This document shows positions 1 to 64,000 of a DNA stretch of 64,000 nucleotides, in pieces (the stretch's first letter is position 1; each line of letters starts with the position of its first letter). The position numbers were made by a program, and so were the translations under genes. The notes beneath the pieces are model-generated. The model did no database searches. It was not told where the DNA came from and saw only the letters and a list, made by a program, of their open reading frames with translations. The stretch comes from Actinocatenispora thailandica (GTDB lineage Bacteria > Actinomycetota > Actinomycetes > Mycobacteriales > Micromonosporaceae). The stretch lies in the NCBI RefSeq assembly GCF_016865425.1, contig NZ_AP023355.1:5516198-5580197 (forward strand). The letters are read 5' to 3'.

Positions 1-71
1 ACGATCGGGTCGCCCTCGCCGAGCACCCGGTACGCGAGTCGGGTCCCGTCGGCGGCGGAGAAGGTAACCAT
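1..71 (-). CDS. N-terminus of an alpha/beta hydrolase (partial)
   Basis: Reading leftwards from an ATG at 69-71 gives an open frame that runs off the window and begins MVTFSAADGTRLAYRVLGEG. The pattern DGTxLAYRxxGxGxP is the usual first strand and turn of alpha/beta hydrolase-fold enzymes (esterases, epoxide hydrolases, haloperoxidase-like). Only 23 residues are visible, so the catalytic triad and substrate cannot be judged. The call rests on the N-terminal signature alone. Confidence 0.55.
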   Translation of the reverse strand, partial: MVTFSAADGTRLAYRVLGEGDPI

Positions 72-151
72 GGGTTCAGATCCTGCCAGCGACCCAGGCC
101 CGGCGCCCAGCGGGTCACCGCCGCCGGAGTCCGTCACAACTGCCGGGCCGG

Positions 152-691
152 TCAGATCTGCCGGAGCCAGGCCACGAACAGCAGCGCCCCGGCCACGCAC
201 CCGACCAGCGCGACCAGCACCGCCCAGGCCGGGGTACGCCGACCGGCCAGCGGTGCGGCGAGCTGCCGGTGCAGCCCGTCGAGCCCCGCCAGGGCAAGGA
301 GCCCGAGCGCCAGGAACGGCAGGCTGATGGCGAAGTGCGCCGCCCACGCGCCGGCCATCGTCGGGCCACCCCAGGAGTGGTCGTACGGGCCGCGGTCGAC
401 CAGCCCGTAGCACAGCCCGCGCGCCACGCACAGCACCACTGCACCCACCGGGAGCAACGCCAGCACACCGAGCACCAGCCCGGCGAGCGCCGCCCGGATC
501 CGTTGCGCCGCACCGGCTCCGGCGGCGTCCACGGCGTCCCGGTGCAGCAGCCGGGAGGCGAGCTGCGCACGGCCGGTGAGGGTGGCCGCCAGCGCCACCA
601 GCGCGCGCGGCAGCAGCAGCGCACCGCGACCGGCGGCAACGGGCACCGCGCGCAGCACGCGGACGGGGGCGGGTGGGTGCGTCGTCGTCAT
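152..691 (-). CDS. Integral membrane protein of unknown function
   Basis: A protein of about 180 residues with four hydrophobic stretches: near residues 18-35, 65-95 (rich in Leu/Val/Ala), 125-145, and a C-terminal helix ending in LLFVAWL. Codon use and third-position GC match real neighbours. The ATG at 691 is chosen; a GTG nine bases upstream is also possible. No family recognised. It lies 80 bases downstream of the start of the hydrolase gene on the same strand, so the two are not obviously one operon. Confidence 0.6.
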   Translation of the reverse strand: MTTTHPPAPVRVLRAVPVAAGRGALLLPRALVALAATLTGRAQLASRLLHRDAVDAAGAGAAQRIRAALAGLVLGVLALLPVGAVVLCVARGLCYGLVDRGPYDHSWGGPTMAGAWAAHFAISLPFLALGLLALAGLDGLHRQLAAPLAGRRTPAWAVLVALVGCVAGALLFVAWLRQI

Positions 692-876
692 GCCCCGCAC
701 GCTAGGTGCCGCCGCACGCCGGCGGCGTCATACCGCGGAGCCATCCCGCACCCGTACCGCGGAGCCACCGGTGGAGTACACGGAACGAAGCTGCCGCCGG
801 CCCGGTCGCCGAGCTCGGCCGCTCCCGCGCGCTCCGCCGCCTTGTCGCGGGTCTGACTGCCTTGTACGCTCGCGCC

Positions 877-1713
877 GTGTATCCCCCCGCGCCCGGTACG
901 CCCGGCGGCCCCGACAGCCCGAACCCGCCCGCCGTCCCGGGGATGATGCCCGGTGGCACCGGGGTGCCCGGCGCCGCTGGCGGCCCCGGCATGCCCGGCA
1001 GCCCCGGGATGCCCGGCAGCCCCGGGATCGCTGGTACGGCGGGGTTCGCCGACGGTCCCGGAGCGTTCGGCGCTGGCGGTGCGCCCGGACCGCTCGGGCA
1101 ACGGCCCGGCCCGGCGGCCCGGCCCCTGTGGACGCTCGCCGGAATCGTGCCGGCGGCGTGGCTGGCCGTCTTCGTGTTCACCCTGGCGACCGGGCCGAAC
1201 CTCACGAGGATGCGGTGGGTGCTGCACGCGTCGAGCGGGCAGCAGTTCACCAGGATCGTGCTGCCGTACCTGATCGCGGCCGGGTTGCTGTTCCCCGTCG
1301 GGTACCTGCTCGGGCGGCGGGCGCCGAACGCCGTCGCGCTGCCGGCGATCGCGATGATGGTGGTCGGCTTGACCCTGGCCGTGTTCACGCCGAACCCCAC
1401 GGTGCTCGCACTGGCCAGGCTGCTCGGCGGGATCGGTGCCGGCGCCGTCCTCGGCACCGCCGCCGCCCTGGTGGTGCGCGTCGCGCCGGCACAGCGGGTC
1501 GCCGCCGCCGTCGGGTCCGGCGCCGGGTTGGTCGTCGCCGGCGTCGCCGGCCCCCTGATCGGCGCCGTGGTCAGCGAGCGATTCAGCTTCCGGCTGGGTT
1601 TCATGATCGCGCTGCTCCTCGCCATCCTGGTCGGCGTGGCCGCCACGGTGATCGCCATCGTGGGGCTCGTCCAGCGCGGCTCCCGCCCCGCGGCCGTCCC
1701 GCCCGCACGCTGA
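877..1713 (+). CDS. Pro/Gly-rich N-terminus plus MFS-like membrane domain, hypothetical
   Basis: The protein starts at a GTG (877) with a low-complexity tail of about 70 residues, rich in PGxPG repeats (GGPGMPGSPGMPGSPG). Some six hydrophobic segments follow. The block LARLLGGIGAGAVLGTAAAL resembles the motif around helix 5 of major facilitator transporters, but at 278 residues only about half an MFS transporter is present. It may be a half-sized transporter relative or a scaffold. In-frame codons exist upstream to 706, but they cover promoter-like sequence with poor codon bias. Function not assigned. Confidence 0.55.
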   Translation: MYPPAPGTPGGPDSPNPPAVPGMMPGGTGVPGAAGGPGMPGSPGMPGSPGIAGTAGFADGPGAFGAGGAPGPLGQRPGPAARPLWTLAGIVPAAWLAVFVFTLATGPNLTRMRWVLHASSGQQFTRIVLPYLIAAGLLFPVGYLLGRRAPNAVALPAIAMMVVGLTLAVFTPNPTVLALARLLGGIGAGAVLGTAAALVVRVAPAQRVAAAVGSGAGLVVAGVAGPLIGAVVSERFSFRLGFMIALLLAILVGVAATVIAIVGLVQRGSRPAAVPPAR

Positions 1714-2165
1714 CCGACACCCGCCGGCGCCGCGGGCAACCCCGACCGCACCGGCCGGCACCGCGCTGGCACGGTACCGGCCCTCCGCCGGCACCGCGCC
1801 CCAATGCTGACCGCACCGCGCTGGCACGGTACCGGCGCCGGCAAGGTGACGGTCACCTGCCGGACAACTACTTCGCGGTAACAAGCAACCCGGCCCCACC
1901 CCTGGGCGTCTACGTAGTGAGCGCGACCCATCGACGTCTCGCGATCCCGTCGACGCCATGAAGGGAACCCATGAGCCCCCGAAGACCGGCCACCGCCGTG
2001 CTCCGGGTCGATCCGTTCGCGCGCACCGGCACCCCCGGGTGACCGATATCGCGCGCCACGTCGGCGACGGCGCTTGCGCCGCCCGCTGCTGACGGCCCCG
2101 GCGCGCGGCTGCCACATCCAGTCCTGACCCCACCGTTCGGGGATCCGCCCGCATCACGCGTTCCG
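1714..2165. other. 452-bp intergenic region, no gene supported
   Basis: Between the MFS-like gene and the glycosyltransferase fusion. It holds a 24-bp direct repeat (1758-1781 and 1813-1836, containing CGCTGGCACGGTACCGGC) and otherwise nothing with convincing coding bias on either strand. Promoters for the downstream plus-strand gene are presumably here, but no clear -35/-10 pair was seen. Confidence 0.5.
1758..1836. repeat. 24-bp direct repeat, two copies
   Basis: The same 24 bases occur at 1758-1781 and 1813-1836, 55 bases apart, in non-coding sequence. Each copy contains the palindromic GGTACC. Possibly a small duplication; no function inferred. Confidence 0.7.
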
Positions 2166-4460
2166 ATGCCGGGCCCTTTCCCGTGCCCTGGCCCGAAGGT
2201 GACTCCCTTGCCGCTCCTGACCGTCGTCGTACCCGTGTACCAGGTGCAGGGATACCTGCGCGAATGCCTGGACTCCCTGCTGAACCAACGGTTCCGCGAC
2301 ATCGAGGTGATCGCCGTCGACGACCGTTCGCCGGACCACTGCGGCGCGATCATCGACGAGTACGCGGCGGCCGACTCCCGGGTCACGGCGGTGCACCTGC
2401 CGGTGAACGGCGGGCTCGGCCCGGCGCGCAACGCCGGGTTGAAACTCGCCACCGGCGAGTACGTCTGGTTCGTCGACTCCGACGACTCGATCGCACCCGA
2501 CTCGCTGGCCGCGATCGCCGAACGCATCGCCGCCACCGCACCCGACGTCCTCGTCGTCGACTACGCGCGCACGTACTGGGACGGCCGTACGGTGCGCAAC
2601 TCGACGGCCGAGCTGCTCGCCGGCGCACCCGAGGTGTTCCGCATCGGCGAGTTCCCGCAGCTGCTGCGGGTGTTCCCGTGCGCCTGGACGAAGATCGTGC
2701 GCCGCGAGTTCCTGCTCCGGCACGACCTCGACTTCCCGCCCGGGTACTACGAGGACCTGCCGTTCAGCTACCCGCTGCTGTGCGCCGCGGACCGGATCGC
2801 GATCCTCGACCAGGTCGTCGTGCACTACCGGCAGCGGCGGCACGGCTCGATCCTGCGCACCAGCGGCGCGAAGCACCTGGTCATGATCGACCAGTACCAG
2901 CTGGTCTTCGAACGGCTCGCCGCCCTCGGTGACCGGGCCGCGCCGGTGCTGCCCGCCGTGTACGCGCGGATGGTCGATCACCTGCTGGTGCTGCTGGGCA
3001 CCAGCAACCGGCTCGGCCCCGACCATCCGGGCAACGCGTTGCGGCGGCGGTTCTTCCTGGCCGCGGCCCGGCTGTGCCGGGCGCACGAACCGGCCGGCTG
3101 GGCGCCACCGCGGGACATCGGCCGGCTCCGGTACCGGCTGCTCGTCCAGGGCTCCTGGGCCCGGTTCAGCCTGCCCCGCACCGCCCTGCGGGTGCTCCGG
3201 ACCGCGCGCGGCAAGGTACGCGGGCTGCGCCGGCGCGCCGGCCGGCTCAGGTACCGCGCGAAGCGGTCCCTGCTCTACCGCTACCACCTGCTGCAGCGGC
3301 GGCTCCCGGTGGACCGGAACCTCGCCGTGTACGAGATCTACTGGGGTGCCGGCTACGGCTGCCACAACCGGGCCATCTACGAGACAGCGCGCGCGATCGC
3401 CCCGAACGTCCGGGGGATCTGGCTGGTCAAACCGGACGCGGTCGCGAGCCTGCCACCGGGGGTCGAGTACGCGGTGCACGGCACCGCCGCCTACTACCGG
3501 GCGCTGGCCCGGGCCAAGTACCTGTTCAACAACGTCAACTTCCCGGTGTCGACGCCGAAGCGGCCGGGCAGCGTGCACGTGCAGACCCATCACGGCACGC
3601 CGCTCAAGGCGATGGGCGTCGACATGCGGAACTCCCCGATCCTCGCCCGGCAGAACGACTTCGCCGCGTTGCTGGGCAAGTGCGACCGGTGGGACTACAG
3701 CATCTCGACCAGCCCGTACTGCAGCGAGGTCTGGGAACGCGCGTACCCGATCAGCGTCCGGACGCTGGAGTACGGTTCCCCGCGCAACGACGCGCTGGCG
3801 ACCGCCACCGCGGAGTCGGCCGCCCGGCTGCGGGCCGAGTTCGGCATCGGCGCCGACGAGCGGGTGGTGCTCTACGCGCCGACCTTCCGCGAGTACCGCG
3901 CGGGCGGCGATCCGCTGATCGACCACCGCGAACTCGCCGCGGCGCTCGGGCCCGGCTGCCGGCTGTTGATCCGCGGGCACCACCTGGACCGCGGTGCCGG
4001 CGCGACCGTCGAGGACGGCCGGATCCTGGACGTCTCCGAGCACGGCGACATCCGGGAGCTCTACCAGGTCGCCGACGTGCTCGTGACCGACTACTCGTCG
4101 GCGATGTTCGACTACCTCGTACTGGACCGGCCGATCGTGCTGTTCGCACCGGACTGGGAGGTGTACCGGACGGTGCGCGGCACGTACTTCGACCTGCTTG
4201 CCGAGGCGCCCGGCCTCGTCACCCGCGCCGCCGGCGAGCTGTGCGCCGCGCTGCGCACCGGCTCGTACGACTCGGCGGAGCTGGCCGCCGTCCGCCGGAG
4301 CTTCCGTGCCCGGTTCTGCCCGTACGACGACGGGTACGCCGCGGAGCGGGTGGTGCGCAAGATCTTCCTCGGCGAGGACCCGGCCCCGTTCGGCCCGGCC
4401 ACGCTGTCCGAGGCGATCCTGCCGCCCCAGCTCGTGCCGGCGGCCGACAACGCCGGCTGA
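2166..4460 (+). CDS. Bifunctional GT2 glycosyltransferase / CDP-glycerol glycerophosphotransferase
   Basis: A 764-residue fusion. Residues about 17-230 are a family 2 glycosyltransferase: VVVPVYQVQGYLRECLDSLL, then the nucleotide-binding DDRSP and the metal-binding SDD in VWFVDSDDS. Residues about 390-745 match the TagF-type glycerophosphotransferase domain: HHGTPLKAMG (near 475), VLYAPTFRE (near 567), RGHH and DVLVTDYSSAMFDYL (near 640). Such proteins add sugar and glycerol- or ribitol-phosphate units to wall teichoic acid-like polymers from CDP-activated donors at the inner membrane face. The first ATG (2166) is used; a GTG at 2199 just before the GT2 strand is a plausible alternative. A strong hairpin follows the stop. 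Confidence 0.85.
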   Translation: MPGPFPCPGPKVTPLPLLTVVVPVYQVQGYLRECLDSLLNQRFRDIEVIAVDDRSPDHCGAIIDEYAAADSRVTAVHLPVNGGLGPARNAGLKLATGEYVWFVDSDDSIAPDSLAAIAERIAATAPDVLVVDYARTYWDGRTVRNSTAELLAGAPEVFRIGEFPQLLRVFPCAWTKIVRREFLLRHDLDFPPGYYEDLPFSYPLLCAADRIAILDQVVVHYRQRRHGSILRTSGAKHLVMIDQYQLVFERLAALGDRAAPVLPAVYARMVDHLLVLLGTSNRLGPDHPGNALRRRFFLAAARLCRAHEPAGWAPPRDIGRLRYRLLVQGSWARFSLPRTALRVLRTARGKVRGLRRRAGRLRYRAKRSLLYRYHLLQRRLPVDRNLAVYEIYWGAGYGCHNRAIYETARAIAPNVRGIWLVKPDAVASLPPGVEYAVHGTAAYYRALARAKYLFNNVNFPVSTPKRPGSVHVQTHHGTPLKAMGVDMRNSPILARQNDFAALLGKCDRWDYSISTSPYCSEVWERAYPISVRTLEYGSPRNDALATATAESAARLRAEFGIGADERVVLYAPTFREYRAGGDPLIDHRELAAALGPGCRLLIRGHHLDRGAGATVEDGRILDVSEHGDIRELYQVADVLVTDYSSAMFDYLVLDRPIVLFAPDWEVYRTVRGTYFDLLAEAPGLVTRAAGELCAALRTGSYDSAELAAVRRSFRARFCPYDDGYAAERVVRKIFLGEDPAPFGPATLSEAILPPQLVPAADNAG

Positions 4461-4464
4461 CGGA

Positions 4465-4508
4465 GCCGGCCCGGACCGCCTGCAGGGGGACAGGCGGCCC
4501 GGGCCGGT
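4465..4508. terminator. Bidirectional GC-rich terminator hairpin
   Basis: A near-perfect 17-bp stem (4465-4482 with 4491-4508, one internal mismatch) closed by an 8-base loop, sitting between the convergent glycosyltransferase fusion and the minus-strand gene ending at 4525. There is no T tract, as is common in actinomycete terminators. Confidence 0.75.
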
Positions 4509-4524
4509 GACCGTGGCGGCACGC

Positions 4525-5379
4525 TCAGCCCGCGACAGGCTTGCCCTTCGCGGACTGGAAGATGTCGTCGAAGTAGTTCTTGGAGCGGTCGATCTGCGCC
4601 TTGGTGTAGCGCTTGATGAACGAGTCGACCTCTTGGCGGAACGTCTCGTCCTTACGCCAGGTCTCGATCTTGAATGGGGCGACGAACTTGTCGATCATGA
4701 AGTCGAAACTGACCTTCTGGTAGGACGAGCAGGAGGTGGAGACGACGAACGTCTTCCGAGTGAAGTGGGTGAAGTACATCCGGATCTTCGGCGTGTAGAT
4801 CCATTCACCGTTCTCCACCTGGAAGAGCTCGTGCACCATTCCGATGCAGGCGTACTTGTAGCCTTCCTGGGTGTTCGAACCGTTCATTCGGATGGTCTGG
4901 CCCTGACCGGCCAGGAACTTGGCGAACGAGGCGAGCGCGGCGCCCTGACTGGCCACCGCGTCCAGCAAAATGTTCAGGAACTGCACGGCCACCTCGACGC
5001 CGACGACGGTTCGTTTGTAGGTTGTCACCTCCGACAGATAACCGCTGGTGAACGGCGCCAAACCGTACATGACCGGCGCCTTCCACAGATCTGGCTGATG
5101 TTTGGCCGCCTGATCGCCGCCAGCTGCCGCGAGCGCCCCCGCGGCCACGATCCCGGTCAGCCCCTCCAGTACCCGGGCGACCTCCTTGCGCTCCTCGACG
5201 AGTTCCGGCGGCGGCGGGTTGGTGGTGGCGTTGATGTAGCTGACCAGCCCGTCGCTGTCGGCGATGTTCGGGTCGTACTCGTCGTCGAGCAGCAGCGCAT
5301 CGAGGTAGTTCGACGCGTTGGCGATGGCGAGCTTGCGCTCGGCGACGGTCAGTTCGGGGGTGACGATGCTGTTGCTCAT
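4525..5379 (-). CDS. Unknown 284-residue protein, last gene of LuxR-led cluster
   Basis: Acidic N-terminal half, then an Ala/Gly-rich hydrophobic patch (GLTGIVAAGALAAAGGDQAA) and a mixed C-terminal half with several Cys (YACIG, STSCSSYQ) and many aromatic residues (IRMYFTHFTRKTFVV). No signal peptide. No family recognised. Codon bias is less extreme than in its neighbours, suggesting a lower-GC origin. It follows the gene ending at 5437 by about 57 bases on the same strand, after a plausible ribosome site (AGGAGAGG) before the ATG at 5379, and probably shares its transcript. No function is claimed. Confidence 0.7.
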   Translation of the reverse strand: MSNSIVTPELTVAERKLAIANASNYLDALLLDDEYDPNIADSDGLVSYINATTNPPPPELVEERKEVARVLEGLTGIVAAGALAAAGGDQAAKHQPDLWKAPVMYGLAPFTSGYLSEVTTYKRTVVGVEVAVQFLNILLDAVASQGAALASFAKFLAGQGQTIRMNGSNTQEGYKYACIGMVHELFQVENGEWIYTPKIRMYFTHFTRKTFVVSTSCSSYQKVSFDFMIDKFVAPFKIETWRKDETFRQEVDSFIKRYTKAQIDRSKNYFDDIFQSAKGKPVAG

Positions 5380-5436
5380 GTTCGGTTCCTCTCCTGTTTC
5401 CGACTCGGTTGCGGGTTCCGGTGTCGACCGCCGCGG

Positions 5437-6006
5437 TCACGGCGACTCGGGCCGCGCAAGCTTCCCGGTGGCCTCCGCGGCGGGCACCTGGGTCGGGCTC
5501 AGCCAGCCTCGACCCGGCATCCAGACCGCCATCACGCACGCCACCTCCCCGATGAAGATGCTGTGGAAGATACGGTGGCCCCCGCGTTGCAGGGCGAGCA
5601 ACTCGTCGTAACCGCCCTGGCTGAACGGAATCGCCAGCATCACGCAGGTGGAATTCAGGTACGCGCCGTCGCGGCCGTCGAACTTGTCCAGATCCTCCTC
5701 GACGCCGTTGATGAACCGACCCCGGTTGTCGAACGACTCGGCCTTGATCTCCACCGGAATCTGATCGGCCGGCACCTCGTCCGCATTGAGCAGCAGGTCG
5801 CACCGTTGCCGGTTGTTGGCGTAGACCGGCTGCTCCCGGAGAATGTCGATCCGCGAGTCGGCCGCGATGATGTGTGCGGTCAGGTCCACCTGGACCCAGC
5901 CCTCCCACCCTCCTTTCACCGGCCAGTTCCGGGCGAACTGGCCGTTCCTCAGGCGCGCCCACTGCGTGCTGGCGACGGCGAACTGGTCGACGGTGATGGT
6001 CGTCAT
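5437..6006 (-). CDS. Hypothetical protein with possible PD-(D/E)xK-like motif
   Basis: A 189-residue protein starting at the ATG at 6006, chosen because GGAGAGG lies just upstream; an in-frame start at 6051 lacks such a site. The core reads RQRCDLLLNADEV...IPVEIKAES, that is Asp followed about 18 residues later by Glu-x-Lys, the spacing and strand context of restriction-endonuclease-like folds. A second acidic patch (EEDLDKFDGRD) follows. The fold assignment is an inference from this motif only. It lies between a LuxR-type regulator and the unknown gene ending at 4525, all on one strand. Confidence 0.65.
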   Translation of the reverse strand: MTTITVDQFAVASTQWARLRNGQFARNWPVKGGWEGWVQVDLTAHIIAADSRIDILREQPVYANNRQRCDLLLNADEVPADQIPVEIKAESFDNRGRFINGVEEDLDKFDGRDGAYLNSTCVMLAIPFSQGGYDELLALQRGGHRIFHSIFIGEVACVMAVWMPGRGWLSPTQVPAAEATGKLARPESP

Positions 6007-6069
6007 TTCCTCTCCGATCTTTCGGGGCCTGCATGACGCATTCATCGTCACTTTCCGAACATGATCGAA

Positions 6070-6747
6070 TCATCGATAATTTTGATGAAACCGCGCGAGC
6101 GCGTCGGTGATGCGTGGGTCCGGGCACGCCGCGAGCAGCAGCGCGACCGCGGCGGGCTGCGAGCGAACCCCGAGCTTGTGCAGGATGGCGGCGATCTGGC
6201 TGCGAACGGTCGGCAGCGAGACGGTTCGGCGGGCGGCGATGGCCTCGGCCCGCAGTCCGGAGGCGACGTCGACCAGCACCGCCCGTTCTCGGTCGGTCAG
6301 GCTCCAGAAGCAACGCGCCGCGGCGGTGCGCGCCCGCAGGTCGAGCAGCGTCTGCTGGCGCTGCGCCGGGCTGGGTACCGGCAGCGACAGCGCCGCTCGC
6401 ACCTCGGCGAGCAGAACGCGGTACGGGAGCTGCGCGTTGACCGCCCGGGCACCAGCGGCGACCGCAGCCCGGAGCGCGTCGACGGCGCCGACACCGGCAA
6501 CCGCGACGACCCTGCCGGCGGCCACGACGGACGGCAGTTCCCCGCTCTCGTCCTCGACGAGAACCAGCGGGTGAGTATCCCGAGCGGCCAGCTCGGTGGG
6601 GTGTCCGAGCACGGAGGTTCGCCAGCCGCACAGCCGGAGTCCGGCCGCCAGCGCTTCGGTCAGCGGGCACCCTCGGCAGAGCAGGACCACCCGCTCGTGC
6701 CGGCCGGCGAACTCACCATCCGCGGACTGCCCGGGGCTCGCGCGCAT
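6070..6747 (-). CDS. LuxR-family transcriptional regulator with receiver-like N-terminus
   Basis: The C-terminal 60 residues form a LuxR/NarL helix-turn-helix: LTDRERAVLVDVASGLRAEA, then TVSLPTVRSQIAAILHKLGV, which lines up with the family pattern including the recognition helix. The N-terminal 120 residues look like a degenerate response-regulator receiver (alternating hydrophobic strands, VLVEDE) without a clear phospho-acceptor Asp and Lys set. It may therefore respond to something other than phosphorylation. The ATG at 6747 is preferred to the upstream TTG. It is first in a minus-strand cluster with the two unknown genes and is their likely regulator. Confidence 0.8.
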   Translation of the reverse strand: MRASPGQSADGEFAGRHERVVLLCRGCPLTEALAAGLRLCGWRTSVLGHPTELAARDTHPLVLVEDESGELPSVVAAGRVVAVAGVGAVDALRAAVAAGARAVNAQLPYRVLLAEVRAALSLPVPSPAQRQQTLLDLRARTAAARCFWSLTDRERAVLVDVASGLRAEAIAARRTVSLPTVRSQIAAILHKLGVRSQPAAVALLLAACPDPRITDALARFHQNYR

Positions 6748-6870
6748 GGCCCCGACCCGGACAGTGGGGTACCGGCGCGTTCGGTGGGCGGCCGACGATG
6801 CCCGACGCAATACAACTGAGGGGAGTCATATCGTCACGTTAAGTACATACATTCGGCCGGACCGGGCATG

Positions 6871-6890
6871 CGATCGACAAGTGTCGATCG
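6871..6890. promoter_or_regulatory. 20-bp near-perfect palindrome, possible operator
   Basis: CGATCGACA-AG-TGTCGATCG: two perfect 9-bp half-sites around a 2-base centre, located 123 bases upstream of the LuxR-type gene's ATG. The geometry fits a dimeric regulator's site better than a terminator, since the loop would be only two bases. Assignment to any regulator is inference. Confidence 0.4.
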
Positions 6891-6963
6891 TCGCTTCTTC
6901 TTGACATTTCCGGTACGAGGAGTCTCGGCCCCCGAGAGACCGAGACAGCACGAAGCCGCCCGG

Positions 6964-6987
6964 CCCTGCCGACACGGTGCGGCAGGG
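6964..6987 (-). terminator. Terminator hairpin downstream of acyl-CoA dehydrogenase
   Basis: CCCTGCCG / CGGCAGGG, an 8-bp perfect stem with an 8-base loop, 36 bases beyond the stop of the minus-strand acyl-CoA dehydrogenase gene. No T tract. Confidence 0.5.
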
Positions 6988-7023
6988 GGATTCGATCGCG
7001 CGCCCGCCCGGGCGAGGCCGACG

Positions 7024-8193
7024 TCAGTGCCGGGCGAGGACCTGGCGGGCCATCACGACGCGCTGCACCTGGTTGGTTCCCTCGTAGATCTGGGTGATCT
7101 TGGCGTCGCGCATCATCCGCTCCAGCGGGTAGTCCTTGGTGTAGCCGTACCCGCCGAGCAGCTGCACCGCGTCGGTGGTGATCTCCATCGCGGCGTCCGA
7201 GGCGTAGCACTTGGCGGCGGCGCCGAAGAAGGTCAGATCGTCGTCGCCGCGCTCGGACTTGCCGGCCGCGGCATAGGTGATCTGCCGGGCCGCCTCCAGC
7301 TTCATCGCCATGTCGGCGAGCATGAACTGGATGCCCTGGAAGTCGGCGATCGGCTTGCCGAACTGCTTGCGCTCCTTGACGTAGCCGGCGGCGTAGTCCA
7401 GCGCGCCCTGCGCGATGCCGAGCGCCTGCGCGGCGATCGTGACCCGGGTGTGGTCGAGGGTGCGCATCGCGGTCTTGAACCCCTCGCCCTCGGCGCCGAT
7501 GATCCGGTCGGCCGGGATCCGGACGTTGTCGAAGTAGACCTCGCGGGTCGGCGAACCCTTGATGCCCAGTTTGTGCTCCGGTGCGCCGAAGCTGACGCCC
7601 TCGTCGCCCTTCTCCACCACGAACGCGGAGATGCCCTTCGACCGCTTCTCCGGGTCGGTCACCGCGAAGACCGTGTAGTACTCGGAGACGCCGGCGTTGG
7701 TGATCCACCGCTTGGCGCCGTCGAGCACCCAGAAGTCACCGTCGCGCACCGCGCGGGTCTTCATCGACGCCGCGTCGGAGCCCGCCTCCGGCTCGGACAG
7801 GCAGTAGGAGAACATCGCGTCGCCGCGCGCCACCGGCGGCAGGTACGCCTGCTTCAGCTCGTCGCTGCCGGCCAGCAGCAGTGGCATGGTGCCGAGCTTG
7901 TTGACCGCCGGGATCAGCGAGGAGGACGCGCAGGCGCGCGCCACCTCCTCGATCACGATCGCGGTGGCGAGCGCGTCGGCGCCGGCCCCGCCGTACTCGG
8001 TGGGAATGTGCGGCGCATGGAAGTCGCTGGCTCGCAGCGCGTCGTACGCTTCTTGCGGAAAGACGGACTTCTCGTCGACCTCGGCGGCGTGTGGGGCGAC
8101 CTTGCCGTCACAGACGGCACGCACCGCCTCACGGATCGTCTGGTGCTCCTCGGGCAGCTCGTACACCGCGAAATCCGGATTGTTCAGGCTCAT
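7024..8193 (-). CDS. Acyl-CoA dehydrogenase (FadE25-like)
   Basis: A full-length 389-residue acyl-CoA dehydrogenase, the flavoprotein that introduces the alpha-beta double bond into acyl-CoA. Visible landmarks are the FAD/substrate segment SYCLSEPEAGSDAASMKT, GDFWVLDGAKRWITNAGVS, the mid-domain GIKGSPTREVYFDNVRIP, and QIYEGTNQVQR near the C-terminus, which holds the catalytic Glu. Its position not far from purE-purK recalls fadE25 next to purE in mycobacteria, although here five genes lie between. It is divergent from the UDP-glucose dehydrogenase gene, leaving a 225-bp shared promoter region. Confidence 0.93.
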   Translation of the reverse strand: MSLNNPDFAVYELPEEHQTIREAVRAVCDGKVAPHAAEVDEKSVFPQEAYDALRASDFHAPHIPTEYGGAGADALATAIVIEEVARACASSSLIPAVNKLGTMPLLLAGSDELKQAYLPPVARGDAMFSYCLSEPEAGSDAASMKTRAVRDGDFWVLDGAKRWITNAGVSEYYTVFAVTDPEKRSKGISAFVVEKGDEGVSFGAPEHKLGIKGSPTREVYFDNVRIPADRIIGAEGEGFKTAMRTLDHTRVTIAAQALGIAQGALDYAAGYVKERKQFGKPIADFQGIQFMLADMAMKLEAARQITYAAAGKSERGDDDLTFFGAAAKCYASDAAMEITTDAVQLLGGYGYTKDYPLERMMRDAKITQIYEGTNQVQRVVMARQVLARH

Positions 8194-8418
8194 GACTCGC
8201 TCCCGACTGGCCCAAGGCGATCGCAGGCCACCGCATCCACATTGACCCCTGTGAGGATACCGACGAGTAGCATCCGCCGTCGGTCAGCTCCGAGCTCGGA
8301 GCGCTATCCTCGCCGGGGCAGCGTCAAGCGGGCCGAAACGGCCAGGATATATCCGAAAAACAGCAACGATCTGCCACGATGACCCGGCGTCGGAGCGCCC
8401 TCGCGGAGCGGAGACAAC

Positions 8419-9852
8419 GTGACCGTCCAGTACCCCAGCACGTCACCGGTGCAGCCGCAAGCGACGAGCACCCCGCCGTCCGGCGCGCCGAAGCCGCGGC
8501 TGACCTTCCTCGGCTGCGGCTACCTCGGCTCGACCTACGCGGCGTGCTTCGCCGAGCTGGGCTACGAGGTGCTCGGCGTGGACATCGACGAGGCGAAGAT
8601 CGCCAAGCTGTCCGCCGGGGAGAACCCGATCCACGAGCCGGGCCTCGACGAGCTGCTCAAACACAACCTGGAGAGCGGCCGGCTCAAGTTCACCACCTCG
8701 TACGCGGAGGCGGCCGAGTTCGGCGACGTGCACTTCATCTGCGTCGACACGCCGCAGCGCGCCGACGGTGAGGCCGCCGACCTGTCGTACGTGGAGTCGG
8801 TCGTCACCACCCTGGCGCCGCACCTGACCCGCCGCACCCTGATCGTCGGCAAGTCCACCGTCCCGGTCGGTACCGCGAACTGGGTCGAGGAGCTGGCCTG
8901 CAAGCACGCGCCGGACGGGGTGGACGTGCAGATCGCCTGGAGCCCCGAGTTCCTGCGCGAGGGGTTCGCCTGCGAGGACGTGCTGCGCCCCAACCGGGTC
9001 GTGTTCGGGGTGAAGTCCGACTGGGCCCGCCAGATGCTGTACGCGTCGCACAAGGCGCTGTTCGAGCTGGCCGCCACCGAGGACCGCGAGGTGCCGGTCG
9101 TGGTCACCGACTACGCCACCGCCGAGCTGGTCAAGGTCGCCGCGAACGCGTTCCTCGCCACCAAGATCTCGTTCATCAACGCGATGGCCGAGGTGTGCGA
9201 GGCGGCCGGTGCCGACGTGACCCTGCTGGCCAAGTCGATCGGGTACGACTCCCGGATCGGCAACAAGTTCCTCCGCGCCGGGATCGGTTTCGGCGGCGGC
9301 TGCCTGCCCAAGGACATCCGCGCGTTCCAGGCCCGCGCCCAGGAGATCGGTGCCGGCGAGGCGCTGCGGTTCCTGCACGAGGTCGACCTGGTCAACCAGC
9401 GGCGCCGCAACCGGGTGCTGGCGCTCGCCGCGGACCTGCTCGACCGGCCGCTCGGGCCGGCCGGCCCGGACCTCGCCGGCGCCAAGATCGCGGTGCTCGG
9501 CGCCGCGTTCAAGCCGAACACCGACGACGTGCGCAACTCGCCCGGGCTGGCCGTGGCCAAGGCGCTGGCCAAGGCCAACGCGGAGATCGTCATCTACGAC
9601 CCGGAGGCGACGAAGAACGCGCACCGCGAGCTGCCCGACGTCGAGTACGTCACCTCGCTCACCGAGGCGGTCACCGGCGCCGACCTGACCTGCGTGGTCA
9701 CCGCGTGGGACGAGTTCCGCCGGGCCGACCCGCACGCGATCGGCGAGCTGGCCAACGCGCGCCGGATCATCGACGGGATGAACTGTCTCGACCACGCCTC
9801 GTGGATCGCCGCTGGCTGGGACTACCGCGGCATGGGGCGGCCGATCCTGTGA
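8419..9852 (+). CDS. UDP-glucose 6-dehydrogenase family protein
   Basis: 477 residues from a GTG start preceded by GCGGAG. After a Pro/Ser/Thr-rich tail comes the NAD-binding Rossmann motif TFLGCGYLGSTYAACFAELG. The central region has SPEFLREGFACEDVLRPNRVV, and the catalytic Cys sits in GIGFGGGCLPKDIRAF. The C-terminal UDP-binding domain contains LGAAFKPNTDDVRNSPGL. These are hallmarks of the UDP-glucose/GDP-mannose dehydrogenase family, which oxidises a nucleotide sugar to the uronic acid for cell-surface polymers. Substrate choice between UDP-glucose and UDP-ManNAc is not settled by sequence. Its stop overlaps the next gene's GTG by four bases, so the two are translationally coupled. Confidence 0.92.
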   Translation: MTVQYPSTSPVQPQATSTPPSGAPKPRLTFLGCGYLGSTYAACFAELGYEVLGVDIDEAKIAKLSAGENPIHEPGLDELLKHNLESGRLKFTTSYAEAAEFGDVHFICVDTPQRADGEAADLSYVESVVTTLAPHLTRRTLIVGKSTVPVGTANWVEELACKHAPDGVDVQIAWSPEFLREGFACEDVLRPNRVVFGVKSDWARQMLYASHKALFELAATEDREVPVVVTDYATAELVKVAANAFLATKISFINAMAEVCEAAGADVTLLAKSIGYDSRIGNKFLRAGIGFGGGCLPKDIRAFQARAQEIGAGEALRFLHEVDLVNQRRRNRVLALAADLLDRPLGPAGPDLAGAKIAVLGAAFKPNTDDVRNSPGLAVAKALAKANAEIVIYDPEATKNAHRELPDVEYVTSLTEAVTGADLTCVVTAWDEFRRADPHAIGELANARRIIDGMNCLDHASWIAAGWDYRGMGRPIL

Positions 9853-10262
9853 CCTCGCGGTACCAGGACCCCGCCACCATCGCCCGGGTGCTCGACCTGC
9901 GCACCTGGGCGGTGGTCGGGCTCACCGACAACCCGGCCCGCACCGCGTACCGGATCGCGCAGGTGCTGCTGGACCGCGGCAAGCACGTGATCGCCGTCAA
10001 CCCGCGCGGCGAGCCGGTGCTCGGCTGCCCGGGCGTCCGGACGCTGGCCGAGATCGACGAGCAGATCGACGTGGTGGACGTCTTCCGCCGCTCCGAGCAG
10101 GCCGGCGCGCACGTCGACGAGGCGATCGCCGCCGGCGCCACGGCGGTCTGGCTGCAGTTGGGCGTCGTCGACGAGGCGGCGGCCGACCGGGCCGCCGCAG
10201 CCGGCCTCGCCGTCGTGATGGACACCTGCCCGGCCATCGAATGGTCCCGCTCCGGGCAGTGA
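9849..10262 (+). CDS. CoA-binding domain protein (YccU-like)
   Basis: 137 residues beginning at a GTG that overlaps the upstream stop (GTGA). It is a single CoA-binding Rossmann domain: TWAVVGLTDNPARTAYRIAQ, then KHVIAVNPRGEPVLG, VVDVFRRSEQA and AVWLQLGVVDEAA, ending VVMDTCPAIEW. Family members are small cytosolic proteins of uncertain role; the Cys near the C-terminus is conserved in them. Coupled translation with the nucleotide-sugar dehydrogenase suggests co-expression but says little about function. Confidence 0.88.
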   Translation: MTSRYQDPATIARVLDLRTWAVVGLTDNPARTAYRIAQVLLDRGKHVIAVNPRGEPVLGCPGVRTLAEIDEQIDVVDVFRRSEQAGAHVDEAIAAGATAVWLQLGVVDEAAADRAAAAGLAVVMDTCPAIEWSRSGQ

Positions 10263-10380
10263 AGGCGCGGGGCCGCCCGGCTGGTTCGGCCCGGCCCTGA
10301 CCGGCGCAACCGCGGTTCGCCCTCCCCGTCCAAGCCGCCCACACCGGAATGAACACCGTCGTAGCCTGGTTGGTGGTTAC

Positions 10381-11154
10381 ATGCGGATGTTCGGCGGGCG
10401 GTCGCGGCCCAGGCTGATGCGGTTCGACGACGCGCTGGCGGCGCTGGGCGCGGACGGGGTGATGGAGCGTCGGGTCGCCGACGTGCCGCTCGCCCAGGTG
10501 GTCGGTACGGTCGACCGGCCGGACGACTTCGACCAGGAGTTTCGCCTGGTCAACGCCCACCTGCAGGGCCGCTGGCGGAGCCTGGCGCGGGCCATGGCGG
10601 CCGGCGTCGAACCGCCGCCGGTCGACCTCGTCCAGCTCGGCGAGCTGTACTTCGTGGCCGACGGCCACCACCGCGTCTCGGTGGCGCGCGAGCTGGGCCG
10701 GCTGGTGATCACCGCCCGGGTCCGCCGGATCTGCACCATCGCGTACGGGATGGCGTGCCTGCGCGCCGTGCACCTGGCGAGCAAGCGGGCCGAGCTGGAG
10801 TTCCTGCGGCGGGTCCCGCTGCCCGAACCGGTGCGCACCGACCTGTGGCTGGACACCCCGGCCGAATGGCTGCGGCTCGCCGACGCCGCCCAGGCGTGGG
10901 CGCTGGACCGTACCCTCGCCGGGCAGGCCCCCACCGACCGGGAGGAGCTGGCCGCGGACTGGTGGGCCGACGAGGTCGCGCCGGTCCTGGCGCGGCTGCG
11001 TACCGCCGGGCACGGTCTCGACCTGCGCGACGTCCAGCTGTACGCGACGGCGCTGGCGATCCGGGACCGCCGGGGCAGCACCGAGTGGCCGGCCGATCTC
11101 ACCGAGCTGTGGCCGCGCACCGCGGCACGACGCCGCACCGCGCTGCTGCGCTGA
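10381..11154 (+). CDS. ParB/Srx-fold domain protein
   Basis: A 257-residue protein. The centre reads GELYFVADGHHRVSVARELG, matching the ParB/sulfiredoxin (ParB N-terminal-like) nuclease or nucleotide-binding motif (DGHHR). There is no helix-turn-helix or dimer domain of true ParB, so a chromosome-partition role is not supported despite the common database name. The C-terminal half is Ala/Leu/Arg-rich and probably helical. It is transcribed alone; its ATG follows only a short leader. Confidence 0.75.
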   Translation: MRMFGGRSRPRLMRFDDALAALGADGVMERRVADVPLAQVVGTVDRPDDFDQEFRLVNAHLQGRWRSLARAMAAGVEPPPVDLVQLGELYFVADGHHRVSVARELGRLVITARVRRICTIAYGMACLRAVHLASKRAELEFLRRVPLPEPVRTDLWLDTPAEWLRLADAAQAWALDRTLAGQAPTDREELAADWWADEVAPVLARLRTAGHGLDLRDVQLYATALAIRDRRGSTEWPADLTELWPRTAARRRTALLR

Positions 11155-11224
11155 GCCCGCCGTTCCGGACCCGCCGCGCCCGCCCGTTGCGGCGCCACGA
11201 TGCCGGCAGCCCGGCGTCCGATGT

Positions 11225-11734
11225 TCAGGCGCGCAGGCGTTCCTGCAGCTTGGCGTCCTTGTCGGCGACCATCCGCTCCAGGTCACGCTGGAACGCGACG
11301 ATCCGGTCGCGCAGCCCGGCGTCGGAGGCGGCGAGGATGCGCACCGCGAGCAGCCCCGCGTTCCGGGCGCCGCCGACCGAGACCGTCGCGACCGGGATGC
11401 CGGCCGGCATCTGCACGATCGACAGCAGCGAGTCGAGGCCGTCCAGGTGCTTGAGCGGCACCGGTACGCCGATCACCGGCAGCGCCGTGGCCGAGGCGAC
11501 CATGCCCGGCAGGTGCGCCGCGCCGCCGGCACCGGCGATGATCACCCGCAGGCCACGGTCGGCCGCCTGTCGCGCGTAGTCGAGCATCAGCGCCGGGGTG
11601 CGGTGCGCCGACACCACCCGCACCTCGAAGTCGACGTCGAACTCGGTGAGCGCGTCGGTGGCCGCCTGCATCGTCGGCCAGTCCGAGTCGCTGCCCATGA
11701 TCACGCCGACCGTGGGTGCCGCCTGCTCCGCCAC
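11225..11734 (-). CDS. purE: N5-carboxyaminoimidazole ribonucleotide mutase
   Basis: Catalyses the rearrangement of N5-CAIR to CAIR in purine synthesis. Signatures: [14 protein letters not shown] (phosphate loop), VVSAHRTP with the catalytic His, and [15 protein letters not shown]. The GTG at 11734 is chosen because AGGAGAGG lies seven bases upstream, giving about 169 residues, the normal PurE size. It follows purK on the same strand after a 92-base gap, the usual actinobacterial purK-purE order. Confidence 0.95.
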
Positions 11735-11826
11735 GAGTACCTCTCCTGTCGTCGATCGGTGGCCCCGGCGGCCGGTTCCGGCGTCACCGCGGCCGGCCGC
11801 CGTCACGCCGCTGCGCTACCGGGGTT

Positions 11827-13005
11827 TCAGCCGCCGTCGCGGATCCAGGCCGCGGCGCGGGCCGCCCGGTCGCGTACCGCGGCCAGGTCGTCGCCGAGCA
11901 CCGTGACGTGCCCGATCTTGCGGCCCGGCCGTACCTGCTTGCCGTACAGGTGGACCTTCGCGTCCGGCAGCTCGGCCATCAGGTGATGCAGCCGCTCGTC
12001 GATGCCCATCCCGCCCGGCTGGCCGCCGAGCACGTTGGCCATCACCACCCACGGCGCGGTCAGCCCGGTGGCACCCAGCGGGTAGTCCAGTACCGCCCGC
12101 AGGTGCTGCTCGAACTGCGAGGTACGGGCACCCTCGATGGTCCAGTGCGCCGAGTTGTGCGGTCGCATCGCCAGCTCGTTGACCACCAGCCCGGCGTCGG
12201 CCGCCCCGTCCGAACCCGGGTCGGTCTCGAACAGCTCGACCGCGAGCACGCCGACCACGCCGAGCTCGTTGGCGATCCGGATGGCCAGCTGCTGTGCCTC
12301 GATCGCGCGCGGCTCGGGCAGCCCCGGCGCCGGTGCGATCACCTCCACGCAGATCCCGTCCACCTGCACGGTCTCCACCACCGGGTACGCGGCGACCTGC
12401 CCGAACGGCGACCGGGCCACCACCGCGGCGATCTCCCGGCGCAGCGCGACCCGCTCCTCCACGATCAGCGGGGTACCGGCCGCGCGCAGCTCGGTGACCA
12501 GCCGCTGCCCCTCGTCGGCCGAGCCGACCAGCCAGACGCCCTTCCCGTCGTACCCACCGCGGGCCGCCTTGAGCACCACCGGCCAGCTCCCGGCGGCGAA
12601 GTCCAGCAGGTCCTGCGGGGTGTCGACCGGCGCCCAGCGCGGGCACGGTGCGCCGAGCTTGCTCAGCCGCTCCCGCATCACCTGCTTGTCCTGCGCGCAG
12701 ATCAACGCGTCCGGGCCGGGGAACACCTTGTACCCCTCGGCGAGCAGGGCGCGGATGTGCTCGCCCGGCACGTGCTCGTGGTCGAAGGTGACCACGTCGG
12801 CGCCGGCGGCCAGCTCGCGCAGCGCGGCCAGGTCGGTGTGCGACCCGACCAGGACGTCGCTGGCGACGAGCGCGGCGCCGTCGTCGGCGTTCGCGGCGAG
12901 GATCCGCAGGGACTGGCCGAGGGCGATCGCGGCCTGGTGGGTCATCCGGGCGAGCTGCCCGGCGCCGACCATGCCGACCACGGGGAGGTTGGTGCGCGTG
13001 TCCAT
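11827..13005 (-). CDS. purK: 5-(carboxyamino)imidazole ribonucleotide synthase
   Basis: 392 residues from the ATG at 13005. An ATP-grasp enzyme that makes N5-CAIR from AIR, bicarbonate and ATP, the substrate for PurE. The N-terminus VVGMVGAGQLARMTHQAAI is characteristic. ATP-grasp elements include PVVLKAARGGYDGKGVWLV and LIVEERVALRREIAAVVARS, and the metal/phosphate site is in VNELAMRPHNSAHWTIEG. The open frame continues far upstream, but the PurK alignment clearly begins at this methionine. Confidence 0.95.
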   Translation of the reverse strand: MDTRTNLPVVGMVGAGQLARMTHQAAIALGQSLRILAANADDGAALVASDVLVGSHTDLAALRELAAGADVVTFDHEHVPGEHIRALLAEGYKVFPGPDALICAQDKQVMRERLSKLGAPCPRWAPVDTPQDLLDFAAGSWPVVLKAARGGYDGKGVWLVGSADEGQRLVTELRAAGTPLIVEERVALRREIAAVVARSPFGQVAAYPVVETVQVDGICVEVIAPAPGLPEPRAIEAQQLAIRIANELGVVGVLAVELFETDPGSDGAADAGLVVNELAMRPHNSAHWTIEGARTSQFEQHLRAVLDYPLGATGLTAPWVVMANVLGGQPGGMGIDERLHHLMAELPDAKVHLYGKQVRPGRKIGHVTVLGDDLAAVRDRAARAAAWIRDGG

Positions 13006-13157
13006 CGGCGCCCAGCCTATGGGCCGCGCCGTACGCACCGGTCGGCGGCTCCGCCCGGGCGCCGGGTATGTCCCCGGCTCCACCCCGGGGTACGGATCGG
13101 CGCCCGGTTCGCGCGGCCCGCCCGCCGCCGGGTGCGCGGCAGGCCGGGCGCGGCACT

Positions 13158-13199
13158 CGGGTGGTGTGGGGCGGCCCCGTGACCGTCCCACACCACCCG
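13158..13199 (-). terminator. Strong terminator hairpin
   Basis: A 17-bp stem (13158-13174 with 13183-13199; a single G-T pair) and an 8-base loop, 25 bases past the stop of the minus-strand gene ending at 13224 and upstream of purK. It separates that gene's transcript from purK-purE. Confidence 0.75.
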
Positions 13200-13223
13200 C
13201 CCCACCCCCGGGGCCGGGCAACG

Positions 13224-14072
13224 TCATTCGCCCAGCCGGGTCAGCAGCCCGGCCAGGCCACCGATTCGCTCGGGCAGGTCGGCGGTGTGCACCTGGACCG
13301 GGGCGATGCCGGGCCGGCCGGCCAGTACGTCGCGCAGCCGGTGCACCGGGTCGGGCAGCCGCCGGTCCACGATCGCGACCGCACGGTCCGGCGCGACCGC
13401 GGCGAGCGTCTCGCCGCCCGGGAACGCCGCCCGCAGCGCCTCGGCGACCGCGACCCGGCGCAGCAGCAGCCGCCAGCCGGGCCGCCCGTCCGGCCGGTCC
13501 GGCGCATCCAGCGTGACCAGCACCAGCCGGTACCGGTCCGGGACCGGCTCGCCGGTCTGCTCGCTGGCGCGGTACAGCTCGGTCAGCCGGGCCCGCAGGT
13601 AGCCGCGGCTGGCCAGTTCGGTGATCGGATCGACGCAGCCGGCGTCGGCCACCACCCGCAGCCACACGTCCGCCCACGACTCCACGAACGCCCGTACCGC
13701 CGGCAGCGGTGGTGTGCCGACCGGCAGCGTGCGGTAGAGCGCCGCGAGGTCGTCGAGCGCCTCGGCGAGGCCGACCCCGGCCTCGGCGCGCGCCTGCCCG
13801 AGCCCGGCGCAGGCCGGTACCGCGGCGCCGACCCGTCCCGCGCCGTCCGGGATCGGGGCCCTCCCGGCGCCGGGGGTGAACGTCGTGCTGGCCCGGCTCA
13901 GCGCCGCGGCCAGCACGTCGACCTCCGGTACCCACCAGTCGTGCGGGCGGCTCCAGCCGGCCGCGACGGACTCCCGACGCCAGGTCTGGCGGATCTGCTC
14001 CAGGTTGCGCCCGTAACTCCAGTTGCCCGGCACCCCGGGCACGCTGGTCAACCTGCGGTGGCTGCCTGCCAC
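13224..14072 (-). CDS. Hypothetical protein, GGDEF-like domain fold possible
   Basis: About 282 residues from a GTG at 14072 preceded by GGGAG. The N-terminal half is Ala-rich and helical (EQIRQTWRRESVAAG). The C-terminal half contains DPITELASRGYLRARLTELY, which recalls the start of GGDEF domains (DPLTGLxNRxxLxxRL). The later RYRLVLVTLDAPD and PGGETLAAVAPDRAVAIV resemble the following strands. The GG(D/E)EF active-site motif itself is replaced, so diguanylate cyclase activity is unlikely. It sits between purK and the sigma factor gene, divergent from the latter. Confidence 0.6.
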   Translation of the reverse strand: MAGSHRRLTSVPGVPGNWSYGRNLEQIRQTWRRESVAAGWSRPHDWWVPEVDVLAAALSRASTTFTPGAGRAPIPDGAGRVGAAVPACAGLGQARAEAGVGLAEALDDLAALYRTLPVGTPPLPAVRAFVESWADVWLRVVADAGCVDPITELASRGYLRARLTELYRASEQTGEPVPDRYRLVLVTLDAPDRPDGRPGWRLLLRRVAVAEALRAAFPGGETLAAVAPDRAVAIVDRRLPDPVHRLRDVLAGRPGIAPVQVHTADLPERIGGLAGLLTRLGE

Positions 14073-14285
14073 ACCGTCTCCCTCGTCTACGGCACCTGTG
14101 GGGGCCGGACACGACGCTGCCGGCACCTGCCGGACGGCAGCCCCCACCGCAGCGCGCGTGACCCCGATGGAGTGACGCGGCAGCGCAAGGATCATGACGC
14201 GGATTTGACAGAGATTTTGGGACTGTCGACACGCAACGGCGCAGATGGTGCGTGACTGCGCCGTCACCAAGATCGAGCTGGTCCG

Positions 14286-14313
14286 TTGAACCGGTAAGCG
14301 TGTTTTGTCGGTC
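14286..14313 (+). promoter_or_regulatory. Possible ECF-type promoter upstream of the sigma factor gene
   Basis: TTGAACC, 16 bases, then CGGTC, placed 33 bases before the ATG of the ECF sigma gene. The shape (a -35 with AAC and a short GC-rich -10) resembles promoters read by ECF sigma factors and would fit autoregulation. Inference only; a TTGACA at 14205-14210 lacks a convincing -10. Confidence 0.3.
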
Positions 14314-14345
14314 AACGCACCGCTCCCACCAGAGAACGGCACGTA

Positions 14346-17031
14346 ATGACTACCTCACCCGATCCGGGGTCGACCGCGTCGGCCGCGGTCGAACGCAGCG
14401 ACGCCGAACTGATCGCGGCCACCCGCGACGGGGACGCGGTCGCGTTCGGCCTGCTGTACCTGCGCCACGTCGACGCCGCCCAGCGCCTCGCCCGAACGCT
14501 GGTCCGGGACTCCTCGGCGGTCGACGACCTGGTCGCCGAGGCGTTCGCGAAGGTGCTGTCGACGCTGCGGGCCGGGCACGGCCCGACCGAGGCGTTCCGC
14601 GCCTACCTGCTGACCAGCCTGCGCAACCTGTTCTACGACCAGGTGCGCCGGGACCGGCGGCTGACCGTCACCGACGACATCGGGAAGTACGAGACGGGCG
14701 TTCCGTTCACCGACACCGCCAGCGAGGGGCTGGAACGCAGCCTCGCCGCCCGCGCGTTCCGCCGGTTGCCGGAACGCTGGCAGACGGTGCTGTGGCACAC
14801 CGAGATCGAGGGCGAGAGCCCGGCCGACGTGGCGCCGCTGCTCGGGCTGACCGCGAACGGCGTCTCCGCCCTCGCGTACCGGGCCCGGGAACGCCTCAAG
14901 CAGATGTACCTGCAGGAACACATCGCCGGGGAGACCGACACCGCCTGCCGCTGGGCGGCCGAACGGCTCGGTACCCGGGTCCGGGACGGGCTGTCCCGGC
15001 GCGAGCGGCACAAGGTCGACGAGCACCTCGCCGCCTGCGCCAAGTGCACCCTGCTCTACACCGAACTGGGCGAGATCAACTCCGGCCTGCGCGAGCTGAT
15101 CGCCCCGGTCATCGCCGGTACGACCTGGTCGGCCTATCTCGGCCTGGGCAGCGCCGGCAAGGCCGCCGCGGTCGCCGGCACCGGCGTCGTCGTGTGGTTC
15201 CAGCACGCCTGGCACGGCGTGCTGCTCTGGCTCAAGGGCCTGTGGACGAAGATCGGCCCGCGCAACGCCGCGATCGGTGGCGGCGCCGCGGTCGCCGTCG
15301 CCGTGGTCATCGGCCTGCTGCTCACCTCCGGCTCGGCGCCCCGCCGTCGCACCGGCCGCGCGCCGCCGGCTCGCAGCCCGCCGCGCCGCCCGGCGCCCCG
15401 CCCGGCGGTCAGCCGCCAGCAAGCCAGCCGCCGGGGCGCCGCCGGCCACCCAGCACCCGACCGCCGGGCCCACCACCACGCAGCACCACCCGGCGCCGCC
15501 GACGAAGCACCAGCCGGCGCCGGCGCAGCCGCCGTACCGGGTGACGCCGCCGAAGCTGAGCACCGGCACGCTGTCGGTCGGCGACACCAACTCGGCACTG
15601 CCGATCACGATCAGCAACCCGGCCGGCGGTGGGGGCGGCGGCGACGGCGAGGGGCTGATCCCGCTCGCCGACCCGACCGCGGCACCCAGCGGCACCGCCA
15701 CACCGCATCCCGCCGACCCGGCGACACCGCATCCGGCGCCCGGCCCACCGCTGCCCACCACGGCCCCGACCGGAAGCACGGTGGCGCCCGCACAACGACC
15801 GGCCGGCGGGTACGACACCCCCGGCGGCACGCCGTCGGCCAGCGCCTCGCCGTCGGCGTCGGCGTCGCCCAGCCCGTCCCCGGCCGGGAAACTGACCGTG
15901 ACCATCACGCTGCCGTCGCCGATGACCGCCGGCAGCACCGGCTCGGCCGGCAACGGCTGGGACTGCACCGGAGCCGAGGCCACCATCACCTGCACCCACG
16001 CGCTGCTGCCGGCCGGCGCCAGCAGCACCCTGAAACCCCACGTCGACGTCGGTTCGGTGGCCGGGTTCCAGCCGGTCCGGGTGCGGGTGGCGGTGCCGGG
16101 CCAGGCCGTGTCGGAGCGCTTCCCGGTGGTGGTCGCGCCGCAGCAGATGCGCACCGTGTACGCGGCGACCGGGCGGGCACAGCTGGTGTCGGCCGGCAAC
16201 ACGCTGATCCGCGGTACCGCCAGCCGCGGCATCGGGATCCTGCCGATCCCGCTGCCCATCGGGCATCGCGGCCCGTGCGCGATCAACGACGAGTGCTCGG
16301 TCGTGCCCTACCACGGGGACGGCGGTGCGTACGCGGCCAGTTCCGGTGCCCGCAGCCGGGCCCGGCTGAGCCTGCCGGCCGGCGCGCACGTCTCGTACGC
16401 GCGGCTGACCTGGGCCGGTCGCGGCAGCAAGGGCTCGCTGCCGGCCGCGGTCCGGCTGGTCGACCCGTCCGGCGGGACGCACGGGATCACCGGAGCGGCC
16501 ACCACCCTCACCGCGGGACGCCAGTACAGCGCGGACGTCACCTCGCTGATCGCCAACGGTGGCGGCGGTACCTGGACGTTCGCCGCCGACGACCTGTTCA
16601 CCGGTACCGCCGTCGGCGGCGTGTTCGACGGCTGGAGCCTGCAGGTGGTGGTCACCCTGCCGAGCGGCCCGGAGCGCAACGTCGCGGTGTTCGACGGCGC
16701 CCAGCAGGTCGGGCAGCAGCTCGTCGCGCGGCTCGGCGCCGGCACCGCAGGTACCGCCCAGGTCGGTTCGACGCTGTGGGACGGCGACCGCCGGCAGGGC
16801 AACCAGCTCGGCGACGACACCCTGCGCCTCGGCTCCAGCACCGTCTCCGACGTCGGGCACAGCGCGTCGGCCAGCGCACCGGAGTCGGCCGCCGACCCGA
16901 ACTGGAACCTGCTCGGTACCGACGTCGCCACCCGCTCCGCGCCGGTGGCCGGCGACGGCGAACTGACCTTCAGCACCGGCCAGGACAAGTTCTACGTCGG
17001 CGCCCTGGCCATCGCCGGGCCGGTCAGCTGA
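14346..17031 (+). CDS. ECF sigma factor fused to zinc finger, TM helix and extracellular domain (frame broken in linker)
   Basis: The reading frame from the ATG at 14346 encodes sigma region 2 (AFGLLYLRHVDAAQRLARTL...AYLLTSLRNLFYDQVRRDRR), region 4 (RLPERWQTVLWHTEIEGES), an anti-sigma zinc finger (HLAACAKC) and a TM helix (AAVAVAVVIGLLLTSGSA) up to about 15340. A Pro/Ala linker then continues in a second frame (PPSHRPRAAGSQPAAPPG...), and from about 15437 in a third frame to the stop at 17031. That last part reads APPATQHPTAG..., an Asp/Gly/Ser-rich extracellular region with beta-rich repeats (TVTITLPSPMTAGS, VSYARLTWAGRG). Both shifts fall at CCCC (15339-15342) and GGGG (15433-15436). One extra base at each would give a single protein of about 890 residues resembling ECF groups with membrane-anchored C-terminal extensions. 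Either sequencing errors or a real split gene. Confidence 0.75.
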
Positions 17032-17369
17032 CCGGCCGGCCCGGCTGATCCGCAGCCCGGCACCCGGCACTGGTGAACCGGGGCCGGGTGCCGCCGCCGA
17101 GCGGCGCCGTCACCGCCGGCCACCGGTCACCGCAGCTGGCCGGGTGCGCCGACCCGCCGGGGGCTCCCCCGCCGGCACGGCCAGCCAGTCGGCTGCGCCG
17201 GCCCGCCGACGCGGGCAGAGCCGGGAAGACGCCCCCAGGGTAGTCAACACGACACCCAGGGCGATACTTCCTGGCGGATCGGCCGGCCGGGTGAACCGCA
17301 CCGGGACGTGCCGGCGGGATTCTCGTGCTCACGGCGGGGCGGCCCCGGCCGGTCGGTACTCTCGGCCGG
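17032..17369. other. 338-bp intergenic region before GtrA gene
   Basis: Contains the terminator of the sigma factor gene (17058-17093) and then GC-rich sequence with several short inverted repeats but no supported gene. The GtrA promoter is presumably in its right half; no clear consensus was seen. Confidence 0.5.
17058..17093 (+). terminator. Terminator hairpin after the ECF sigma fusion gene
   Basis: CGGCACCCGGC / GCCGGGTGCCG, a perfect 11-bp stem with a 14-base loop, 27 bases past the stop. No T tract. Confidence 0.65.
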
Positions 17370-17936
17370 GTGGCGGAGTCGCGAGCGGAGGGCGCGGCAG
17401 CAGCCCCGGCGATGGGTGGGCTGCGCGGGCTGTATGCCCGGTTCCGCCAGCTGATCCACGAGGTCGCCAAGTTCGGCGTCGTGGGCGGGGTCAACTTCTT
17501 CGTCGACATCGGCCTCTACAACGTCTGCGAGTCGCTGCTCGGGCTGGGCCCGCTGACCTCCAAGACGATCTCGGTGACCGTGGCGGCCACCCTCGCGTTC
17601 GTCGGCAACCGGTACTGGACGTGGCGCAACCGGCCGCGCACCAACCTGGCCCGCGAGTACTTCCTCTACTTCGTGATGAACGCGGTCGGCCTGCTGATCT
17701 CCCTGCTGTGCCTGGGCTTCAGCTACTACGTCCTCGGCGAGCAGTGGCCGGCGGTGTTCCGGACCACGCTGGCGAACAACATCTCCGGTTCGATCGTGGG
17801 TACCGCGCTGGGTACGCTGTTCCGGTTCTTCGCCTACCGCAAGTGGGTGTTCCTACCGGCCCACGACCCGGGCGTCGACCCGGCGACCGGCCTGCCGGAG
17901 CCGGCCGACGGCGAGCACGGAAGCCAGCCCGAATAG
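17370..17936 (+). CDS. GtrA-family membrane protein
   Basis: 188 residues from a GTG at 17370, with a GTG at 17325 as alternative. It has four TM helices in GtrA arrangement: FGVVGGVNFFVDIGLYNVC, ISVTVAATLAFVGNRYWTWR, YFLYFVMNAVGLLISLLC, and a last helix followed by the family's closing FFAYRKWVF. GtrA-like proteins are thought to move polyprenyl-linked sugars across the membrane or to bind them. In actinobacteria this gene sits beside purK (as Rv3277 in Mycobacterium tuberculosis), consistent with the local order here. Confidence 0.9.
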   Translation: MAESRAEGAAAAPAMGGLRGLYARFRQLIHEVAKFGVVGGVNFFVDIGLYNVCESLLGLGPLTSKTISVTVAATLAFVGNRYWTWRNRPRTNLAREYFLYFVMNAVGLLISLLCLGFSYYVLGEQWPAVFRTTLANNISGSIVGTALGTLFRFFAYRKWVFLPAHDPGVDPATGLPEPADGEHGSQPE

Positions 17937-18029
17937 CGACCAGGAACCGACCGACGCCGAGCGGGCCGACCAGCCCGGTCGGCGGCCGGCCGAGGGCCGG
18001 TCGCGCCGAGTCGCAAGCCCGGAGTAGCA

Positions 18030-18524
18030 GTGACCGCAGCACGTTCCGGCACCGGCCAGGTGCCCGAGTGGTACTACGAGGACCTCGTCCCCGGCCGTAG
18101 CTTCGACCTCGGCGAGACCGTCGTGGACGGCACCGAGATGCTCGCGTTCGCGCAGCGCTTCGACCCGCAGTGGTACCACGTCGACGAGAGGCTCGCCGCG
18201 GACAGCGAGTACGGCGGGCTGATCGCGAGCGGGTGGTTCACCGCCTCGCTGTTCATGCGCGGCTACGTCGACCGGGTACTGTCCCGCGCCGCCGCCGCTG
18301 CCTCCCCGGGCCTGGAGGAGCTGCGCTGGAAGGCGCCGGTACGCGCCGGCGACACGCTGACCGGTGAGCTGCACGTGCTGGACCGCTCCCCCTCCGCGAC
18401 CCGGCCCGACCTCGGTACCGTCCAGCTCGCCGGGTCGCTGTCTCGCCGGGGCACCGGCGGCGAGCCCGACGTACCGGTGCTGCTGCTGCGCTTCCGCGGC
18501 TGGTTCACCCGCCGCCCGAGCTGA
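18030..18524 (+). CDS. MaoC-family (hot-dog fold) dehydratase
   Basis: 164 residues beginning at a GTG. The MaoC/R-specific hydratase pattern is visible: EDLVPGRSFDLGETVVDGTE, then FAQRFDPQWYHVDERLAADS where the Asp and His of the hydratase-2 motif lie, and YGGLIASGWFTASLFMR. The second half has the usual WKAPVRAGDTLTGELHVL strand. Likely acts on enoyl-CoA thioesters; substrate unknown. The IMPase-like gene follows 81 bases downstream on the same strand. Confidence 0.85.
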   Translation: MTAARSGTGQVPEWYYEDLVPGRSFDLGETVVDGTEMLAFAQRFDPQWYHVDERLAADSEYGGLIASGWFTASLFMRGYVDRVLSRAAAAASPGLEELRWKAPVRAGDTLTGELHVLDRSPSATRPDLGTVQLAGSLSRRGTGGEPDVPVLLLRFRGWFTRRPS

Positions 18525-18605
18525 CCCCGCCGCCCCACCCGCCCGCAGCGCGGGAGCGAGGCAGGTCCCTGGTCGGCGCGGACCGAGCCTGCATAGGGTG
18601 AGCGG

Positions 18606-19403
18606 ATGGCGATCGGCGATGCGGAGTTGGCGGTGGCGGCGGCGCAGGCCGGTGCCCTGATCGTCCGCGAGCGGTACGGGACGGCGCTGGCCCGGCACGA
18701 CAAGGGCGGCGGCGACTTCGCGACGGCCGCCGACATCGAGGCCGAGCGGGCGATCCTGGACATGCTGCGGTCGGCCCGGCCGGACGACGCGGTCACCGGG
18801 GAGGAGTCCGGTGACAGCGGCCCCGCCGGCGCCGAACGCCGCTGGCTGGTCGATCCGCTGTGCGGCACCCTCAACTACGCCGCCGGCACCATGCTGGTCG
18901 CGGTGAACGTCGCACTGCGAACCGCCGGCGCGACGATCGCGGCGGTGGCCGATCCGTTCACCGACGAGGTGTTCTGGACCGACGGCCGCCGCGCCGCGGT
19001 GCGCCGGGCCGGCGGTGACGAACCGCTGGCCCCGTCCGGCGAATCGCGGCTGGTGGACGTCAACCTGGATCCGCCGTTCCCGAACGGGGCGCGGTTCCGC
19101 GCGGTCCGGCTGCTCGCCGATGCCGGCTTCGCCGAACGCTTCCGCCCGCGGGTGCTGTCCACCAGCCTGCCGCTGACCTGGGTGGCGGCCGGCCGGCGCG
19201 CCGGGTACGTGACGGACGGCGGGCTGGCGTCCGGGGTGCACGGTGCCGCCGGTGTCGCGCTGTGCCAGGCGGCCGGCTGCGTGGTCACCGGGCTCGACGG
19301 TGCCCCGCTCGGCAGCGGGATCGGTGGCCTGGTCGCGGCCGCGGACGCCGGGACGCACGCCGCGCTGATCGACCTGATCGCCGGCCAGCCGGTGGACGCC
19401 TGA
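18606..19403 (+). CDS. Inositol monophosphatase-like protein with altered metal site
   Basis: 265 residues with the overall IMPase/FBPase fold: GDFATAADIEAERAIL, then VTGEESGD (first metal Glu), RRWLVDPLCGTLNYAAGT, and the C-terminal SGVHGAAGVALCQAAGC. In canonical members the second motif is DPxDGTxNF and the C-terminal one is WDxAAG. Here the second Asp is Cys and the W-D pair is V-H, so two of the usual metal-binding residues are replaced. The enzyme may therefore be inactive or specialised. Start ATG 18606. Confidence 0.8.
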   Translation: MAIGDAELAVAAAQAGALIVRERYGTALARHDKGGGDFATAADIEAERAILDMLRSARPDDAVTGEESGDSGPAGAERRWLVDPLCGTLNYAAGTMLVAVNVALRTAGATIAAVADPFTDEVFWTDGRRAAVRRAGGDEPLAPSGESRLVDVNLDPPFPNGARFRAVRLLADAGFAERFRPRVLSTSLPLTWVAAGRRAGYVTDGGLASGVHGAAGVALCQAAGCVVTGLDGAPLGSGIGGLVAAADAGTHAALIDLIAGQPVDA

Positions 19404-19470
19404 CGCCCGCCCGGAACGCCGCGCGGCGACGGGGCCGGCGCCGCCGAGCGGGCGACTCCCCGACGGCCGC

Positions 19471-19980
19471 TCAGGCGTCGGCGCGGCTGTCGTCCTGCTC
19501 GACCAGCTGGTAGAGCACGCCGTGGGTACGCTCGACGTGCGGGACGTCCTTGAGCACGATCTGGCCGTGCTCGCCGGCCGACTCGATCACCAGCGTGCCG
19601 CAGCCGAGCATCCGCTCGAACAGGTTGTGCTCGAACGACACATCGTTGATCCGGTCCAGCGGGATGTCGCGGCCCTTGCGCGAGATCACCCCGGAACGCA
19701 GCAGGATCCGGTGCGTGGTGAACACGTAGTGCGTGGTGGCCCAGGTGATCAGCCGCCGCAGCGGGTAAATGACGAGCAGCAGCACCGCCAGCCCGAGGAT
19801 GATGTAGCGCAGGATCTGCCACGGCGCGTACACCACGCCGGCGATCGCGGCGGCCAGCACGAGCAGCGTGAACAGGAACGCACCGACCAGGCGCTTCCAG
19901 TGCGGATGCAACCGCAGCGCGACCCGCTCCTCGGCGACGAGCAAGTTCTCCGGGAAACCCACGACGACCTCCTGCCGCAC
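19471..19980 (-). CDS. Bacterial PH-domain membrane protein
   Basis: 169 residues: short N-terminus, two TM helices (LVGAFLFTLLVLAAAIAGVV and YIILGLAVLLLVIYPL), then a bacterial PH (YdbS/YdbT-like) domain with TTHRILLRSGVISRKGRDIP and DRINDVSFEHNLFERMLGCG. Equivalent to the PH-domain gene beside birA and the GtrA gene in mycobacteria (Rv3278c). Role unknown; envelope-associated. It converges on the IMPase-like gene. Confidence 0.88.
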   Translation of the reverse strand: MRQEVVVGFPENLLVAEERVALRLHPHWKRLVGAFLFTLLVLAAAIAGVVYAPWQILRYIILGLAVLLLVIYPLRRLITWATTHYVFTTHRILLRSGVISRKGRDIPLDRINDVSFEHNLFERMLGCGTLVIESAGEHGQIVLKDVPHVERTHGVLYQLVEQDDSRADA

Positions 19981-20045
19981 CGACCGATTCCCCGGGAAAT
20001 CTAGTCGACTCGCGCCAGTGCCGCCCGGCGAGCGCCCGGGTACGG

Positions 20046-20777
20046 TCAGTGCACCCGGAGCTGGTCGTGCCCGGTGAGCTGGAGGACGACGTCGACGTCG
20101 GTCGGCGCCAGCCCGGTCGTCCGGGTGAACCGGGCCAGGCTCTCCGACAGGTACGCCTGCACGTGCGGCACGTCGGCGTCGGCACGCAGCTCCAGCCGGG
20201 CGTACACCCGAGGTTCGGCGGCGTCGCCGCCGAGTGCCACGCTGACCCGCCGTACCTTCGGGTGCCGGGCCAGGTCGCGCTCGATGCCGTGCACCAGCGC
20301 CACCGCCCGTACCCGGGTGCGCCCCGGCCCGGGGGCCCGCCCGTTCCCGCTGCCGTCGGCACCGGCACCCGCCCCCGGCGCGACCGCTTCCTCGCCGGGC
20401 CCCGGCCCGCCCGGCGCATCGGCGCCGCGGCCGACACCATCCGGCGCATCGGCGCCGCGGCCGACATCATCCGGCGCGTCGGCGCCCACCACGGGATCGG
20501 TGAGCAACAGGTCCGGCATCGGACGGCCGCGGCCGGAGACGAGTTGCGCGCGCACCAGCAGCACCCCGAGCGCGGCCAGCAGTACGCCGGCGAGGGCGGT
20601 GACGATCCAGGCGGTGGTGCCCCAGTCGTGCCAGCGGTCGCGCACCGCGGCGGGCAGCAGCCGGGTCGACGAGTCGACGGCGGGTACCAGGCCGAGTCCG
20701 GCGACACCGACGGCGAGCCCACCGACCAGCAGTACGGCCCCGACGATCGCGAACAGGACCCGGTTGCCGCGGTCCAT
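20046..20777 (-). CDS. Asp23-cluster membrane protein, C-terminal gene
   Basis: 243 residues from the ATG at 20777, which overlaps the upstream stop. Two TM helices lie in the first 90 residues (RVLFAIVGAVLLVGGLAVGV and WIVTALAGVLLAALGVLLV). A linker of repeated GADAPDDVGRG-type units follows, then a cytosolic domain (VRAVALVHGIERDLARHPKV...TDVDVVLQLTG) whose beta-alpha pattern resembles the Asp23/AmaP C-terminal part. Probably an anchor or partner for the Asp23 proteins of the same operon; inferred from context. Confidence 0.75.
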   Translation of the reverse strand: MDRGNRVLFAIVGAVLLVGGLAVGVAGLGLVPAVDSSTRLLPAAVRDRWHDWGTTAWIVTALAGVLLAALGVLLVRAQLVSGRGRPMPDLLLTDPVVGADAPDDVGRGADAPDGVGRGADAPGGPGPGEEAVAPGAGAGADGSGNGRAPGPGRTRVRAVALVHGIERDLARHPKVRRVSVALGGDAAEPRVYARLELRADADVPHVQAYLSESLARFTRTTGLAPTDVDVVLQLTGHDQLRVH

Positions 20778-21319
20778 CACGCCACCCGCCGGGGCCGGCG
20801 CATCGACACCCGCAGCTTCACCGGCAGCGGCGCCGCGATCCGGTCCAGCTGGCCCGCCACCACCTCGCGTACCTGGCCGCGCGAGTCGCCGCGCCCGCGC
20901 GGGCTGACCGTCAGCCGCCACCGGGATCGCTTGCCGCGCAACCGCGCGGTGGTCTCGCCGACCCCTGCGACGGCATCGACCGCGACGCACAGCTGGCGCT
21001 CCACCGAGCGCCGGTACACCGACCAGCGCACCGGCTCGGTCCCGGTGCGGCGGCGGATCGCGAGCAGCCGCGGCGCCCACGGCCGTACCTGCACGAACAG
21101 CAGCAACAGGCCGACCGCGGCGACCGCGAAGGCGATGGCCAGCACGATCGGATCGCCCAGCGTGCTGCGCTGCAACGGGGCCAGCCAGGTGTCGAACCGG
21201 ATCAGCCACGGCGGGCGACCGACCGCGGCCAGCACCGCCTCTGCGGCGAGCAGCAGGCCACCGGCCAGCAGCGCCAGCCCGAACAACAGCGCCAGCAGCC
21301 GGTTGACCAGCCGCATCAC
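20777..21319 (-). CDS. Asp23-cluster membrane protein (DUF6286-like)
   Basis: 180 residues with two N-terminal TM helices (NRLLALLFGLALLAGGLLLA and PIVLAIAFAVAAVGLLLLFV), the arrangement of AmaP-like anchors. An Arg-rich cytosolic domain of alternating strands follows (RQLCVAVDAVAGVGETTARLRGK). The start (21319, or 21316 for the second Met) overlaps the end of the preceding gene, so translation is coupled. Likely positions Asp23-family proteins at the membrane. Confidence 0.75.
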   Translation of the reverse strand: MMRLVNRLLALLFGLALLAGGLLLAAEAVLAAVGRPPWLIRFDTWLAPLQRSTLGDPIVLAIAFAVAAVGLLLLFVQVRPWAPRLLAIRRRTGTEPVRWSVYRRSVERQLCVAVDAVAGVGETTARLRGKRSRWRLTVSPRGRGDSRGQVREVVAGQLDRIAAPLPVKLRVSMRRPRRVA

Positions 21320-21648
21320 GACGCCCCGGTACCGAACGGGCCGGAACGCAGCGCGCTGTCCTCCACGTCCTCGACGACGACCTCGACCCGGCGCCGGTCG
21401 TCGGCGCCGGACAGCACCGCGCCGACCGCGTGCACCACGCCGGTGATCACCGGCTCCAGCGGGAACCGGTCGACCGCGATGTGCACCGACACCGCGGTGC
21501 TGCCGAGCCGCACGCCGGGCACGGTCCCGCCGGGAACGTGCGTGACCGCCGGGATCAGCCCGCCGGCGACCAGCCGCGACACCCCCGGCGTGGCACCGGC
21601 AGCGGCGGCGACGGCACGGGCCAGCGCGACCCGATCCGAACCGACCAC
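21316..21648 (-). CDS. Small Asp23/Gls24-like cytosolic protein
   Basis: 110 residues lying one base downstream of the Asp23 gene and overlapping the following gene by four bases. The pattern AAAAGATPGVSRLVAGGL ... VSVHIAVDRFPLEPVITGVV ... RRVEVVVEDVEDSAL mimics the alpha-beta layout of Gls24 domains, with an Asp/Glu-rich end. Weak family similarity by eye; placement is the main support. Confidence 0.7.
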   Translation of the reverse strand: MVGSDRVALARAVAAAAGATPGVSRLVAGGLIPAVTHVPGGTVPGVRLGSTAVSVHIAVDRFPLEPVITGVVHAVGAVLSGADDRRRVEVVVEDVEDSALRSGPFGTGAS

Positions 21649-21649
21649 G

Positions 21650-22183
21650 TCACTGCACCCGCGGCTGGCTGGGCTCGCTGGTCTCCTGGCCCTCGACGTA
21701 GATGTCGTCGACGTTGATGTTCACCTCGACCACGCGCAGCCCGGTCATTCCCTCGACCCGTTCGATCACGTTGTTGCGCACCGCCTCGGTCACCTCGACG
21801 ATGTTCTGCCCGTACCAGGTGACCAGGTCCAGGTCGACCGCGGTCTCCCGCTCGCCGACCTCCACGGACACGCCCTGCGCGGCGGCGTCGACCTCGTTGC
21901 TGCCGGGCACCAGGGAGCGCAACTGCCCCATCCGGCGCGCGAACCCGGTTCCCATCGAGTACACGCCGGGTATCTCCCGGGCGGACAAGCCGGCGATCTT
22001 CGCGACCACCCCGTCCGCGATCCGCGTCTGGCCGTGCTCGGTGGTCAGCGCGGCATGGCTGGGGGGCGCGCCCGGCGCCGATCCGGTGCGCCGCGGCCCG
22101 CCCGTGGCGCCGCTGCCCGCACCGGTGCCCGCGCCGCCACCGTCCCGCTCCGCCGCCGTGGTCGACGAACTGCTCGCCATCAC
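21650..22183 (-). CDS. Asp23/Gls24 family envelope stress response protein
   Basis: 177 residues. After a Gly/Ala/Ser-rich N-terminal tail comes the Asp23 domain: TRIADGVVAKIAGLSAREIPGV, LDLVTWYGQNIVEVTEAVRN and VVEVNINVDDIYVE, all highly typical. Members form membrane-associated assemblies through AmaP-type anchors and respond to alkaline or envelope stress. The downstream genes encode two-TM partners, completing the operon. Confidence 0.92.
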   Translation of the reverse strand: MMASSSSTTAAERDGGGAGTGAGSGATGGPRRTGSAPGAPPSHAALTTEHGQTRIADGVVAKIAGLSAREIPGVYSMGTGFARRMGQLRSLVPGSNEVDAAAQGVSVEVGERETAVDLDLVTWYGQNIVEVTEAVRNNVIERVEGMTGLRVVEVNINVDDIYVEGQETSEPSQPRVQ

Positions 22184-22272
22184 CGGACCCCTTCCCGTCG
22201 CCTACCACATCCGTTGCCACATCTGGCCCGCCACCGGTCGAGATGCCGGGCCCACCCGGCACGATCGAACCG

Positions 22273-22464
22273 TCAGCGGGGCCGCTTCGACGAGCCGAAC
22301 CGGTCGGTCAGGTCACCGAGGCTGATGTCGCCTTCCAGTACCCGCACGATCACGTAGCCGACGAGCCCGGCGGCGACCCCGCCGACCGCGACGAGGAAGC
22401 CGACGCTCGCCCACAGCCAGGCGATCAACAGCCCGACCAGGAAGGCGTACTGCCGGTGGGACAT
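22273..22464 (-). CDS. Small DUF2273-like membrane protein
   Basis: 63 residues from the ATG at 22464, with GAGGAGGAG seven bases upstream, an unusually strong ribosome site. Two TM helices fill the protein (AFLVGLLIAWLWASVGFLVA and GVAAGLVGYVIVRVLEGDIS), ending in DRFGSSKRPR. Such small proteins are regular members of Asp23/AmaP operons. It is first in the five-gene minus-strand cluster. Confidence 0.82.
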   Translation of the reverse strand: MSHRQYAFLVGLLIAWLWASVGFLVAVGGVAAGLVGYVIVRVLEGDISLGDLTDRFGSSKRPR

Positions 22465-22653
22465 CACTCCTCCTCGCCGCCGCGGCCCGGCCGTTCCCGT
22501 GTCACGGCAGGTTGGTACCAGCGTGATCCATTTCCGCAGGCGACGCGGCCGAATCCAGCAATTGCCGCCCAGGACGGGTGGTCCGGCCGAGCCGGAGCGC
22601 GCTGTCACCGGCGGAGCGCGCCGTGGGAGCGGAGCGCGCCGTGAGCGACGGGG

Positions 22654-23541
22654 TCAGGGGGTGGCGGGGCGAACGTGAGTGACGTCGCCGGCGGCGAGCG
22701 GGACCGTGCGACCGTCCTCGGCGGTGACGACCAACCGGCCGTCGTCGTCGACGTCGACGGCCCGGCCGACCAGGGTGTCGCCGTCCGGCAGCGCCACCCG
22801 TACCTGGCTGCCGAGCGTGCCGCTGGCCTGCCGGTACGCGGCGGCGAGGCCGCTGCCGACCGGATCACCGTCGGCCGCCCGGTACCGCCCGTACCAGTCG
22901 GCCAGCCCGCGCAGCAGCGCTCGCAGCAGCGGATCCCGGTCGGTGCAGGTACCGCCGGCGAGCGCGAGCGAGGTCGCGTCGGCGCGCGGCAACTCGTCGG
23001 CGCGCAGCGTCACGTTGAGCCCGATGCCGAGCACCACCGCCGGGCCGTCGCCGGCCGGGTCCGGCACCATCTCGGCGAGGATGCCGGCGCACTTGCCCGT
23101 CGCCGGCTCCCCCGCCGGCCCGACGAGCAGGTCGTTCGGCCACTTCACCGCGGCCGACACCGCCGCCAGCCGGTGCACCGTGTCGCGCAGCGCGACCGCG
23201 GCGAGCAGGGTGAGCCAGCCGTACCGGGCCGGCGGCACGGGCCGGTGGCCGTCCGGGTCGGTGCGGCCGGGCCGGAGCAGCACGCTGACGTGCAGTCCGG
23301 CCCGCGCCGGCGAGGTCCAGGTGCGCCCCAGCCGGCCCTTCCCGGCGACCTGCTGCTCGGCGACCAGCACCAGCCCCTCGGGCGCCCCGCCGGCCGCGGC
23401 GGCGGCCACGTCGGTGTTGGTCGAGCCGGTGCTCGGCACCACCCGTACCTCGGTCCACAGCCCGCCGGGGCGCACCAGCACCCGCGCCAACGCCTCCGCC
23501 GACAGCGGCGGCCGTCCCAGATCCGAGTACGCCGAACTCAT
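22654..23541 (-). CDS. birA: Biotin--[acetyl-CoA-carboxylase] ligase
   Basis: 295 residues, class I (no DNA-binding domain). The biotinyl-5'-AMP loop reads QQVAGKGRLGRTWTSPA (GRGRxGRxW type). Further landmarks are STGSTNTDVAAAAA, KWPNDLL (catalytic Lys region), GKCAGILAEM and GIGLNV, and a C-terminal SH3-like domain (GSQVRVALPDGDTLVGRAVD). It attaches biotin to the carrier subunit of acyl-CoA carboxylases; accD5/accE5 subunits are encoded nearby, the conserved actinobacterial order. Confidence 0.95.
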   Translation of the reverse strand: MSSAYSDLGRPPLSAEALARVLVRPGGLWTEVRVVPSTGSTNTDVAAAAAGGAPEGLVLVAEQQVAGKGRLGRTWTSPARAGLHVSVLLRPGRTDPDGHRPVPPARYGWLTLLAAVALRDTVHRLAAVSAAVKWPNDLLVGPAGEPATGKCAGILAEMVPDPAGDGPAVVLGIGLNVTLRADELPRADATSLALAGGTCTDRDPLLRALLRGLADWYGRYRAADGDPVGSGLAAAYRQASGTLGSQVRVALPDGDTLVGRAVDVDDDGRLVVTAEDGRTVPLAAGDVTHVRPATP

Positions 23542-23583
23542 CCGCCCAGGCTACGACCCGTCCCGGGCCGGGCCGCCGCCGAT

Positions 23584-23671
23584 CTTGGCTTCGCGCCCGG
23601 AACGCGGGCACGACCCTCGATCGGCGGCTTGGCTTCGCGCCCGGAACGCGGGCACGGCCCTCGATCGGCGA
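23584..23671. repeat. 44-bp tandem repeat, two copies
   Basis: Two adjacent 44-bp units (23584-23627 and 23628-23671) with about one difference, plus a decayed third fragment to about 23700, all in the gap between birA and the rifampin phosphotransferase gene. Each contains GCCCGGAACGCGGGC, able to form a small hairpin. Confidence 0.75.
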
Positions 23672-23736
23672 GGCGGGCGGGCACGACCCCCTCGATCGGC
23701 AACGGGAACGGGCCGGGGACCCGATCGGCGCGGCGG

Positions 23737-26400
23737 TCAGTCGAGCAGTTCGACGTAGCCGTCGGTGCCGTGCACCCGGATGCGTTGCCCGTCGCGGATC
23801 AGGCGGGTGGCGTCCTGGACCCCGACGACGGCCGGCAGGCCGTACTCCCGGGCGATCACCGCGCCGTGCGTCATCAGCCCACCGACCTCGGTCACCAGGC
23901 CACCGATCCCGACGAACACCGGTACCCAGCTGGGGTCGGTGAACGTGGTGACCAGGATGTCGCCGGCGGCGAGGTCGGCCTGCGCCATGTCCAGCACGAC
24001 CCGGGCCCGCCCTTCCACGGTGCCGGCGGAGACCGCGATGCCGGCGAGCGCGTCGGCCGGCACGTCGTCCCGGCGGTACGCCCCGGCGACGGCCTCGCCG
24101 TCCGAGGTGAGCACCCGTGGCGGGGTGAGTGCCTGGTACCGCGCGAAGTCCGCCTTGCGCTGCCGGATCAGCTCGGCGTCGGCCCGGTGGGTGCGCACCA
24201 CCTCCTGCAACTCGGCGACCGTGAGGTAGTGGGCGTCCGTCGCGTCGGGCAGCACGCCGGCGTCGACCAGCCGGTCGGCCTCCCGCATGATCGCCCGCTT
24301 GTACAGCAGGTAGCGGCTGACCATCGCGTACTTCGGGTACTCCCGGTAGCCGGTGAAGGTGCGGACCCGGTCGATCATCCGCTTGGTCTCGGCGGCGCGT
24401 TCGGCCCCGTCCGGCAGCGCGCGCAGCCGGGCCAGCACGTCCCGCTCGAACTCCGCCGCCTCCCGCCGCCCCTGCTCGAACCGCCGCGCACCGGCGCCCG
24501 GTTCGAACCCGCGGACGTTGGCGAGGATCGCGGCGATCAGCATGCTCGGCCGTTCGCTCCACCGCGGCCGGGTGATGTCCACCTCGCCGGGGCAGCGCAT
24601 CCCGTACCGGTCGAGGAAACCGCGGATGGCGTCGTACGCGTCCCGGCCGCCGGGCAGCGCCGGCAGTTCGGCCAGGAAGCCGTCGTCGTCGACCTGCTCC
24701 AGGAACGCCACCACCTCGGGGTGAGCCCGGATCACGTCGGCGACGTCCAGCAGCGCCAGCCCCATCTCGGCGGTCACGTTGCCGGGTACCGACTGGCTGA
24801 GCGTGTCGGCCGCGTTCGTGACGCCGAGCCAGTCGGCCAGGTGGTCGTTGAGCCACCAGGCGGCCTCCATCGCGGCCATGATCACCTGATGGCTGCGCGG
24901 CCCGAACAGGGTCGGTTTCAGCTCGCCCGTCAGGTCGGTCCTGATGAAGTCGAACAGTTCCGGCCCGGTCCGGGTCGGGATCTCGCGCCGCAACTCCTCG
25001 ATCGACCGGCGGCTCCGCTCGACCAGTTCGTCCACGACGGCCGGATCGGTGGGCAGCGGGGCGGGCGGCTCGGCAGGGGCCGGCGGCGGGTCGGTGGGCT
25101 TGGCGGCCGGCGCCGGCGGGACGAAGTCGCCGCGGTCCAGGATGGTGCGCAGCGCGTCGCCGGTCAGCGGGTCGGACCGGCTGACCATCGCCACCGTGGC
25201 GCCGTCCGGCGCCGCCAGGATGCGGGTGGCGTCCACGAACAGCCGACCCCCGGCCTCGTGCATCGGCCCGGCCGCGGTCAGCTGCCACATCGAGATGCCC
25301 AGCGGCTTCCAGGCATCGGTCATCATCTGCTGGTGCCCGACGGACAGGAAGACGTGGTTCGCGCCGTCTCCGGCCACCGCGGGGATGGGGAACAGCGTGG
25401 TGATGGGCCGGCTCTGCACGACCTGGAAGTCACCCTCGGGACCGACCGAGCTGGCACTGTCGGCGCCGCCGACACCGTCGGCGGCGCCGACCGAGCCGGC
25501 ACCGTCGGTGAGGCACCATTCGATGTCCTGCGGGCAGCCGAAGTGTGCCTCGATCCGCCGGCCGAGCCGGGCCAGCCGCAGCACCTGCTCGTCGGTGAGT
25601 ACCGGTTGGTGCCGCCGGCCCGGCTCGACCTCCCGTTCCTCGGTGCCGCCGGCCGACGTGGCGTGCAGCGCGTGCTGTTTGGTGGCGATCGTGCGGTCCA
25701 GCACCTCGCCGTCCCGCACGGTGTAGCGGTCCGCGTTCGCCTGGCCGGACACCAGCGCCTCGCCGAGGCCGAGGGTGGCCTCGATCGAGATCACCTTCCG
25801 GTTGCCGGTGATCGGGTCGGCGGTGAACAGCACCCCGGCCGCCTGGGCGGCGACCATCCGCTGGACCACCACCGCCATCCGAACCGTCCGGTCGCCGAAC
25901 CCGTTGCGCAGCCGGTAGGTGACCGCCCGCTCGGTGAACAGGGACGCCCAGCACCGGGCGACGTGCCGGAGCACCTCCGGGCCGGCGATGTTCAGGTAGC
26001 TGTCCTGCTGGCCGGCGAACGACGCGGTCGGCGAGTCCTCCGCCGTCGCGCTGGACCGCACGGCGTAGCCGGCCCGGTCGCCGAGCCGGACGAGTCGCGC
26101 CTCGATCGCCGCCGCCACCTCGGCCGGCACGGTGATCTTCTCGATTTCTCGCCGGATCTCCGCGCTCAGCGCGCGGATGCCGTCCTGGTCCCCCGGTCCC
26201 AGCCGGGCCAGCCGCTCGATTCCCGCCCCGACCGACGGCGCCGTGGACAGCGCCCGGTCGAAGGCGTCGGTCGTCACGCAGAAGCCGTCCGGTACCTGGA
26301 CGCCGTCGATCCGGGTGAGTTCCCCCAGGTGCGCGCCCTTACCGCCGGCGCGACCCCGCTGCGTCCGGTCGATGTCGTGAAGGCTCGACACGTATGCCAA
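23737..26400 (-). CDS. rph: Rifampin phosphotransferase / PEP-synthase-like phosphotransferase
   Basis: 887 residues from a TTG with GAGGAG upstream. The N-terminal ATP-binding domain has GGKGAHLGELTRIDGVQVPD, AVRSSATAEDSPTASFAGQQ and LFTADPITGNRKVISIEAT. A central helical region with TAWWLN-like segments follows, then a C-terminal swivelling His domain TEVGGLMTHGAVIAREYGLP, whose His carries the phosphate. Length and domain order (ATP-grasp, substrate domain, His domain) match rifampin phosphotransferases, which inactivate rifamycins by transferring the beta-phosphate of ATP; a PEP synthase would have a PEP-binding TIM barrel instead. No exact 19-bp rifamycin-associated element was found upstream, so induction by rifampin is uncertain. 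Confidence 0.85.
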   Translation of the reverse strand: MAYVSSLHDIDRTQRGRAGGKGAHLGELTRIDGVQVPDGFCVTTDAFDRALSTAPSVGAGIERLARLGPGDQDGIRALSAEIRREIEKITVPAEVAAAIEARLVRLGDRAGYAVRSSATAEDSPTASFAGQQDSYLNIAGPEVLRHVARCWASLFTERAVTYRLRNGFGDRTVRMAVVVQRMVAAQAAGVLFTADPITGNRKVISIEATLGLGEALVSGQANADRYTVRDGEVLDRTIATKQHALHATSAGGTEEREVEPGRRHQPVLTDEQVLRLARLGRRIEAHFGCPQDIEWCLTDGAGSVGAADGVGGADSASSVGPEGDFQVVQSRPITTLFPIPAVAGDGANHVFLSVGHQQMMTDAWKPLGISMWQLTAAGPMHEAGGRLFVDATRILAAPDGATVAMVSRSDPLTGDALRTILDRGDFVPPAPAAKPTDPPPAPAEPPAPLPTDPAVVDELVERSRRSIEELRREIPTRTGPELFDFIRTDLTGELKPTLFGPRSHQVIMAAMEAAWWLNDHLADWLGVTNAADTLSQSVPGNVTAEMGLALLDVADVIRAHPEVVAFLEQVDDDGFLAELPALPGGRDAYDAIRGFLDRYGMRCPGEVDITRPRWSERPSMLIAAILANVRGFEPGAGARRFEQGRREAAEFERDVLARLRALPDGAERAAETKRMIDRVRTFTGYREYPKYAMVSRYLLYKRAIMREADRLVDAGVLPDATDAHYLTVAELQEVVRTHRADAELIRQRKADFARYQALTPPRVLTSDGEAVAGAYRRDDVPADALAGIAVSAGTVEGRARVVLDMAQADLAAGDILVTTFTDPSWVPVFVGIGGLVTEVGGLMTHGAVIAREYGLPAVVGVQDATRLIRDGQRIRVHGTDGYVELLD

Positions 26401-26487
26401 TTCCGCCCGCTCCTCAATGGTGTTCCAGCACGTGGCGGCCGATTATGACGCAGAAATCGGCTGGCCATGAGCGGCACTTTTCGGGTA

Positions 26488-26540
26488 TAAAATGAGAGTG
26501 GGGCAAGGGGCGCACCGGATTCGGGCGCCCTTTTTCTTTC
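26488..26540 (+). promoter_or_regulatory. -10-like box followed at once by a T-tailed intrinsic hairpin
   Basis: TATAAA at 26488-26493, then GGGCGC / GCGCCC (26510-26515 with 26527-26532, 11-base loop) and a TTTTTCTTT tract on the plus strand. It lies between the divergent rph and accD5 genes, 67 bases before accD5. It could end a very short leader transcript (attenuation) or insulate accD5. A T-tailed hairpin is rare in this window. Confidence 0.5.
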
Positions 26541-26607
26541 CCCCGCAAATCACGCACCACCGGCCGGCCCGGCGGGCCGGAAGGCGGCCGGCGTTAGGCT
26601 GCCCGGC

Positions 26608-28200
26608 GTGAGTGCAGACGTGAGCGAACCGGGGCCGGACATCCACACCACCGCGGGCAAACTCGCCGACCTGTCCCGCCGTACCGACGAGGCGGTGCAC
26701 GCGGGCTCGGCGCGGGCGGTGGAGAAACAGCACGCGAAGGGCAAGAAGACCGCCCGGGAGCGGATCGACATGCTGCTGGATCCGGGCTCCTTCACCGAGC
26801 TGGACGAGCTTGCCCGGCACCGTTCGGTCAACTTCGGCATCGCCGCCAACCGGCCGTACGGGGACGGCGTCGTCACCGGGTACGGCACCGTCGACGGCCG
26901 GCCGGTCGCGGTGTTCAGCCAGGACTTCACCGTGTTCGGCGGCTCGCTGGGCGAGGTGTACGGCGAGAAGATCTGCAAGGTGATGGACCTGGCCGCGAAG
27001 ACCGGCTGCCCGATCGTCGGCATCAACGACGGCGGCGGCGCGCGGATCCAGGAGGGGGTGGTCGCGCTCGGCCTGTTCGCGGAGATCTTCCGGCGCAACG
27101 TCAAGGCGTCCGGGGTGATCCCGCAGATCTCGCTGATCCTCGGCCCGGCGGCCGGCGGCGCGGTCTACTCCCCCGCCATCACCGACTTCACCGTGATGGT
27201 CGACCAGACCTCGCACATGTTCATCACCGGGCCGGACGTGATCAAGACGGTGACCGGCGAGGACATCGGGTTCGAGGAGCTCGGCGGGGCACGCACGCAC
27301 AACACGAAGTCGGGCAACGCGCACTACCTGGCGAGCGACGAGCAGGACGCGATCGACTACGTCAAGCAGCTGCTGTCGTACCTGCCGGGCAACAACCTGG
27401 ACGAGCCGCCGGTCGACCCGGTCGAGCCGGCGGCCGCGGTGACCGACGCCGACGCGGAACTCGACACGCTGATCCCGGACTCCGACAACCAGCCGTACGA
27501 CATGCACACGGTGATCCGGCACGTGCTCGACGACGGCGAGTTCTGCGAGGTGCAGGAGCTGTACGCGGGCAACATCGTGTGCGGCTTCGGCCGGGTCGAC
27601 GGGCATTCGGTCGGTGTGGTCGCGAACCAGCCGATGCAGTTCGCCGGCTGCCTGGACATCGGCGCGTCGGAGAAGGCGGCCCGGTTCGTGCGCACCTGCG
27701 ACGCGTTCAACGTGCCGATCCTGACGTTCGTGGACGTGCCCGGTTTCCTGCCCGGTACCGACCAGGAGTGGAACGGCATCATCCGGCGCGGCGCCAAGCT
27801 GATCTACGCGTACGCGGAGGCCACCGTCCCGCTGATCACCGTGATCACCCGCAAGGCGTACGGCGGGGCGTACGACGTGATGGGGTCCAAGCACCTGGGT
27901 GCGGACCTGAACTTCGCCTGGCCGACCGCGCAGATCGCGGTGATGGGCGCCCAGGGCGCGGTGAACATCCTGCACCGGCGCACCCTGGCGGCGGCCGACG
28001 ACCCGGATGCGAAGCGCGCCGAGCTGATCACCGAGTACGAGGACACCCTCTGCAACCCGTACGAGGCGGCCGAGCGCGGCTACGTCGACGCGGTGATCCC
28101 GCCGTCCCGGACCCGGGTGGCGATCTCCCGCGGCCTCGCGATGCTGCGCGGCAAGCGGGAGACCAACCCGCCACGCAAGCACGGCAACATCCCGCTGTAG
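26608..28200 (+). CDS. accD5: Acyl-CoA carboxylase beta (carboxyltransferase) subunit
   Basis: 530 residues from a GTG, the normal size of PccB/AccD5-type subunits. The N-terminal carboxyltransferase domain has [38 protein letters not shown] and [17 protein letters not shown] (oxyanion site). The C-terminal domain has [20 protein letters not shown] and [19 protein letters not shown]. The complex with a biotinylated alpha chain makes methylmalonyl- or malonyl-CoA. The epsilon subunit follows directly, as in mycobacterial accD5-accE5; the biotin-carrying subunit is not in this window. Confidence 0.95.
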
Positions 28201-28222
28201 CAACGGAACTGGAGTGTCCATC

Positions 28223-28426
28223 GTGGAGGAACCGATCCTGCGGGTGGTGCGCGGCGAGCCGACCGCGGAGGAACTCGCCGCGCTGGTCACCGCCCTCGCG
28301 GCGGTACCGGCCGGGGCGCCCGCCGCGACACCGGCGCCGCGGTCGCTGTGGCGGGACCCGGCGGCTCGGCTCGGCGTGGCCCGGCGCGGCCCGCTCGCCT
28401 GGGCCGCCAGCGCCCGGCCGCGCTGA
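28223..28426 (+). CDS. accE5: Acyl-CoA carboxylase epsilon subunit
   Basis: 67 residues, beginning EEPILRVVRGEPTAEELAAL and ending WRDPAARLGVARRGPLAWAA, the small subunit that stabilises actinobacterial acyl-CoA carboxylase. GTG 28223 is preferred because GGAG lies eight bases upstream; GTG 28214 is the alternative. It follows the beta subunit by about 20 bases and is surely co-transcribed. Confidence 0.88.
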   Translation: MEEPILRVVRGEPTAEELAALVTALAAVPAGAPAATPAPRSLWRDPAARLGVARRGPLAWAASARPR

Positions 28427-28537
28427 TCCCGGCGCCGGCAGCGCTGACCCGGCCCCGCTGGTCCCGGCGACGGCAGCGCTGACCCGGCTGCGACGCTGGA
28501 CGTGCCGGACCCGGCAACCGGTTCGTACCCTGGCGGC

Positions 28538-29506
28538 ATGACGCACACCCGGGTGTACCACGACGGCCGCGTGCTGCACGACGACCTGCCGGTGGACGAG
28601 GCGGCGCGGCTGATCGGCCGCCGGCGGACCAGCGTGTGGATCGACCTGACGCCGGACGACGAGCCGGCGCTGCGGGCGCTCGCCGCGCAGCTCGACCTGC
28701 ACGCGGTCGCGGTGCGCGACGCGCTGACGGCGCATCCGGCGCACACCTTCGCCCGGTACGCGTCGCACGACTTCCTGTCCGGCCCGACGGCGCGGTTCGA
28801 CCCGGAGCCGGCCCGGCTCCGGGTCGAGGTCGTCTCCGCCTTCCTGACCCCGAACGCACTGATCACGGTGCGCCGGCCCGGCATCCTGACCGCCGAGGCC
28901 CTGCGTGCCCAGTGGGACCAGGAGCCGGAACTCGCCGGGCACGGCGTCGGTTTCCTGCTGTACGGGCTGCTGGAGGTCATGTCGCGCACCACCGAGGACG
29001 CCGTCCGGGCGCTGGACGAGGCGCTGGACGAGCTGGCCGAGCAGATCTTCGACTACGCCTCGTCCGACGAGGCGCAGCGCCGGTCGTTGTCGCTGCGCCG
29101 GTGCCTGGTGTCGCTGCGCCGGGCGATCCTCCCGTTCGACGAGGCGCTGGACGGGCTCGGCGGCGAGGCCCGGCCACGCTACGACGCGGCGATGGAACCG
29201 TACCTGCACGGCGTGCACCAGCGGGTGCGGCGCATGTCGGACTGGACCGAGAGCCTGCGGGAGATGGTCGCCTCGATCGCCCAGACCACCATGTCGCTGC
29301 ACGACAGCCGGATGACGGTGATCAGCAAGAAGGTCAGCGGCTGGGCGGCGCTGGTCGCGGTGCCCGCGGTGGTCACCGGCTTCTTCGGGATCAACGTGCC
29401 CTATCCCGGCATCGGCCGCGAGTGGGGCTTCGTGCTGTGCTGCGTGGTCCTGGTCGCCAGTTTCCTCGGCCTCTACGCCACCTTCAAGCGCCGGGACTGG
29501 TTGTGA
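28538..29506 (+). CDS. CorA/ZntB-like divalent cation transporter with GIN motif
   Basis: 322 residues from the ATG at 28538. A large cytoplasmic N-terminal domain is followed by a long helix (RMTVISKKVSGWAALVAVPA) and two C-terminal TM segments. The loop after TM1 reads FFGINVPYPG where CorA has GMN; GIN is the version seen in ZntB. Five such subunits form the channel in this superfamily. The metal (Mg, Co or Zn) cannot be decided from sequence. The same-strand distance from accE5 is about 110 bases, with small direct repeats between. Confidence 0.85.
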   Translation: MTHTRVYHDGRVLHDDLPVDEAARLIGRRRTSVWIDLTPDDEPALRALAAQLDLHAVAVRDALTAHPAHTFARYASHDFLSGPTARFDPEPARLRVEVVSAFLTPNALITVRRPGILTAEALRAQWDQEPELAGHGVGFLLYGLLEVMSRTTEDAVRALDEALDELAEQIFDYASSDEAQRRSLSLRRCLVSLRRAILPFDEALDGLGGEARPRYDAAMEPYLHGVHQRVRRMSDWTESLREMVASIAQTTMSLHDSRMTVISKKVSGWAALVAVPAVVTGFFGINVPYPGIGREWGFVLCCVVLVASFLGLYATFKRRDWL

Positions 29507-29524
29507 ACCGGGCGGCCCGGTGCC

Positions 29525-29863
29525 TCACGAGCCGAGCAGCTTCGCCTTGGCCGCGGCGAACTCCTGGTCGTCGAGCAGCCCCTGCTGTCGCATGTCCGCG
29601 AGCCGTTGCAGTTGGGCCATCAGATCGTCCTGCCCGGCCGGCGCCTGCGCAGCGGCCGGTGGCGGGGCCGCCTGCTGCGGGGGCGCCTGCTGCTGGGCGG
29701 CCTGCTGCTCGTAGGCGGCGGCTTCGGCGCGCTGCTGTGACCGGTTCTCCATCGACCGGTTCACCCCGCGCGACACCGCGGTGGCGGTGCCGGCGACCAC
29801 GGCGGTGCGGGCGACCGCGCCGAGCAGGCCGGGCCCGCGGCGCAATCCAGGGCGCATGAACAT
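29525..29863 (-). CDS. SHOCT-domain protein
   Basis: 112 residues: short N-terminal hydrophobic stretch (LLGAVARTAVVAGTATAV), a Gln/Ala/Pro-rich linker (QQAAQQQAPPQQAAPPPA), and a C-terminal SHOCT motif (DLMAQLQRLADMRQQGLLDD...FAAAKAKLLG). SHOCT domains are short oligomerisation or binding modules. It pairs with the DUF6325-like gene next door on the same strand; such pairs are common in actinobacteria. Confidence 0.88.
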   Translation of the reverse strand: MFMRPGLRRGPGLLGAVARTAVVAGTATAVSRGVNRSMENRSQQRAEAAAYEQQAAQQQAPPQQAAPPPAAAQAPAGQDDLMAQLQRLADMRQQGLLDDQEFAAAKAKLLGS

Positions 29864-29881
29864 CTCGTCCCCCTCCGGCTG

Positions 29882-30307
29882 TCAGCTGGCGGCGCGTTCG
29901 GCGAGGACCTGGTCCACCACCGGGGCGGGGATCCGCTCCGTGAACACGACCCGGCCGCCGGCCGCCGCCATCGCGCCGGCCAGCCCGGTCAGCCACAGGT
30001 GCTCCAGCAGCACCACCAGCGCGCTGGTGCCGGGCTGCACCCGGGTGGCGATGTCCGCGGCGTCCTCGTCCGCGATCAGCCCCTCGATCGTGCCGACGAC
30101 GTCCGCGTACGGCCGGGCCGCCTCGGGTGCTAGGTCGGCGAACTCCTGGATGGTGACGGTGCCGGCCTCGTCGCGCCGGATCACCATCGCGTCGACGACC
30201 CGGACCAGGCCGGCCGCGACGACCTCGCGGAGCTGCTCGGCGAGCTGTTGATCGATCGTGGTGGTCGGAAACTCGACGACCACGAACTCCATCGGACCAC
30301 GGCCCAT
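29882..30307 (-). CDS. DUF6325/DUF1269-like protein
   Basis: 141 residues from the ATG at 30307, which has AAGGAGA seven bases upstream. The opening MEFVVVEFPTTTIDQQLAEQ and IRRDEAGTVTIQEFADLAPE, then a Gly/Ala-rich helical hairpin (TSALVVLLEHLWLTGLAGAM), match a small family often found beside SHOCT proteins. Function unknown. It lies 18 bases before the SHOCT gene, so both form one operon. Confidence 0.8.
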   Translation of the reverse strand: MGRGPMEFVVVEFPTTTIDQQLAEQLREVVAAGLVRVVDAMVIRRDEAGTVTIQEFADLAPEAARPYADVVGTIEGLIADEDAADIATRVQPGTSALVVLLEHLWLTGLAGAMAAAGGRVVFTERIPAPVVDQVLAERAAS

Positions 30308-30420
30308 CGGTGGTCTCCTTCCCCCGTGTGCAGCGTATGCGGCGGCGGAACTCCCCGCGGCCGGAACGGCCCAACCCGGCGCGGCGACCGGTGCCCTGGC
30401 TCGGCCTGGCGAACGGGTCG

Positions 30421-31659
30421 TCAGGTCCGGCGGCGGCGGGCCAGGACCAGCAGCGCGACCGCGACGCCGATGATCGCGAGGCCGGTACCGGCCAGCGCGG
30501 CCAGGCTGGTGCCGGTGATCGGCAGGCTCGGCTGGCCGCCGGAACCGGCTGAACCACCGGCCGCGCCGGAACCGCCGCCCGGCGCCACCGGCGTACTCGC
30601 GCTGGCCGAGGTGCTGGGCGGCGCGGAGGGGCTGGCGCTGCCGGAAGGGTTCCCGGACGGGTTCCCGGAGGGGGTGTCCGACGGCGACTCGCTCGGCGAA
30701 ACACTCGGGGACTCGGTCGGTGCGGCACTCGGGGACTCGCTCGGTGCGCCGGTGCTGGTCGGCGAGGGACTCGGCGACTCCGACGGCGACTCGCTGGGCG
30801 AGACGGACGGCGAGATCGTCTCGGTACCGGTGGCGGTGGGTGTCGGGCTCACCGCGGAGCAGTCCATCCGGACGTCGCCGAGGACCAGGTCGAACAGCGG
30901 ATCGGCGGCGCCGGTCGGGGCGCCCTCCTCGTCCAGCAGCTGCGCGGTGGCCGACAGGTCCAGTTCGGCGTGGCCCAGCAGCCCGTCGATCTCCTGGAGC
31001 TGCTGGCTGGTGACGGCGAGCCGGACACCGGAGGCACCCGGGCCGAAGTCGCCGGGCAGGTCGAAGGTCTCGGTCTGCAGCTGCTGCGTCACGTCGATCG
31101 ACCGGCCGAGCACCTGGACGTCGACCGCGCTGGTCAGGAAGATCGGCGCGTACGGGTAGGTGCAGTTGACGCTGTTCTGCCAGGTCGAGACGTGCAGGAT
31201 CCGGGTGAGATCGCCGTTGGGCGTGCCGTACTGGTTGATCACCTGGGCCGGGCCCGTCGGGTCGGCCGGCTGCGGGACGAGCAGTTGGGTGTACGCGCCG
31301 TCCGCGCGGGCGCGGGCGGACGCCGGGGCGGTGGTGGTGTTGACCTCGGCGGTCCCGGTCGCGGACGGGACGTGCGGCGAGATGTTCGAACCGGGCCCGG
31401 TGGCGATGTCCCACGCCTGCTCGCCGTCACCGCGCACGGCGAGTTCGGCCAAGTTTCCGGACACTCCGGAGGTGTACACGGTCGGGTCGAGTTGCAGTTC
31501 GGCCCAGGTGCTGCTGGCGTACGGCGTCGCCGGCGGTGCGGCGGTGCCGCGCGCGCCCGGCAGCAGCACGCCGATGGCCGATGTCGCGAGCAACAGGGCA
31601 CCTGCCGCGACGGCGGCGCCGATCATCGCCGTGGATGCCTTGACCGCCGCTATCGCCAT
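30421..31659 (-). CDS. LPxTG-type surface protein with Ser/Pro stalk
   Basis: 412 residues from the ATG at 31659, with GGAGAG upstream. It has an N-terminal signal/TM segment (MIGAAVAAGALLLATSAIGV), an ectodomain of about 210 residues that includes NSVNCTYPYAPIFLTSAV and VRLAVTSQQLQEIDGLLGHA, then a roughly 75-residue Ser/Pro/Thr stalk with repeated SPSESPSE units. It ends with a sortase signal LPITGTSLAAL, a TM helix and RRRRT. Probably cell-wall anchored. Sortase is not in the window. Confidence 0.85.
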   Translation of the reverse strand: MAIAAVKASTAMIGAAVAAGALLLATSAIGVLLPGARGTAAPPATPYASSTWAELQLDPTVYTSGVSGNLAELAVRGDGEQAWDIATGPGSNISPHVPSATGTAEVNTTTAPASARARADGAYTQLLVPQPADPTGPAQVINQYGTPNGDLTRILHVSTWQNSVNCTYPYAPIFLTSAVDVQVLGRSIDVTQQLQTETFDLPGDFGPGASGVRLAVTSQQLQEIDGLLGHAELDLSATAQLLDEEGAPTGAADPLFDLVLGDVRMDCSAVSPTPTATGTETISPSVSPSESPSESPSPSPTSTGAPSESPSAAPTESPSVSPSESPSDTPSGNPSGNPSGSASPSAPPSTSASASTPVAPGGGSGAAGGSAGSGGQPSLPITGTSLAALAGTGLAIIGVAVALLVLARRRRT

Positions 31660-31872
31660 CGAAGTCAACTCTCCGTAGTCGCTTGGACTCGCAGAGGTTA
31701 ACGATCTGGGCCGGTCGGATCTCGGCGACACGCAGCGGTGGGCCGGAATCGTCCGTCTCACCGGTTGCCCGAAACCACGATCAGCGACCGATCCGGGACC
31801 GTACGCTCATGCTGTCTTCAGGTGCTCGGGCGTCGCCGGCCGGCCACGCCCGCCCGGCGGGAGGGTGCGGGC

Positions 31873-33135
31873 ATGAGCGACGGGGAACGACCGGTGCGGT
31901 CGATGGGGCGCGGTACCCGGACCGGGCGGTGGGTCGGCGCGATCGCGCTGGTGACCGTCGCCGCGTTGCTGGCGATGGTGTCGGTCCTCGCGGTGTTCGC
32001 CCGCAACCAGCTGCTGAACACCGACCGGTTCGTCACCACCATGGCCCCGCTGGCCCGCGACCCGGTGGTTCAGGACGCCATCGCGCGCCGGCTGACCACC
32101 GAGGTGACCCAGCGGGCCGACCTGGAGAAGCTGGGCCGGGACGCGTCCGCCTGGCTGCAGAAGCAGGGCGCGCCGCCGGCGGTGAACTCGCTGGTCGGCC
32201 CGGCGGTGAACGGCGCCGAGTCGTTCATCTCCCGGCAGATCACCGCGATCGTGCACAGCGACACGTTCGCGCAGGCGTGGGACGCGGCCATCCGGGCGGC
32301 ACACAAGAACCTCGACGCGGTACTGACCGGCCACGGCTCCACCGCGATCAAGAGCCAGGGCACCACCGTGTCGGTCGACCTCGGTGCGCTCATCGCCACG
32401 GTCAAGCAGCGACTGGAGGCCCGCGGGTTCGGGTTGGCCAGCAAGATCCCGAAGGTGAACGTGGAGTTCGTGCTGTTCTCCTCGGCCCAGCTGCCGAAGC
32501 TGCGCAACTACGTGACGCTGCTCAACACGGTGGCGACCTGGCTGCCGTGGATCTGCCTGGTACTGCTCGCGCTCGGCGTCGCGGTGGCCCCGGCGCACCG
32601 TCGCGGCCTGCTCGTGGTCGGCGTGTTCCTCGCCGTCGGTGCGTTGCTGGTGTTGGCGGCGATGGCCGTGCTGCGCGCCTACTACCTGAACAACCTGCCG
32701 GCCCAGGTCAAGTCGCCGGACGCGGTCGCGCACATCCTCGACCAGGTGCTCGCCCGCCCGTACCAGGCGTACCGGGTGATCGCGGTGCTGGGCGCGCTGC
32801 TCGCGATCGCCTGCTGGCTCGCCGGCCCGGCCCGGCCCGCGGTCGGGCTGCGCCACCTCACCGGCCGCGGCCTGGACGCCACCGGCGCCGCGCTGGGCCG
32901 TACCGGCGTGCCGTTGGGGCCGGTACCCCGGGTGCTGCGCCGCTACCACGTCGCCATCGACATCGCCGCGCTGGTGCTGGCGCTGCTGGGCTTCGTACTG
33001 ACCGGCGCCGGGGTGAGCAGCGCGATCGGGTTCGGCCTCGGCCTGCTGGTGCTCGTCCTCGTCGTCGAGATCCTGGCCCGGGCGACGGAGCCCGCGGCGC
33101 CGCCGGCGGCGACCCCGGCGCCCGGTGCCGCGTGA
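31873..33135 (+). CDS. Multi-pass integral membrane protein, function unknown
   Basis: 420 residues from the ATG at 31873. TM1 follows a short basic N-terminus (WVGAIALVTVAALLAMVSVL). A roughly 175-residue extracytoplasmic domain comes next (TDRFVTTMAPLARDPVVQDA ... SFISRQITAIVHSDTFAQAW), then four more TM segments and an Ala/Pro-rich tail. Similar actinobacterial membrane proteins have no assigned role. Divergent from the LPxTG protein gene. Confidence 0.8.
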   Translation: MSDGERPVRSMGRGTRTGRWVGAIALVTVAALLAMVSVLAVFARNQLLNTDRFVTTMAPLARDPVVQDAIARRLTTEVTQRADLEKLGRDASAWLQKQGAPPAVNSLVGPAVNGAESFISRQITAIVHSDTFAQAWDAAIRAAHKNLDAVLTGHGSTAIKSQGTTVSVDLGALIATVKQRLEARGFGLASKIPKVNVEFVLFSSAQLPKLRNYVTLLNTVATWLPWICLVLLALGVAVAPAHRRGLLVVGVFLAVGALLVLAAMAVLRAYYLNNLPAQVKSPDAVAHILDQVLARPYQAYRVIAVLGALLAIACWLAGPARPAVGLRHLTGRGLDATGAALGRTGVPLGPVPRVLRRYHVAIDIAALVLALLGFVLTGAGVSSAIGFGLGLLVLVLVVEILARATEPAAPPAATPAPGAA

Positions 33136-33228
33136 GCCGACCAACCGGATAGCCGGCCGAGTCCACAATGGACCGGCCGGATCCGTGGTTTCGCCCGGTC
33201 GCCGGTCCGGACCGGACCATGATGAACC

Positions 33229-33903
33229 ATGGCCGAAGAATCGCGGAACACCCGGTTCGATCTGGTGGTGGCGCTGTTCATGGCGCTGGCCGCGGTCGGC
33301 ACCGCCTGGGCCGGGTTCGAGAGCGCCAAGTGGAGTGGCGTGCAGGCCAACTCCTACGCCTCGGCCGGCGCCGACCGGGCCGAGGCGAGCCGGGCCGCGA
33401 CGCTGGCCGGCCAGCAACGCGGGATCGACGTCGTCTCGTTCACCGCCTGGCTCAACGCGTTGAACGCGGAGATCGTGGCCGACCCCTCGGTACGCCCCAA
33501 GGGAAACTACAAGCCCAACCAGCAGGCCGTGTCCGGGTTCCTGTTCGAACGTTTCCGGCCGGAGTTCCGGCCGGCCGTGAACGCCTGGCTCGCGACCCAC
33601 CCGCTGATCAATGCCGACGCGCCGGCGACGCCGTTCGACATGCCGCAGTACCGGCTGGCCGCGCAGCGCCGCTCCGAACGGCTGGTCGACAGCGCCGGGA
33701 AACTGGCCGCCAAGGCACGATCCGCCAACCAGCGGTCCGACAACTACGTGCTGACCGCCGTGGCCCTGGCGACCGTACTGTTCTTCTCCGGCATGGCCAG
33801 CAAGGCGAACGGGCGGCGCCTCCAGCTGTTCTTCACGATCCTGGCCGGTACCGTGCTGATCGGCTGCATCGTCACGTTGGCGCTGTTCCCGATCCAGATC
33901 TGA
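33229..33903 (+). CDS. Membrane protein, DUF4337-like layout
   Basis: 224 residues. TM1 near residues 11-28 (LVVALFMALAAVGTAWAGF) is followed by SAKWSGVQANSYASAGADRA and a long helical region. Two C-terminal TM helices follow (VLTAVALATVLFFSGMAS and FTILAGTVLIGCIVTLALFP). The EsAKWS-type segment after TM1 and two closing helices resemble DUF4337-type proteins. Function unknown. Confidence 0.78.
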   Translation: MAEESRNTRFDLVVALFMALAAVGTAWAGFESAKWSGVQANSYASAGADRAEASRAATLAGQQRGIDVVSFTAWLNALNAEIVADPSVRPKGNYKPNQQAVSGFLFERFRPEFRPAVNAWLATHPLINADAPATPFDMPQYRLAAQRRSERLVDSAGKLAAKARSANQRSDNYVLTAVALATVLFFSGMASKANGRRLQLFFTILAGTVLIGCIVTLALFPIQI

Positions 33904-34001
33904 TCGCCGGCGCGGCCGTCGTTGCCGGTACGAACTCCGTCCCGTCGGCATAGCGTGTCGTTATCGACGAACGGCTGCAACGGCTCACCGGGGGGACGGC
34001 C

Positions 34002-35834
34002 ATGGCGCAGACGACATTCCCTTACCAGGATCGTGACGATTTCGCCGACGCGGAACGGGGACGCATCGGATCGGCGGAGGACACCACGGTCACCAACGAC
34101 GCGGGGCAGGTCGTCTGGGACGCCGGTTCCTACGCGTTCCTCGACGGCGAGCGGCCGGACTCGGTGCACGGCAGTCTCTGGCGGCAGTCCGGGCTGGTGG
34201 CCCGGCACGGCCTGTTCGAGGTCGTCGACGGGATCTACCAGGTGCGCGGCTTCGACCTGTCGAACGTCTCGTTCGTCGAGGGCGACACCGGCGTCATCGT
34301 GATCGACCCGCTGATCTCGGTGGAGACCGCCGCCGCCGCGCTGGCGCTGTACCGCGAACACCGTGGCGATCGGCCGGTGACCGGGGTGATCTACACGCAC
34401 AGCCACGTCGACCACTTCGGCGGGGTGAAGGGGGTGCTGTCCCAGGAGGACGCCGACGCCCGGCAGGTGCCGGTCATCGCCCCCGCCGGGTTCGTGGAGC
34501 ACGCGATCTCGGAGAACATGTACGCCGGCACCGCGATGGGCCGCCGTTCCGGGTACATGTTCGGTGCGGCGCTGGCCCGTGGCGTGGACGGCGCGGTCGG
34601 CGCCGGCCTCGGACAAACCACCTCCACCGGCCAGGTCAGCCTGATCCCACCGACCGTCGACATCACCCACACCGGGCAGGAGCTGACCGTCGACGGAGTG
34701 CGGATCGTGTTCCAGCTGACGCCGAACACCGAGGCGCCGGCCGAGATGCACTTCCACTTCCCGGACCGGCGCGCCCTGTGCATGGCCGAGAACGCCACCC
34801 ACACCCTGCACAACCTGCTCACGCTGCGCGGCGCCGTGGTGCGCGACCCGCACGCCTGGGCCAACTACCTGACCGAGGCGATCGAGCTGTTCGCCGACTC
34901 CTCCGACGTGGCCTTCGCCTCGCACCACTGGCCCACCTGGGGCACCGAGAAGATCCGGACCTTCCTGGGCCTGCAGCGCGACCTCTACGCGTACCTGCAC
35001 GACCAGACGCTGCGCCTGCTGAACAAGGGCTACACCGGCATCGAGATCGCGGAACGGATCGAGCTGCCGCCGGCGCTGCAGAACGTCTGGCACACGCACG
35101 GCTACTACGGCTCGGTCAGCCACAACGTGAAGGCGATCTACCAGCGGTACATGGGCTGGTTCGACGGGGTGCCATCCCGGCTCTGGCCGCACCCGCCGGA
35201 GGAGTCGGCCCGCCGCTACGTCGAGTTCATGGGCGGCGCCGACGCGGTGGTGACCAAGGCGAAGAAGTCCGCCGACGAGGGCGACCTGCGCTGGGCGGCA
35301 CAGGTGCTCGACCACGTGGTGTTCGCCGAACCCGACCACCAGGAGGGCCGGGCACTGCTCGCCGACGTACTGGAGCGGCTCGGGTTCGGCTGCGAGAACG
35401 GCATCTGGCGCAACTTCTACCTGTCCGGCGCGACGGAACTGCGCGGGAAGAACTTCGGTACCCCGACCACCAGCTCGTCGCCGGACATGCTCGCGCAGTT
35501 GCCGCCGGAGATGTTCTTCGACTCGATCGCCGTACAGGTCGACGGGCCGCGCGCGTGGGACACCGAGCTCGCGCTGGGCTGGCACTTCCCGGACCACGGC
35601 GAGAGGTTCCGGACGGTGCTGCACAACGGGGTGTTCACCCGGGTACGGGACGGCAAGGGCGACGTGGACCTGACCCTCACCGTGCCCCGGGCAGCGCTGG
35701 CCGGCCTGGCCAGCGGCGACCTGGACGCCGCGGCGGCGGCCGGCCTGACCATGGACGGCGATCGTCAGGCGCTGCAGACCCTCCTCGGCCTGCTCGATCC
35801 GGGCGACCCGCAGTTCAACATCGTGGAACCCTGA
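34002..35834 (+). CDS. Alkylsulfatase, SdsA1/YjcS-type metallo-beta-lactamase fold
   Basis: 610 residues. The N-terminal metallo-hydrolase domain has the zinc motif THSHVDHFGG (near residue 131), followed by ENATHTLHNLLTLRGA and FASHHWPTWG. A helical dimerisation domain comes next (NKGYTGIEIAERIELPPALQ, HNVKAIYQRYMGWFDG) and then a C-terminal SCP2-like domain that holds the hydrophobic tail of the substrate. This domain order is specific to alkyl sulfatases that hydrolyse primary or secondary alkyl sulfates such as SDS. No signal peptide is obvious. A perfect hairpin overlaps the end of the gene. Confidence 0.92.
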   Translation: MAQTTFPYQDRDDFADAERGRIGSAEDTTVTNDAGQVVWDAGSYAFLDGERPDSVHGSLWRQSGLVARHGLFEVVDGIYQVRGFDLSNVSFVEGDTGVIVIDPLISVETAAAALALYREHRGDRPVTGVIYTHSHVDHFGGVKGVLSQEDADARQVPVIAPAGFVEHAISENMYAGTAMGRRSGYMFGAALARGVDGAVGAGLGQTTSTGQVSLIPPTVDITHTGQELTVDGVRIVFQLTPNTEAPAEMHFHFPDRRALCMAENATHTLHNLLTLRGAVVRDPHAWANYLTEAIELFADSSDVAFASHHWPTWGTEKIRTFLGLQRDLYAYLHDQTLRLLNKGYTGIEIAERIELPPALQNVWHTHGYYGSVSHNVKAIYQRYMGWFDGVPSRLWPHPPEESARRYVEFMGGADAVVTKAKKSADEGDLRWAAQVLDHVVFAEPDHQEGRALLADVLERLGFGCENGIWRNFYLSGATELRGKNFGTPTTSSSPDMLAQLPPEMFFDSIAVQVDGPRAWDTELALGWHFPDHGERFRTVLHNGVFTRVRDGKGDVDLTLTVPRAALAGLASGDLDAAAAAGLTMDGDRQALQTLLGLLDPGDPQFNIVEP

Positions 35835-35875
35835 TCGCCGCACGCCGGGGCCCGTCCGGCCCCGGCGTGCGGCGA
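35835..35875 (+). terminator. Perfect 18-bp terminator stem directly after the stop codon
   Basis: TCGCCGCACGCCGGGGCC, loop CGTCC, then its exact complement, starting at the base after TGA of the alkylsulfatase gene. Very stable; no T tract. Confidence 0.85.
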
Positions 35876-35931
35876 CCGGCCGCTCATCCCGCGCGGGAGG
35901 CGGCCGGCCGCTCATCCCGCGCGGGAGGCGG
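35876..35931. repeat. 28-bp tandem repeat, two copies
   Basis: Two identical 28-bp units (35876-35903, 35904-35931) and a partial third. Each contains CCCGCGCGGG, a self-complementary core, so the array could act as a second terminator for either convergent gene. Confidence 0.8.
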
Positions 35932-35952
35932 CCGGCCGCCGGCCCGCAGCAC

Positions 35953-36657
35953 TCAGCTACGGCGCCGCATCCGGAGCCGCAGGGCGACGCCGCCGGCCAC
36001 GAGTGCCCCGGCGATCGCGGCCAGCACACCCAGCGGGGTGCCGGTGACCGGCAGCGTCGGGCCGGCCGAGCCCGATCCGCTGGGCTGCGGTGACACCGGC
36101 GCAGCCGAGGTCGGGCTCGCCGAACCGGACGGGCTGGCCGGGGTCGACGGGCTGGTCGACGTCGAGGCGCTCGCCGAACCGGACGGGCTGGTACTCGCCG
36201 ACGGCGAGGAGCTGGTCGACGCCGACGGGCTGGTCGACGGCGACGGGCTGGCGCACTCGACGGTGAACACCTTGGACTTGCCCGCGCCGTTCTCGCCCTC
36301 CCAGTTCCAGACGAGCTTGTAGTGCCCGTTCGGCAGCGTCATGTCCTGGGTGTGCCCGTTGCCGTCCGGGTCGAGCGTGATCGTGCCCTGACCGACCTGG
36401 CTGGTTCCGGTCGGCGGCTGCTCGTCGATGTGCCAGCTGACCTGCTGCAACCCGTCGAAGTTGAACGCGTCCAGATAGAAGACGCAGACCTTCGGCTCGT
36501 TGCTCGGGTCGTCGACCGGAGTACCCGAGTTGTGGATCTTCACGTCGCCGTTGTCGCCCGGTGCGGCGAGCGCCGCGCCCGGCGCGCCGAGCCCGGCACC
36601 GACCACCGCTGCCGCCACCATCACCGTCGCCCATCGGGACGCCATGGTCGCCTTCAT
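35953..36657 (-). CDS. LPxTG-type surface protein, small ectodomain
   Basis: 234 residues from the ATG at 36657, with GGGGGAAAG upstream. It has a signal peptide (VMVAAAVVGAGLGAPGAALA) and an ectodomain of about 105 residues that is beta-sandwich-like (VCVFYLDAFNFDGLQQVSWH, LPNGHYKLVWNWEGENGAGK). A Ser/Pro/Ala stalk of PSASTSxS repeats follows, then the sortase signal LPVTGTPLGVL, a TM helix and RMRRRS. Second sortase substrate of the window, unlinked to the first. Confidence 0.87.
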   Translation of the reverse strand: MKATMASRWATVMVAAAVVGAGLGAPGAALAAPGDNGDVKIHNSGTPVDDPSNEPKVCVFYLDAFNFDGLQQVSWHIDEQPPTGTSQVGQGTITLDPDGNGHTQDMTLPNGHYKLVWNWEGENGAGKSKVFTVECASPSPSTSPSASTSSSPSASTSPSGSASASTSTSPSTPASPSGSASPTSAAPVSPQPSGSGSAGPTLPVTGTPLGVLAAIAGALVAGGVALRLRMRRRS

Positions 36658-36866
36658 TCTTTCCCCCCATCAGTCGTATGAACGGCAGCCGCCGATGCGG
36701 CGGCTGCTTTGCACCCCCGTGAACTACGGGAACCCCCGTGAACTACCGAGCGGAGCTGCGGAGAGTCACGCGGCGCCGCTCGCCCCGAGCGCCGGCCGGT
36801 GGCCGGCGCCGGGCCCGTCCCGACCGCCGGCCCGAGGCCGGGCCGTGTCCGGTGGGTCGCGCCCGT

Positions 36867-38072
36867 TCACCGGAGCGAGCCCGCTGCGGCGGTCAGCTCG
36901 GCGCGGCGGTCCGGCGGTACGGCCGCCGCGGTCTCGTCGAGCATCCGCAGCACCCGGGCTCGCACCATCGGCGCCGCCGTCAGGTACGGCAGGATCTCGG
37001 TCGCCGCGGCCACGAACCGCGGCCAGCCGGGCAGCGGGGCCACCACCAGCGGGCGGCCCCGGTCGTCTCGCACCGTACCGATGTCCAGGTCCCGGTCGGC
37101 GACGGCGCGCAGCAGGTCGGCCATCCCGTCGACGGCCCGGACCGCCGTGTACGGGTCGTTGACGGCGGTCGACAGCGCCCGCAGCGCGATGTCGTTGAGC
37201 AGCCGGAAGGCCAGCAGCGGATCCTGGTCGAAGGTACGGTCCACGCCGACGTCGAGGGCGCCCAGCAGTTCCGCGTCCGGCACGCCCGGATCGGGGCCGT
37301 GCACCCGCAGCGCGGTACCGCGAAACGGGATCGTGACACCGGGCCGGTAGCCCAGCACGATCGTGCAGCCGTGGTCCTCGGCGAGCGCGCTCAACGCCGG
37401 CAGGTCGACCTGCTGCAGCAGCGCGTACCGGTAGGGCCAGCTCACCGCGCGCGACACCGGCGGCAGCGGGGCGGGGGCGGGCGCCGCGTCGTAGCTCGCC
37501 GGGTACAGCCGGGCGAGCAGTTGCAGGCCCTCCCCGGTGACACGCTGCAGGACCGACTCGAACTGCACCGCCGACAGCGCCCGCAACTGCAGCTGCCCGC
37601 CGACGGCCATGCAGCAGAGCACGAGCAGCACCGCCACGACCGGGACCACCAGCGACATCCGGCGATCGTGACTGACCTGCAGCGAGGCACTGACGGAGAA
37701 CAGGAGCACCCCGACGAACAGCCCCAGCGCGTGCCAGACCAGCGGGTGGTCGCGGAACAGCATCAGCCGCGGCGACAGGTTGGTACTGACGTGCCGGACC
37801 ACGACCGACAGCAGCGAGAAGACCAGCCCGGTCAGCGCGACGAGTCCAGCGGCCATCGCCTGCAGGATGCCGGTCACCTTGTCGGCGTTCACCGTCGGTC
37901 CGCTGTGGATGGTCGGGAGCAGCACGCCGAGGATGACGCCGGCCACCGCGTACGGCAGCCCGACCGCGCTGGCTCGCAGCCGTCGACGACGCCGGCTCAG
38001 CACCCAGGGCGCCCGGCCGCGCGGTACCGGCGCCGAACGCCGACGGACCCGCCTGGACGGTGACGATCCCAC
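36867..38072 (-). CDS. DUF2254 family membrane protein
   Basis: About 401 residues from a GTG at 38072 with GGAGGG nine bases upstream; an in-frame GTG at 38150 lacks a site. Four TM helices occupy the first half (LPYAVAGVILGVLLPTIHSG, MAAGLVALTGLVFSLLSVVV, ALGLFVGVLLFSVSASL, VVPVVAVLLVLCCMAVG). The soluble half holds the family signature NDIALRALSTAVNDPYTAVR. Function unknown. Confidence 0.88.
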   Translation of the reverse strand: MGSSPSRRVRRRSAPVPRGRAPWVLSRRRRRLRASAVGLPYAVAGVILGVLLPTIHSGPTVNADKVTGILQAMAAGLVALTGLVFSLLSVVVRHVSTNLSPRLMLFRDHPLVWHALGLFVGVLLFSVSASLQVSHDRRMSLVVPVVAVLLVLCCMAVGGQLQLRALSAVQFESVLQRVTGEGLQLLARLYPASYDAAPAPAPLPPVSRAVSWPYRYALLQQVDLPALSALAEDHGCTIVLGYRPGVTIPFRGTALRVHGPDPGVPDAELLGALDVGVDRTFDQDPLLAFRLLNDIALRALSTAVNDPYTAVRAVDGMADLLRAVADRDLDIGTVRDDRGRPLVVAPLPGWPRFVAAATEILPYLTAAPMVRARVLRMLDETAAAVPPDRRAELTAAAGSLR

Positions 38073-38206
38073 GACGTCGCCCTCCGTGGATCCGTCGTGC
38101 TCGATGTGGCCGATCCTAGGGCGATTCGCCCGAGTGCCCGCGGGAAACACCGAAATCCGCCGACCCCGGGCCGGCCGCCGGCCCCGGCGTCGGGTAGACA
38201 GGCGGC

Positions 38207-38809
38207 ATGGCTGATCAGGTGCGGTTCGTGCTCGCGTCGCAGAGCCCGGCCCGGCTGGCGTCGCTGCGCGCCGCCGGGTTCGACCCCGAGGTGATCGTCA
38301 GCGGCGTGGACGAGTCGGCGGTCCGGGCGGCCGACACCGCGGCGCTCGCCGGCATCCTGGCCCGGCACAAGTGCGAGGCGGTCGCGGCCCGCGACACCGC
38401 GGCCGGCGCGGTGGTGCTCGGCTGCGATTCGGTGCTGGAGTTCGAGCAGGAGACGTGGGGCAAGCCGAGCGGCCCGGCCGACGCGGTCGCGCGCTGGCGG
38501 CGGATGCGCGGGCACAGCGGCGTGCTGCACACCGGGCACTGGCTGATCGACACCCGCAACGACGCCGCGGTCGGCGCCGTCGCGGCCACCACCGTGCGGT
38601 TCGCCGAGGTCAGCGACGCCGAGATCGAGGCGTACGTGGCGACCGGGGAGCCGCTGGCGGTGGCCGGCGCCTTCACCATCGACGGCCGGGGCGGCCCGTT
38701 CGTGTCCGGCGTGGACGGCGATCCGGGCACCGTGGTCGGCGTCTCCCTGCCTCTGCTGCGTACCCTGCTGGCCGATCTGGACATCCCCGTCACCGCCCTG
38801 TGGACCTGA
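38207..38809 (+). CDS. maf: Maf-family nucleotide pyrophosphatase
   Basis: 200 residues. The N-terminal FVLASQSPARLASLRAAGFD is the Maf signature (ASxSPxRxxLL). It is followed by VVLGCDSVLEFE with the catalytic Asp, GKPSGPADAVARWRRMRGHS, and FTIDGRGGPFVSGVDGDPGT. Maf proteins hydrolyse modified or canonical nucleotide triphosphates and limit their incorporation. Located downstream of the accD5-accE5 region as in mycobacteria, though separated by inserted genes. Confidence 0.92.
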   Translation: MADQVRFVLASQSPARLASLRAAGFDPEVIVSGVDESAVRAADTAALAGILARHKCEAVAARDTAAGAVVLGCDSVLEFEQETWGKPSGPADAVARWRRMRGHSGVLHTGHWLIDTRNDAAVGAVAATTVRFAEVSDAEIEAYVATGEPLAVAGAFTIDGRGGPFVSGVDGDPGTVVGVSLPLLRTLLADLDIPVTALWT

Positions 38810-38902
38810 GTCCCGACCGTCCGGTGGACCTGATTCCCGCTCGGTCGACCTGATTCCGGCTCGGTCGACCGACAGCGGTGTCAGGCGGGCAGACTGGTTC
38901 GC

Positions 38903-39292
38903 ATGGTCTTCACCCCAGCAGAGCTGGACTACCTGGGCACCCAGCGCCTCGGGCGGCTGGCCACGGTGGCTCCGGACGGGCAGGTACAGAACAATCCGGT
39001 GGGGTTCTTCGTGGATGCCGGCGCGGGCACGATCACGATCGGTGGGCACGCGCTGGGCGCCTCCAAGAAGTTCCGGAACGTGCAGCGCGGCAGCACGGTG
39101 TCGTTCGTGGTGGACGATCTCGCGTCGGTGGATCCGTGGGTGCCGCGCGGCATCGAGGTTCGGGGTTCGGCGGTGGCGCTGACCGATCAGGAGCCGCCGC
39201 TGCCGTACTTCTCCCGGGAGATCATCACGATCACGCCGCGCCGGATCATCTCGTGGGGTCTGGACGGCGCCCGGTCCAGCCGCACGGTCTGA
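38903..39292 (+). CDS. PPOX-class F420-dependent oxidoreductase
   Basis: 129 residues of the split-barrel flavin/F420 family: FTPAELDYLGTQRLGRLATV, PDGQVQNNPVGFFVDAG, GASKKFRNVQRGSTVSFVVD and the ending ITPRRIISWGLDGARSSRTV. The small size and KKFRN segment match actinobacterial F420-binding members. Substrate unknown. The gene precedes a large inverted repeat shared with the convergent alpha-galactosidase gene. Confidence 0.85.
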   Translation: MVFTPAELDYLGTQRLGRLATVAPDGQVQNNPVGFFVDAGAGTITIGGHALGASKKFRNVQRGSTVSFVVDDLASVDPWVPRGIEVRGSAVALTDQEPPLPYFSREIITITPRRIISWGLDGARSSRTV

Positions 39293-39306
39293 CCCCGCCG
39301 GCAGAA

Positions 39307-39367
39307 GTTGATCATGGGGTTATCTCGGGCGGCAAGCGCTTGCCGAGTGGATAACCCCATGATCAAC
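39307..39367. terminator. 18-bp perfect inverted repeat with internal palindrome
   Basis: GTTGATCATGGGGTTATC at 39307-39324 is exactly complementary to 39350-39367. The loop contains CGGCAAGCGCTTGCCG, a second perfect hairpin. It lies between two convergent genes, so it likely terminates both. It is AT-richer than its surroundings and looks like a dispersed palindromic repeat element rather than an ordinary terminator. Confidence 0.75.
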
Positions 39368-39403
39368 GGTGCAGCGGTGGGTCGGCGGACGGTGCGGTAG
39401 CGG

Positions 39404-41419
39404 TCAGGAGCAGGTGATCGCGGCGCCGGCCCAGTCGGTGTGATCGGAGTTGGCGTCGCCCTGGTCGTTCGCGACCAGTTGCACCACGTGCGCACCGGTC
39501 AGGTCGGCGGTCAGGGTCCGGGCCGCGTCGTCGGCGGTCATCGGGCCCGAGTCGGCGACCTTGCTGCCGTCCACCCAGATCTCGAACGACGCGTTCGCGA
39601 CGCTGCCGTCCTTCTCGTCGTCGATACCGACGTCGGTGTGCAACGCCGTGCAGGTACCGCCGAGGAAGTACGTGATGGTCGCGGGCGCGTTGGTGCCGAG
39701 CCCCTTGGCGTAGGTGACGCCGTTGATGGTGATGGTGTGCCCGTCACCGGCGCCGGTCTCGCCGTTGCTGGAGTCGCGTTCCACCGGACCCCAGTCGTTG
39801 TCGGCGGACAGCCAGTCCAGGTCGCTGAGGTAGTGCGTGCCGGCAGTGGGCCCGACCGCGACCAGCACCGAGGTGCCACCGTCCGCGGTGTAGCCGTGTC
39901 CATTCCACTGGTACGTACCGTGCAGCTTGAGCGAGTAGGTACCGGCCGCGACGTTCGCCGGCGGGGTGACCTGCCAGGTCGTGGTCAGCGACTTGCCGGT
40001 CGGCAGCGCCGGCGCCTCGGTGCCCGACGTGGCCTTGAGCTGCCAGCCGTCCGGGCCGGTCAGGCCGGCCTGGACCGCGTGCACCGGGACCCGGCCGTTG
40101 TTGGCGACCGTGGTGGTCACCTCGTTGGCCTTGCCCGGGGTCAGGATCGCCGCGGGCGCACCGGCGTAGACGGTACCGGCGTCCACCCCGGCCGACGTGC
40201 TCGGCGGGTACGAGTTCCACCGGTGGTCCACCGAGACCCGGTAGATGGCGGTGCCGTGCGCGGGTACCGAGGCGCTGATGGTGCCGGCGGTCTCGGTGTT
40301 GCTGTGCTGCCAGACGTCGCGCAGCGAGTACGCGGCGGCGTGCGGCAGCCCGGCCGCGTCGGCCGTGGTGGAGATGGTCGCCGCACTGTCGGACTCGTTG
40401 TACAGCGCGACCGCGACGTCGCCGTTGGCGAGGGGCTTGGCGAACACCACGTGCCCGTTGCTGTCCGCGATCGGCTTGGCCTGCTTGCCCAGCGAGTCCT
40501 GGTCGAGCGCGATGACCTCGGAGTTGCTGAGGATCTCCATCGTGGCCGGGGTCGCCTTGCGCAGGTCGCTGCCGATCAGCAGCGGCGAGGCCATCATCGA
40601 CCAGAGGCCGAAGTGGGTGCGGTACTCGGTGTCGGTCATCCCGCCGTTGCCGACTTCGAGCATGTCCGGGTCGTTCCAGGCGCCGGGCTTGGCCGCCGCG
40701 TACAGGCCCATGTTCTTGCGGATGATGCTCTTCAGGCTGGACCAGTGGTCGCTGATGTCACCGGTGGTGCGCCACAGGTTGCCGACGTCGCCGGCCCAGT
40801 TCGCCGGGTCGAAGTTGCCCCACTCGCACAGCGAGTAGACCATCGGCCGGCCGGTGGCGGCGAGGGCGTCGCGCATCCGGGAGTACCGGTCGATGTAGCC
40901 GGCCTCGGTTTCCGGGGTGTCGCGGCTGCCGCAGTTGTCGTACTTGAGGTAGTCGACACCCCAGGCGGCGAAGTCGTTGGCGTCGGTGGTCTCGTGGCCG
41001 AAGCTGGCCGGGTAGCCGGCGCAGGTCTTGTCGCCGGCGCTGGAGTAGATGCCGAGCTTGAGTCCCTTGGAGTGGACGTAGTCGGCGGTGCCCTTGATCC
41101 CGTCGGGGAACTTGACCGGGTCGGGTACCAGGTGCCCGTCGGCGCTGCGCTGCCGCTCCGACCAGCAGTCGTCGATGTTGACGTACTCGTAGCCGGCGTC
41201 CTTGAGGCCGCTCGACACGAAGAAGTCGGCGGTCTGCTTGATGAGCTGCTCGTCGACGTTGCAGCCGAACGAGTTCCAGTCGTTGAAGCCCATCGGCGGG
41301 GTGAGCGCGAGGCCGTTGTCCAGGGCCTTCGCCTCGGTCGGGTGGGCGACGGTGCCGACGACGGTGGCGCCGCCGATCGCGAGCGCGGCGACCGCTGCCA
41401 ACGCGAGGAGTCTTCGCAT
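39404..41419 (-). CDS. Secreted GH27 alpha-galactosidase with NPCBM domain
   Basis: 671 residues from the ATG at 41419, with AAAGGAC upstream. It has a signal peptide (LLALAAVAALAIGGATVVGT, cleavage near AKA). The GH27 barrel reads LALTPPMGFNDWNSFGCNVD, YEYVNIDDCWS and GVDYLKYDNCG, with the nucleophile Asp in KYDN (near residue 160), then LWRTTGDISDHW carrying the presumed acid/base Asp and AWNDPDMLEVGNGGMT. A beta-sandwich domain and a C-terminal NPCBM-type carbohydrate-binding module follow (ITINGVTYAKGLGTNAPATI ... TDVGIDDEKDGS). Releases terminal alpha-galactose from polysaccharides or oligosaccharides outside the cell. Confidence 0.94.
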   Translation of the reverse strand: MRRLLALAAVAALAIGGATVVGTVAHPTEAKALDNGLALTPPMGFNDWNSFGCNVDEQLIKQTADFFVSSGLKDAGYEYVNIDDCWSERQRSADGHLVPDPVKFPDGIKGTADYVHSKGLKLGIYSSAGDKTCAGYPASFGHETTDANDFAAWGVDYLKYDNCGSRDTPETEAGYIDRYSRMRDALAATGRPMVYSLCEWGNFDPANWAGDVGNLWRTTGDISDHWSSLKSIIRKNMGLYAAAKPGAWNDPDMLEVGNGGMTDTEYRTHFGLWSMMASPLLIGSDLRKATPATMEILSNSEVIALDQDSLGKQAKPIADSNGHVVFAKPLANGDVAVALYNESDSAATISTTADAAGLPHAAAYSLRDVWQHSNTETAGTISASVPAHGTAIYRVSVDHRWNSYPPSTSAGVDAGTVYAGAPAAILTPGKANEVTTTVANNGRVPVHAVQAGLTGPDGWQLKATSGTEAPALPTGKSLTTTWQVTPPANVAAGTYSLKLHGTYQWNGHGYTADGGTSVLVAVGPTAGTHYLSDLDWLSADNDWGPVERDSSNGETGAGDGHTITINGVTYAKGLGTNAPATITYFLGGTCTALHTDVGIDDEKDGSVANASFEIWVDGSKVADSGPMTADDAARTLTADLTGAHVVQLVANDQGDANSDHTDWAGAAITCS

Positions 41420-41787
41420 GAGCCGTCCTTTCGCGTACCTGTGCTGGGATCCGCTGCCGCTGACGACGATCAAGCGTGTGGAGGTATGTGCGGTTATCGC
41501 CGTGGCGGCGTTGGGTATGTGCACTTAAACACACACAACCACACGGCACAAGATCTGAACGGGCGGCAACCAGGCATCGACGCCGAACGTGTTGTGCCAG
41601 CACAGTCCGGTCCGCCGCGACGCAATCACTGGCGCATCTCGCCGTCGTTACCTAGGGTGGGCCGAATATCCGGCACAAGTTCTACAAACTGTCACGGTCC
41701 GGTCGGCTCATTCCCACATCCCGGCACCTTGCCGGCACCGGAGCGGGCCACCGGACGGACCGTCGAAAGGAAGGGCCGACCCCCACG
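41420..41787. other. 368-bp divergent intergenic region
   Basis: Between the alpha-galactosidase and methyltransferase genes. It holds two copies of GGTATGTGC (about 41484 and 41514) and the arms CGTGTGG (41475) and CCACACG (41539). These could be binding sites for a carbohydrate-responsive regulator of the galactosidase. No gene seen. Confidence 0.4.
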
Positions 41788-42570
41788 ATGACCGTGATCG
41801 AACATCGCGTCGAAACCGAGCGGGCCATCACACCCGACTATTCGGGGAAGAAGTTCACCGAGGAGCAGATCGCCAACGGCGTGCACCGCAAGTTCATCGG
41901 TGGCCACTGGGACGGGCACGGCCAGCACCAGGTGGAGTTCCTCACCGAGCGCGGCCTGCGGCCCGAACACAAGTTCCTCGACGTCGGCTGCGGCGCGTTC
42001 CGCGCCGGGCGCCACTTCGTCGACCTGCTGGAGCCTGGGCACTACTACGGCATCGACGCCAACCTGTCGCTGATCGAGACCGGGTACGAGGTCGAGCTCA
42101 GCGACGAGCAGCGCACCAAGCTGCCCACCGAGAACCTGCGGGCCAACGACCGGTTCGACGCGAACTTCGGTGTCAAGTTCGACTACGCGATCGCCCAGTC
42201 GGTGTTCACCCACGTGTCGCTCAACCACATGCGGCTGTGCCTCAACCGGGTCTCGCGCGTGATGCGGCCGGGCGGCAAGTTCTACGTGACGTTCTTCGAG
42301 CAGCCGCCGGGCACCAAGCTGGACAAGATCACCGCGATCCGCAAGGGCGGCCGGCCGCTGCTGAGCGAGCAGAACGTCTTCTGGTACTTCCGGTCCGACC
42401 TGCAGTGGGTCGCCGGGTTCGGCGCCTGGAAGTTCCGCTACATCGGCGAGTGGGGCCACCCGAACGGCCAGAAGATGGTCGAGTACACCCGGGTCGCCGA
42501 CTCGGGCAAGCTCGGCAACAACATCAAGCGCGGCCGCCGCTGGCTGTCCCGCAAGATCTACCCGGCCTGA
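41788..42570 (+). CDS. Class I SAM-dependent methyltransferase
   Basis: 260 residues. The SAM site is clear: KFLDVGCGAFRAGRHFVDLL (motif I), YYGIDANLSLIETG (acidic end of strand 2), FDYAIAQSVFTHVSLNHMRL and RVMRPGGKFYVTFFEQP. The C-terminal part is basic (NNIKRGRRWLSRKIYPA). Similar proteins act on small molecules or sugars in surface-polymer or natural-product pathways; substrate not deducible. Stands alone, with its own terminator. Confidence 0.88.
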   Translation: MTVIEHRVETERAITPDYSGKKFTEEQIANGVHRKFIGGHWDGHGQHQVEFLTERGLRPEHKFLDVGCGAFRAGRHFVDLLEPGHYYGIDANLSLIETGYEVELSDEQRTKLPTENLRANDRFDANFGVKFDYAIAQSVFTHVSLNHMRLCLNRVSRVMRPGGKFYVTFFEQPPGTKLDKITAIRKGGRPLLSEQNVFWYFRSDLQWVAGFGAWKFRYIGEWGHPNGQKMVEYTRVADSGKLGNNIKRGRRWLSRKIYPA

Positions 42571-42591
42571 TCGGCCGGCACGACCCATCCG

Positions 42592-42627
42592 GTACCCGGC
42601 CACCCGCACCCGCGAGTGGCCGGGTAC
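42592..42627 (+). terminator. Terminator hairpin after the methyltransferase gene
   Basis: GTACCCGGCCAC / GTGGCCGGGTAC, a perfect 12-bp stem with a 12-base loop, 22 bases after the stop codon. Confidence 0.75.
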
Positions 42628-42643
42628 TCGCGTCTGGGGACAG

Positions 42644-43012
42644 GTGGTGTTCGCGCGCCTTTGCTCTGGACGCCTGAGCGCACCACCAGGCGGTGTACGC
42701 GCACCTTTGCTCTGGACACCTGAGCGCACCACCAGGCGGTGTACGCGCACCTTTGCTCTGGACACCTGAGCGCACCACCAGGCGGTGTACGCGCACCTTT
42801 GCTCTGGACACCTGAGCGCACCACCAGGCGGTGTACGCGCACCTTTGCTCTGGACACCTGAGCGCACCACCAGGCGGTGTACGCGCACCTTTGCTCTGGA
42901 CACCTGAGCGCACCACCAGGCGGTGTACGCGCACCTTTGCTCTGGACACCTGAGCGCACCACCAGGCGGTGTACGCGCACCTTTGCTCTGGACACCTGAG
43001 CGCACCAGCCGG
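42644..43012. repeat. 46-bp tandem repeat array (about seven identical units)
   Basis: Units start at 42678, 42724, 42770, 42816, 42862, 42908 and 42954, each 46 bp and identical by eye. A diverged half unit precedes (from 42644, GCGCGCC for GCGCACC and GACGCC for GACACC), and a partial unit follows (43000-43010). The unit holds CACCACCAGGCGGTG, a short hairpin, and TTTGCTCTGGACACC. Forty-six is not a multiple of three, so open frames through it are artefacts. No variable spacers exist. It lies between a methyltransferase gene and the convergent ynfA-like gene. Confidence 0.95.
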
Positions 43013-43048
43013 AATCCCGCGCGCGTCGCGCGTCGCAGCGACGGACGG

Positions 43049-43381
43049 TCAGCGGCGGGGCATGTACATGATGACCGCGACGCCGACCAGGCAGATGCCG
43101 GCGCCGATCAGGTCCCAACGATCCGGCCGGAACCTGTCCACGAGCATGCCCCAGGCCAGCGAGCCGGCCACGAAGATCCCGCCGTACGCGGCGAGGATCC
43201 GGCCGAAGTGCGGGTCGGGCTGGAACGTGGCGACGAACCCGTAACAGCCGAGGGCGATGATGCCGCCGGCGATCCACAGCACGCCGCGGTGCTCCCGCCA
43301 GCCCTGCCACACCAGCCAGGCCCCGCCGATCTCGGCGAGCGCGGCGAGCACGAACAGCAACAACGAGCGCACGACGGTCAT
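43049..43381 (-). CDS. YnfA/UPF0060 family membrane protein
   Basis: 110 residues with four TM helices: [59 protein letters not shown] and [20 protein letters not shown]. The AEIGGxxLVW and AAYGGxF motifs are specific to YnfA proteins, small-multidrug-resistance relatives of uncertain function. The 3' end approaches the tandem repeat array. Confidence 0.93.
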
Positions 43382-43528
43382 GCCCGGACCGTACTGCCGG
43401 CGGTCGGTACAGGTCCCCGGACCCGCACCGGCGGTGCTGCCGGCCCGCGGTACGGTCGGCGCGGCTCACCACCCGCCGGTCTGGCCCCGGCTTTGCACAC
43501 TCGACCCGGACGTCCCAGGGAGGCAGCG

Positions 43529-44791
43529 ATGACCATGGCACCGGGCGGGGCACCGGGTAGGGCACCGGGCCGGCGTCGGATCCGCCGGAGCCTGATCGTG
43601 CTGATCGTCGGGCTTGCGGTGCTGGTCCTGGTGGCGGCAGTGGTGGGCATCGGCGCGGTCACCGGGTTGTTCGGCCCCACCTCGCACCCGCCCGTCAACC
43701 CCGCACCGTGGGCCGACGGCGCCCGGATCCGGCCGGTACGCAGCACCGACCCCCAGGTCCGCAGCGTGCTGCGGGCCCAGCAGTACGAGATCGCCTGGCG
43801 CAGCGTCGTCACCGGGCTGGGCCAGCAGCAGGTCGACCAGGAGTACACGTTCGATCCCGATCAGCGCCGCGGCGAGTCGCCGGCCCAGCACCGGCGAGGC
43901 TCCTACCTCGCCGGCCTGTCGGTCTACCCGCACGGCACCAGCACCAGCACCAGCACCAGCAGCGCCAGCGCCAGCACCGGCACCACCGACAGCGGCGCCG
44001 AGGGCAGCGACGACATCCACGTCGGCGAGTACGGGCGGTCGAGCGACGCGCTCGCCGCCCTGCGCGACGACCGGTCCGGGGAGTCGCTGCGGCGGGTGTC
44101 GTCGCCGGCGATCGACGGCGCCAGCCACGTCTCCGCCTGGCAGGGAAAGTCGCTCTCGGCACCGTGCCGGCCGAAGGCGGGCAAGCCGATCTCGGTGGCG
44201 GTGGATGCCGTGGTGGACGGGAGGGTCGCGCTGTCCATCACGAACGGGTGCGCCAGCTCGGCCGACGGCGGTGAGCAGGCCGATGCCCTGCTGGCGATCG
44301 CCCGCAAGGCGGTCCGGGCGATCGAGACGGTGCGGAGCCAGCCGGTGCCGGCGACGTGGATGCCGGGCACCGCGAGCGTCCCGATCATCAGCTCCGGCGG
44401 CTGGTACCAGTCGCAGCTGCAGGTCAGCGGCCGGCGCGACGGCCTGAACGTGCAGCCGCTGCTGGACGAGCCGTTCGCGGACAGCGGCGTCGACACGGTC
44501 TTCTACGGCAAGGACACCGTCTACGCCTATGCCGACCGGGCGGCGGCGCACGCGGTACTGGGGAAGCTGCCCGGGATGTCGACCGACTACCGGTACCAGC
44601 AGGCGCCGCACCGGGTCGGCGCCGGCGCGGGTGACGAGCGGCTCTGCGCCCGGGGCGAGCACTGGCAGCAGGGCACCACCTGCTGGAGCCGGGTCGGCCG
44701 GTTCGTCGTCGTCCAGTCCTACGGCACGGACGGCAAGGCCGACGCCACGATGGACGAAACGCAGGTCAAGGCGCTGCGCGGGGTGCACTGA
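43529..44791 (+). CDS. Membrane-anchored extracytoplasmic protein, unknown
   Basis: 420 residues from the ATG at 43529, with GGGAGGCAG upstream. A basic N-terminus (RRRIRRS) precedes one TM helix (LIVLIVGLAVLVLVAAVVGI). The large outside region contains a Ser/Thr repeat (GTSTSTSTSSASASTGTT), about four Cys that could form disulfides (APCRPKAG, TNGCASSA, ERLCARGE, GTTCWSRVG), and two similar halves (FDPDQRRG..., FYGKDTVYAYADRAAAHAVL). Resembles conserved actinobacterial secreted proteins without function. Confidence 0.75.
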   Translation: MTMAPGGAPGRAPGRRRIRRSLIVLIVGLAVLVLVAAVVGIGAVTGLFGPTSHPPVNPAPWADGARIRPVRSTDPQVRSVLRAQQYEIAWRSVVTGLGQQQVDQEYTFDPDQRRGESPAQHRRGSYLAGLSVYPHGTSTSTSTSSASASTGTTDSGAEGSDDIHVGEYGRSSDALAALRDDRSGESLRRVSSPAIDGASHVSAWQGKSLSAPCRPKAGKPISVAVDAVVDGRVALSITNGCASSADGGEQADALLAIARKAVRAIETVRSQPVPATWMPGTASVPIISSGGWYQSQLQVSGRRDGLNVQPLLDEPFADSGVDTVFYGKDTVYAYADRAAAHAVLGKLPGMSTDYRYQQAPHRVGAGAGDERLCARGEHWQQGTTCWSRVGRFVVVQSYGTDGKADATMDETQVKALRGVH

Positions 44792-44987
44792 ACCGTCGCC
44801 GCGGCACGATGGCGCGCCGGCGCCGCCCACGGCCAGCCATTGGCCGGGCTGTGTCCCCGAAGCGCGCGGTACACGGCGTGCGGGTGGCAGGGCGGCGCAA
44901 CGAAGTGCGGTCGTCCACGGCGTGCGGGGCACCGGGTGCACGGCCGCGGAGGGCACGGCCCACGGGGTGCGGGCTACAGCGTGCGGG

Positions 44988-45557
44988 CTACAGGGTGCGG
45001 CGCATCAGGATGCGGGGCTGGCCGGCGAGCACCGAGGTGGTGTCCGCGGCGTGCACGAAGCCGGCCCGCTCGAAGTTCTTCCGGAACCCGACGTAGGCCA
45101 TCGTGGTGTCGACCCGGGCCGTCCCGCTGTCCAGCGGGTACGCCTCCAGCACGGGCGCACCGTGCGTCCGGGCGAACTCGACCGCACCGGCGATCAGCGC
45201 GTGCGAGATGCCCTGCTTCCGGTGCCCCGGCCGGATCCGGATGCACCACAGCGACCACACCGGCAGGTCGTCGAGGCGCGGAATGCTGCGACTACGCGCG
45301 TAGGACGTGTTCGCCCGCGGCGCCACCGCGGCCCAGCCGACCGGCTCGTCCCCGTCGTAGGCGAGCACGCCGGGTGCGGGATCGGCCCGGCACAGCTCCT
45401 CGACGTACGCACCGCGCTCCGGCCCGCGCAGCTCGTGGTCGAGCTTGGCCGGGACCCGGTGGCTCAGGCACCAGCACACGGTGGCCGCCGGTGACTTCGG
45501 CCCGATCACGGCACGCACGTCGGGGAAGACCGACGCGGGACGAACCTCGATGCTCAT
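44988..45557 (-). CDS. GNAT-family N-acetyltransferase
   Basis: 189 residues. The acetyl-CoA loop reads IRIRPGHRKQGISHALIAGA (R/QxxGxG/A type), preceded by the strand LPVWSLWCIRI. The later YVGFRKNFERAGFVHAADTT is the typical GNAT C-terminal strand-loop. The N-terminal SPAATVCWCLSHRVPAKLDH is shared with a subgroup of actinobacterial GNATs. Substrate unknown. The 196 bases to its right-hand neighbour on the left side hold three copies of GTGCGGGCTACAG-like sequence (44965-45000). Confidence 0.88.
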   Translation of the reverse strand: MSIEVRPASVFPDVRAVIGPKSPAATVCWCLSHRVPAKLDHELRGPERGAYVEELCRADPAPGVLAYDGDEPVGWAAVAPRANTSYARSRSIPRLDDLPVWSLWCIRIRPGHRKQGISHALIAGAVEFARTHGAPVLEAYPLDSGTARVDTTMAYVGFRKNFERAGFVHAADTTSVLAGQPRILMRRTL

Positions 45558-45635
45558 GCCGCCACGATGTCACGACCCACCGACGACGGTCGCCGCGTCC
45601 TCGACCCCGGTACCGGCCCGGGTTAGGCTCGGCCG

Positions 45636-45893
45636 ATGCGGGACCTGATCGGATTCGCGGTGTTGGCGGTGGTGGCCGGCGGCGCCGCCTGGGTGCTGAT
45701 GCGGCTCGCCGGGTGGGCCCGCCGCCGGGGCATCGGCGGCGCGCTGATGGGCCCGGCCGAGGAGATCTGGCACCCCAACGCGCGCGAGTTCCGCTTCGTC
45801 ATCGAGGCCGACGCGCAGCACGAGGTGGCCCGCCCACCCGCCGGCGACCCACCCATCCCCGCTGACCGCGCGCTGATCGACCCGCACAGGTGA
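45636..45893 (+). CDS. Small single-TM protein, host of a duplicated 3' segment
   Basis: 85 residues: one TM helix (LIGFAVLAVVAGGAAWVLM), basic patch (RRR), then a soluble tail EEIWHPNAREFRFVIEADAQ ending near PADRALIDPHR. Unknown function. Its 3' half (45741-45860) is repeated almost exactly at 47632-47751 on the other side of an XRE/PIN module, showing that a duplication or insertion occurred here. Confidence 0.75.
   Translation: MRDLIGFAVLAVVAGGAAWVLMRLAGWARRRGIGGALMGPAEEIWHPNAREFRFVIEADAQHEVARPPAGDPPIPADRALIDPHR
45741..45860 (+). repeat. 120-bp direct repeat, left copy
   Basis: Identical to 47632-47751 except for one base (45843 G, 47734 A), with spacing of 1,891 bp. The left copy lies inside the small TM-protein gene. 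The pair brackets the XRE-ImmA / PIN / micro-ORF module. Confidence 0.95.
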
Positions 45894-45917
45894 AACGCCT
45901 CCACATCCGCCTGGTGG

Positions 45918-46025
45918 TCAGATCTGCCCGTTGTCGCGTGCCCACTTCTCGAAGCCGCCAGGAGGAAGCGGCAGGCGGTACTCGCCCTCGATAAGATCGT
46001 CGACCAGCGCAGAGACCATCGTCAT
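45918..46025 (-). CDS. 35-residue micro-ORF in the PIN/XRE module
   Basis: ATG 46025 to TGA 45918, two bases beyond the PIN gene's stop, with AAAGGG upstream. It encodes MTMVSALVDDLIEGEYRLPL followed by PPGGFEKWARDNGQI: acidic N-terminus, Pro/Gly turn, amphipathic end. Positioned as a third gene of the module. It could be a small antitoxin-like or regulatory peptide, or chance. No family recognised. Confidence 0.45.
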   Translation of the reverse strand: MTMVSALVDDLIEGEYRLPLPPGGFEKWARDNGQI

Positions 46026-46027
46026 GG

Positions 46028-46459
46028 TCAGTTGGCCCTTTCGGACGGCCTCGCACGCAGACTCAACGTACCGCGACACTTGATCCCGGCAGCCTGCGCC
46101 GCTTTACGGGCCGCACCGTCGTCGAGAACGACGGTTCTATTGTGGACTTTGGCGTAGGCGAGGGCTCCGGCCTCGCCCACATTGCGCCCGCGCGCCACCA
46201 GAAGGGCGGAGAAGTGAGCGAATTCTCCGATCTCCGCGGCACTGGTCAGGGGACGCTGGACAATCCACGAAGCATCCAGCACCAGCTGCAGGTACGGGTG
46301 CGCACGCAGTCCGCTCTGCAGCTCGGCGATCACGGTGTCCGGGGTGACGGCCGTTCGACCGTCCAGCACGAAACGAAGCGCGCCGAGCCATCCCTGTCTG
46401 GCGAAGTGGGAGAGCGGACCGGTGTCGAAGACGAGCTCGTCGGCGACCGATGTCGTCAT
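46028..46459 (-). CDS. PIN-domain protein (putative toxin ribonuclease)
   Basis: 143 residues with the PIN acidic set: the first Asp in LVFDTGPLSHFARQG, Glu in TVIAELQSG and VGEAGALAYAK, and the final Asp in RTVVLDDGAARKAAQAAG. PIN toxins are Mg-dependent ribonucleases. Its start overlaps the end of the XRE-ImmA gene by four bases, so both are made together as in two-gene addiction modules. Here the antitoxin role would be played by the larger XRE protein; that pairing is inferred from context. Confidence 0.82.
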   Translation of the reverse strand: MTTSVADELVFDTGPLSHFARQGWLGALRFVLDGRTAVTPDTVIAELQSGLRAHPYLQLVLDASWIVQRPLTSAAEIGEFAHFSALLVARGRNVGEAGALAYAKVHNRTVVLDDGAARKAAQAAGIKCRGTLSLRARPSERAN

Positions 46460-47574
46460 AGGTACTGCCAGATCGCTTGTTCGGCACGCTCCGGCAGATC
46501 GGGAAGTTCCGAAACGGGCCAGGTGTCGAGAAGAAGATCCAGTGCCCGCGGCGCGCTGATCGTTTCCTTGCGGTACAGACCGAGCACGGCACGGATGTAG
46601 CTGTCCGGCAACTCCGGCGGTGCCAGTTCATGACTGACCACAAGATCGAAGTCGACGATGTCGGCCTTCTTCGTCCGAACCTCACGCACGATTCCGGCCG
46701 CCTTGCCATCGACGATGTTGAGTTCCTGCAACCGGCGCGCCAGCGTCGACATGTCCACCCGGTACGAGCTGGCAAGCTTGACCGCTGCGGTACGCAGGCT
46801 TCCTTCCGGTCCCCGGAGAAGGGCGTCCCACTGCTGACGCACGGCGCCGGCCGGAAGCAACAGGGCGCGAGCGAATCGATCGAGCCGTTGCTCACGTCGC
46901 TCGGCGTTCTGCTCCGCCGCTATGCGCCAGTCGACCGTGTAATCGTCCGCGACCAGGAAATGGCCAATCTCGTGCGCCAGGGCCAACCGCCGCCGGCCGA
47001 CCTTGAGCTGCCCGTTGATGAGTGCCACACCGCCCGTGTCAAGCAGCATCGTGGCTGCATCGGCTGCGTTCGCGGACCCGCCGAGATCCAAACTGAACGT
47101 CAGCAGCCCAAGCCGCTCGCCTCGTTCAGCCAACCGGTCCAAGGGCGCGTCCGCGCCGACACCCAGTTCGTCTCGCACCGTCACGGCCAGCGCCTCGCAC
47201 TCGGCCAACGTCGTCGGAAACGGCTTCGGTTCGATCGCCGATGCCGACAAGCGGGGATCGTGTTCTCGAACGAACAACACGCCGCGGCTGATGCGCTCGA
47301 CCGTCGCATCCACCGCCGGGCTTGGCGCCCCGGGCTCGGCCATGTTGCGCCGGGAGAGCAAGGGTGCCGGCTCGTCCCCGACGAACCACTCGATTCGCGC
47401 GTCCAGTGCCGTTGCCAGCCGAGCCAACTCCAACGCCGAGACCTGCCGAGTGCCCGACTCGATCTTGGCCAACGCCGAACGATCGAGGTGAGCGATCGTC
47501 GCAAGCTGGGCCTGCGTCATGCCGGCTTGCCGCCTGGCCGACGCGAGCCGAGCCCCGAGCCCAGTCACATCCAC
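46456..47574 (-). CDS. XRE regulator fused to ImmA/IrrE metallopeptidase
   Basis: 372 residues. Residues 1-65 are a helix-turn-helix (LASARRQAGMTQAQLATIAH, LDRSALAKIESGTRQVSALE). A linker follows, then the ImmA/IrrE peptidase domain with LALAHEIGHFLVADDYTVDW, the HExxH zinc site, and EQNAERREQRLDRFARALLL. A C-terminal domain (SHELAPPELPDSYIRAVLGL) comes last. Such proteins sense damage or phage and cleave repressors or act as antitoxins. Operon with the PIN gene. Confidence 0.9.
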   Translation of the reverse strand: MDVTGLGARLASARRQAGMTQAQLATIAHLDRSALAKIESGTRQVSALELARLATALDARIEWFVGDEPAPLLSRRNMAEPGAPSPAVDATVERISRGVLFVREHDPRLSASAIEPKPFPTTLAECEALAVTVRDELGVGADAPLDRLAERGERLGLLTFSLDLGGSANAADAATMLLDTGGVALINGQLKVGRRRLALAHEIGHFLVADDYTVDWRIAAEQNAERREQRLDRFARALLLPAGAVRQQWDALLRGPEGSLRTAAVKLASSYRVDMSTLARRLQELNIVDGKAAGIVREVRTKKADIVDFDLVVSHELAPPELPDSYIRAVLGLYRKETISAPRALDLLLDTWPVSELPDLPERAEQAIWQYL

Positions 47575-47631
47575 CTGTGCGATATTAGAACAATCTCCGT
47601 CGGTCGCCTACCCCCTGGCCATCGGCGCGGT

Positions 47632-47751
47632 GCGCTGATGGGCCCGGCCGAGGAGATCTGGCACCCCAACGCGCGCGAGTTCCGCTTCGTCATCGAGGCC
47701 GACGCGCAGCACGAGGTGGCCCGCCCACCCGCCAGCGACCCACCCATCCCC
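47632..47751 (+). pseudogene. Truncated copy of the small TM-protein gene (right direct repeat)
   Basis: A 120-bp copy of 45741-45860 with one substitution, lacking the 5' part that encodes the TM helix and losing similarity just before the original stop. Bases immediately upstream (CATCGGCGCGGTGCGCTGATG) are a scrambled version of the original junction. Interpreted as the scar of an insertion or segmental duplication. Confidence 0.85.
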
Positions 47752-47766
47752 CGCCGACCACACGAA

Positions 47767-47794
47767 ACGACCCCGAGCGGCGCTCGGGGGTCGT
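47767..47794. terminator. Terminator hairpin near the DUF397 gene
   Basis: ACGACCCCGAGC / GCTCGGGG(G)TCGT, about 12 bp with one bulge and a 3-4-base loop, 12 bases past the stop of the minus-strand DUF397 gene. Confidence 0.6.
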
Positions 47795-47805
47795 TCGGCA
47801 TGCAG

Positions 47806-48003
47806 CTACAGCGACTTCACCGTCGCCGCGAAAGCCCGAAAAGCAGGCGTCTCGACGACCAGCACGGGGCCGCTCGGATCCTTACTGTCACGGATGGCGA
47901 CGACGCCGGGGAGATTGCTCGCCACTTCAACGCACTGACCGCCGTTGCCGCCAGATCGGCTGGATTTGCGCCACCGTGCCTGCGCCAGCTCTGCAAAGAA
48001 CAT
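47806..48003 (-). CDS. DUF397 protein
   Basis: 65 residues beginning MFFAELAQARWRKSSRSGGN, the WRKSSxS(x)GNxxxCVEVA signature of DUF397, then VVAIRDSKDPSGPVLVV and AFRAFAATVKSL. DUF397 proteins normally accompany XRE-DUF5753 regulators (BldB/AbaA-orf-like sets). This copy has no XRE gene immediately upstream, so it is an orphan of the set or is served by the one starting at 49248. Confidence 0.88.
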   Translation of the reverse strand: MFFAELAQARWRKSSRSGGNGGQCVEVASNLPGVVAIRDSKDPSGPVLVVETPAFRAFAATVKSL

Positions 48004-48071
48004 TCCGCGGCTCCTTCCTGGCACCCGGATCCACGCCGAGCCTAGACCGGACATACGGGCCATAAAAGGGT

Positions 48072-48103
48072 GCGCGGCCCCGAGATCGTTCTCGGGGCCG
48101 CGC
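48072..48103. terminator. 14-bp perfect hairpin between two DUF397 genes
   Basis: GCGCGGCCCCGAGA, loop TCGT, exact complement. Located 77 bases beyond the stop of the 48180-48377 gene and upstream of the other DUF397 gene, so it likely ends the XRE-DUF397 transcript. Confidence 0.75.
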
Positions 48104-48179
48104 CCTGTCGCACCGACAATCGGCGCGGCACGCGCGGCGAGCGGGCGATCAACAGACCGCCCGCTCGTCTCGGTACTGA

Positions 48180-48377
48180 TCAGGCGAGGTCGTGGGCACC
48201 CGCGTGGACGTCCGCGGTGAACGCGGCCCACTGCGCGGCCGGGAAGTCCAGGATCGGACTCGCCTCGCCGAGCTTGGTGTCACGAACCTGGACCACGCCG
48301 TCGACGAGCCGAACCTCGACGCAGGATCCGTTGCCGCCGCTACGGCTACTCTTCCGCCACCGTGAGTCCATGGGCAT
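48180..48377 (-). CDS. DUF397 protein paired with XRE-DUF5753
   Basis: 65 residues: SRWRKSSRSGGNGSCVEVRL, VVQVRDTKLGEASPILDF, AAQWAAFTADVHAGAHDLA, a complete DUF397 domain. The start at 48377 has GGGGG upstream and overlaps the 3' end of the XRE gene by 32 bases. The XRE/DUF397 pairs act in developmental and secondary-metabolism regulation in streptomycetes; the role here is inferred. Confidence 0.9.
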   Translation of the reverse strand: MPMDSRWRKSSRSGGNGSCVEVRLVDGVVQVRDTKLGEASPILDFPAAQWAAFTADVHAGAHDLA

Positions 48378-49248
48378 GGGCTGCCCCCTTCAGTTTCGTG
48401 GCGGCCCGGTCCACTGCCGCTTCGATCAGCTCGACCGACGCGGACTCGGACAGGGCAGCCGCCCGCAAATCGCCGAACGCCACTGTATAGCGATCGGCTT
48501 CGGGCGGATCTTCGTAGCGGTCGCCGGTGAGCGTCTCGACATAAACGATGTCCGGGTCACGGGCGAAGCCCATGATCGTGAACGAACTGAGCATGCCGGG
48601 AAACATCGCGTGGTCGAACGGGATGATCTGCACGCGCACGTGCGGTTCGCCCCTCGCCACGTCGAGCAGGCGGGTCATCTGGTCGAGGTGGACCTGTACG
48701 TCCCCACCGATGATGCGATGCAGCACCGCCTCGTCCATGACCACCATGAGCTGCAACGGATTCTCACCTTGCAGCCGACGTTGCCGGTTCAGCCTGACGT
48801 CCACCAACTTGCGGATCGTCGCCGAGGACTCACCAGGTCGGCTTGCCCGCACCACAGCCTCGGCATACTCCGGCGTCTGGAGCAGTCCGTGAACGATCAG
48901 CGTCTCGTAGATCTGCAGGCCGGTCGCATCGTTCTCGTAGCCGACGTAGGCCGAGTACTGCGTGCTGAGCACGCTCGCGTACTTCGACCACCAGCCTCGC
49001 TCGCGGCCACCAACGGCGAGCTGATGCATCTCGCGCCGCATCTCGTCGTCGGTGACGCCGTAGAAGGCCAGAAGCTCATCGAGCATCTTCGGCCGGATGC
49101 CGACCCTTCCCGCCTCAAGATGGCTCACCCAGGCGGCCGAGCGGTCGACTGCTGCACCGGCAGCGGATCCGTCCTTCCCGGCCGCATTGCGCATCTCGCG
49201 AAGCAGTATGCCCAGACGGCGACGCTGAGCGGTTGGTCCGGTTCCCAT
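48346..49248 (-). CDS. XRE-family regulator with DUF5753
   Basis: 300 residues. N-terminal helix-turn-helix (RRRLGILLREMRNAAGKDGS, AAWVSHLEAGRVGIRPKMLD), then the DUF5753 domain (QIYETLIVHGLLQTPEYAEA, LQLMVVMDEAVLHRIIGG, PHVRVQIIPFDHAMFPGM, IVYVETLTGDRYEDPPEAD). Typical partner of DUF397. First gene of the two-gene operon; the 361 bases upstream are shared with a divergent operon. Confidence 0.93.
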   Translation of the reverse strand: MGTGPTAQRRRLGILLREMRNAAGKDGSAAGAAVDRSAAWVSHLEAGRVGIRPKMLDELLAFYGVTDDEMRREMHQLAVGGRERGWWSKYASVLSTQYSAYVGYENDATGLQIYETLIVHGLLQTPEYAEAVVRASRPGESSATIRKLVDVRLNRQRRLQGENPLQLMVVMDEAVLHRIIGGDVQVHLDQMTRLLDVARGEPHVRVQIIPFDHAMFPGMLSSFTIMGFARDPDIVYVETLTGDRYEDPPEADRYTVAFGDLRAAALSESASVELIEAAVDRAATKLKGAAHAHGLTVAEE

Positions 49249-49609
49249 GCCGACCAGTCTGGCACAGAACAGTCAATCGCGAAAGTCAATCCAACCTTGT
49301 CGATAGGGTTGAAATTTAATTTATTGCCGTGTCTAATCGACTGATCGGTCGCCGCACGCATCTCGGGCATGACGCGATGTGACGAACGAGTGCGTCACGG
49401 AGCGGTCTTCTCAGACTCAGCAGCCGCATCGTGACCACGCCGGTTGGTCTGGAATGCGCACTCACCTGAGCGAACCGACCATCGACCGGCCACAGAACGG
49501 CCCGTCGTCGCCGTACCCGACGGCGGGTCCCATAAAGACGGTGGGGCGCGGTGCCTCGCCTGCAAGCTCGCACCGCGCCCCGCCCCATCGAAGGATTGGA
49601 GCCCTACCG
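49249..49609. other. 361-bp divergent intergenic region with leader hairpin
   Basis: Between the XRE-DUF5753 gene and the tiny-protein operon. The left 70 bases are AT-rich (GTTGAAATTTAATTTATTGCC, 49309-49329), plausible promoter DNA for either direction. The right part carries a strong hairpin (49543-49581). No gene supported. Confidence 0.5.
49543..49581 (+). promoter_or_regulatory. 12-bp perfect stem in the leader of the tiny-protein operon
   Basis: GGGGCGCGGTGC / GCACCGCGCCCC with a 15-base loop, 28 bases before the first ATG (49610) and close to its GGATTGGAG ribosome site. Could be an attenuator, a transcript stabiliser or a terminator of an upstream read. No T tract. Confidence 0.45.
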
Positions 49610-49723
49610 ATGGAGCTGTATCACCGTACCGTGAGAGCGTTGCGGCGGGTCCGCGCGCGCATACGGGACTGGCGGGACGAGGTTGCCGCGCGGCCGGTCG
49701 ACCCGGACGGGTGGTGGCGATGA
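49610..49723 (+). CDS. 37-residue basic protein, first of a five-gene micro-operon
   Basis: Begins MELYHRTVRALRRVRARIRD and ends EVAARPVDPDGWWR; strongly basic amphipathic helix plus a Trp-rich end. ATG preceded by GGATTGGAG. Its stop overlaps the ATG of the next gene (ATGA), supporting reality. Function unknown. Confidence 0.6.
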   Translation: MELYHRTVRALRRVRARIRDWRDEVAARPVDPDGWWR

Positions 49724-49944
49724 ACGCCATCACGTACGCGGCGGTGCTCGGCACCGCGTTCGTCGTCGGCGCGGCGGCGGTCACCATCGTCGCCGCGTAC
49801 CTGATCGACCGGCAGGCCGGCCGCCGACGCCGGTCGGCGACGACACTGCGCGACCCGTACCAGCAGGCACAGGAGCTGGCCGCACGCCGCCGCGAGCGGG
49901 TACCCGCGCACGCCGCCGGCCGGGGTGGTGCGCCATGGTCGTGA
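49720..49944 (+). CDS. 74-residue single-TM protein
   Basis: Starts MNAITYAAVLGTAFVVGAAA followed by VTIVAAYLIDRQAGRRRR: one TM helix and a basic cytosolic tail (RDPYQQAQELAARRRERVPA). Overlaps both neighbours by a few bases in the operon. Function unknown. Confidence 0.65.
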   Translation: MNAITYAAVLGTAFVVGAAAVTIVAAYLIDRQAGRRRRSATTLRDPYQQAQELAARRRERVPAHAAGRGGAPWS

Positions 49945-50114
49945 TCCCCGGCGACCGGGCGCGCATCGGCCGGCGCACCGTCACCGTGGCCGAGGCGTAC
50001 CTGCATCACGGGCGGCTGGTCGAGATCACCGGCACCGACGGCCGGGTCACCTGGGCGCCACCGGGGCTGGTCGAACGGCTCGAACCCGAGCGGGTGCCGA
50101 CATGGCGGCGCTGA
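49935..50114 (+). CDS. 59-residue SH3-like small protein
   Basis: MVVIPGDRARIGRRTVTVAE ... GRLVEITGTDGRVTWAPPGL, a compact all-beta pattern (short strands with Gly/Asp turns) reminiscent of SH3-like or KOW domains. Overlaps the upstream and downstream genes. Unknown function. Confidence 0.6.
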   Translation: MVVIPGDRARIGRRTVTVAEAYLHHGRLVEITGTDGRVTWAPPGLVERLEPERVPTWRR

Positions 50115-50380
50115 TGGACCGGCCGCCGCGGATCGGCGACCTGCTGGGCCTGCCGGCGTGGCTGCCGGACCTGCCGTACCGGGTGCTCGGCGTCCGCGAT
50201 CCCGGCATCGAGGGGTACCGGTGGCTCGACGGGTACCTGATCGACGGCGGCACCGTCCACGAACGCAGCTACCTGGTACCGGTCGCGCGGCTGCGCGGGC
50301 TGCCCGACCCGTTGTGGGGCAACGCGACAGGCGAGCAGCCGCCCAGCGCACCGGCGGCGACACGGGCGGACCGGTGGTGA
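50102..50380 (+). CDS. 92-residue beta-rich small protein
   Basis: MAALMDRPPRIGDLLGLPAW, then YRVLGVRDPGIEGYRWLDGY and SYLVPVARLRGLPDPLWGN, with a Pro/Ala tail. Alternating aromatic/hydrophobic strands suggest a small barrel. Overlaps the preceding gene by 13 bases and the following GTG by four. Confidence 0.6.
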   Translation: MAALMDRPPRIGDLLGLPAWLPDLPYRVLGVRDPGIEGYRWLDGYLIDGGTVHERSYLVPVARLRGLPDPLWGNATGEQPPSAPAATRADRW

Positions 50381-50601
50381 GCGCCGTGTACGCCTCGGGG
50401 GTGCTGCCGCTGCCGGGCGACCAGGTACCGATCAGCCCGGCCGTCGCTCCGCTCGCCGTGCGCACCGACGTCCTGACGGTGCGCTGGACCCAACCGTGCG
50501 ACACACCCGGCTGGGCGTACCTGGTCGGCACCTGGCGGGACGGTCGCCCCGGCCGCGTCATGATCTGGCTGGACCGCATCGTCGTCCGCCGCCGGTGCTG
50601 A
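50377..50601 (+). CDS. 74-residue small protein, last of the micro-operon
   Basis: GTG start overlapping the upstream stop (GTGA). YASGVLPLPGDQVPISPAVA, VLTVRWTQPCDTPGWAYLVG, GRVMIWLDRIVVRRRC. Beta-rich with a C-terminal Cys. Translational coupling through all five genes implies joint function, but none is recognised. Confidence 0.6.
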   Translation: MSAVYASGVLPLPGDQVPISPAVAPLAVRTDVLTVRWTQPCDTPGWAYLVGTWRDGRPGRVMIWLDRIVVRRRC

Positions 50602-50657
50602 GTGGTGGGGCGTCGGGACGCGATCCCGGCGCCCCACCTGACCGGGTCGCGGGGTAC

Positions 50658-51500
50658 TCAGAGCGCCGCGAGCAGCGTCCGCGTCGCCGCGTCGAGCCGG
50701 GTGGCGTTGGCGGGATCGAGCGTGTCCAGCGTCAGCGGCAGCATCCGGTCCCGGTCGATCGCGGTCAACGGCGCGGTCGGCGGGTGGTCGATGAGCCGGT
50801 GGATGGGCTCGATCGACGTCGTGACCGGTCGTGCCGCCATCCGTGCGGCGAGCCGGATCAAGGCCCGCATCGGTACCGGGAGGGTGCTGAGATCGCCGCT
50901 CCTGGTGAACCCGGGGTGGTAGAGAACGTAGGGCACGGAAGGGTGCTGCGCCGCGAACGCGACCCCGAGCAGATCGTTGGCGCGGCCGGCCTGCAGCTGG
51001 GCGGCGACCATCCGGTAGCCGCGCTGCAGCTGCAGATCGTCCCAGTGAACCCCGCCCCTGCGGATCCCCACCCCGGCAACGTTCACGATCACGCCGGTCC
51101 GGCCGCGGGCCAGCAACGGCGCGAGCTCGTGACTGAGCAGGTACCGGCTCAGGTAGTACAGCGCGAAGGTCTGTTCGAGCCGTTCGGTCGTGGCGATCCG
51201 CCGGGGTGCCTGCCTGTTCGCGAACAGGACCAGTGCGTCGAGGGCGTCATGCCGAGCGGCGACGTGTTCGATGGCGGCCCGGGTCCGCGCAACGCTGGAC
51301 AGATCGACCTGGAGGAAGTCGATCCGCCCGGCGGCGCCGATCCGGTCGGCCTCGGCAAGCAGCTTCTCGCCCTTGCCGGGGTTGCTGCCGAGCGCGACCA
51401 CGCAATCGCCGCGCTCCGCCCGGGAGAGGGCCAGCGCCCGCCCCATCCCGTCGGTACCGCCGCTGACCACGATGACGCGGGGTTGGTTCCGGTTGGACAC
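50658..51500 (-). CDS. Short-chain dehydrogenase/reductase-like protein lacking the usual active site
   Basis: About 280 residues from a GTG at 51500 with AGGAGCGG upstream. The NAD(P) Rossmann motif is VIVVSGGTDGMGRALALSRA, and IDFLQVDLSSVARTRAAIEH and TGVIVNVAGVGI follow SDR order. Where family members have YxxxK, this protein has AAQLQAGRANDLLGVAF, so Tyr and Lys appear replaced (Gln and Gly). It may bind cofactor without classical catalysis. Divergent from an HxlR regulator that probably controls it. Confidence 0.8.
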   Translation of the reverse strand: MSNRNQPRVIVVSGGTDGMGRALALSRAERGDCVVALGSNPGKGEKLLAEADRIGAAGRIDFLQVDLSSVARTRAAIEHVAARHDALDALVLFANRQAPRRIATTERLEQTFALYYLSRYLLSHELAPLLARGRTGVIVNVAGVGIRRGGVHWDDLQLQRGYRMVAAQLQAGRANDLLGVAFAAQHPSVPYVLYHPGFTRSGDLSTLPVPMRALIRLAARMAARPVTTSIEPIHRLIDHPPTAPLTAIDRDRMLPLTLDTLDPANATRLDAATRTLLAAL

Positions 51501-51518
51501 GACGGCCGCTCCTGGGTA

Positions 51519-51552
51519 GTTACTCTTGGTACCTACCGCAATCATGAGTAAC
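51519..51552. promoter_or_regulatory. Inverted repeat, probable HxlR operator
   Basis: GTTACTC (51519-51525) and GAGTAAC (51546-51552), exact complements 20 bases apart, in the 81-bp gap between the divergent SDR and HxlR genes. HxlR-type regulators commonly bind such symmetric sites between themselves and a divergent target. Confidence 0.55.
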
Positions 51553-51581
51553 CGGAGCGGCCCGCGGAAGAAGGCAGTTCG

Positions 51582-51980
51582 ATGTCAGGTACGCACAGCG
51601 GTGTGCCCTCCATGGTCAGCACCCCGCTGCCCAATCCGGTGCCGGCCGCGGAGCACGAGCAGTGCCCGGTCACCGACGTGCTGCGCCGGGTCGGCGACAA
51701 GTGGTCGGTGCTGGTGATCGTGCTGCTGGGCACCCGCCCGTACCGGTTCAACGAACTGCACCGCGGGATCGAGACGATCAGCCAGCGGATGCTGACCCGC
51801 ACCCTCCGCGGCCTCGAAGCCGACGGGCTGGTGCACCGGGAGGTGCATCCGACCGTGCCGCCGAGCGTCGAGTACAGCCTCACCCCGCTCGGCCGAACCC
51901 TGCTCGTGCCGCTGTCCGCGCTCGCCGACTGGGCGGTGCAGCATCAGCCCGAGATCGCCGCGGCCCGCCGCGCCCACTGA
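51582..51980 (+). CDS. HxlR-family winged helix-turn-helix regulator
   Basis: 132 residues. The HxlR signature is plain: CPVTDVLRRVGDKWSVLVIV, YRFNELHRGIETISQRMLTR, TLRGLEADGLVHREVHPTVP and VEYSLTPLGRTLLVPLSAL. The N-terminal Cys before the first helix is the redox/effector position in related regulators. Likely represses or activates the divergent SDR gene. Confidence 0.93.
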   Translation: MSGTHSGVPSMVSTPLPNPVPAAEHEQCPVTDVLRRVGDKWSVLVIVLLGTRPYRFNELHRGIETISQRMLTRTLRGLEADGLVHREVHPTVPPSVEYSLTPLGRTLLVPLSALADWAVQHQPEIAAARRAH

Positions 51981-52000
51981 CTCCACTGTGGATGGTCGCG

Positions 52001-53098
52001 TCAGCCCGGCTCGGCGACGGTGGCTCGGGTGACGGCACGGGTCAGGGCCGGGCGGCAGAGCAGGTCGGTGTTGTCGACGAACTGGTCGACGGCACCGACC
52101 GCCGGCAGCGCGGCCACCTCCGGGTCGGTGATCCGGGCGGCGAGCGCGGCGGCGAACCGTTCCGCGTGCAGCACCCGGAACGGGCGGCTGTGGTACGGCC
52201 GGGTCGCCGGATCGACCGGATCCGTGAGGCCGAGCCGGTTGTGTTGCGCCGCAACGGTTTCGTACGCCGCAGCGAGGTGCCGTTCCCGGGTGTGCCAGTC
52301 GGTCGCCGCCAGCGCCGCCCTCAGGTGCGGGCCGAGCGCACCGGCCCCCGGCACGCCGGCGAACGCGCTGCCCAACCACTTCCCGTACGGCGGGTAGCGC
52401 CGGTGCAGCAGCAGCCACAGCCGCATCAGGTCGCGGACCAGCCGGGCCGCGACCACCGCCGACCCCAGTTCGTCACCCACCTCGCCGCAGCGTCCGACGA
52501 ACGCCTCCTCCTGCGAGATCCGCTGCCACTGGCAGGCGAGCACGTGCAGCCACAGGTCGTGCGGGTACCAGTCGAGCCGCGCCCGCGCCGGCCCGAGCGC
52601 CCCGAGCCCGTCGTGGAACACCGCGCCCGCCGTCACCTCGGCGAGCCGCTGCGTCGGCACCGCCAGCCAGTCCGCCGTGGTCACCCCGTCGGCCGGGTCG
52701 AACCCGAGCTGCCCGACGAACCAGCTGTGCGGATCGGTGACCTCGACCCGATGCCGTACCGGACCGTCGGTGACCTGCATCGTCCCGATGCCGTTCGCCC
52801 CGGCGGCGACGAAGTGCGTCGCATAGCCGCGGAACGTCTTCGGCAGCAGCTCCGCGAACACCGCATCGAGCCGCGCCCCGTGCTCCGCGACATCCGGCGC
52901 GCTCAGGAACAGCTGTACCCGCGGCCCCCACTCGTGGTCCGCCGACCGCGCCGTGTCGAACCCCAACACCTCCGACCCGCTCCCGAGCCGCGCCGCACTG
53001 TGCTCCACTCCCGGTACCGCCGCGTCCAGAATCGGCCGCACCGCCTCCCGGTAGAACCCCCGGGACAGCTCCAACCCCGCCACGAACCCACCCGCCAT
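52001..53098 (-). CDS. DUF4037 protein (nucleotidyltransferase-like)
   Basis: 365 residues from the ATG at 53098. Landmarks: GFVAGLELSRGFYREAVRPI, RLGSGSEVLGFDTARSADHE with an acidic pair resembling a nucleotidyltransferase active site (GS...D.D-like), WGPRVQLFLSA and RDLMRLWLLLHRRYPPYGKW. The domain is known as DUF4037; biochemical role unproven. Long open frame upstream is non-coding in character. Confidence 0.85.
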   Translation of the reverse strand: MAGGFVAGLELSRGFYREAVRPILDAAVPGVEHSAARLGSGSEVLGFDTARSADHEWGPRVQLFLSAPDVAEHGARLDAVFAELLPKTFRGYATHFVAAGANGIGTMQVTDGPVRHRVEVTDPHSWFVGQLGFDPADGVTTADWLAVPTQRLAEVTAGAVFHDGLGALGPARARLDWYPHDLWLHVLACQWQRISQEEAFVGRCGEVGDELGSAVVAARLVRDLMRLWLLLHRRYPPYGKWLGSAFAGVPGAGALGPHLRAALAATDWHTRERHLAAAYETVAAQHNRLGLTDPVDPATRPYHSRPFRVLHAERFAAALAARITDPEVAALPAVGAVDQFVDNTDLLCRPALTRAVTRATVAEPG

Positions 53099-53382
53099 GC
53101 CCCGACCCTGCCAACGGCCTCCTGGCCGTGCGACCGGATTTCTCGGGACGGAACCGCTCCGACCACCCGGCACGGCCGCCCGGCCACGCTCGGATCGTTG
53201 CTCCGACCTGCTCGATCGATGGCCTCGGACCGCGCGCGGGAACGTCTCGTGGGCAACCGGACGCGTACCGGGCGGGCGGCGATACTGGTGGGCGTGGAGT
53301 ACGTGTCCCGGGTGCGGCAACCGCCGCTGGACGAGGGCTTGCCGACGACCTGTACTACCGGGGGGTACGGCGCCGTACGCCC

Positions 53383-53890
53383 GGGTTCGAGGTGTCAACG
53401 ACCACGTGCTGGCAGCATGTCAACGAGATCGTCGAGGGTAACCAGCGACCGGCCGTTCTACTCCGGCAAACACCGCAAGCACGGGATGAACCTGCAGGTG
53501 ATCTCAGCACCCGACGGGAGCATCGTGTGGGTGTCGCGTCCGCTGCCCGGCAGCGTGCATGACACCGCCGCGGCCCGGATCTGGAACATCCTTCCCGCAC
53601 TACACCAAGCGGGGCTGATCGCCCTGGGCGACATGGGCTACCACCGTACCGGCCCGGAAGTGACCAGGCCACCACAAGGGCCGCAACCACCCCGAACCGC
53701 AGAAGACCGCCAATTGCGCCCACACGACGACACGCGGCCCCGGCGAACGAGCCAACTCTCAACTCAAGACCCGGCGCATCCTGCGGAAACTCCGCTCCAG
53801 CCCCGACCGAGCCGGACGCCTGACCAAAGCATCCACGTCCTCCACCGACACGAACTCCCCGCACGAAGAAAAAGGCTCACGGTCTTAACG
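53383..53890 (+). pseudogene. Degraded IS5/DDE_4-type transposase fragment
   Basis: Fragments in two frames: STTTCWQHVNEIVEG (helix-turn-helix end) and, after a shift, RPFYSGKHRKHGMNLQVISA, PDGSIVWVSRPLPGSVHDTA and ALHQAGLIALGDMGYHRTG, which are the DDE_4 superfamily core (second Asp in GDMGY). The tail lapses into frameshifts. No terminal repeats found. It marks the left edge of the mobile-element-rich region. Confidence 0.8.
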
Positions 53891-53894
53891 GGAA

Positions 53895-54302
53895 TCATGC
53901 CTGACGGATCAACGGGACCTTAAGCTCCTGAGCCAAGAGGTCCAACTCGCCATCGGACCACTCCGTCCGCAGCCGTAAGATCGATCCATCTCTCGACTCA
54001 ACACGCCAGACTCGTCCACCCACAACGATCTGCGCCACCTGACTTCGATCCATCTGGCGCCGCCCCCATTGCATGTCATCAACGTAAACGCGCCCCCGAT
54101 CCAGCCGGATCCACATTCGCCCAACAAAGCGCACACCCGAACCTATGACCACCGAGAAGACGATAAGAGCAAGCAGGTATACAGGCCACGCAGACGGCGG
54201 GAATAAAATTCCAAGAACAAGAAGCACCGCCATGATCACCGCGTTGAGGTACATGGTCGGACTTCGCCAATAGCGTTTTCTCAGCTCTAGGACATATGTC
54301 AT
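53895..54302 (-). CDS. Two-TM protein with PH-like tail, beside SUKH immunity gene
   Basis: 135 residues. MTYVLELRKRYWRSPTMYLN, two TM helices (AVIMAVLLVLGILFPPSAWP, VYLLALIVFSVVIGSGVRFV), then a small beta domain (MWIRLDRGRVYVDDMQWGRR, VAQIVVGGRVWRVESRDGSI). Lower GC than the core genome. A diverged copy of its first third exists at 61389-61516 in the opposite orientation. It follows the SUKH-like gene by about 88 bases and may belong to the same immunity cassette. Confidence 0.72.
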   Translation of the reverse strand: MTYVLELRKRYWRSPTMYLNAVIMAVLLVLGILFPPSAWPVYLLALIVFSVVIGSGVRFVGRMWIRLDRGRVYVDDMQWGRRQMDRSQVAQIVVGGRVWRVESRDGSILRLRTEWSDGELDLLAQELKVPLIRQA

Positions 54303-54389
54303 TGATAGTCCTTACGGCAATGCGGTTCCGAACAGCCCTACTTCGTGCCCGTTCCATGACTCAGTTCGTTCGTCATAGTCACGCTCATT

Positions 54390-54875
54390 CTATTCGCAAT
54401 AATCTCCAATGGAGATATCCATCAATAGGTCGTTCCAAAAACCGGGATCTTCCGAAAGCGCGGATGCATCGATCCTCTGCAACTCGCTTTTGAATTCATC
54501 AGCTGCATGCACGAATCCATCTGGGCCGGACTTATCAGGAAGAAACGGGTAACGCCTCGTAAACGCCTCCAGCAGGGCGGCAAATGTGATCACCGAGCTG
54601 GCAATATATGCGATGTCGGCGTCTATCCGAGAGATAGCCACAACCCGTGCGGTAGTCGTATCAATTCCTAAAATCTCATCTCCGGCATTGCCGATCGAAA
54701 GAAAACTATTTGATCCGATATCAATTGACGAAACGTTTTGCCAATCGCAGTATTCAACCAAGAGGTCCTGCTCTGGCAAACCTTCGTTAGCCAAGAACAT
54801 CTGAGCATCACGGCTATTGAGCCGCGTTGTTGATTCCAGCGGAAATATCGCTCTGCGCACGACCCGACTCGCCAT
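54390..54875 (-). CDS. SUKH-4-like immunity protein
   Basis: 161 residues from the ATG at 54875, with GGAAGG eight bases upstream. The pattern LANEGLPEQDLLVEYCDW, SFLSIGNAGDEILGIDTTTA and VVAISRIDADIAYIASSVIT, then FAALLEAFTRRYPF, fits the SUKH-4 (SMI1/KNR4-related) immunity fold. It begins 24 bases after the stop of the deaminase-like toxin fragment, the position of a cognate antitoxin. Low GC (about 50 percent). Confidence 0.78.
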   Translation of the reverse strand: MASRVVRRAIFPLESTTRLNSRDAQMFLANEGLPEQDLLVEYCDWQNVSSIDIGSNSFLSIGNAGDEILGIDTTTARVVAISRIDADIAYIASSVITFAALLEAFTRRYPFLPDKSGPDGFVHAADEFKSELQRIDASALSEDPGFWNDLLMDISIGDYCE

Positions 54876-54899
54876 AGTCACGACCTTCCGAAAAGGGAG

Positions 54900-55168
54900 C
54901 TAACTGCCGCGGATTGCGCCGCTCGCGATGCCCCCCCCCCCGGCAGCGGAGGTAGTCCAGGCCCAACTCCACGTCACGTTTATGTGTGGATTTTGACCTA
55001 GTGCCTTCGCACACAACCGTGCACAGGGCTGGAGTTCTGAGTAGAGGTCCGTTATTGGCGCGGGATCTACCATCCGCAAAATCTTATTCTCCGCATGGTT
55101 GCCTCTACCTTTTGATGAGCGGGCAACGATCGTCTGGGCCTCTCCGTTCTCATCCAAATACCTGGCCG
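54900..55168 (-). pseudogene. Orphan deaminase-like toxin tip, cut by an IS3 element
   Basis: The open frame runs from the IS boundary (55168) to TAG at 54900. It reads PARYLDENGEAQTIVARSSK, then GRGNHAENKILRMVD and DLYSELQPCARLCAKALGQN, then INVTWSWAWTTSAAGGGGI. The HAE and PCxxxC motifs with the intervening helix are the zinc-site signature of the cytidine-deaminase-like fold used by many polymorphic toxins. No start codon or delivery domain remains; the 5' part is replaced by the IS. An 11-C run (54931-54941) lies near the 3' end. Paired with the SUKH-like immunity gene. Confidence 0.75.
54931..54941. repeat. 11-nt poly-C tract in the toxin tip
   Basis: Eleven consecutive C on the plus strand, encoding Gly-Gly-Gly-Gly near the toxin's C-terminus. 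Length change would alter the last 8-10 residues. Possible slippage site or a sequencing-sensitive spot. Confidence 0.8.
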
Positions 55169-55227
55169 GGGACTGCCCAGGGTTTGGTTGACACCTGATC
55201 TGTGAGGCTGCTGGCCTTGCTGGAAGG

Positions 55228-55521
55228 ATGTTTGCTGTGCCCAAGCCCTATCCCCGTGAGTTTCGGGACAATGTGGTCGCCGTCGCCCGTGCCGGCGGCG
55301 CGCCGTTGACGCAGATCGCGAAAGACTTCGGGATCTCCGAGTCGTGCTTGTCCAACTGGCTGCGTGCCGCGGACGTGGAAGACGGCCAACGTCCGGGAGT
55401 GACCCGCGAGGAGTCCGAACAGCTGCGTGAGGCGAAGAAGCGGATCCGGCTGTTGGAGCAGGAAAACGAGGTCCTGCGCCGGGCCGCTGCCTATCTGGCC
55501 CGGGACATCAACCCAAAATGA
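55228..55521 (+). CDS. IS3-family transposase OrfA
   Basis: 97 residues: helix-turn-helix KPYPREFRDNVVAVARAGGA / LTQIAKDFGISESCLSNWLR and a leucine-zipper-like C-terminus (AKKRIRLLEQENEVLRRAAA). Overlaps OrfB by four bases; a fused OrfAB product in IS3 elements usually needs -1 frameshifting, but here an independent ATG for OrfB is present. Confidence 0.95.
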   Translation: MFAVPKPYPREFRDNVVAVARAGGAPLTQIAKDFGISESCLSNWLRAADVEDGQRPGVTREESEQLREAKKRIRLLEQENEVLRRAAAYLARDINPK

Positions 55522-56408
55522 CCTACCCGCTCGTCCGTGACCTGGCCGCGGCCGACGCCCCTGTCCGGGTGCCGGTCGCGGTGACGTGTCGGGTGCTGGG
55601 CTTCTCCCGGCAGGCCTACTACCAGTGGCTGGCCGAGCCGGTGTCCCAGCGCGACGTGCAGGATGCGTATCTGACCAACGCCGCGATCGATGCCCATGCC
55701 GACGATCCGGAGTTCGGATACCGGCTGGTTGCCGACGAACTACGTGCCGCCGGCCACCACGCCTCCGACAACCGGGTCTGGCGGCTGTGCCGCGACCAGC
55801 GGATCTTCTCGACTCACTCCCGCAAGCGGGAGCTGGGCCGTAGGCCGGGGCCACCGGTGCATGACGATCTGCTCAAGCGTCCTGGAGGTGGCCGGAACTT
55901 CACCGCCTCGGCACCGAACAGGGTGTGGTTGACCGACATCACCGAACACCCCACCGCCGAAGGCAAGCTGTATCTGTGCGCGATCAAGGACCTGTGGTCC
56001 AACCGGATCGTCGGCTACTCCATCGACTCCCGGATGACCTCTGACCTGGCCGTCGCCGCGCTGCAGCACGCCGTCGCGGTGCGCGAACCAGGTGGCACGA
56101 TCGTACATTCCGACCGGGGCAGCCAATTCCGGTCCCGGAAATACGTCACCACACTGCACCAGGCCGGGCTGACCGGATCGATGGGACGGGTCGGTGCCTG
56201 CGGCGACAACGCCGCCATGGAATCGTTCTTCGCCCTGCTGCAAAAGAACGTCCTCAACCGCCGCCGCTGGACCACCCGCCACCAGCTGAAGCTCGCGATC
56301 GTCACCTGGATCGAAGCCACCTATCACCGGCGTCGCCGTCAAACCCGCCTCGGACGACTGACCCCGATCGAGTTTGAGACCATCTACACCACCACACACG
56401 CGGCCTGA
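55518..56408 (+). CDS. IS3-family transposase OrfB (DDE integrase)
   Basis: 296 residues with the full DDE triad: VWLTDITEHPTAEGKLYLCA, IVHSDRGSQFRSRKYVTTLH and GDNAAMESFFALLQKNVLNR, preceded by the N-terminal SRQAYYQWLAEPVSQRDV. Intact and presumably active. Confidence 0.96.
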   Translation: MTYPLVRDLAAADAPVRVPVAVTCRVLGFSRQAYYQWLAEPVSQRDVQDAYLTNAAIDAHADDPEFGYRLVADELRAAGHHASDNRVWRLCRDQRIFSTHSRKRELGRRPGPPVHDDLLKRPGGGRNFTASAPNRVWLTDITEHPTAEGKLYLCAIKDLWSNRIVGYSIDSRMTSDLAVAALQHAVAVREPGGTIVHSDRGSQFRSRKYVTTLHQAGLTGSMGRVGACGDNAAMESFFALLQKNVLNRRRWTTRHQLKLAIVTWIEATYHRRRRQTRLGRLTPIEFETIYTTTHAA

Positions 56409-56494
56409 CACCCGCCAACCCCGAGTGTCAAACAAACTCGGGGCAGTCCCAAGAAGTTTTATATCTCCCATCTTCCCTCCCTTCATAAACGCCC

Positions 56495-57389
56495 CTAAAG
56501 GTTGTCCCGTAATCGTTGGTCCGCTCGGTCGTTGATCTTGGTGTGGAACAGACGATCAGGGCCGATCAGCCGCAGTGGATCCCGGTGTTCACTGGGCTGT
56601 CGGAGCGGCAGTTCGGCAAGTTGGTGGCCATCGTGGCTGGTCGCGGCGGCGAGCAGACCGGCGCTGGCCGCCGGTGGGGCCTGTCGCTGGCCGACCGGGT
56701 GTTGTTGGTGGCCACCTACTACCGCACCAACCTGACCCTGCGCCAGATCGCCCCGCTGTTCGGAGTATCGAAGTCCGCTGCCGGACGCATCGTCGATCAC
56801 CTCGCTCCACACCTGGTCCTGGTGCCCCAGACCCGCCGGCACCGGCCCGAGGCGGTGTTGATCGTGGACGGCACGCTGGTGCCCATCCGCGACCGGGACA
56901 TGTCGGCCCGGTCGAAGAACTACCGGTACTCCACCAACCTGCAAGTGGCCATCGACGCCAACACCCGGATCACCGTCGCGGTGGGAGATCCGTTGCCCGG
57001 CAACCGCAACGACTGCACCGCCTACACCGACTCCGGCATCGATCAGCAGTGCGCCGGCGCGGCGGCGATCGCCGACGGCGGCTACCAGGGCAACCCGGAC
57101 GTGATCATGCCCTACCGCAACCCCCGCGAGGACCAACCGCCGTTGCCGCAGTGGAAACCAGACCTCAACACCGTCCACCGCCGTATCCGCGCCCGCGTCG
57201 AGCACTGCTTCGCCCACATGAAGTCCTGGAAGATCCTGCGTGACTGCCGCCGCAAACGACACGGTGTCTGGTACGCCGCCGCGGGTATCGCGTTGATGCG
57301 CAACCTGACCATGGTCGTATGACTGGTCCAGCTCGGCCGTGAAGCCCTTCCGCATCAACCCATCAAGATCATTACGGGACAACCTTTAG
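56495..57389 (+). mobile_element. Complete IS5-type insertion sequence (895 bp)
   Basis: Perfect 19-bp terminal inverted repeats: CTAAAGGTTGTCCCGTAAT at 56495-56513 and its complement at 57371-57389. The 22 bases before the left end (about ATAAACGCCC) also recur before the partial copy at 61063. The right end abuts the truncated Rhs-Hint toxin gene, which it cut. Confidence 0.9.
56516..57322 (+). CDS. IS5-family transposase (DDE_4 type)
   Basis: 268 residues counted from a TTG at 56516; a GTG at 56543 is equally plausible. Helix-turn-helix YRTNLTLRQIAPLFGVSKSA. DDE residues: Asp in EAVLIVDGTLVPIRDRDM, Asp in GNRNDCTAY or AAAIADGGYQGNPDVIMPYR, and Glu in RIRARVEHCFAHMKSWKIL. Complete, with matching terminal repeats. 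Confidence 0.93.
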   Translation: MVRSVVDLGVEQTIRADQPQWIPVFTGLSERQFGKLVAIVAGRGGEQTGAGRRWGLSLADRVLLVATYYRTNLTLRQIAPLFGVSKSAAGRIVDHLAPHLVLVPQTRRHRPEAVLIVDGTLVPIRDRDMSARSKNYRYSTNLQVAIDANTRITVAVGDPLPGNRNDCTAYTDSGIDQQCAGAAAIADGGYQGNPDVIMPYRNPREDQPPLPQWKPDLNTVHRRIRARVEHCFAHMKSWKILRDCRRKRHGVWYAAAGIALMRNLTMVV

Positions 57390-58335
57390 CGCGTGAGCGT
57401 GCTAATGCGTGTCGTGCCGTGCGTCGTTTGGAGTTCATCGCCGCTCTTCAGGTCAACAGCTTCAGTCCAGCGGTGGCTGCTGTGGTCCCAGAAGCGGTGA
57501 TGGGCGGTCGCGGTGATCTTCTGTTGGCCCTGGCCGTCCTGAAGCGTGATCTGGACGAAGTCGTGGTCAGTGGTGGTGCGGATGACACCATCGACGCGGT
57601 GCTTTTGCGTGCCGTGCTTGTCTGGTTTTTCGTTGGTGACATGATCGCCGATGTGAAGCTTGGCGATGGGTTTCGAGCTGCCGTCTGCGAGAAGGACCCT
57701 CGTGTCTCCGGGGAAGCTGTTGCACCCCTTCGGGCGACCACCCCCATGTGAGGACTCGGCCGACTTCGCCGACTTCCCTACACCCTCTGCGGCATCCTTT
57801 CCTGCACCTTTCGCCGCCTTCTTACCGCCGCTTTCGGCGGTGTCTTTGGCCAGGGATTTTCCAGCGTCCTTGACTGCGGGTTTGACGGCCTTTGAGCCGT
57901 CTTCGGCACCCTTGGTCAAAATCTTGGCGACCTTGACGCTGCCCTTGATCAGCGGCTTGCCCGCGAGCTTGAGGATCTTCCCGACCGGAATGATGCCGAT
58001 CACCGCGAAGCCCAGAGACTCCCCCGCCTCGGCCCAGCGCCCTTCGGTCGCATACCAAACAGCGTTGGCAGCGTCAGCGACGGATCCGGCGACGGGGATG
58101 TAGCCGAACCAGGACAGGATCTCGCTGCAGCAGGGGATCCGGATTCAGGAACCGGCCCAGCCCCGGGCAGTACTCGCGGGCTCCGAGATTGGTCAGACCG
58201 GTGGTGTCGTCTGCGACGCCGCCCAGGAACCCCTTGTCACCGGCCCAGCCGGTGCCGCTGTTGCCGGCGGTGCGGTCTTGCCCGAACGGGGTGTAGGTGC
58301 GTCGGGTCAGCTGTAGGACGTGCCATCGGCGCCGG
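57390..58335 (-). pseudogene. Rhs C-terminus plus truncated Hint domain, frameshifted and cut by IS5
   Basis: From right to left: an Rhs core end (RRTYTPFGQDRTAG, GDKGFLGGVADDTTGLTNLG, AREYCPGLGRFLNPDP) up to about 58125. After an apparent frame jump or deletion comes ILSWFGYIPVAGSVADAANA and AVIGIIPVGKILKLAGKPLI, then the Hint start CNSFPGDTRVLLADGSSKPI. The Hint domain runs through HRFWDHSSHRWTEAVDLKSG and stops at the IS5 end. No toxin tip remains. The 5' part of the Rhs gene is absent to the right. Confidence 0.82.
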
Positions 58336-58341
58336 GTCGGG

Positions 58342-58701
58342 CTAACGCCATTCCGCAACTTGCTCCAACTCGCCTGTTTCGAGGTTCGGCACACCCCAAT
58401 AGTCGCCGATCCTGGTCGAAAAAACGGCAGTCAGTACACCATCACTGACGAAAACAGCGTAGTATCCCAGCCTCCACGACCGCTCACTGGTGACTGCGGG
58501 AGGCACGAGGCGCAGGCGTTCCATTCCGCTTGGCGCGAATACGATCGCGTTATCTAGTCGCCCAGCACTCACGATGGGCTCAACAACGATAACGCTTGGA
58601 GGATTCGCCCAAACGACGACACTGCTCGGCGGCTCGGGAAAGCGCTTCTCTACTCTGACCCCCGGTATTTCCACGCCACATCGGGTTCTCCCTCGTCCCA
58701 T
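58342..58701 (-). CDS. Putative immunity protein next to the Hint-toxin
   Basis: Up to 119 residues (start ATG 58701; a GTG at 58674 is possible): PPSSVVVWANPPSVIVVEPI, ERLRLVPPAVTSERSWRLGY, YAVFVSDGVLTAVFSTRIGD, YWGVPNLETGELEQVAEWR. Intact frame, positioned 35 bases after the toxin at 58737, where the cognate immunity gene is expected. No family recognised; the C-terminal WGVPNLETGEL block looks conserved-domain-like. Confidence 0.6.
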   Translation of the reverse strand: MGRGRTRCGVEIPGVRVEKRFPEPPSSVVVWANPPSVIVVEPIVSAGRLDNAIVFAPSGMERLRLVPPAVTSERSWRLGYYAVFVSDGVLTAVFSTRIGDYWGVPNLETGELEQVAEWR

Positions 58702-58736
58702 TCAAGAGCTATCTCAGAGTCCAATTCTGACCACCT

Positions 58737-59648
58737 TCAGGGCGACAGCGCCACTGGGGAACCCACGGGGATGAGCCGGGCACGGTCCGCATTATTCAGG
58801 ATTTCCAATTGAGTACCTCCGCCGGGGAGAATCTGCCCGGTGCTGGGATCATACTGTGGACCCACCATACTTTCCTGGATTCTGATGGGATCCCCACCGG
58901 GGATCCGGTACCGCTGCACTACGGAAACATCCGGCTTCCAGTCGCTTCGGATCGCCAATTGACTCCTTGCATAAGCCTGGTTTGGGATGTCATCGAAGGT
59001 GCCGAACCCACCCGGCCGGCTCACCGGCTGTCCATGCGACAAGACCATGTTGAACTCTTCGCCAGGATCGGCATTCCTGGATAGAACTGGACCGGCATTC
59101 GGCGGTTCGCGGTCTGCCGCCGGCAGAGCGTCTCCGCAGTTGTGGACGAGAACTGGTGTGGCCCCGGCCTTCACATAGTAGGTGTGGAGGCGGTGGATGG
59201 TGAGGTCGTAGGTGGTCTGGGTGGCGGTGTAAAGGTGCAAGGCGACGACCTGGGCCCGGCCGGTGGGGGTTTGCAGGGTGTCGCCGGGGTGGAGGCTGGC
59301 GGCTTGGGTCCAGGTGTGGGTGGTGACATCCCAGAACGGATGATGGGTCGTGGTAGTCAGCGTCGCGGTCGCATGAGCGGCAGCGGGTACGACCGGGCCG
59401 GCGACACCGGCCGGCAGCCGGCGCGACCGGGAGGCCTTTGTGGTGGTGACGGTCAGGTCGACGAAGTCGTGGTCGGTGTGGGTGACGATCACCCGGTCGA
59501 CCCGATGCTTCTCGGTGCCATGCCCGCCGGGCTTGCTGTCGGCGACCTGATCACCGACCTGGAGCGTGTCGATCGGCTGCGACGACCCATCAGCCATCAC
59601 CACCGGCGTATCGCCAGTGAAACTGTGAATCGAACACGCACCAGCACC
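58737..59648 (-). CDS. Displaced polymorphic-toxin cassette: Hint domain plus unknown toxin tip
   Basis: The Hint domain begins at Cys in AGACSIHSFTGDTPVVMADG, continues through RVIVTHTDHDFVDLTVTTTK and THHPFWDVTTHTWTQAASLH, and ends at VLVHNCG (the Hint-terminal Asn-Cys). The tip of about 120 residues then reads ALPAADREPPNAGPVLSRNA, DPGEEFNMVLSHGQPVSRPG and ends at GSPVALSP; it contains DWKPDVSVVQRYRIPGGD and NNADRARLIPVG, which I do not recognise. The first ATG is inside the Hint domain (59603) and an upstream stop lies near 59670, so this is a silent orphan cassette unless recombined behind an intact Rhs gene. Confidence 0.75.
   Translation of the reverse strand, partial: GAGACSIHSFTGDTPVVMADGSSQPIDTLQVGDQVADSKPGGHGTEKHRVDRVIVTHTDHDFVDLTVTTTKASRSRRLPAGVAGPVVPAAAHATATLTTTTHHPFWDVTTHTWTQAASLHPGDTLQTPTGRAQVVALHLYTATQTTYDLTIHRLHTYYVKAGATPVLVHNCGDALPAADREPPNAGPVLSRNADPGEEFNMVLSHGQPVSRPGGFGTFDDIPNQAYARSQLAIRSDWKPDVSVVQRYRIPGGDPIRIQESMVGPQYDPSTGQILPGGGTQLEILNNADRARLIPVGSPVALSP
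59137..59648 (-). repeat. 512-bp Hint repeat, copy A
   Basis: By eye identical to 62723-63234 except one base near its left end. It covers the whole Hint domain, and similarity stops within a few bases of the HNC end on one side and just before the Hint Cys on the other. Copy A carries the unknown tip, copy B a deaminase-like tip. Confidence 0.93.
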
Positions 59649-59818
59649 GCTCGCTCAGTCGTCACGGAACCAGGAGTTCTCGTATCGGCGAGCATTGTTA
59701 CGCTGGGAATTTTTTAGTGGAATTGGTATTCCGGCCTACGGTTTTCCGCCAGGGACACCTAGCCCCGACTTTCACTCAATCAGTAGCGATCGCCTCCGGT
59801 AATCGCACGAACCATGCA
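59649..59818. other. Non-coding 170-bp gap
   Basis: Between cassette A and the gene ending at 59819. AT-rich stretches (GGGAATTTTTTAGTGGAATT near 59710). No gene, terminator or clear promoter identified. Confidence 0.45.
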
Positions 59819-60652
59819 TTAGGGTGACAATTTTAACAAGGCCTCTCGCACAATGCTTTCTGCCTGCCCATGGGCTTCTGGTTCAGGACCAATAGCCTCC
59901 AGAGTTGACCACTTCATATCAAACCGAAATACCGCCCGCATGACTCCGTACCTCTTCCCAACTGACGCGTGCGAGCCCTTGCGGGTATTCGGCAACGCAG
60001 TTTTCAAAGTTAACACAACCTGCTCACTCGCTACCATAACGCAACCACCCCAGGGGTGGAGATCCAGCGGAATCACACAGGAAAAACCGCCCTCCAAAGA
60101 GCCCGAAAGATATCGAGCAATAATGGCCCTATTTATTGCATCGAAATCTGATATGTATCGCCCGCCGCTCGCAGCCATCACCGCGCGGTAAAACATCATC
60201 ATCGATGATGCGTACCAACTTTCAACGATCGCACCGAGCGGGGCAATTGATAGGCACTTACCTTTCCCATGGCTGGTCCGTAATTGCCTTATTTGAGCGT
60301 AGAGTTGGTCAGCTCCGAGTTCGACAGAGCACCACTCTGCCCAGAGCCTCCGTCCTCCAGGGATAGACATCATACAATTCGAAATCACGCTCTTAACGGC
60401 GAGCTCAGGATATCGTTCCGAGAAACTTTTTGCGGGGTCGGGGTTCGTTTTAGTCGAAAACCAACTTCCCATCGCCCACCAATTGAATTGGCACCATGCA
60501 CCACTCAACTCTTCAAACATCAGAGGCTCGTCTTCGCCAGCAGCAGGAAGCCATAACGCTGCGAGTTCCCCATGACCGCTGAGCTTGAGTCCCGACCCGG
60601 TCAAGAACATGGTGACTTCCTGTTCATTGAGCACGTGAAGATCATTTACCAT
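59819..60652 (-). CDS. Unknown 277-residue protein in the toxin locus
   Basis: From the ATG at 60652 with GGAG upstream (CTATGGAGAGCGCAT). MVNDLHVLNEQEVTMFLTGS, LSGHGELAALWLPAAGEDEP, WCQFNWWAMGSWFSTKTNPD, VVLTLKTALPNTRKGSHASV. Aromatic-rich, no signal peptide. Low GC. Its position after the cassette breakpoint and its solitary frame suggest an orphan immunity or effector gene; I do not recognise the family. Upstream in-frame codons to 60883 overlap IS debris and are not believed. Confidence 0.62.
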   Translation of the reverse strand: MVNDLHVLNEQEVTMFLTGSGLKLSGHGELAALWLPAAGEDEPLMFEELSGAWCQFNWWAMGSWFSTKTNPDPAKSFSERYPELAVKSVISNCMMSIPGGRRLWAEWCSVELGADQLYAQIRQLRTSHGKGKCLSIAPLGAIVESWYASSMMMFYRAVMAASGGRYISDFDAINRAIIARYLSGSLEGGFSCVIPLDLHPWGGCVMVASEQVVLTLKTALPNTRKGSHASVGKRYGVMRAVFRFDMKWSTLEAIGPEPEAHGQAESIVREALLKLSP

Positions 60653-60785
60653 ATGCGCTCTCCATAGAAGTAATGCCCACCATTGGGGCCATGATAGTGC
60701 GGTCGCGCATAGGTGGTATGTCCCGGGGTTTTCGGAGGCGAGTTGTTGGATTCTTGTGCCGCTCGATGTTGAAGGAGAGGGTGGT

Positions 60786-61046
60786 ATGGGACGGCGTGGG
60801 TACCCGCCGGAGTTTCGGCGCAGGGTGCTGGACCCGGTGGAGGCGGGCCGGGCGGTGGCCGATGTGGCGCGGGATCTGGGCATCAGCGATCAGTCGATCT
60901 ACACCTGGCGGCGGCAGGACCGCATCGACCGTGGCCTGGAAGCGGGGCGGCGAAGCGACCGAAGACGGCGAGGCTCGCGATCAACGACAGGTTGCGTGAG
61001 TACGTCCAGGAGCGACTCGCCGGAAACATCTGCAGGCCGGACGGCT
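60786..61046 (+). pseudogene. Chimeric transposase debris (IS3 OrfA start fused to IS30 fragment)
   Basis: 60786-60950 encodes MGRRGYPPEFRRRVLDPVEA, ARDLGISDQSIYTWRRQDR, an IS3-type OrfA N-terminus. From about 60955, in another frame, comes RPKTARLAINDRLREYVQER, LAGNICRPDG, matching the catalytic domain entry of IS30 transposases. Each piece is truncated; no terminal repeats seen. Confidence 0.78.
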
Positions 61047-61062
61047 CCCTCCATAAACGCCC

Positions 61063-61226
61063 CTAAAGGTTGTCCCGTAATCGTGGGCGGAGTCGGTCGT
61101 TGGTCTTAGCCGGAGCGAACGATCAGATCCGATCAGCCGCAGTAGATCCCGGTGTTCACGGGTCTGTCGGCTCGGCAGTTCGGCAAGTTGGGACGCATCG
61201 TGGCTGGTCGCGGCGGTGAGCAGACC
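61063..61226 (+). mobile_element. 5' fragment of the IS5-type element
   Basis: Starts with the same 19-bp terminal repeat (CTAAAGGTTGTCCCGTAAT, 61063-61081) and the same upstream ATAAACGCCC. About 145 bp of transposase 5' region follows at roughly 85 percent identity to 56514-56660, then breaks off at GAGCAGACC. A diverged, older copy. Confidence 0.88.
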
Positions 61227-61227
61227 A

Positions 61228-61516
61228 GACCTACTGATGGATATCTCCATTGGAGACTATTGCGAATAGAATGAGCCTGAGAAACGATCCGGATGACGGT
61301 GAAAGTTTCCCGACTATGACGAACGAACTGAGTCATGAAATGGGCACGAAGTAGGACTGTTCGGAACCGCATGGCCGTAAGGGCTGTCCATGACGTACGT
61401 CCCGGAGCTAAGCAAGCGCTATTGGCGGAGCCCAACCATGTACCTCAACGCGGCGATTATCGTAGTGCTTCTTGTTCTTGGAATTTTGTTCCCGCCATCG
61501 ACATGGCTCATATAAG
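61228..61516 (+). pseudogene. Inverted, diverged copy of the SUKH 3' end and two-TM gene 5' end
   Basis: 61228-61266 reads LLMDISIGDYCE and stop, exactly the end of the SUKH-like protein at 54390. The following spacer has a roughly 36-base addition. Then 61389-61516 encodes MTYVPELSKRYWRSPTMYLN, the beginning of the gene at 54302, ending early. About 85-90 percent identity to the reverse complement of 54190-54430. Orientation is opposite to the functional copy, and the junction is at the end of the IS5 fragment. Confidence 0.85.
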
Positions 61517-61594
61517 GTAATACAGGCCCAACTCGACGTGGTGAATGGCGAACTCCGATCAGTAGCATTTGCCGAACGATGGGCTGTTACATCC

Positions 61595-62311
61595 TCATCC
61601 AGAAAAATCATTTAACGTGCGACTCACTAGTTTCATAAGTGTCGGATCAAGAGCATTTGGATTCTCCGGATTCCTCGGACTATACTGCCCGTCCGAAACC
61701 AATACCCCAGAGTCAAGTTTACGCCACGTCGGCATCGGCCAGAAAGGACTGTGATGACACCATTGACGCGCCAATTCGGCAGCCGCACGAGGATCACCGT
61801 TCACCTGCCGGATCCTTGACAGAACGTGCTCATAGTAGTTATTGACAGGCTGGGCTTCACCAACGATCGGAACTAAGAGAAGGATCTCGAATGAGGTTGA
61901 GTCAATCCCCGCATCCAATGACAGATATTCGCCCGAGGAGAGTCCAGGGCCAAGATAGTGGCCCTCCAATGCAGAGATGCGAGCTTCCCGAGCCACATCC
62001 GCAAATTGGAGAACAAAGTCGATACCAGGATCATCCTCAAAATTCCGATATATCACCAGCATTGAGCAGTTATTTGACATCTTAATCCGGAATACTGGCC
62101 ACTCATCTGGGTTTTTCAGCTCGTGATACGCCGTCCTCACTGCGTCTGGCTGCACACCGAAGGCGGGACACACGAGGTCTAGGTCCTCATCATCATAGAC
62201 AAAGTGTGCAGCGAGATGTTCTGCGCGCAAGGCGTTTACATCAGTCTCAACAAGTATGGCATCAAGAGATCCAAGCGCCGCTTCAATATCAAGATATTGC
62301 GTAATACGCAC
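61595..62311 (-). CDS. Putative immunity protein for the deaminase-like toxin
   Basis: 238 residues starting two bases after the toxin stop (62314). MRITQYLDIEAALGSLDAIL, VYDDEDLDLVCPAFGVQPDA, MSNNCSMLVIYRNFEDDPGI, FEILLLVPIVGEAQPVNNYY. Acidic overall, as usual for toxin-binding immunity proteins. I recognise no family. Low GC, intact frame. Confidence 0.68.
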   Translation of the reverse strand: MRITQYLDIEAALGSLDAILVETDVNALRAEHLAAHFVYDDEDLDLVCPAFGVQPDAVRTAYHELKNPDEWPVFRIKMSNNCSMLVIYRNFEDDPGIDFVLQFADVAREARISALEGHYLGPGLSSGEYLSLDAGIDSTSFEILLLVPIVGEAQPVNNYYEHVLSRIRQVNGDPRAAAELARQWCHHSPFWPMPTWRKLDSGVLVSDGQYSPRNPENPNALDPTLMKLVSRTLNDFSG

Positions 62312-62313
62312 TA

Positions 62314-63252
62314 TTACCTCCTAGAGCGCCAAGGCCGCCAGAATGTCCGAAACGCAGTCTTGTCGGCACGACCCATAAATGGCCGACCGCCCAGAGTCAA
62401 TGAGTTCGGTCGCATAAATTTCGCACATATGGCTTGGCACACATTTCGAGATGTCCCGCCATAGACAACTTCCTCATTAGACGCAAGGCTGTTAAATATC
62501 GTCTCCTCAGCATGCCCGGCGCCTCGTACGAATTCTTCGCCTGCCCCCAGTTCCCACGACTTCGGCATTGCCCTGTCTCCATTTATAGCGATTCGAATTG
62601 CCACGGAGCCAGTCTCCACATTTCGAACCCCCATAACGGCCGTGGTTCCTCCGCTCCAACCTCGCTGCGCCTCGAGGTCTTGCGCACGGCCCTGCGCAGC
62701 AGTTGCCTCCGCCTCGTAGCCACAGTTGTGGACGAGGACTGGTGTGGCCCCGGCCTTCACATAGTAGGTGTGGAGGCGGTGGATGGTGAGGTCGTAGGTG
62801 GTCTGGGTGGCGGTGTAAAGGTGCAAGGCGACGACCTGGGCCCGGCCGGTGGGGGTTTGCAGGGTGTCGCCGGGGTGGAGGCTGGCGGCTTGGGTCCAGG
62901 TGTGGGTGGTGACATCCCAGAACGGATGATGGGTCGTGGTAGTCAGCGTCGCGGTCGCATGAGCGGCAGCGGGTACGACCGGGCCGGCGACACCGGCCGG
63001 CAGCCGGCGCGACCGGGAGGCCTTTGTGGTGGTGACGGTCAGGTCGACGAAGTCGTGGTCGGTGTGGGTGACGATCACCCGGTCGACCCGATGCTTCTCG
63101 GTGCCATGCCCGCCGGGCTTGCTGTCGGCGACCTGATCACCGACCTGGAGCGTGTCGATCGGCTGCGACGACCCATCAGCCATCACCACCGGCGTATCGC
63201 CAGTGAAACTGTGAATCGAACACGCACCAGCACCAGCCTCAGCGCCGGTGAT
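62314..63252 (-). CDS. Polymorphic-toxin cassette: Hint domain plus deaminase-like tip
   Basis: In-frame from about 63252 (no start codon there; first ATG 63189). Segment GAITGAEAGAGACSIHS, then the Hint domain as in copy A to VLVHNCG. The tip reads YEAEATAAQGRAQDLEAQRG, GWSGGTTAVMGVRNVETGSV, then GAGHAEETIFNSLASNEEVV and YGGTSRNVCQAICAKFMRPN. HAE plus CxxxC (CQAIC) is the zinc-site signature of the deaminase-fold toxins and parallels HAEN...CARLC of the orphan tip at 54900. Hint domains in such proteins release the toxin by self-cleavage. The upstream Rhs part follows in a shifted frame (63257-63640). Confidence 0.78.
   Translation of the reverse strand: MTGAEAGAGACSIHSFTGDTPVVMADGSSQPIDTLQVGDQVADSKPGGHGTEKHRVDRVIVTHTDHDFVDLTVTTTKASRSRRLPAGVAGPVVPAAAHATATLTTTTHHPFWDVTTHTWTQAASLHPGDTLQTPTGRAQVVALHLYTATQTTYDLTIHRLHTYYVKAGATPVLVHNCGYEAEATAAQGRAQDLEAQRGWSGGTTAVMGVRNVETGSVAIRIAINGDRAMPKSWELGAGEEFVRGAGHAEETIFNSLASNEEVVYGGTSRNVCQAICAKFMRPNSLTLGGRPFMGRADKTAFRTFWRPWRSRR
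62723..63234 (-). repeat. 512-bp Hint repeat, copy B
   Basis: Matches copy A (59137-59648) with one difference seen by eye. Offset 3,586 bp, same orientation, so recombination between the copies would delete 3.6 kb and swap the toxin tip. Confidence 0.93.
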
Positions 63253-63256
63253 CGCT

Positions 63257-63640
63257 CCCGATCACCGTCTCTTTGACCAGGGCCTTCGCGCTACAGCCAC
63301 CGGCTGCCGAACACGTCGGCCCGTAAGACACAGCCGAGGCCACCGCACCGGGCAACGCCCCGCAGGCCACCATCCCCAGACCGGTCCAGCCGATCGCGGC
63401 ATCACGCCGGACTCCCACCCCGATCGACACCACGGTGGAGACCCGCGGTGGGGTGGTTCTGCGCCCAGTGCAGCGCGGAGTTACCGACCTGCTTGGTCTT
63501 GCAGAACGACAGCCAGTCACACTTCTTCGGCGCCGGCTTCGCCGGCGGCGGAGGCGGCGGGCTGTAAGCCACCAGGTTGTAGCACGAGTCGCCCCGAGTC
63601 GTTCTTACCCTGGAACTGGTCATACTGCGCGGTCGGGTCA
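63257..63640 (-). pseudogene. Rhs pre-toxin region with three +1 homopolymer shifts
   Basis: Pieces in successive frames: TDPTAQYDQFQGKNDSG, CYNLVAYSPPPPPPAKPAPK, KTKQVGNSALHWAQNHPTA, VSTVVSIGVGVRRDAAIGW, GMVACGALPGAVASAVSYGP, GCSAKALVKETVI. Removing one C from 63592-63595, 63442-63444 and 63257-63259 joins them and the Hint domain into one protein. A stop (TAG) near 63645 and loss of Rhs similarity mark the right border. Either decay or assembly errors. Confidence 0.75.
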
Positions 63641-63770
63641 GTCTACCGGCGGCCGATCACAACGTTCCCCGAAACGATCTCAACCGCGATCCGGCTTCAT
63701 TTCTACACAACTGTGTGAATAAGCCTCCATGATCCACAATCGCGAGACTGTTAAGACAGGTTCTTGTTTG
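63641..63770. other. 130-bp non-coding gap
   Basis: Between the Rhs fragment and the last small gene; no gene, repeat or terminator identified. Confidence 0.4.
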
Positions 63771-63983
63771 TCAGCCACTCCCCCGAGGCAGCTCCGGGCC
63801 AATATAGCCAGTTCGCGTGGTTGGGTCCGAGACGAGCCTCCCGTACAAATCCGCGCGGGCACTCTCCTCTGTTACGAATGTTCGCTTGTCTCTCTGGTGG
63901 CCACGCTCGGAATAAAACACGGACCACTGGCCGTCCGAGGATCGCGTTAAGCAATATGTTTCATCCAACTCTCCGCCGATCAT
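63771..63983 (-). CDS. Small protein at window edge, possibly continuing beyond it
   Basis: 70 residues: MIGGELDETYCLTRSSDGQW, SVFYSERGHQRDKRTFVTEE, SARADLYGRLVSDPTTRTGY and a short tail. The frame is open to the window end, so the true start may lie outside. Reads like a compact immunity-type domain (GxWxVFYxERG, TEExAxxxLxxRLxxD). Low GC, same strand as the toxin genes. Confidence 0.55.
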   Translation of the reverse strand: MIGGELDETYCLTRSSDGQWSVFYSERGHQRDKRTFVTEESARADLYGRLVSDPTTRTGYIGPELPRGSG

Positions 63984-64000
63984 ATAGGAGGTAGAAGAAA

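Follow-up and report, generated by a model that had tools for sequence, protein, structure and literature searches.

Two almost identical Hint domains, each followed by a different toxin tip, lie in direct orientation beside a truncated Rhs gene in Actinocatenispora thailandica. They are probably the heads of displaced, silent Rhs cassettes, and their near-identity is most readily explained as the mark left by a recent single crossover. Judged from its sequence, the locus is one of Rhs C-terminal displacement of the type described by Jackson (2009, PMC2935791), with Hint as the shared homology. Positions refer to the window, the whole stretch of 64,000 nucleotides that was analysed, unless a contig position is given.

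The Hint repeat and its tips

The earlier note had described a 512-bp duplication covering the Hint domain, with one difference, in which similarity ends where the tips diverge, and both observations were borne out. The two copies lie 3,586 bp apart and are identical in register (offset 3586) at 511 of 512 positions, the sole mismatch (59151/62737) being a synonymous GTT/GTC valine; the BLAST alignment of the two copies spans 515 bp at 99.6%. Each copy holds four residues (GAGA), the Hint domain from CSIHSF to VLVHN and then the next Cys, and the repeat stops at the VHN-C tip joint. Identity drops to background immediately outside it on both sides (59136 and 59649), and the DNA flanking the two copies is unlike on both sides. 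When the 512 bp were searched against the 7.43-Mb genome, no Hint DNA was found beyond these two full places and one weak 123-bp match at 72%, which is the truncated Hint-C (57554-57676). Among 61 genomes, 39 match the Hint DNA at E 0.001, with no close DNA relative in the set and a best foreign match by E-value of 72% over 208 bp.

The splicing motifs of Hint domains comprise Cys1, TxxH and HN-Cys, and the corresponding residues in both copies are CSIHSF, TTTHHPF and VLVHNC. The PT-HINT profile (PF07591, cut-off 27.7 bits) matches Hint-A at 39.3 bits and Hint-B at 39.4 bits. From these features both are PT-HINT or BIL domains, predicted to be self-cleaving. Hint-C lies close to the same cut-off, at 26.6 bits in the protein scan and 28.5 in the genome search.

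The tips had been called unknown and deaminase-like. Their unrelatedness stands (BLASTP, best E 0.23), but the unknown one, tip B, proves Tne2-like: phmmer matches it to PDB 6b12 at 5.3e-6 (residues 22-98), and it is classed as Tne2-like on this similarity to a solved Tne2. The label implies, we presume, an NADase. A fibronectin match in the same phmmer list (6.6e-4) looks like chance. HAE with paired Cys is the zinc motif of deaminases, and HAE and CxxxC are invariant in all five aligned members of the tip-A group. No Pfam family exceeded its cut-off for tip A, and its predicted structure has a mean pLDDT of 73.5 and a pTM of 0.74, with residues 96-115, including the Cys pair, below 50. Tip A is a candidate deaminase. 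Relatives of tip A occur in three of 397 genomes of the order, the present one included; those of tip B, in a search which scored at most ten candidates per genome, only in the present one among the 397. One tip-A homologue (in L101) lies behind a Hint that is only 35% identical, and another (in L102) follows an Rhs core and has no Hint.

Table 1. Elements of the array and its surroundings. IS5-like and IS3-like labels were assigned by eye; immunity roles were assigned by position, except for SUKH-4, which has a profile match.
Feature	Position	Strand	Basis or remark
Local Rhs gene, right of the window	about G000:C1:5580243-5584485	-	
Presumed immunity gene after TNT tip, window part	63774..64000	-	
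Degraded pre-Hint remnant heading cassette A	63240..63640	-	Rhs-like pieces in different frames
Hint-A, copy 1 of repeat (GAGA + Hint + Cys)	62723..63234	-	PF07591 match
Cassette A frame: Hint-A + deaminase-like tip A	62317..63261	-	open frame
Presumed immunity gene of tip A	61595..62311	-	directly after tip A
Inter-cassette remnants	60900..61510	.	DNA similarity to elements further left
Orphan gene X	59819..60652	-	only DUF1561, 11.2 bits, below cut-off
Hint-B, copy 2 of repeat	59137..59648	-	PF07591 match
Cassette B frame: Hint-B + Tne2-like tip B	58737..59654	-	open frame
Presumed immunity gene of tip B	58342..58701	-	position after tip B
Rhs core remnant heading cassette C	58121..58309	-	89.4% over 189 bp to local Rhs gene
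Cassette C: post-core region + Hint-C, cut off at IS edge	57386..58144	-	
IS5-like transposase element interrupting cassette C	56495..57385	.	frame 56516-57322
IS3-like element	55228..56408	+	two transposase frames, 55228-55521 and 55518-56408
Tip C, XOO_2897-like deaminase	54900..55244	-	PF14440, E 8.4e-14
SUKH-4 immunity gene after tip C	54390..54881	-	PF14435, E 9.5e-14

Apparently silent cassettes in an island

On the minus strand the dissociated tips follow one another in the order A, B, C, each with a presumed immunity gene after it (Table 1). The span originally noted starts at 58737, where the tip-B frame ends. At E 1, Pfam and NCBIfam gave no match for the presumed immunity gene of tip A or for that of tip B. 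Orphan gene X, between cassettes A and B, may be the immunity gene of a lost cassette, and the remnants beside it resemble elements further left: 61045-61226 is 85% identical to 56477-56659, where the IS5-like element starts, and 61228-61507 is an inverted match (77.5%) to 54185-54431. The frame of tip C and the end of the IS3-like element overlap. The three cassettes carry different pieces of an Rhs gene, so that the displacement joints lie in the Rhs core for C (189 bp, 89.4%), in the pre-Hint region for A (63292-63574, 283 bp, 78.8% to the local Rhs gene) and at Hint for B, upstream of which no similarity to the local Rhs gene was found.

Both Hint cassettes look silent. No in-frame ATG, GTG or TTG precedes Cys1 in either Hint-A or Hint-B, the first lying inside the domain, at 63189 in cassette A and 59603 in cassette B. 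No delivery region attached to cassette A or B was found, and no open frame enters Hint-B from upstream. Directly upstream of the cassettes, on the same strand, is the local Rhs gene, whose core (Rhs_assc_core, 73.4 bits, G000:C1:5581188-5581436, minus strand) is followed by a third tip, TNT; the gene has no PT-HINT match. It is split over three frames as assembled and lacks a counterpart to residues 1-802 of the other Rhs frame of the genome (2151 codons), and an intact main rhs gene was not found at the locus.

The array sits within a 15-kb island which is missing at the same site in two genomes of the same genus, the flanks being 15.2 kb apart here; in G001 and G003 they are separated by 2.1-2.2 kb that bear no convincing resemblance to the array. 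Likewise no array was seen within a 20-kb stretch of a third genome, G002. The Rhs fragment starts at the right edge of the island. The locus is apparently by now a fragment in decay within an island and no working switch.

Tandem Hint pairs in other loci

Similar arrangements recur in other actinobacteria, the group to which the relatives found belong. Twenty regions were taken: fifteen from a family search among the matches listed (thirteen picked for a short Hint frame, L084 and L088 for two close Hints), four from the same genus, and the present locus. Because of this choice, the counts below are not an estimate of frequency. Tandem pairs were counted at a minimum of 200 bp of in-register similarity; the L088 pair was added by hand, the first motif having missed one of its Hint ends. 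A looser motif found further Hint-like ends in L068, L071, L073, L086, L091 and L092, outside the pair count.

DNA similarity ends between -25 and +7 nt from VHN in all twelve long tandem pairs, whilst their left edges vary from -237 to -1355. Purifying selection on the Hint proteins alone would also set a similarity boundary near the Hint end. The tips are unrelated in 11 of the 12 pairs; those of the remaining pair, L070, are related (31%, E 7.5e-8), so this pair could be an ordinary duplication. In a further comparison of pairs at 85% or above, 16 of 17 count as Hint pairs and the tips are unrelated in all 17. L080/L086 (98.8% over 500 bp) was rejected as a Hint pair: of the 1,224 bp that the two have in common, Hint contributes roughly the final 48 bp, and the bulk is other DNA.

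Open frames upstream of Hint-headed cassettes run to 2284 (L040), 2428 (L084) and 2405 (L088) codons, with an Rhs core over the cut-off in L040 and L084, the two that were scanned. L040 is from Actinomadura bangladeshensis DSM 45347, in which the upstream Rhs frame adjoins a Hint-headed cassette. Third-position mismatches are unevenly spread in some tandem pairs. Long clean runs were found in 2 of 11 pairs (p<0.01) and mismatches nearer the tip in 4 of 10 (p<0.05, uncorrected), the others giving nothing in either case, which hints weakly at mosaicism across the pairs.

Origin of the repeat and relation to known systems

The arrangement of the array is consistent with displacement. Homologous recombination would place a new tip with its immunity gene upstream of the old one and push the latter downstream together with a piece of the 3' end of the gene: Rhs core in cassette C, pre-Hint in cassette A and Hint alone in cassette B. 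The near-identical pair is best explained by a recent single crossover at Hint, in which a circle carrying X-Hint-tipA-immA would have entered a gene ending in pre-Hint-Hint-tipB. The predicted product, pre-Hint-Hint-tipA-immA-...-X-Hint-tipB, is exactly the layout observed. The circle, the direction of insertion and its timing are inferred. In favour of this reading, the other remnants reach just 79% and 89% identity to the local Rhs gene, against 511/512 between the Hints. It is attractive to consider, though still as a tentative proposal, that Hint acts as a DNA-level handle for tip-immunity circles, that the joints of cleavage and recombination coincide at VHN-C, and that the 3,586-bp segment corresponds to such a circle.

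Gene conversion, with two older Hint-headed cassettes as partners, would homogenise the Hints and leave the tips unmoved; it is a serious competitor, if one that we would not favour. The pre-Hint region of cassette A is diverged and frame-broken yet adjoins a near-perfect Hint-A, and in L039 and L056 the mismatches form mosaic patterns that point the same way; the first contrast is indirect, however, because pre-Hint A is compared with the local gene and Hint-A with Hint-B. A recent conversion between older Hints would give the same picture as a crossover, and by the same token a simple insertion at Hint yields an identical one. Plain segmental duplication is an alternative origin of the repeat beside these two.

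The earlier note had read the repeat as a recombination switch, in which crossing of Hint-A with Hint-B by RecA within a population would remove 3.6 kb and change the tip on display. Part of this reading holds, in that the copies have the length and similarity needed to serve as a handle and the layout recurs. A direct repeat of 512 bp at 99.8% offers ample homology, and the main and orphan rhs genes of Salmonella LT2 recombine over 522 bp at 95% (Koskiniemi 2014, PMC3967940). A live switch here is nevertheless improbable, and we reject it: both copies lack a delivery region and a start codon upstream of Cys1, and the delivery gene itself is broken, truncated and in three frames; a cross between the Hints would delete 3,586 bp and leave a cassette still lacking a delivery gene.

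Intein-like movement, in which Hint alone is copied precisely into a new site, would account for a repeat that is Hint with almost nothing more, and for the first two copies in L040, where similarity likewise begins near the Hint start. Hom_end_hint reaches only 17.8 bits against a cut-off of 32.1, no homing-endonuclease family exceeds its cut-off in either frame, the left edges of other pairs are widely scattered, and no reading frame runs into Hint-B; the absent endonuclease family and the variable left edges elsewhere lead us to discard this explanation as very improbable. An assembly artefact is very unlikely as the source of the repeat, given a single contig, four distinct flanks and one fixed difference, and comparable tandem Hints are present in other assemblies.

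The array of displaced cassettes has parallels in known systems. In enterobacterial Rhs loci, circle-mediated insertion has been proposed to shunt old tips to a silent position, and an array of dissociated tips lies downstream of the Rhs core (PMC2935791), as it does here. The present array differs from those described there for Enterobacteriaceae in that the near-identical pair has Hint in common and not the Rhs core, that what remains of the delivery gene is a truncated piece within an island, and that the relatives found are actinobacterial. The cassettes also resemble the Salmonella LT2 orphan of PMC3967940, a tip which has no initiation or export signals, lies next to a main rhs gene and shows near-identity over about 0.5 kb. 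In the account given there, however, main gene and orphan share the repeat and their recombination was demonstrated, whereas the present repeat is shared by two orphans, and the locus yielded no working main gene.

Parallels extend to the MafB-CT cassettes of Neisseria, as presented by Jamet (2015, PMC4287609), in which an A-type BIL (Hint-like) domain heads the cassette and an immunity gene follows. Another class of those cassettes lacks an initiation codon, as here, whilst the BIL-headed class starts with TTG and is without the first seven BIL residues. The delivery protein is a different one, and the present Hint follows Rhs and is complete, Cys1 included. The position of Hint just before a variable tip is that of the PT-HINT polymorphic toxins, whose tips are replaced by standalone cassettes (Zhang 2012, PMC3482391); unlike in the systems as described there, the Hint copies themselves form the repeated DNA. 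These comparisons extend C-terminal displacement from enterobacterial Rhs, for which it was described, to the Rhs loci of actinobacteria, and suggest that the homology shared is that of Hint, not of the Rhs core. If exchange is indeed mediated by Hint, one domain would set both the site at which the protein is cut and the site at which tips are swapped in the DNA.

The duplicated Hint domain and its array

Compared position by position at an offset of 3586, the two copies of a 512-bp segment, Hint-A and Hint-B, are equal at 511 of 512 positions, and in register identity falls to background at the very next base on both sides. The Hint duplication with one difference claimed in the earlier note is thus borne out. 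Each copy consists of GAGA, the Hint domain from Cys1 to its VLVHN-C end (VHN) and the following Cys, and PF07591 scores above cut-off in both. The sole mismatch, GTT against GTC for valine, falls on a third codon position 12 nt short of the end of VHN. The segment was found at two sites only in the genome of 7,426,695 bases, besides one weak match (123 bp, 72%) in the truncated Hint-C.

Features of the array in minus-strand order, followed by repeats
Feature	Place	Coordinates	Strand
Rhs gene fragment with TNT tip (local Rhs gene), then presumed immunity gene	First; fragment just right of window		minus
Cassette A: degraded pre-Hint remnant, Hint-A, tip A, presumed immunity gene	Second	62723-63234 (repeat)	minus
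IS-like remnants and orphan gene X	Between cassettes A and B		
Cassette B: Hint-B, tip B, presumed immunity gene	After orphan gene X	59137-59648 (repeat)	minus
Rhs core remnant and Hint-C cut at IS5-like element	After cassette B	57554-57676 (weak match)	minus
IS3-like element	After IS5-like element		
XOO_2897-like deaminase tip overlapping end of IS3-like element, then SUKH-4 immunity gene	Array end		minus
Inverted repeat (77.5%), copy 1	Left end of array	54185-54431	
Inverted repeat (77.5%), copy 2	Between cassettes A and B	61228-61507	
IS5-like element start, three genome copies (85-86%)	Two within array	61045-61226; 56477-56659; G000:C1:1611110-1611278 (source genome)	

Self-comparison indicates the origin of each displaced piece: cassette C retains an Rhs core stretch of 189 bp with 89.4% identity to the local Rhs gene, cassette A a pre-Hint stretch of 283 bp (78.8%), and cassette B begins at the Hint. 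A small frame that looks membrane-like by eye overlaps the left-hand copy of the inverted repeat.

Tip B resembles Tne2 (PDB 6b12; 5.3e-6), an NADase; a fibronectin chain in the same match list (6.6e-4) looks like a chance match. Tip A matches no Pfam family above cut-off. HAE and CxxxC, a deaminase-like signature, are invariant in 5/5 aligned members, and the predicted model (mean pLDDT 73.5, pTM 0.74) is poor near the Cys pair. Homologues of tip A lie behind Hints at loci L058, L035, L038 and L044. In L101 the homologue sits in an Rhs frame, behind a Hint with just 35% identity to Hint-A; in L102 it follows an Rhs core that lacks a Hint. The tip A family has thus become attached to several heads.

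The flanks of the array are 15.2 kb apart here, compared with 2.1-2.2 kb in the same-genus genomes G001 and G003, whose interflank DNA has no convincing similarity to the array and none to each other. As unlike contents thus sit between the same flanks, the interval 53112 to 68280 (contig C1) is a possible insertion hotspot. In a third genome, G002, the left neighbour is different, and the 20-kb stretch compared gave no match to any part of the array. The right edge of the island is where the Rhs fragment begins; G+C of the island is 62.5%, against 72.1% for window positions 1-50000 and 69.4% for the right flank.

Proposed exchange at the Hint and the broken delivery gene

A circle carrying X-Hint-tipA-immA and a gene of the form pre-Hint-Hint-tipB-immB would, by one crossover, yield pre-Hint-Hint-tipA-immA-...-X-Hint-tipB-immB, which is the observed layout. 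The 3.6-kb deletion proposed in the earlier note would be this insertion run backwards. Such a circle model is proposed for enterobacterial Rhs cores (Jackson 2009, PMC2935791), and main/orphan recombination is reported over 522 bp at 95% (Koskiniemi 2014, PMC3967940). The main rival, and a plausible one, is gene conversion instead of crossover; by either route, no tip would be attached to a delivery gene in this genome.

No ATG, GTG or TTG precedes Cys1 in the frame of Hint-A or Hint-B, the earliest start-type codon in each being a GTG within the Hint. Residues 1-802 of the other Rhs frame in the genome (2151 codons) have no equivalent in the local Rhs fragment, whose remainder is split over three frames; some of these breaks may be sequencing errors. 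With no start before Cys1 and a 5'-incomplete, broken Rhs fragment, the live tip switch envisaged earlier is unsupported in this genome. Cassettes A and B are, on their reading frames, probably silent.

The second Rhs locus (G000:C1:3900000-3919999, holding the 2151-codon open frame) likewise carries a displaced Hint remnant on its downstream side (L099 11492-12342, minus), itself in pieces. Two further Rhs core matches, at G000:C1:4985077-4985313 and 4301609-4301851, fall in open frames of just 454 and 581 codons and are possibly additional Rhs loci in decay.

Recurrence of Hint-bounded similarity

Among 63 sequences (the window locus, 42 loci and 20 regions), 13 hold at least two Hint ends and eight none by the motif used. 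In-register DNA similarity ending -25 to +11 nt from VHN was found in 18/19 same-strand Hint pairs; the sole exception, L047, looks like a chance motif. Eleven pairs share at least 200 bp (82.0% to 99.6%, ending -25 to +7 nt from VHN), the window pair having the highest identity. A twelfth was added from L088, one Hint end of which falls outside the motif (1,133 bp at 95.3%, ending at +2). Left edges of the 12 range from -237 to about -1355, whilst the common stretch in the seven remaining pairs is merely 49-60 bp. Tips are unrelated in 11/12 long pairs, L070 being the exception (31%, E 7.5e-8). More widely, 71 Hint ends in 55 of 65 scanned sequences fall into 50 tip clusters, with tips unrelated in 92/99 Hint pairs at 80% or above and 17/17 at 85% or above.

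The latter include L080/L086, rejected as a true Hint pair because most of the common block is not Hint. This 1,224-bp block (L080 11645-12866, L086 11268-12484; 97.3%), at two loci of one genome, stops 3 bp beyond VHN of a Hint tail, with unlike tips behind. L086 9717-16341 is a multi-cassette array with unlike tips, some heads consisting of only a Hint's final 48-52 bp.

Third-position mismatches are uneven in L039 (0/5,000 shuffles) and L056 (p 0.005), with p not below 0.05 in the other 9/11 pairs, all uncorrected. Mismatches are shifted towards the tip, relative to expectation, in L039, L046, L056 and L070 (uncorrected), a shift absent from the other 6/10 tested pairs. Uneven protein constraint could contribute to these patterns.

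L040 (Actinomadura bangladeshensis) holds a 2284-codon open Rhs frame that ends in Hint and tip; downstream of it lies another Hint copy (443 bp, 96.2%) that heads a different tip. L084 has a 2428-codon Rhs frame and, after it, a pre-Hint-Hint-tip frame of 418 codons (874 bp, 89.2%), and L088 a 2405-codon frame followed by one of 526 codons; both were picked for two closely spaced Hints and so are examples of the pattern, not a measure of frequency.

Relation to known systems

Hint copies as a recombination handle in actinobacterial Rhs loci are absent from titles and abstract starts among the matches listed from the open literature, which leaves subscription journals mostly uncovered. Loci whose Rhs frame is open would be the place to test the recurrent Hint-bounded form. 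Earlier papers describe Hint preceding polymorphic tips (PMC3482391), MafB-CT cassettes with BIL domains at their head (PMC4287609) and, in Pseudomonas CdiA, a BIL domain at the tip joint (PMC4725963). The present locus belongs to a known kind and is decaying.
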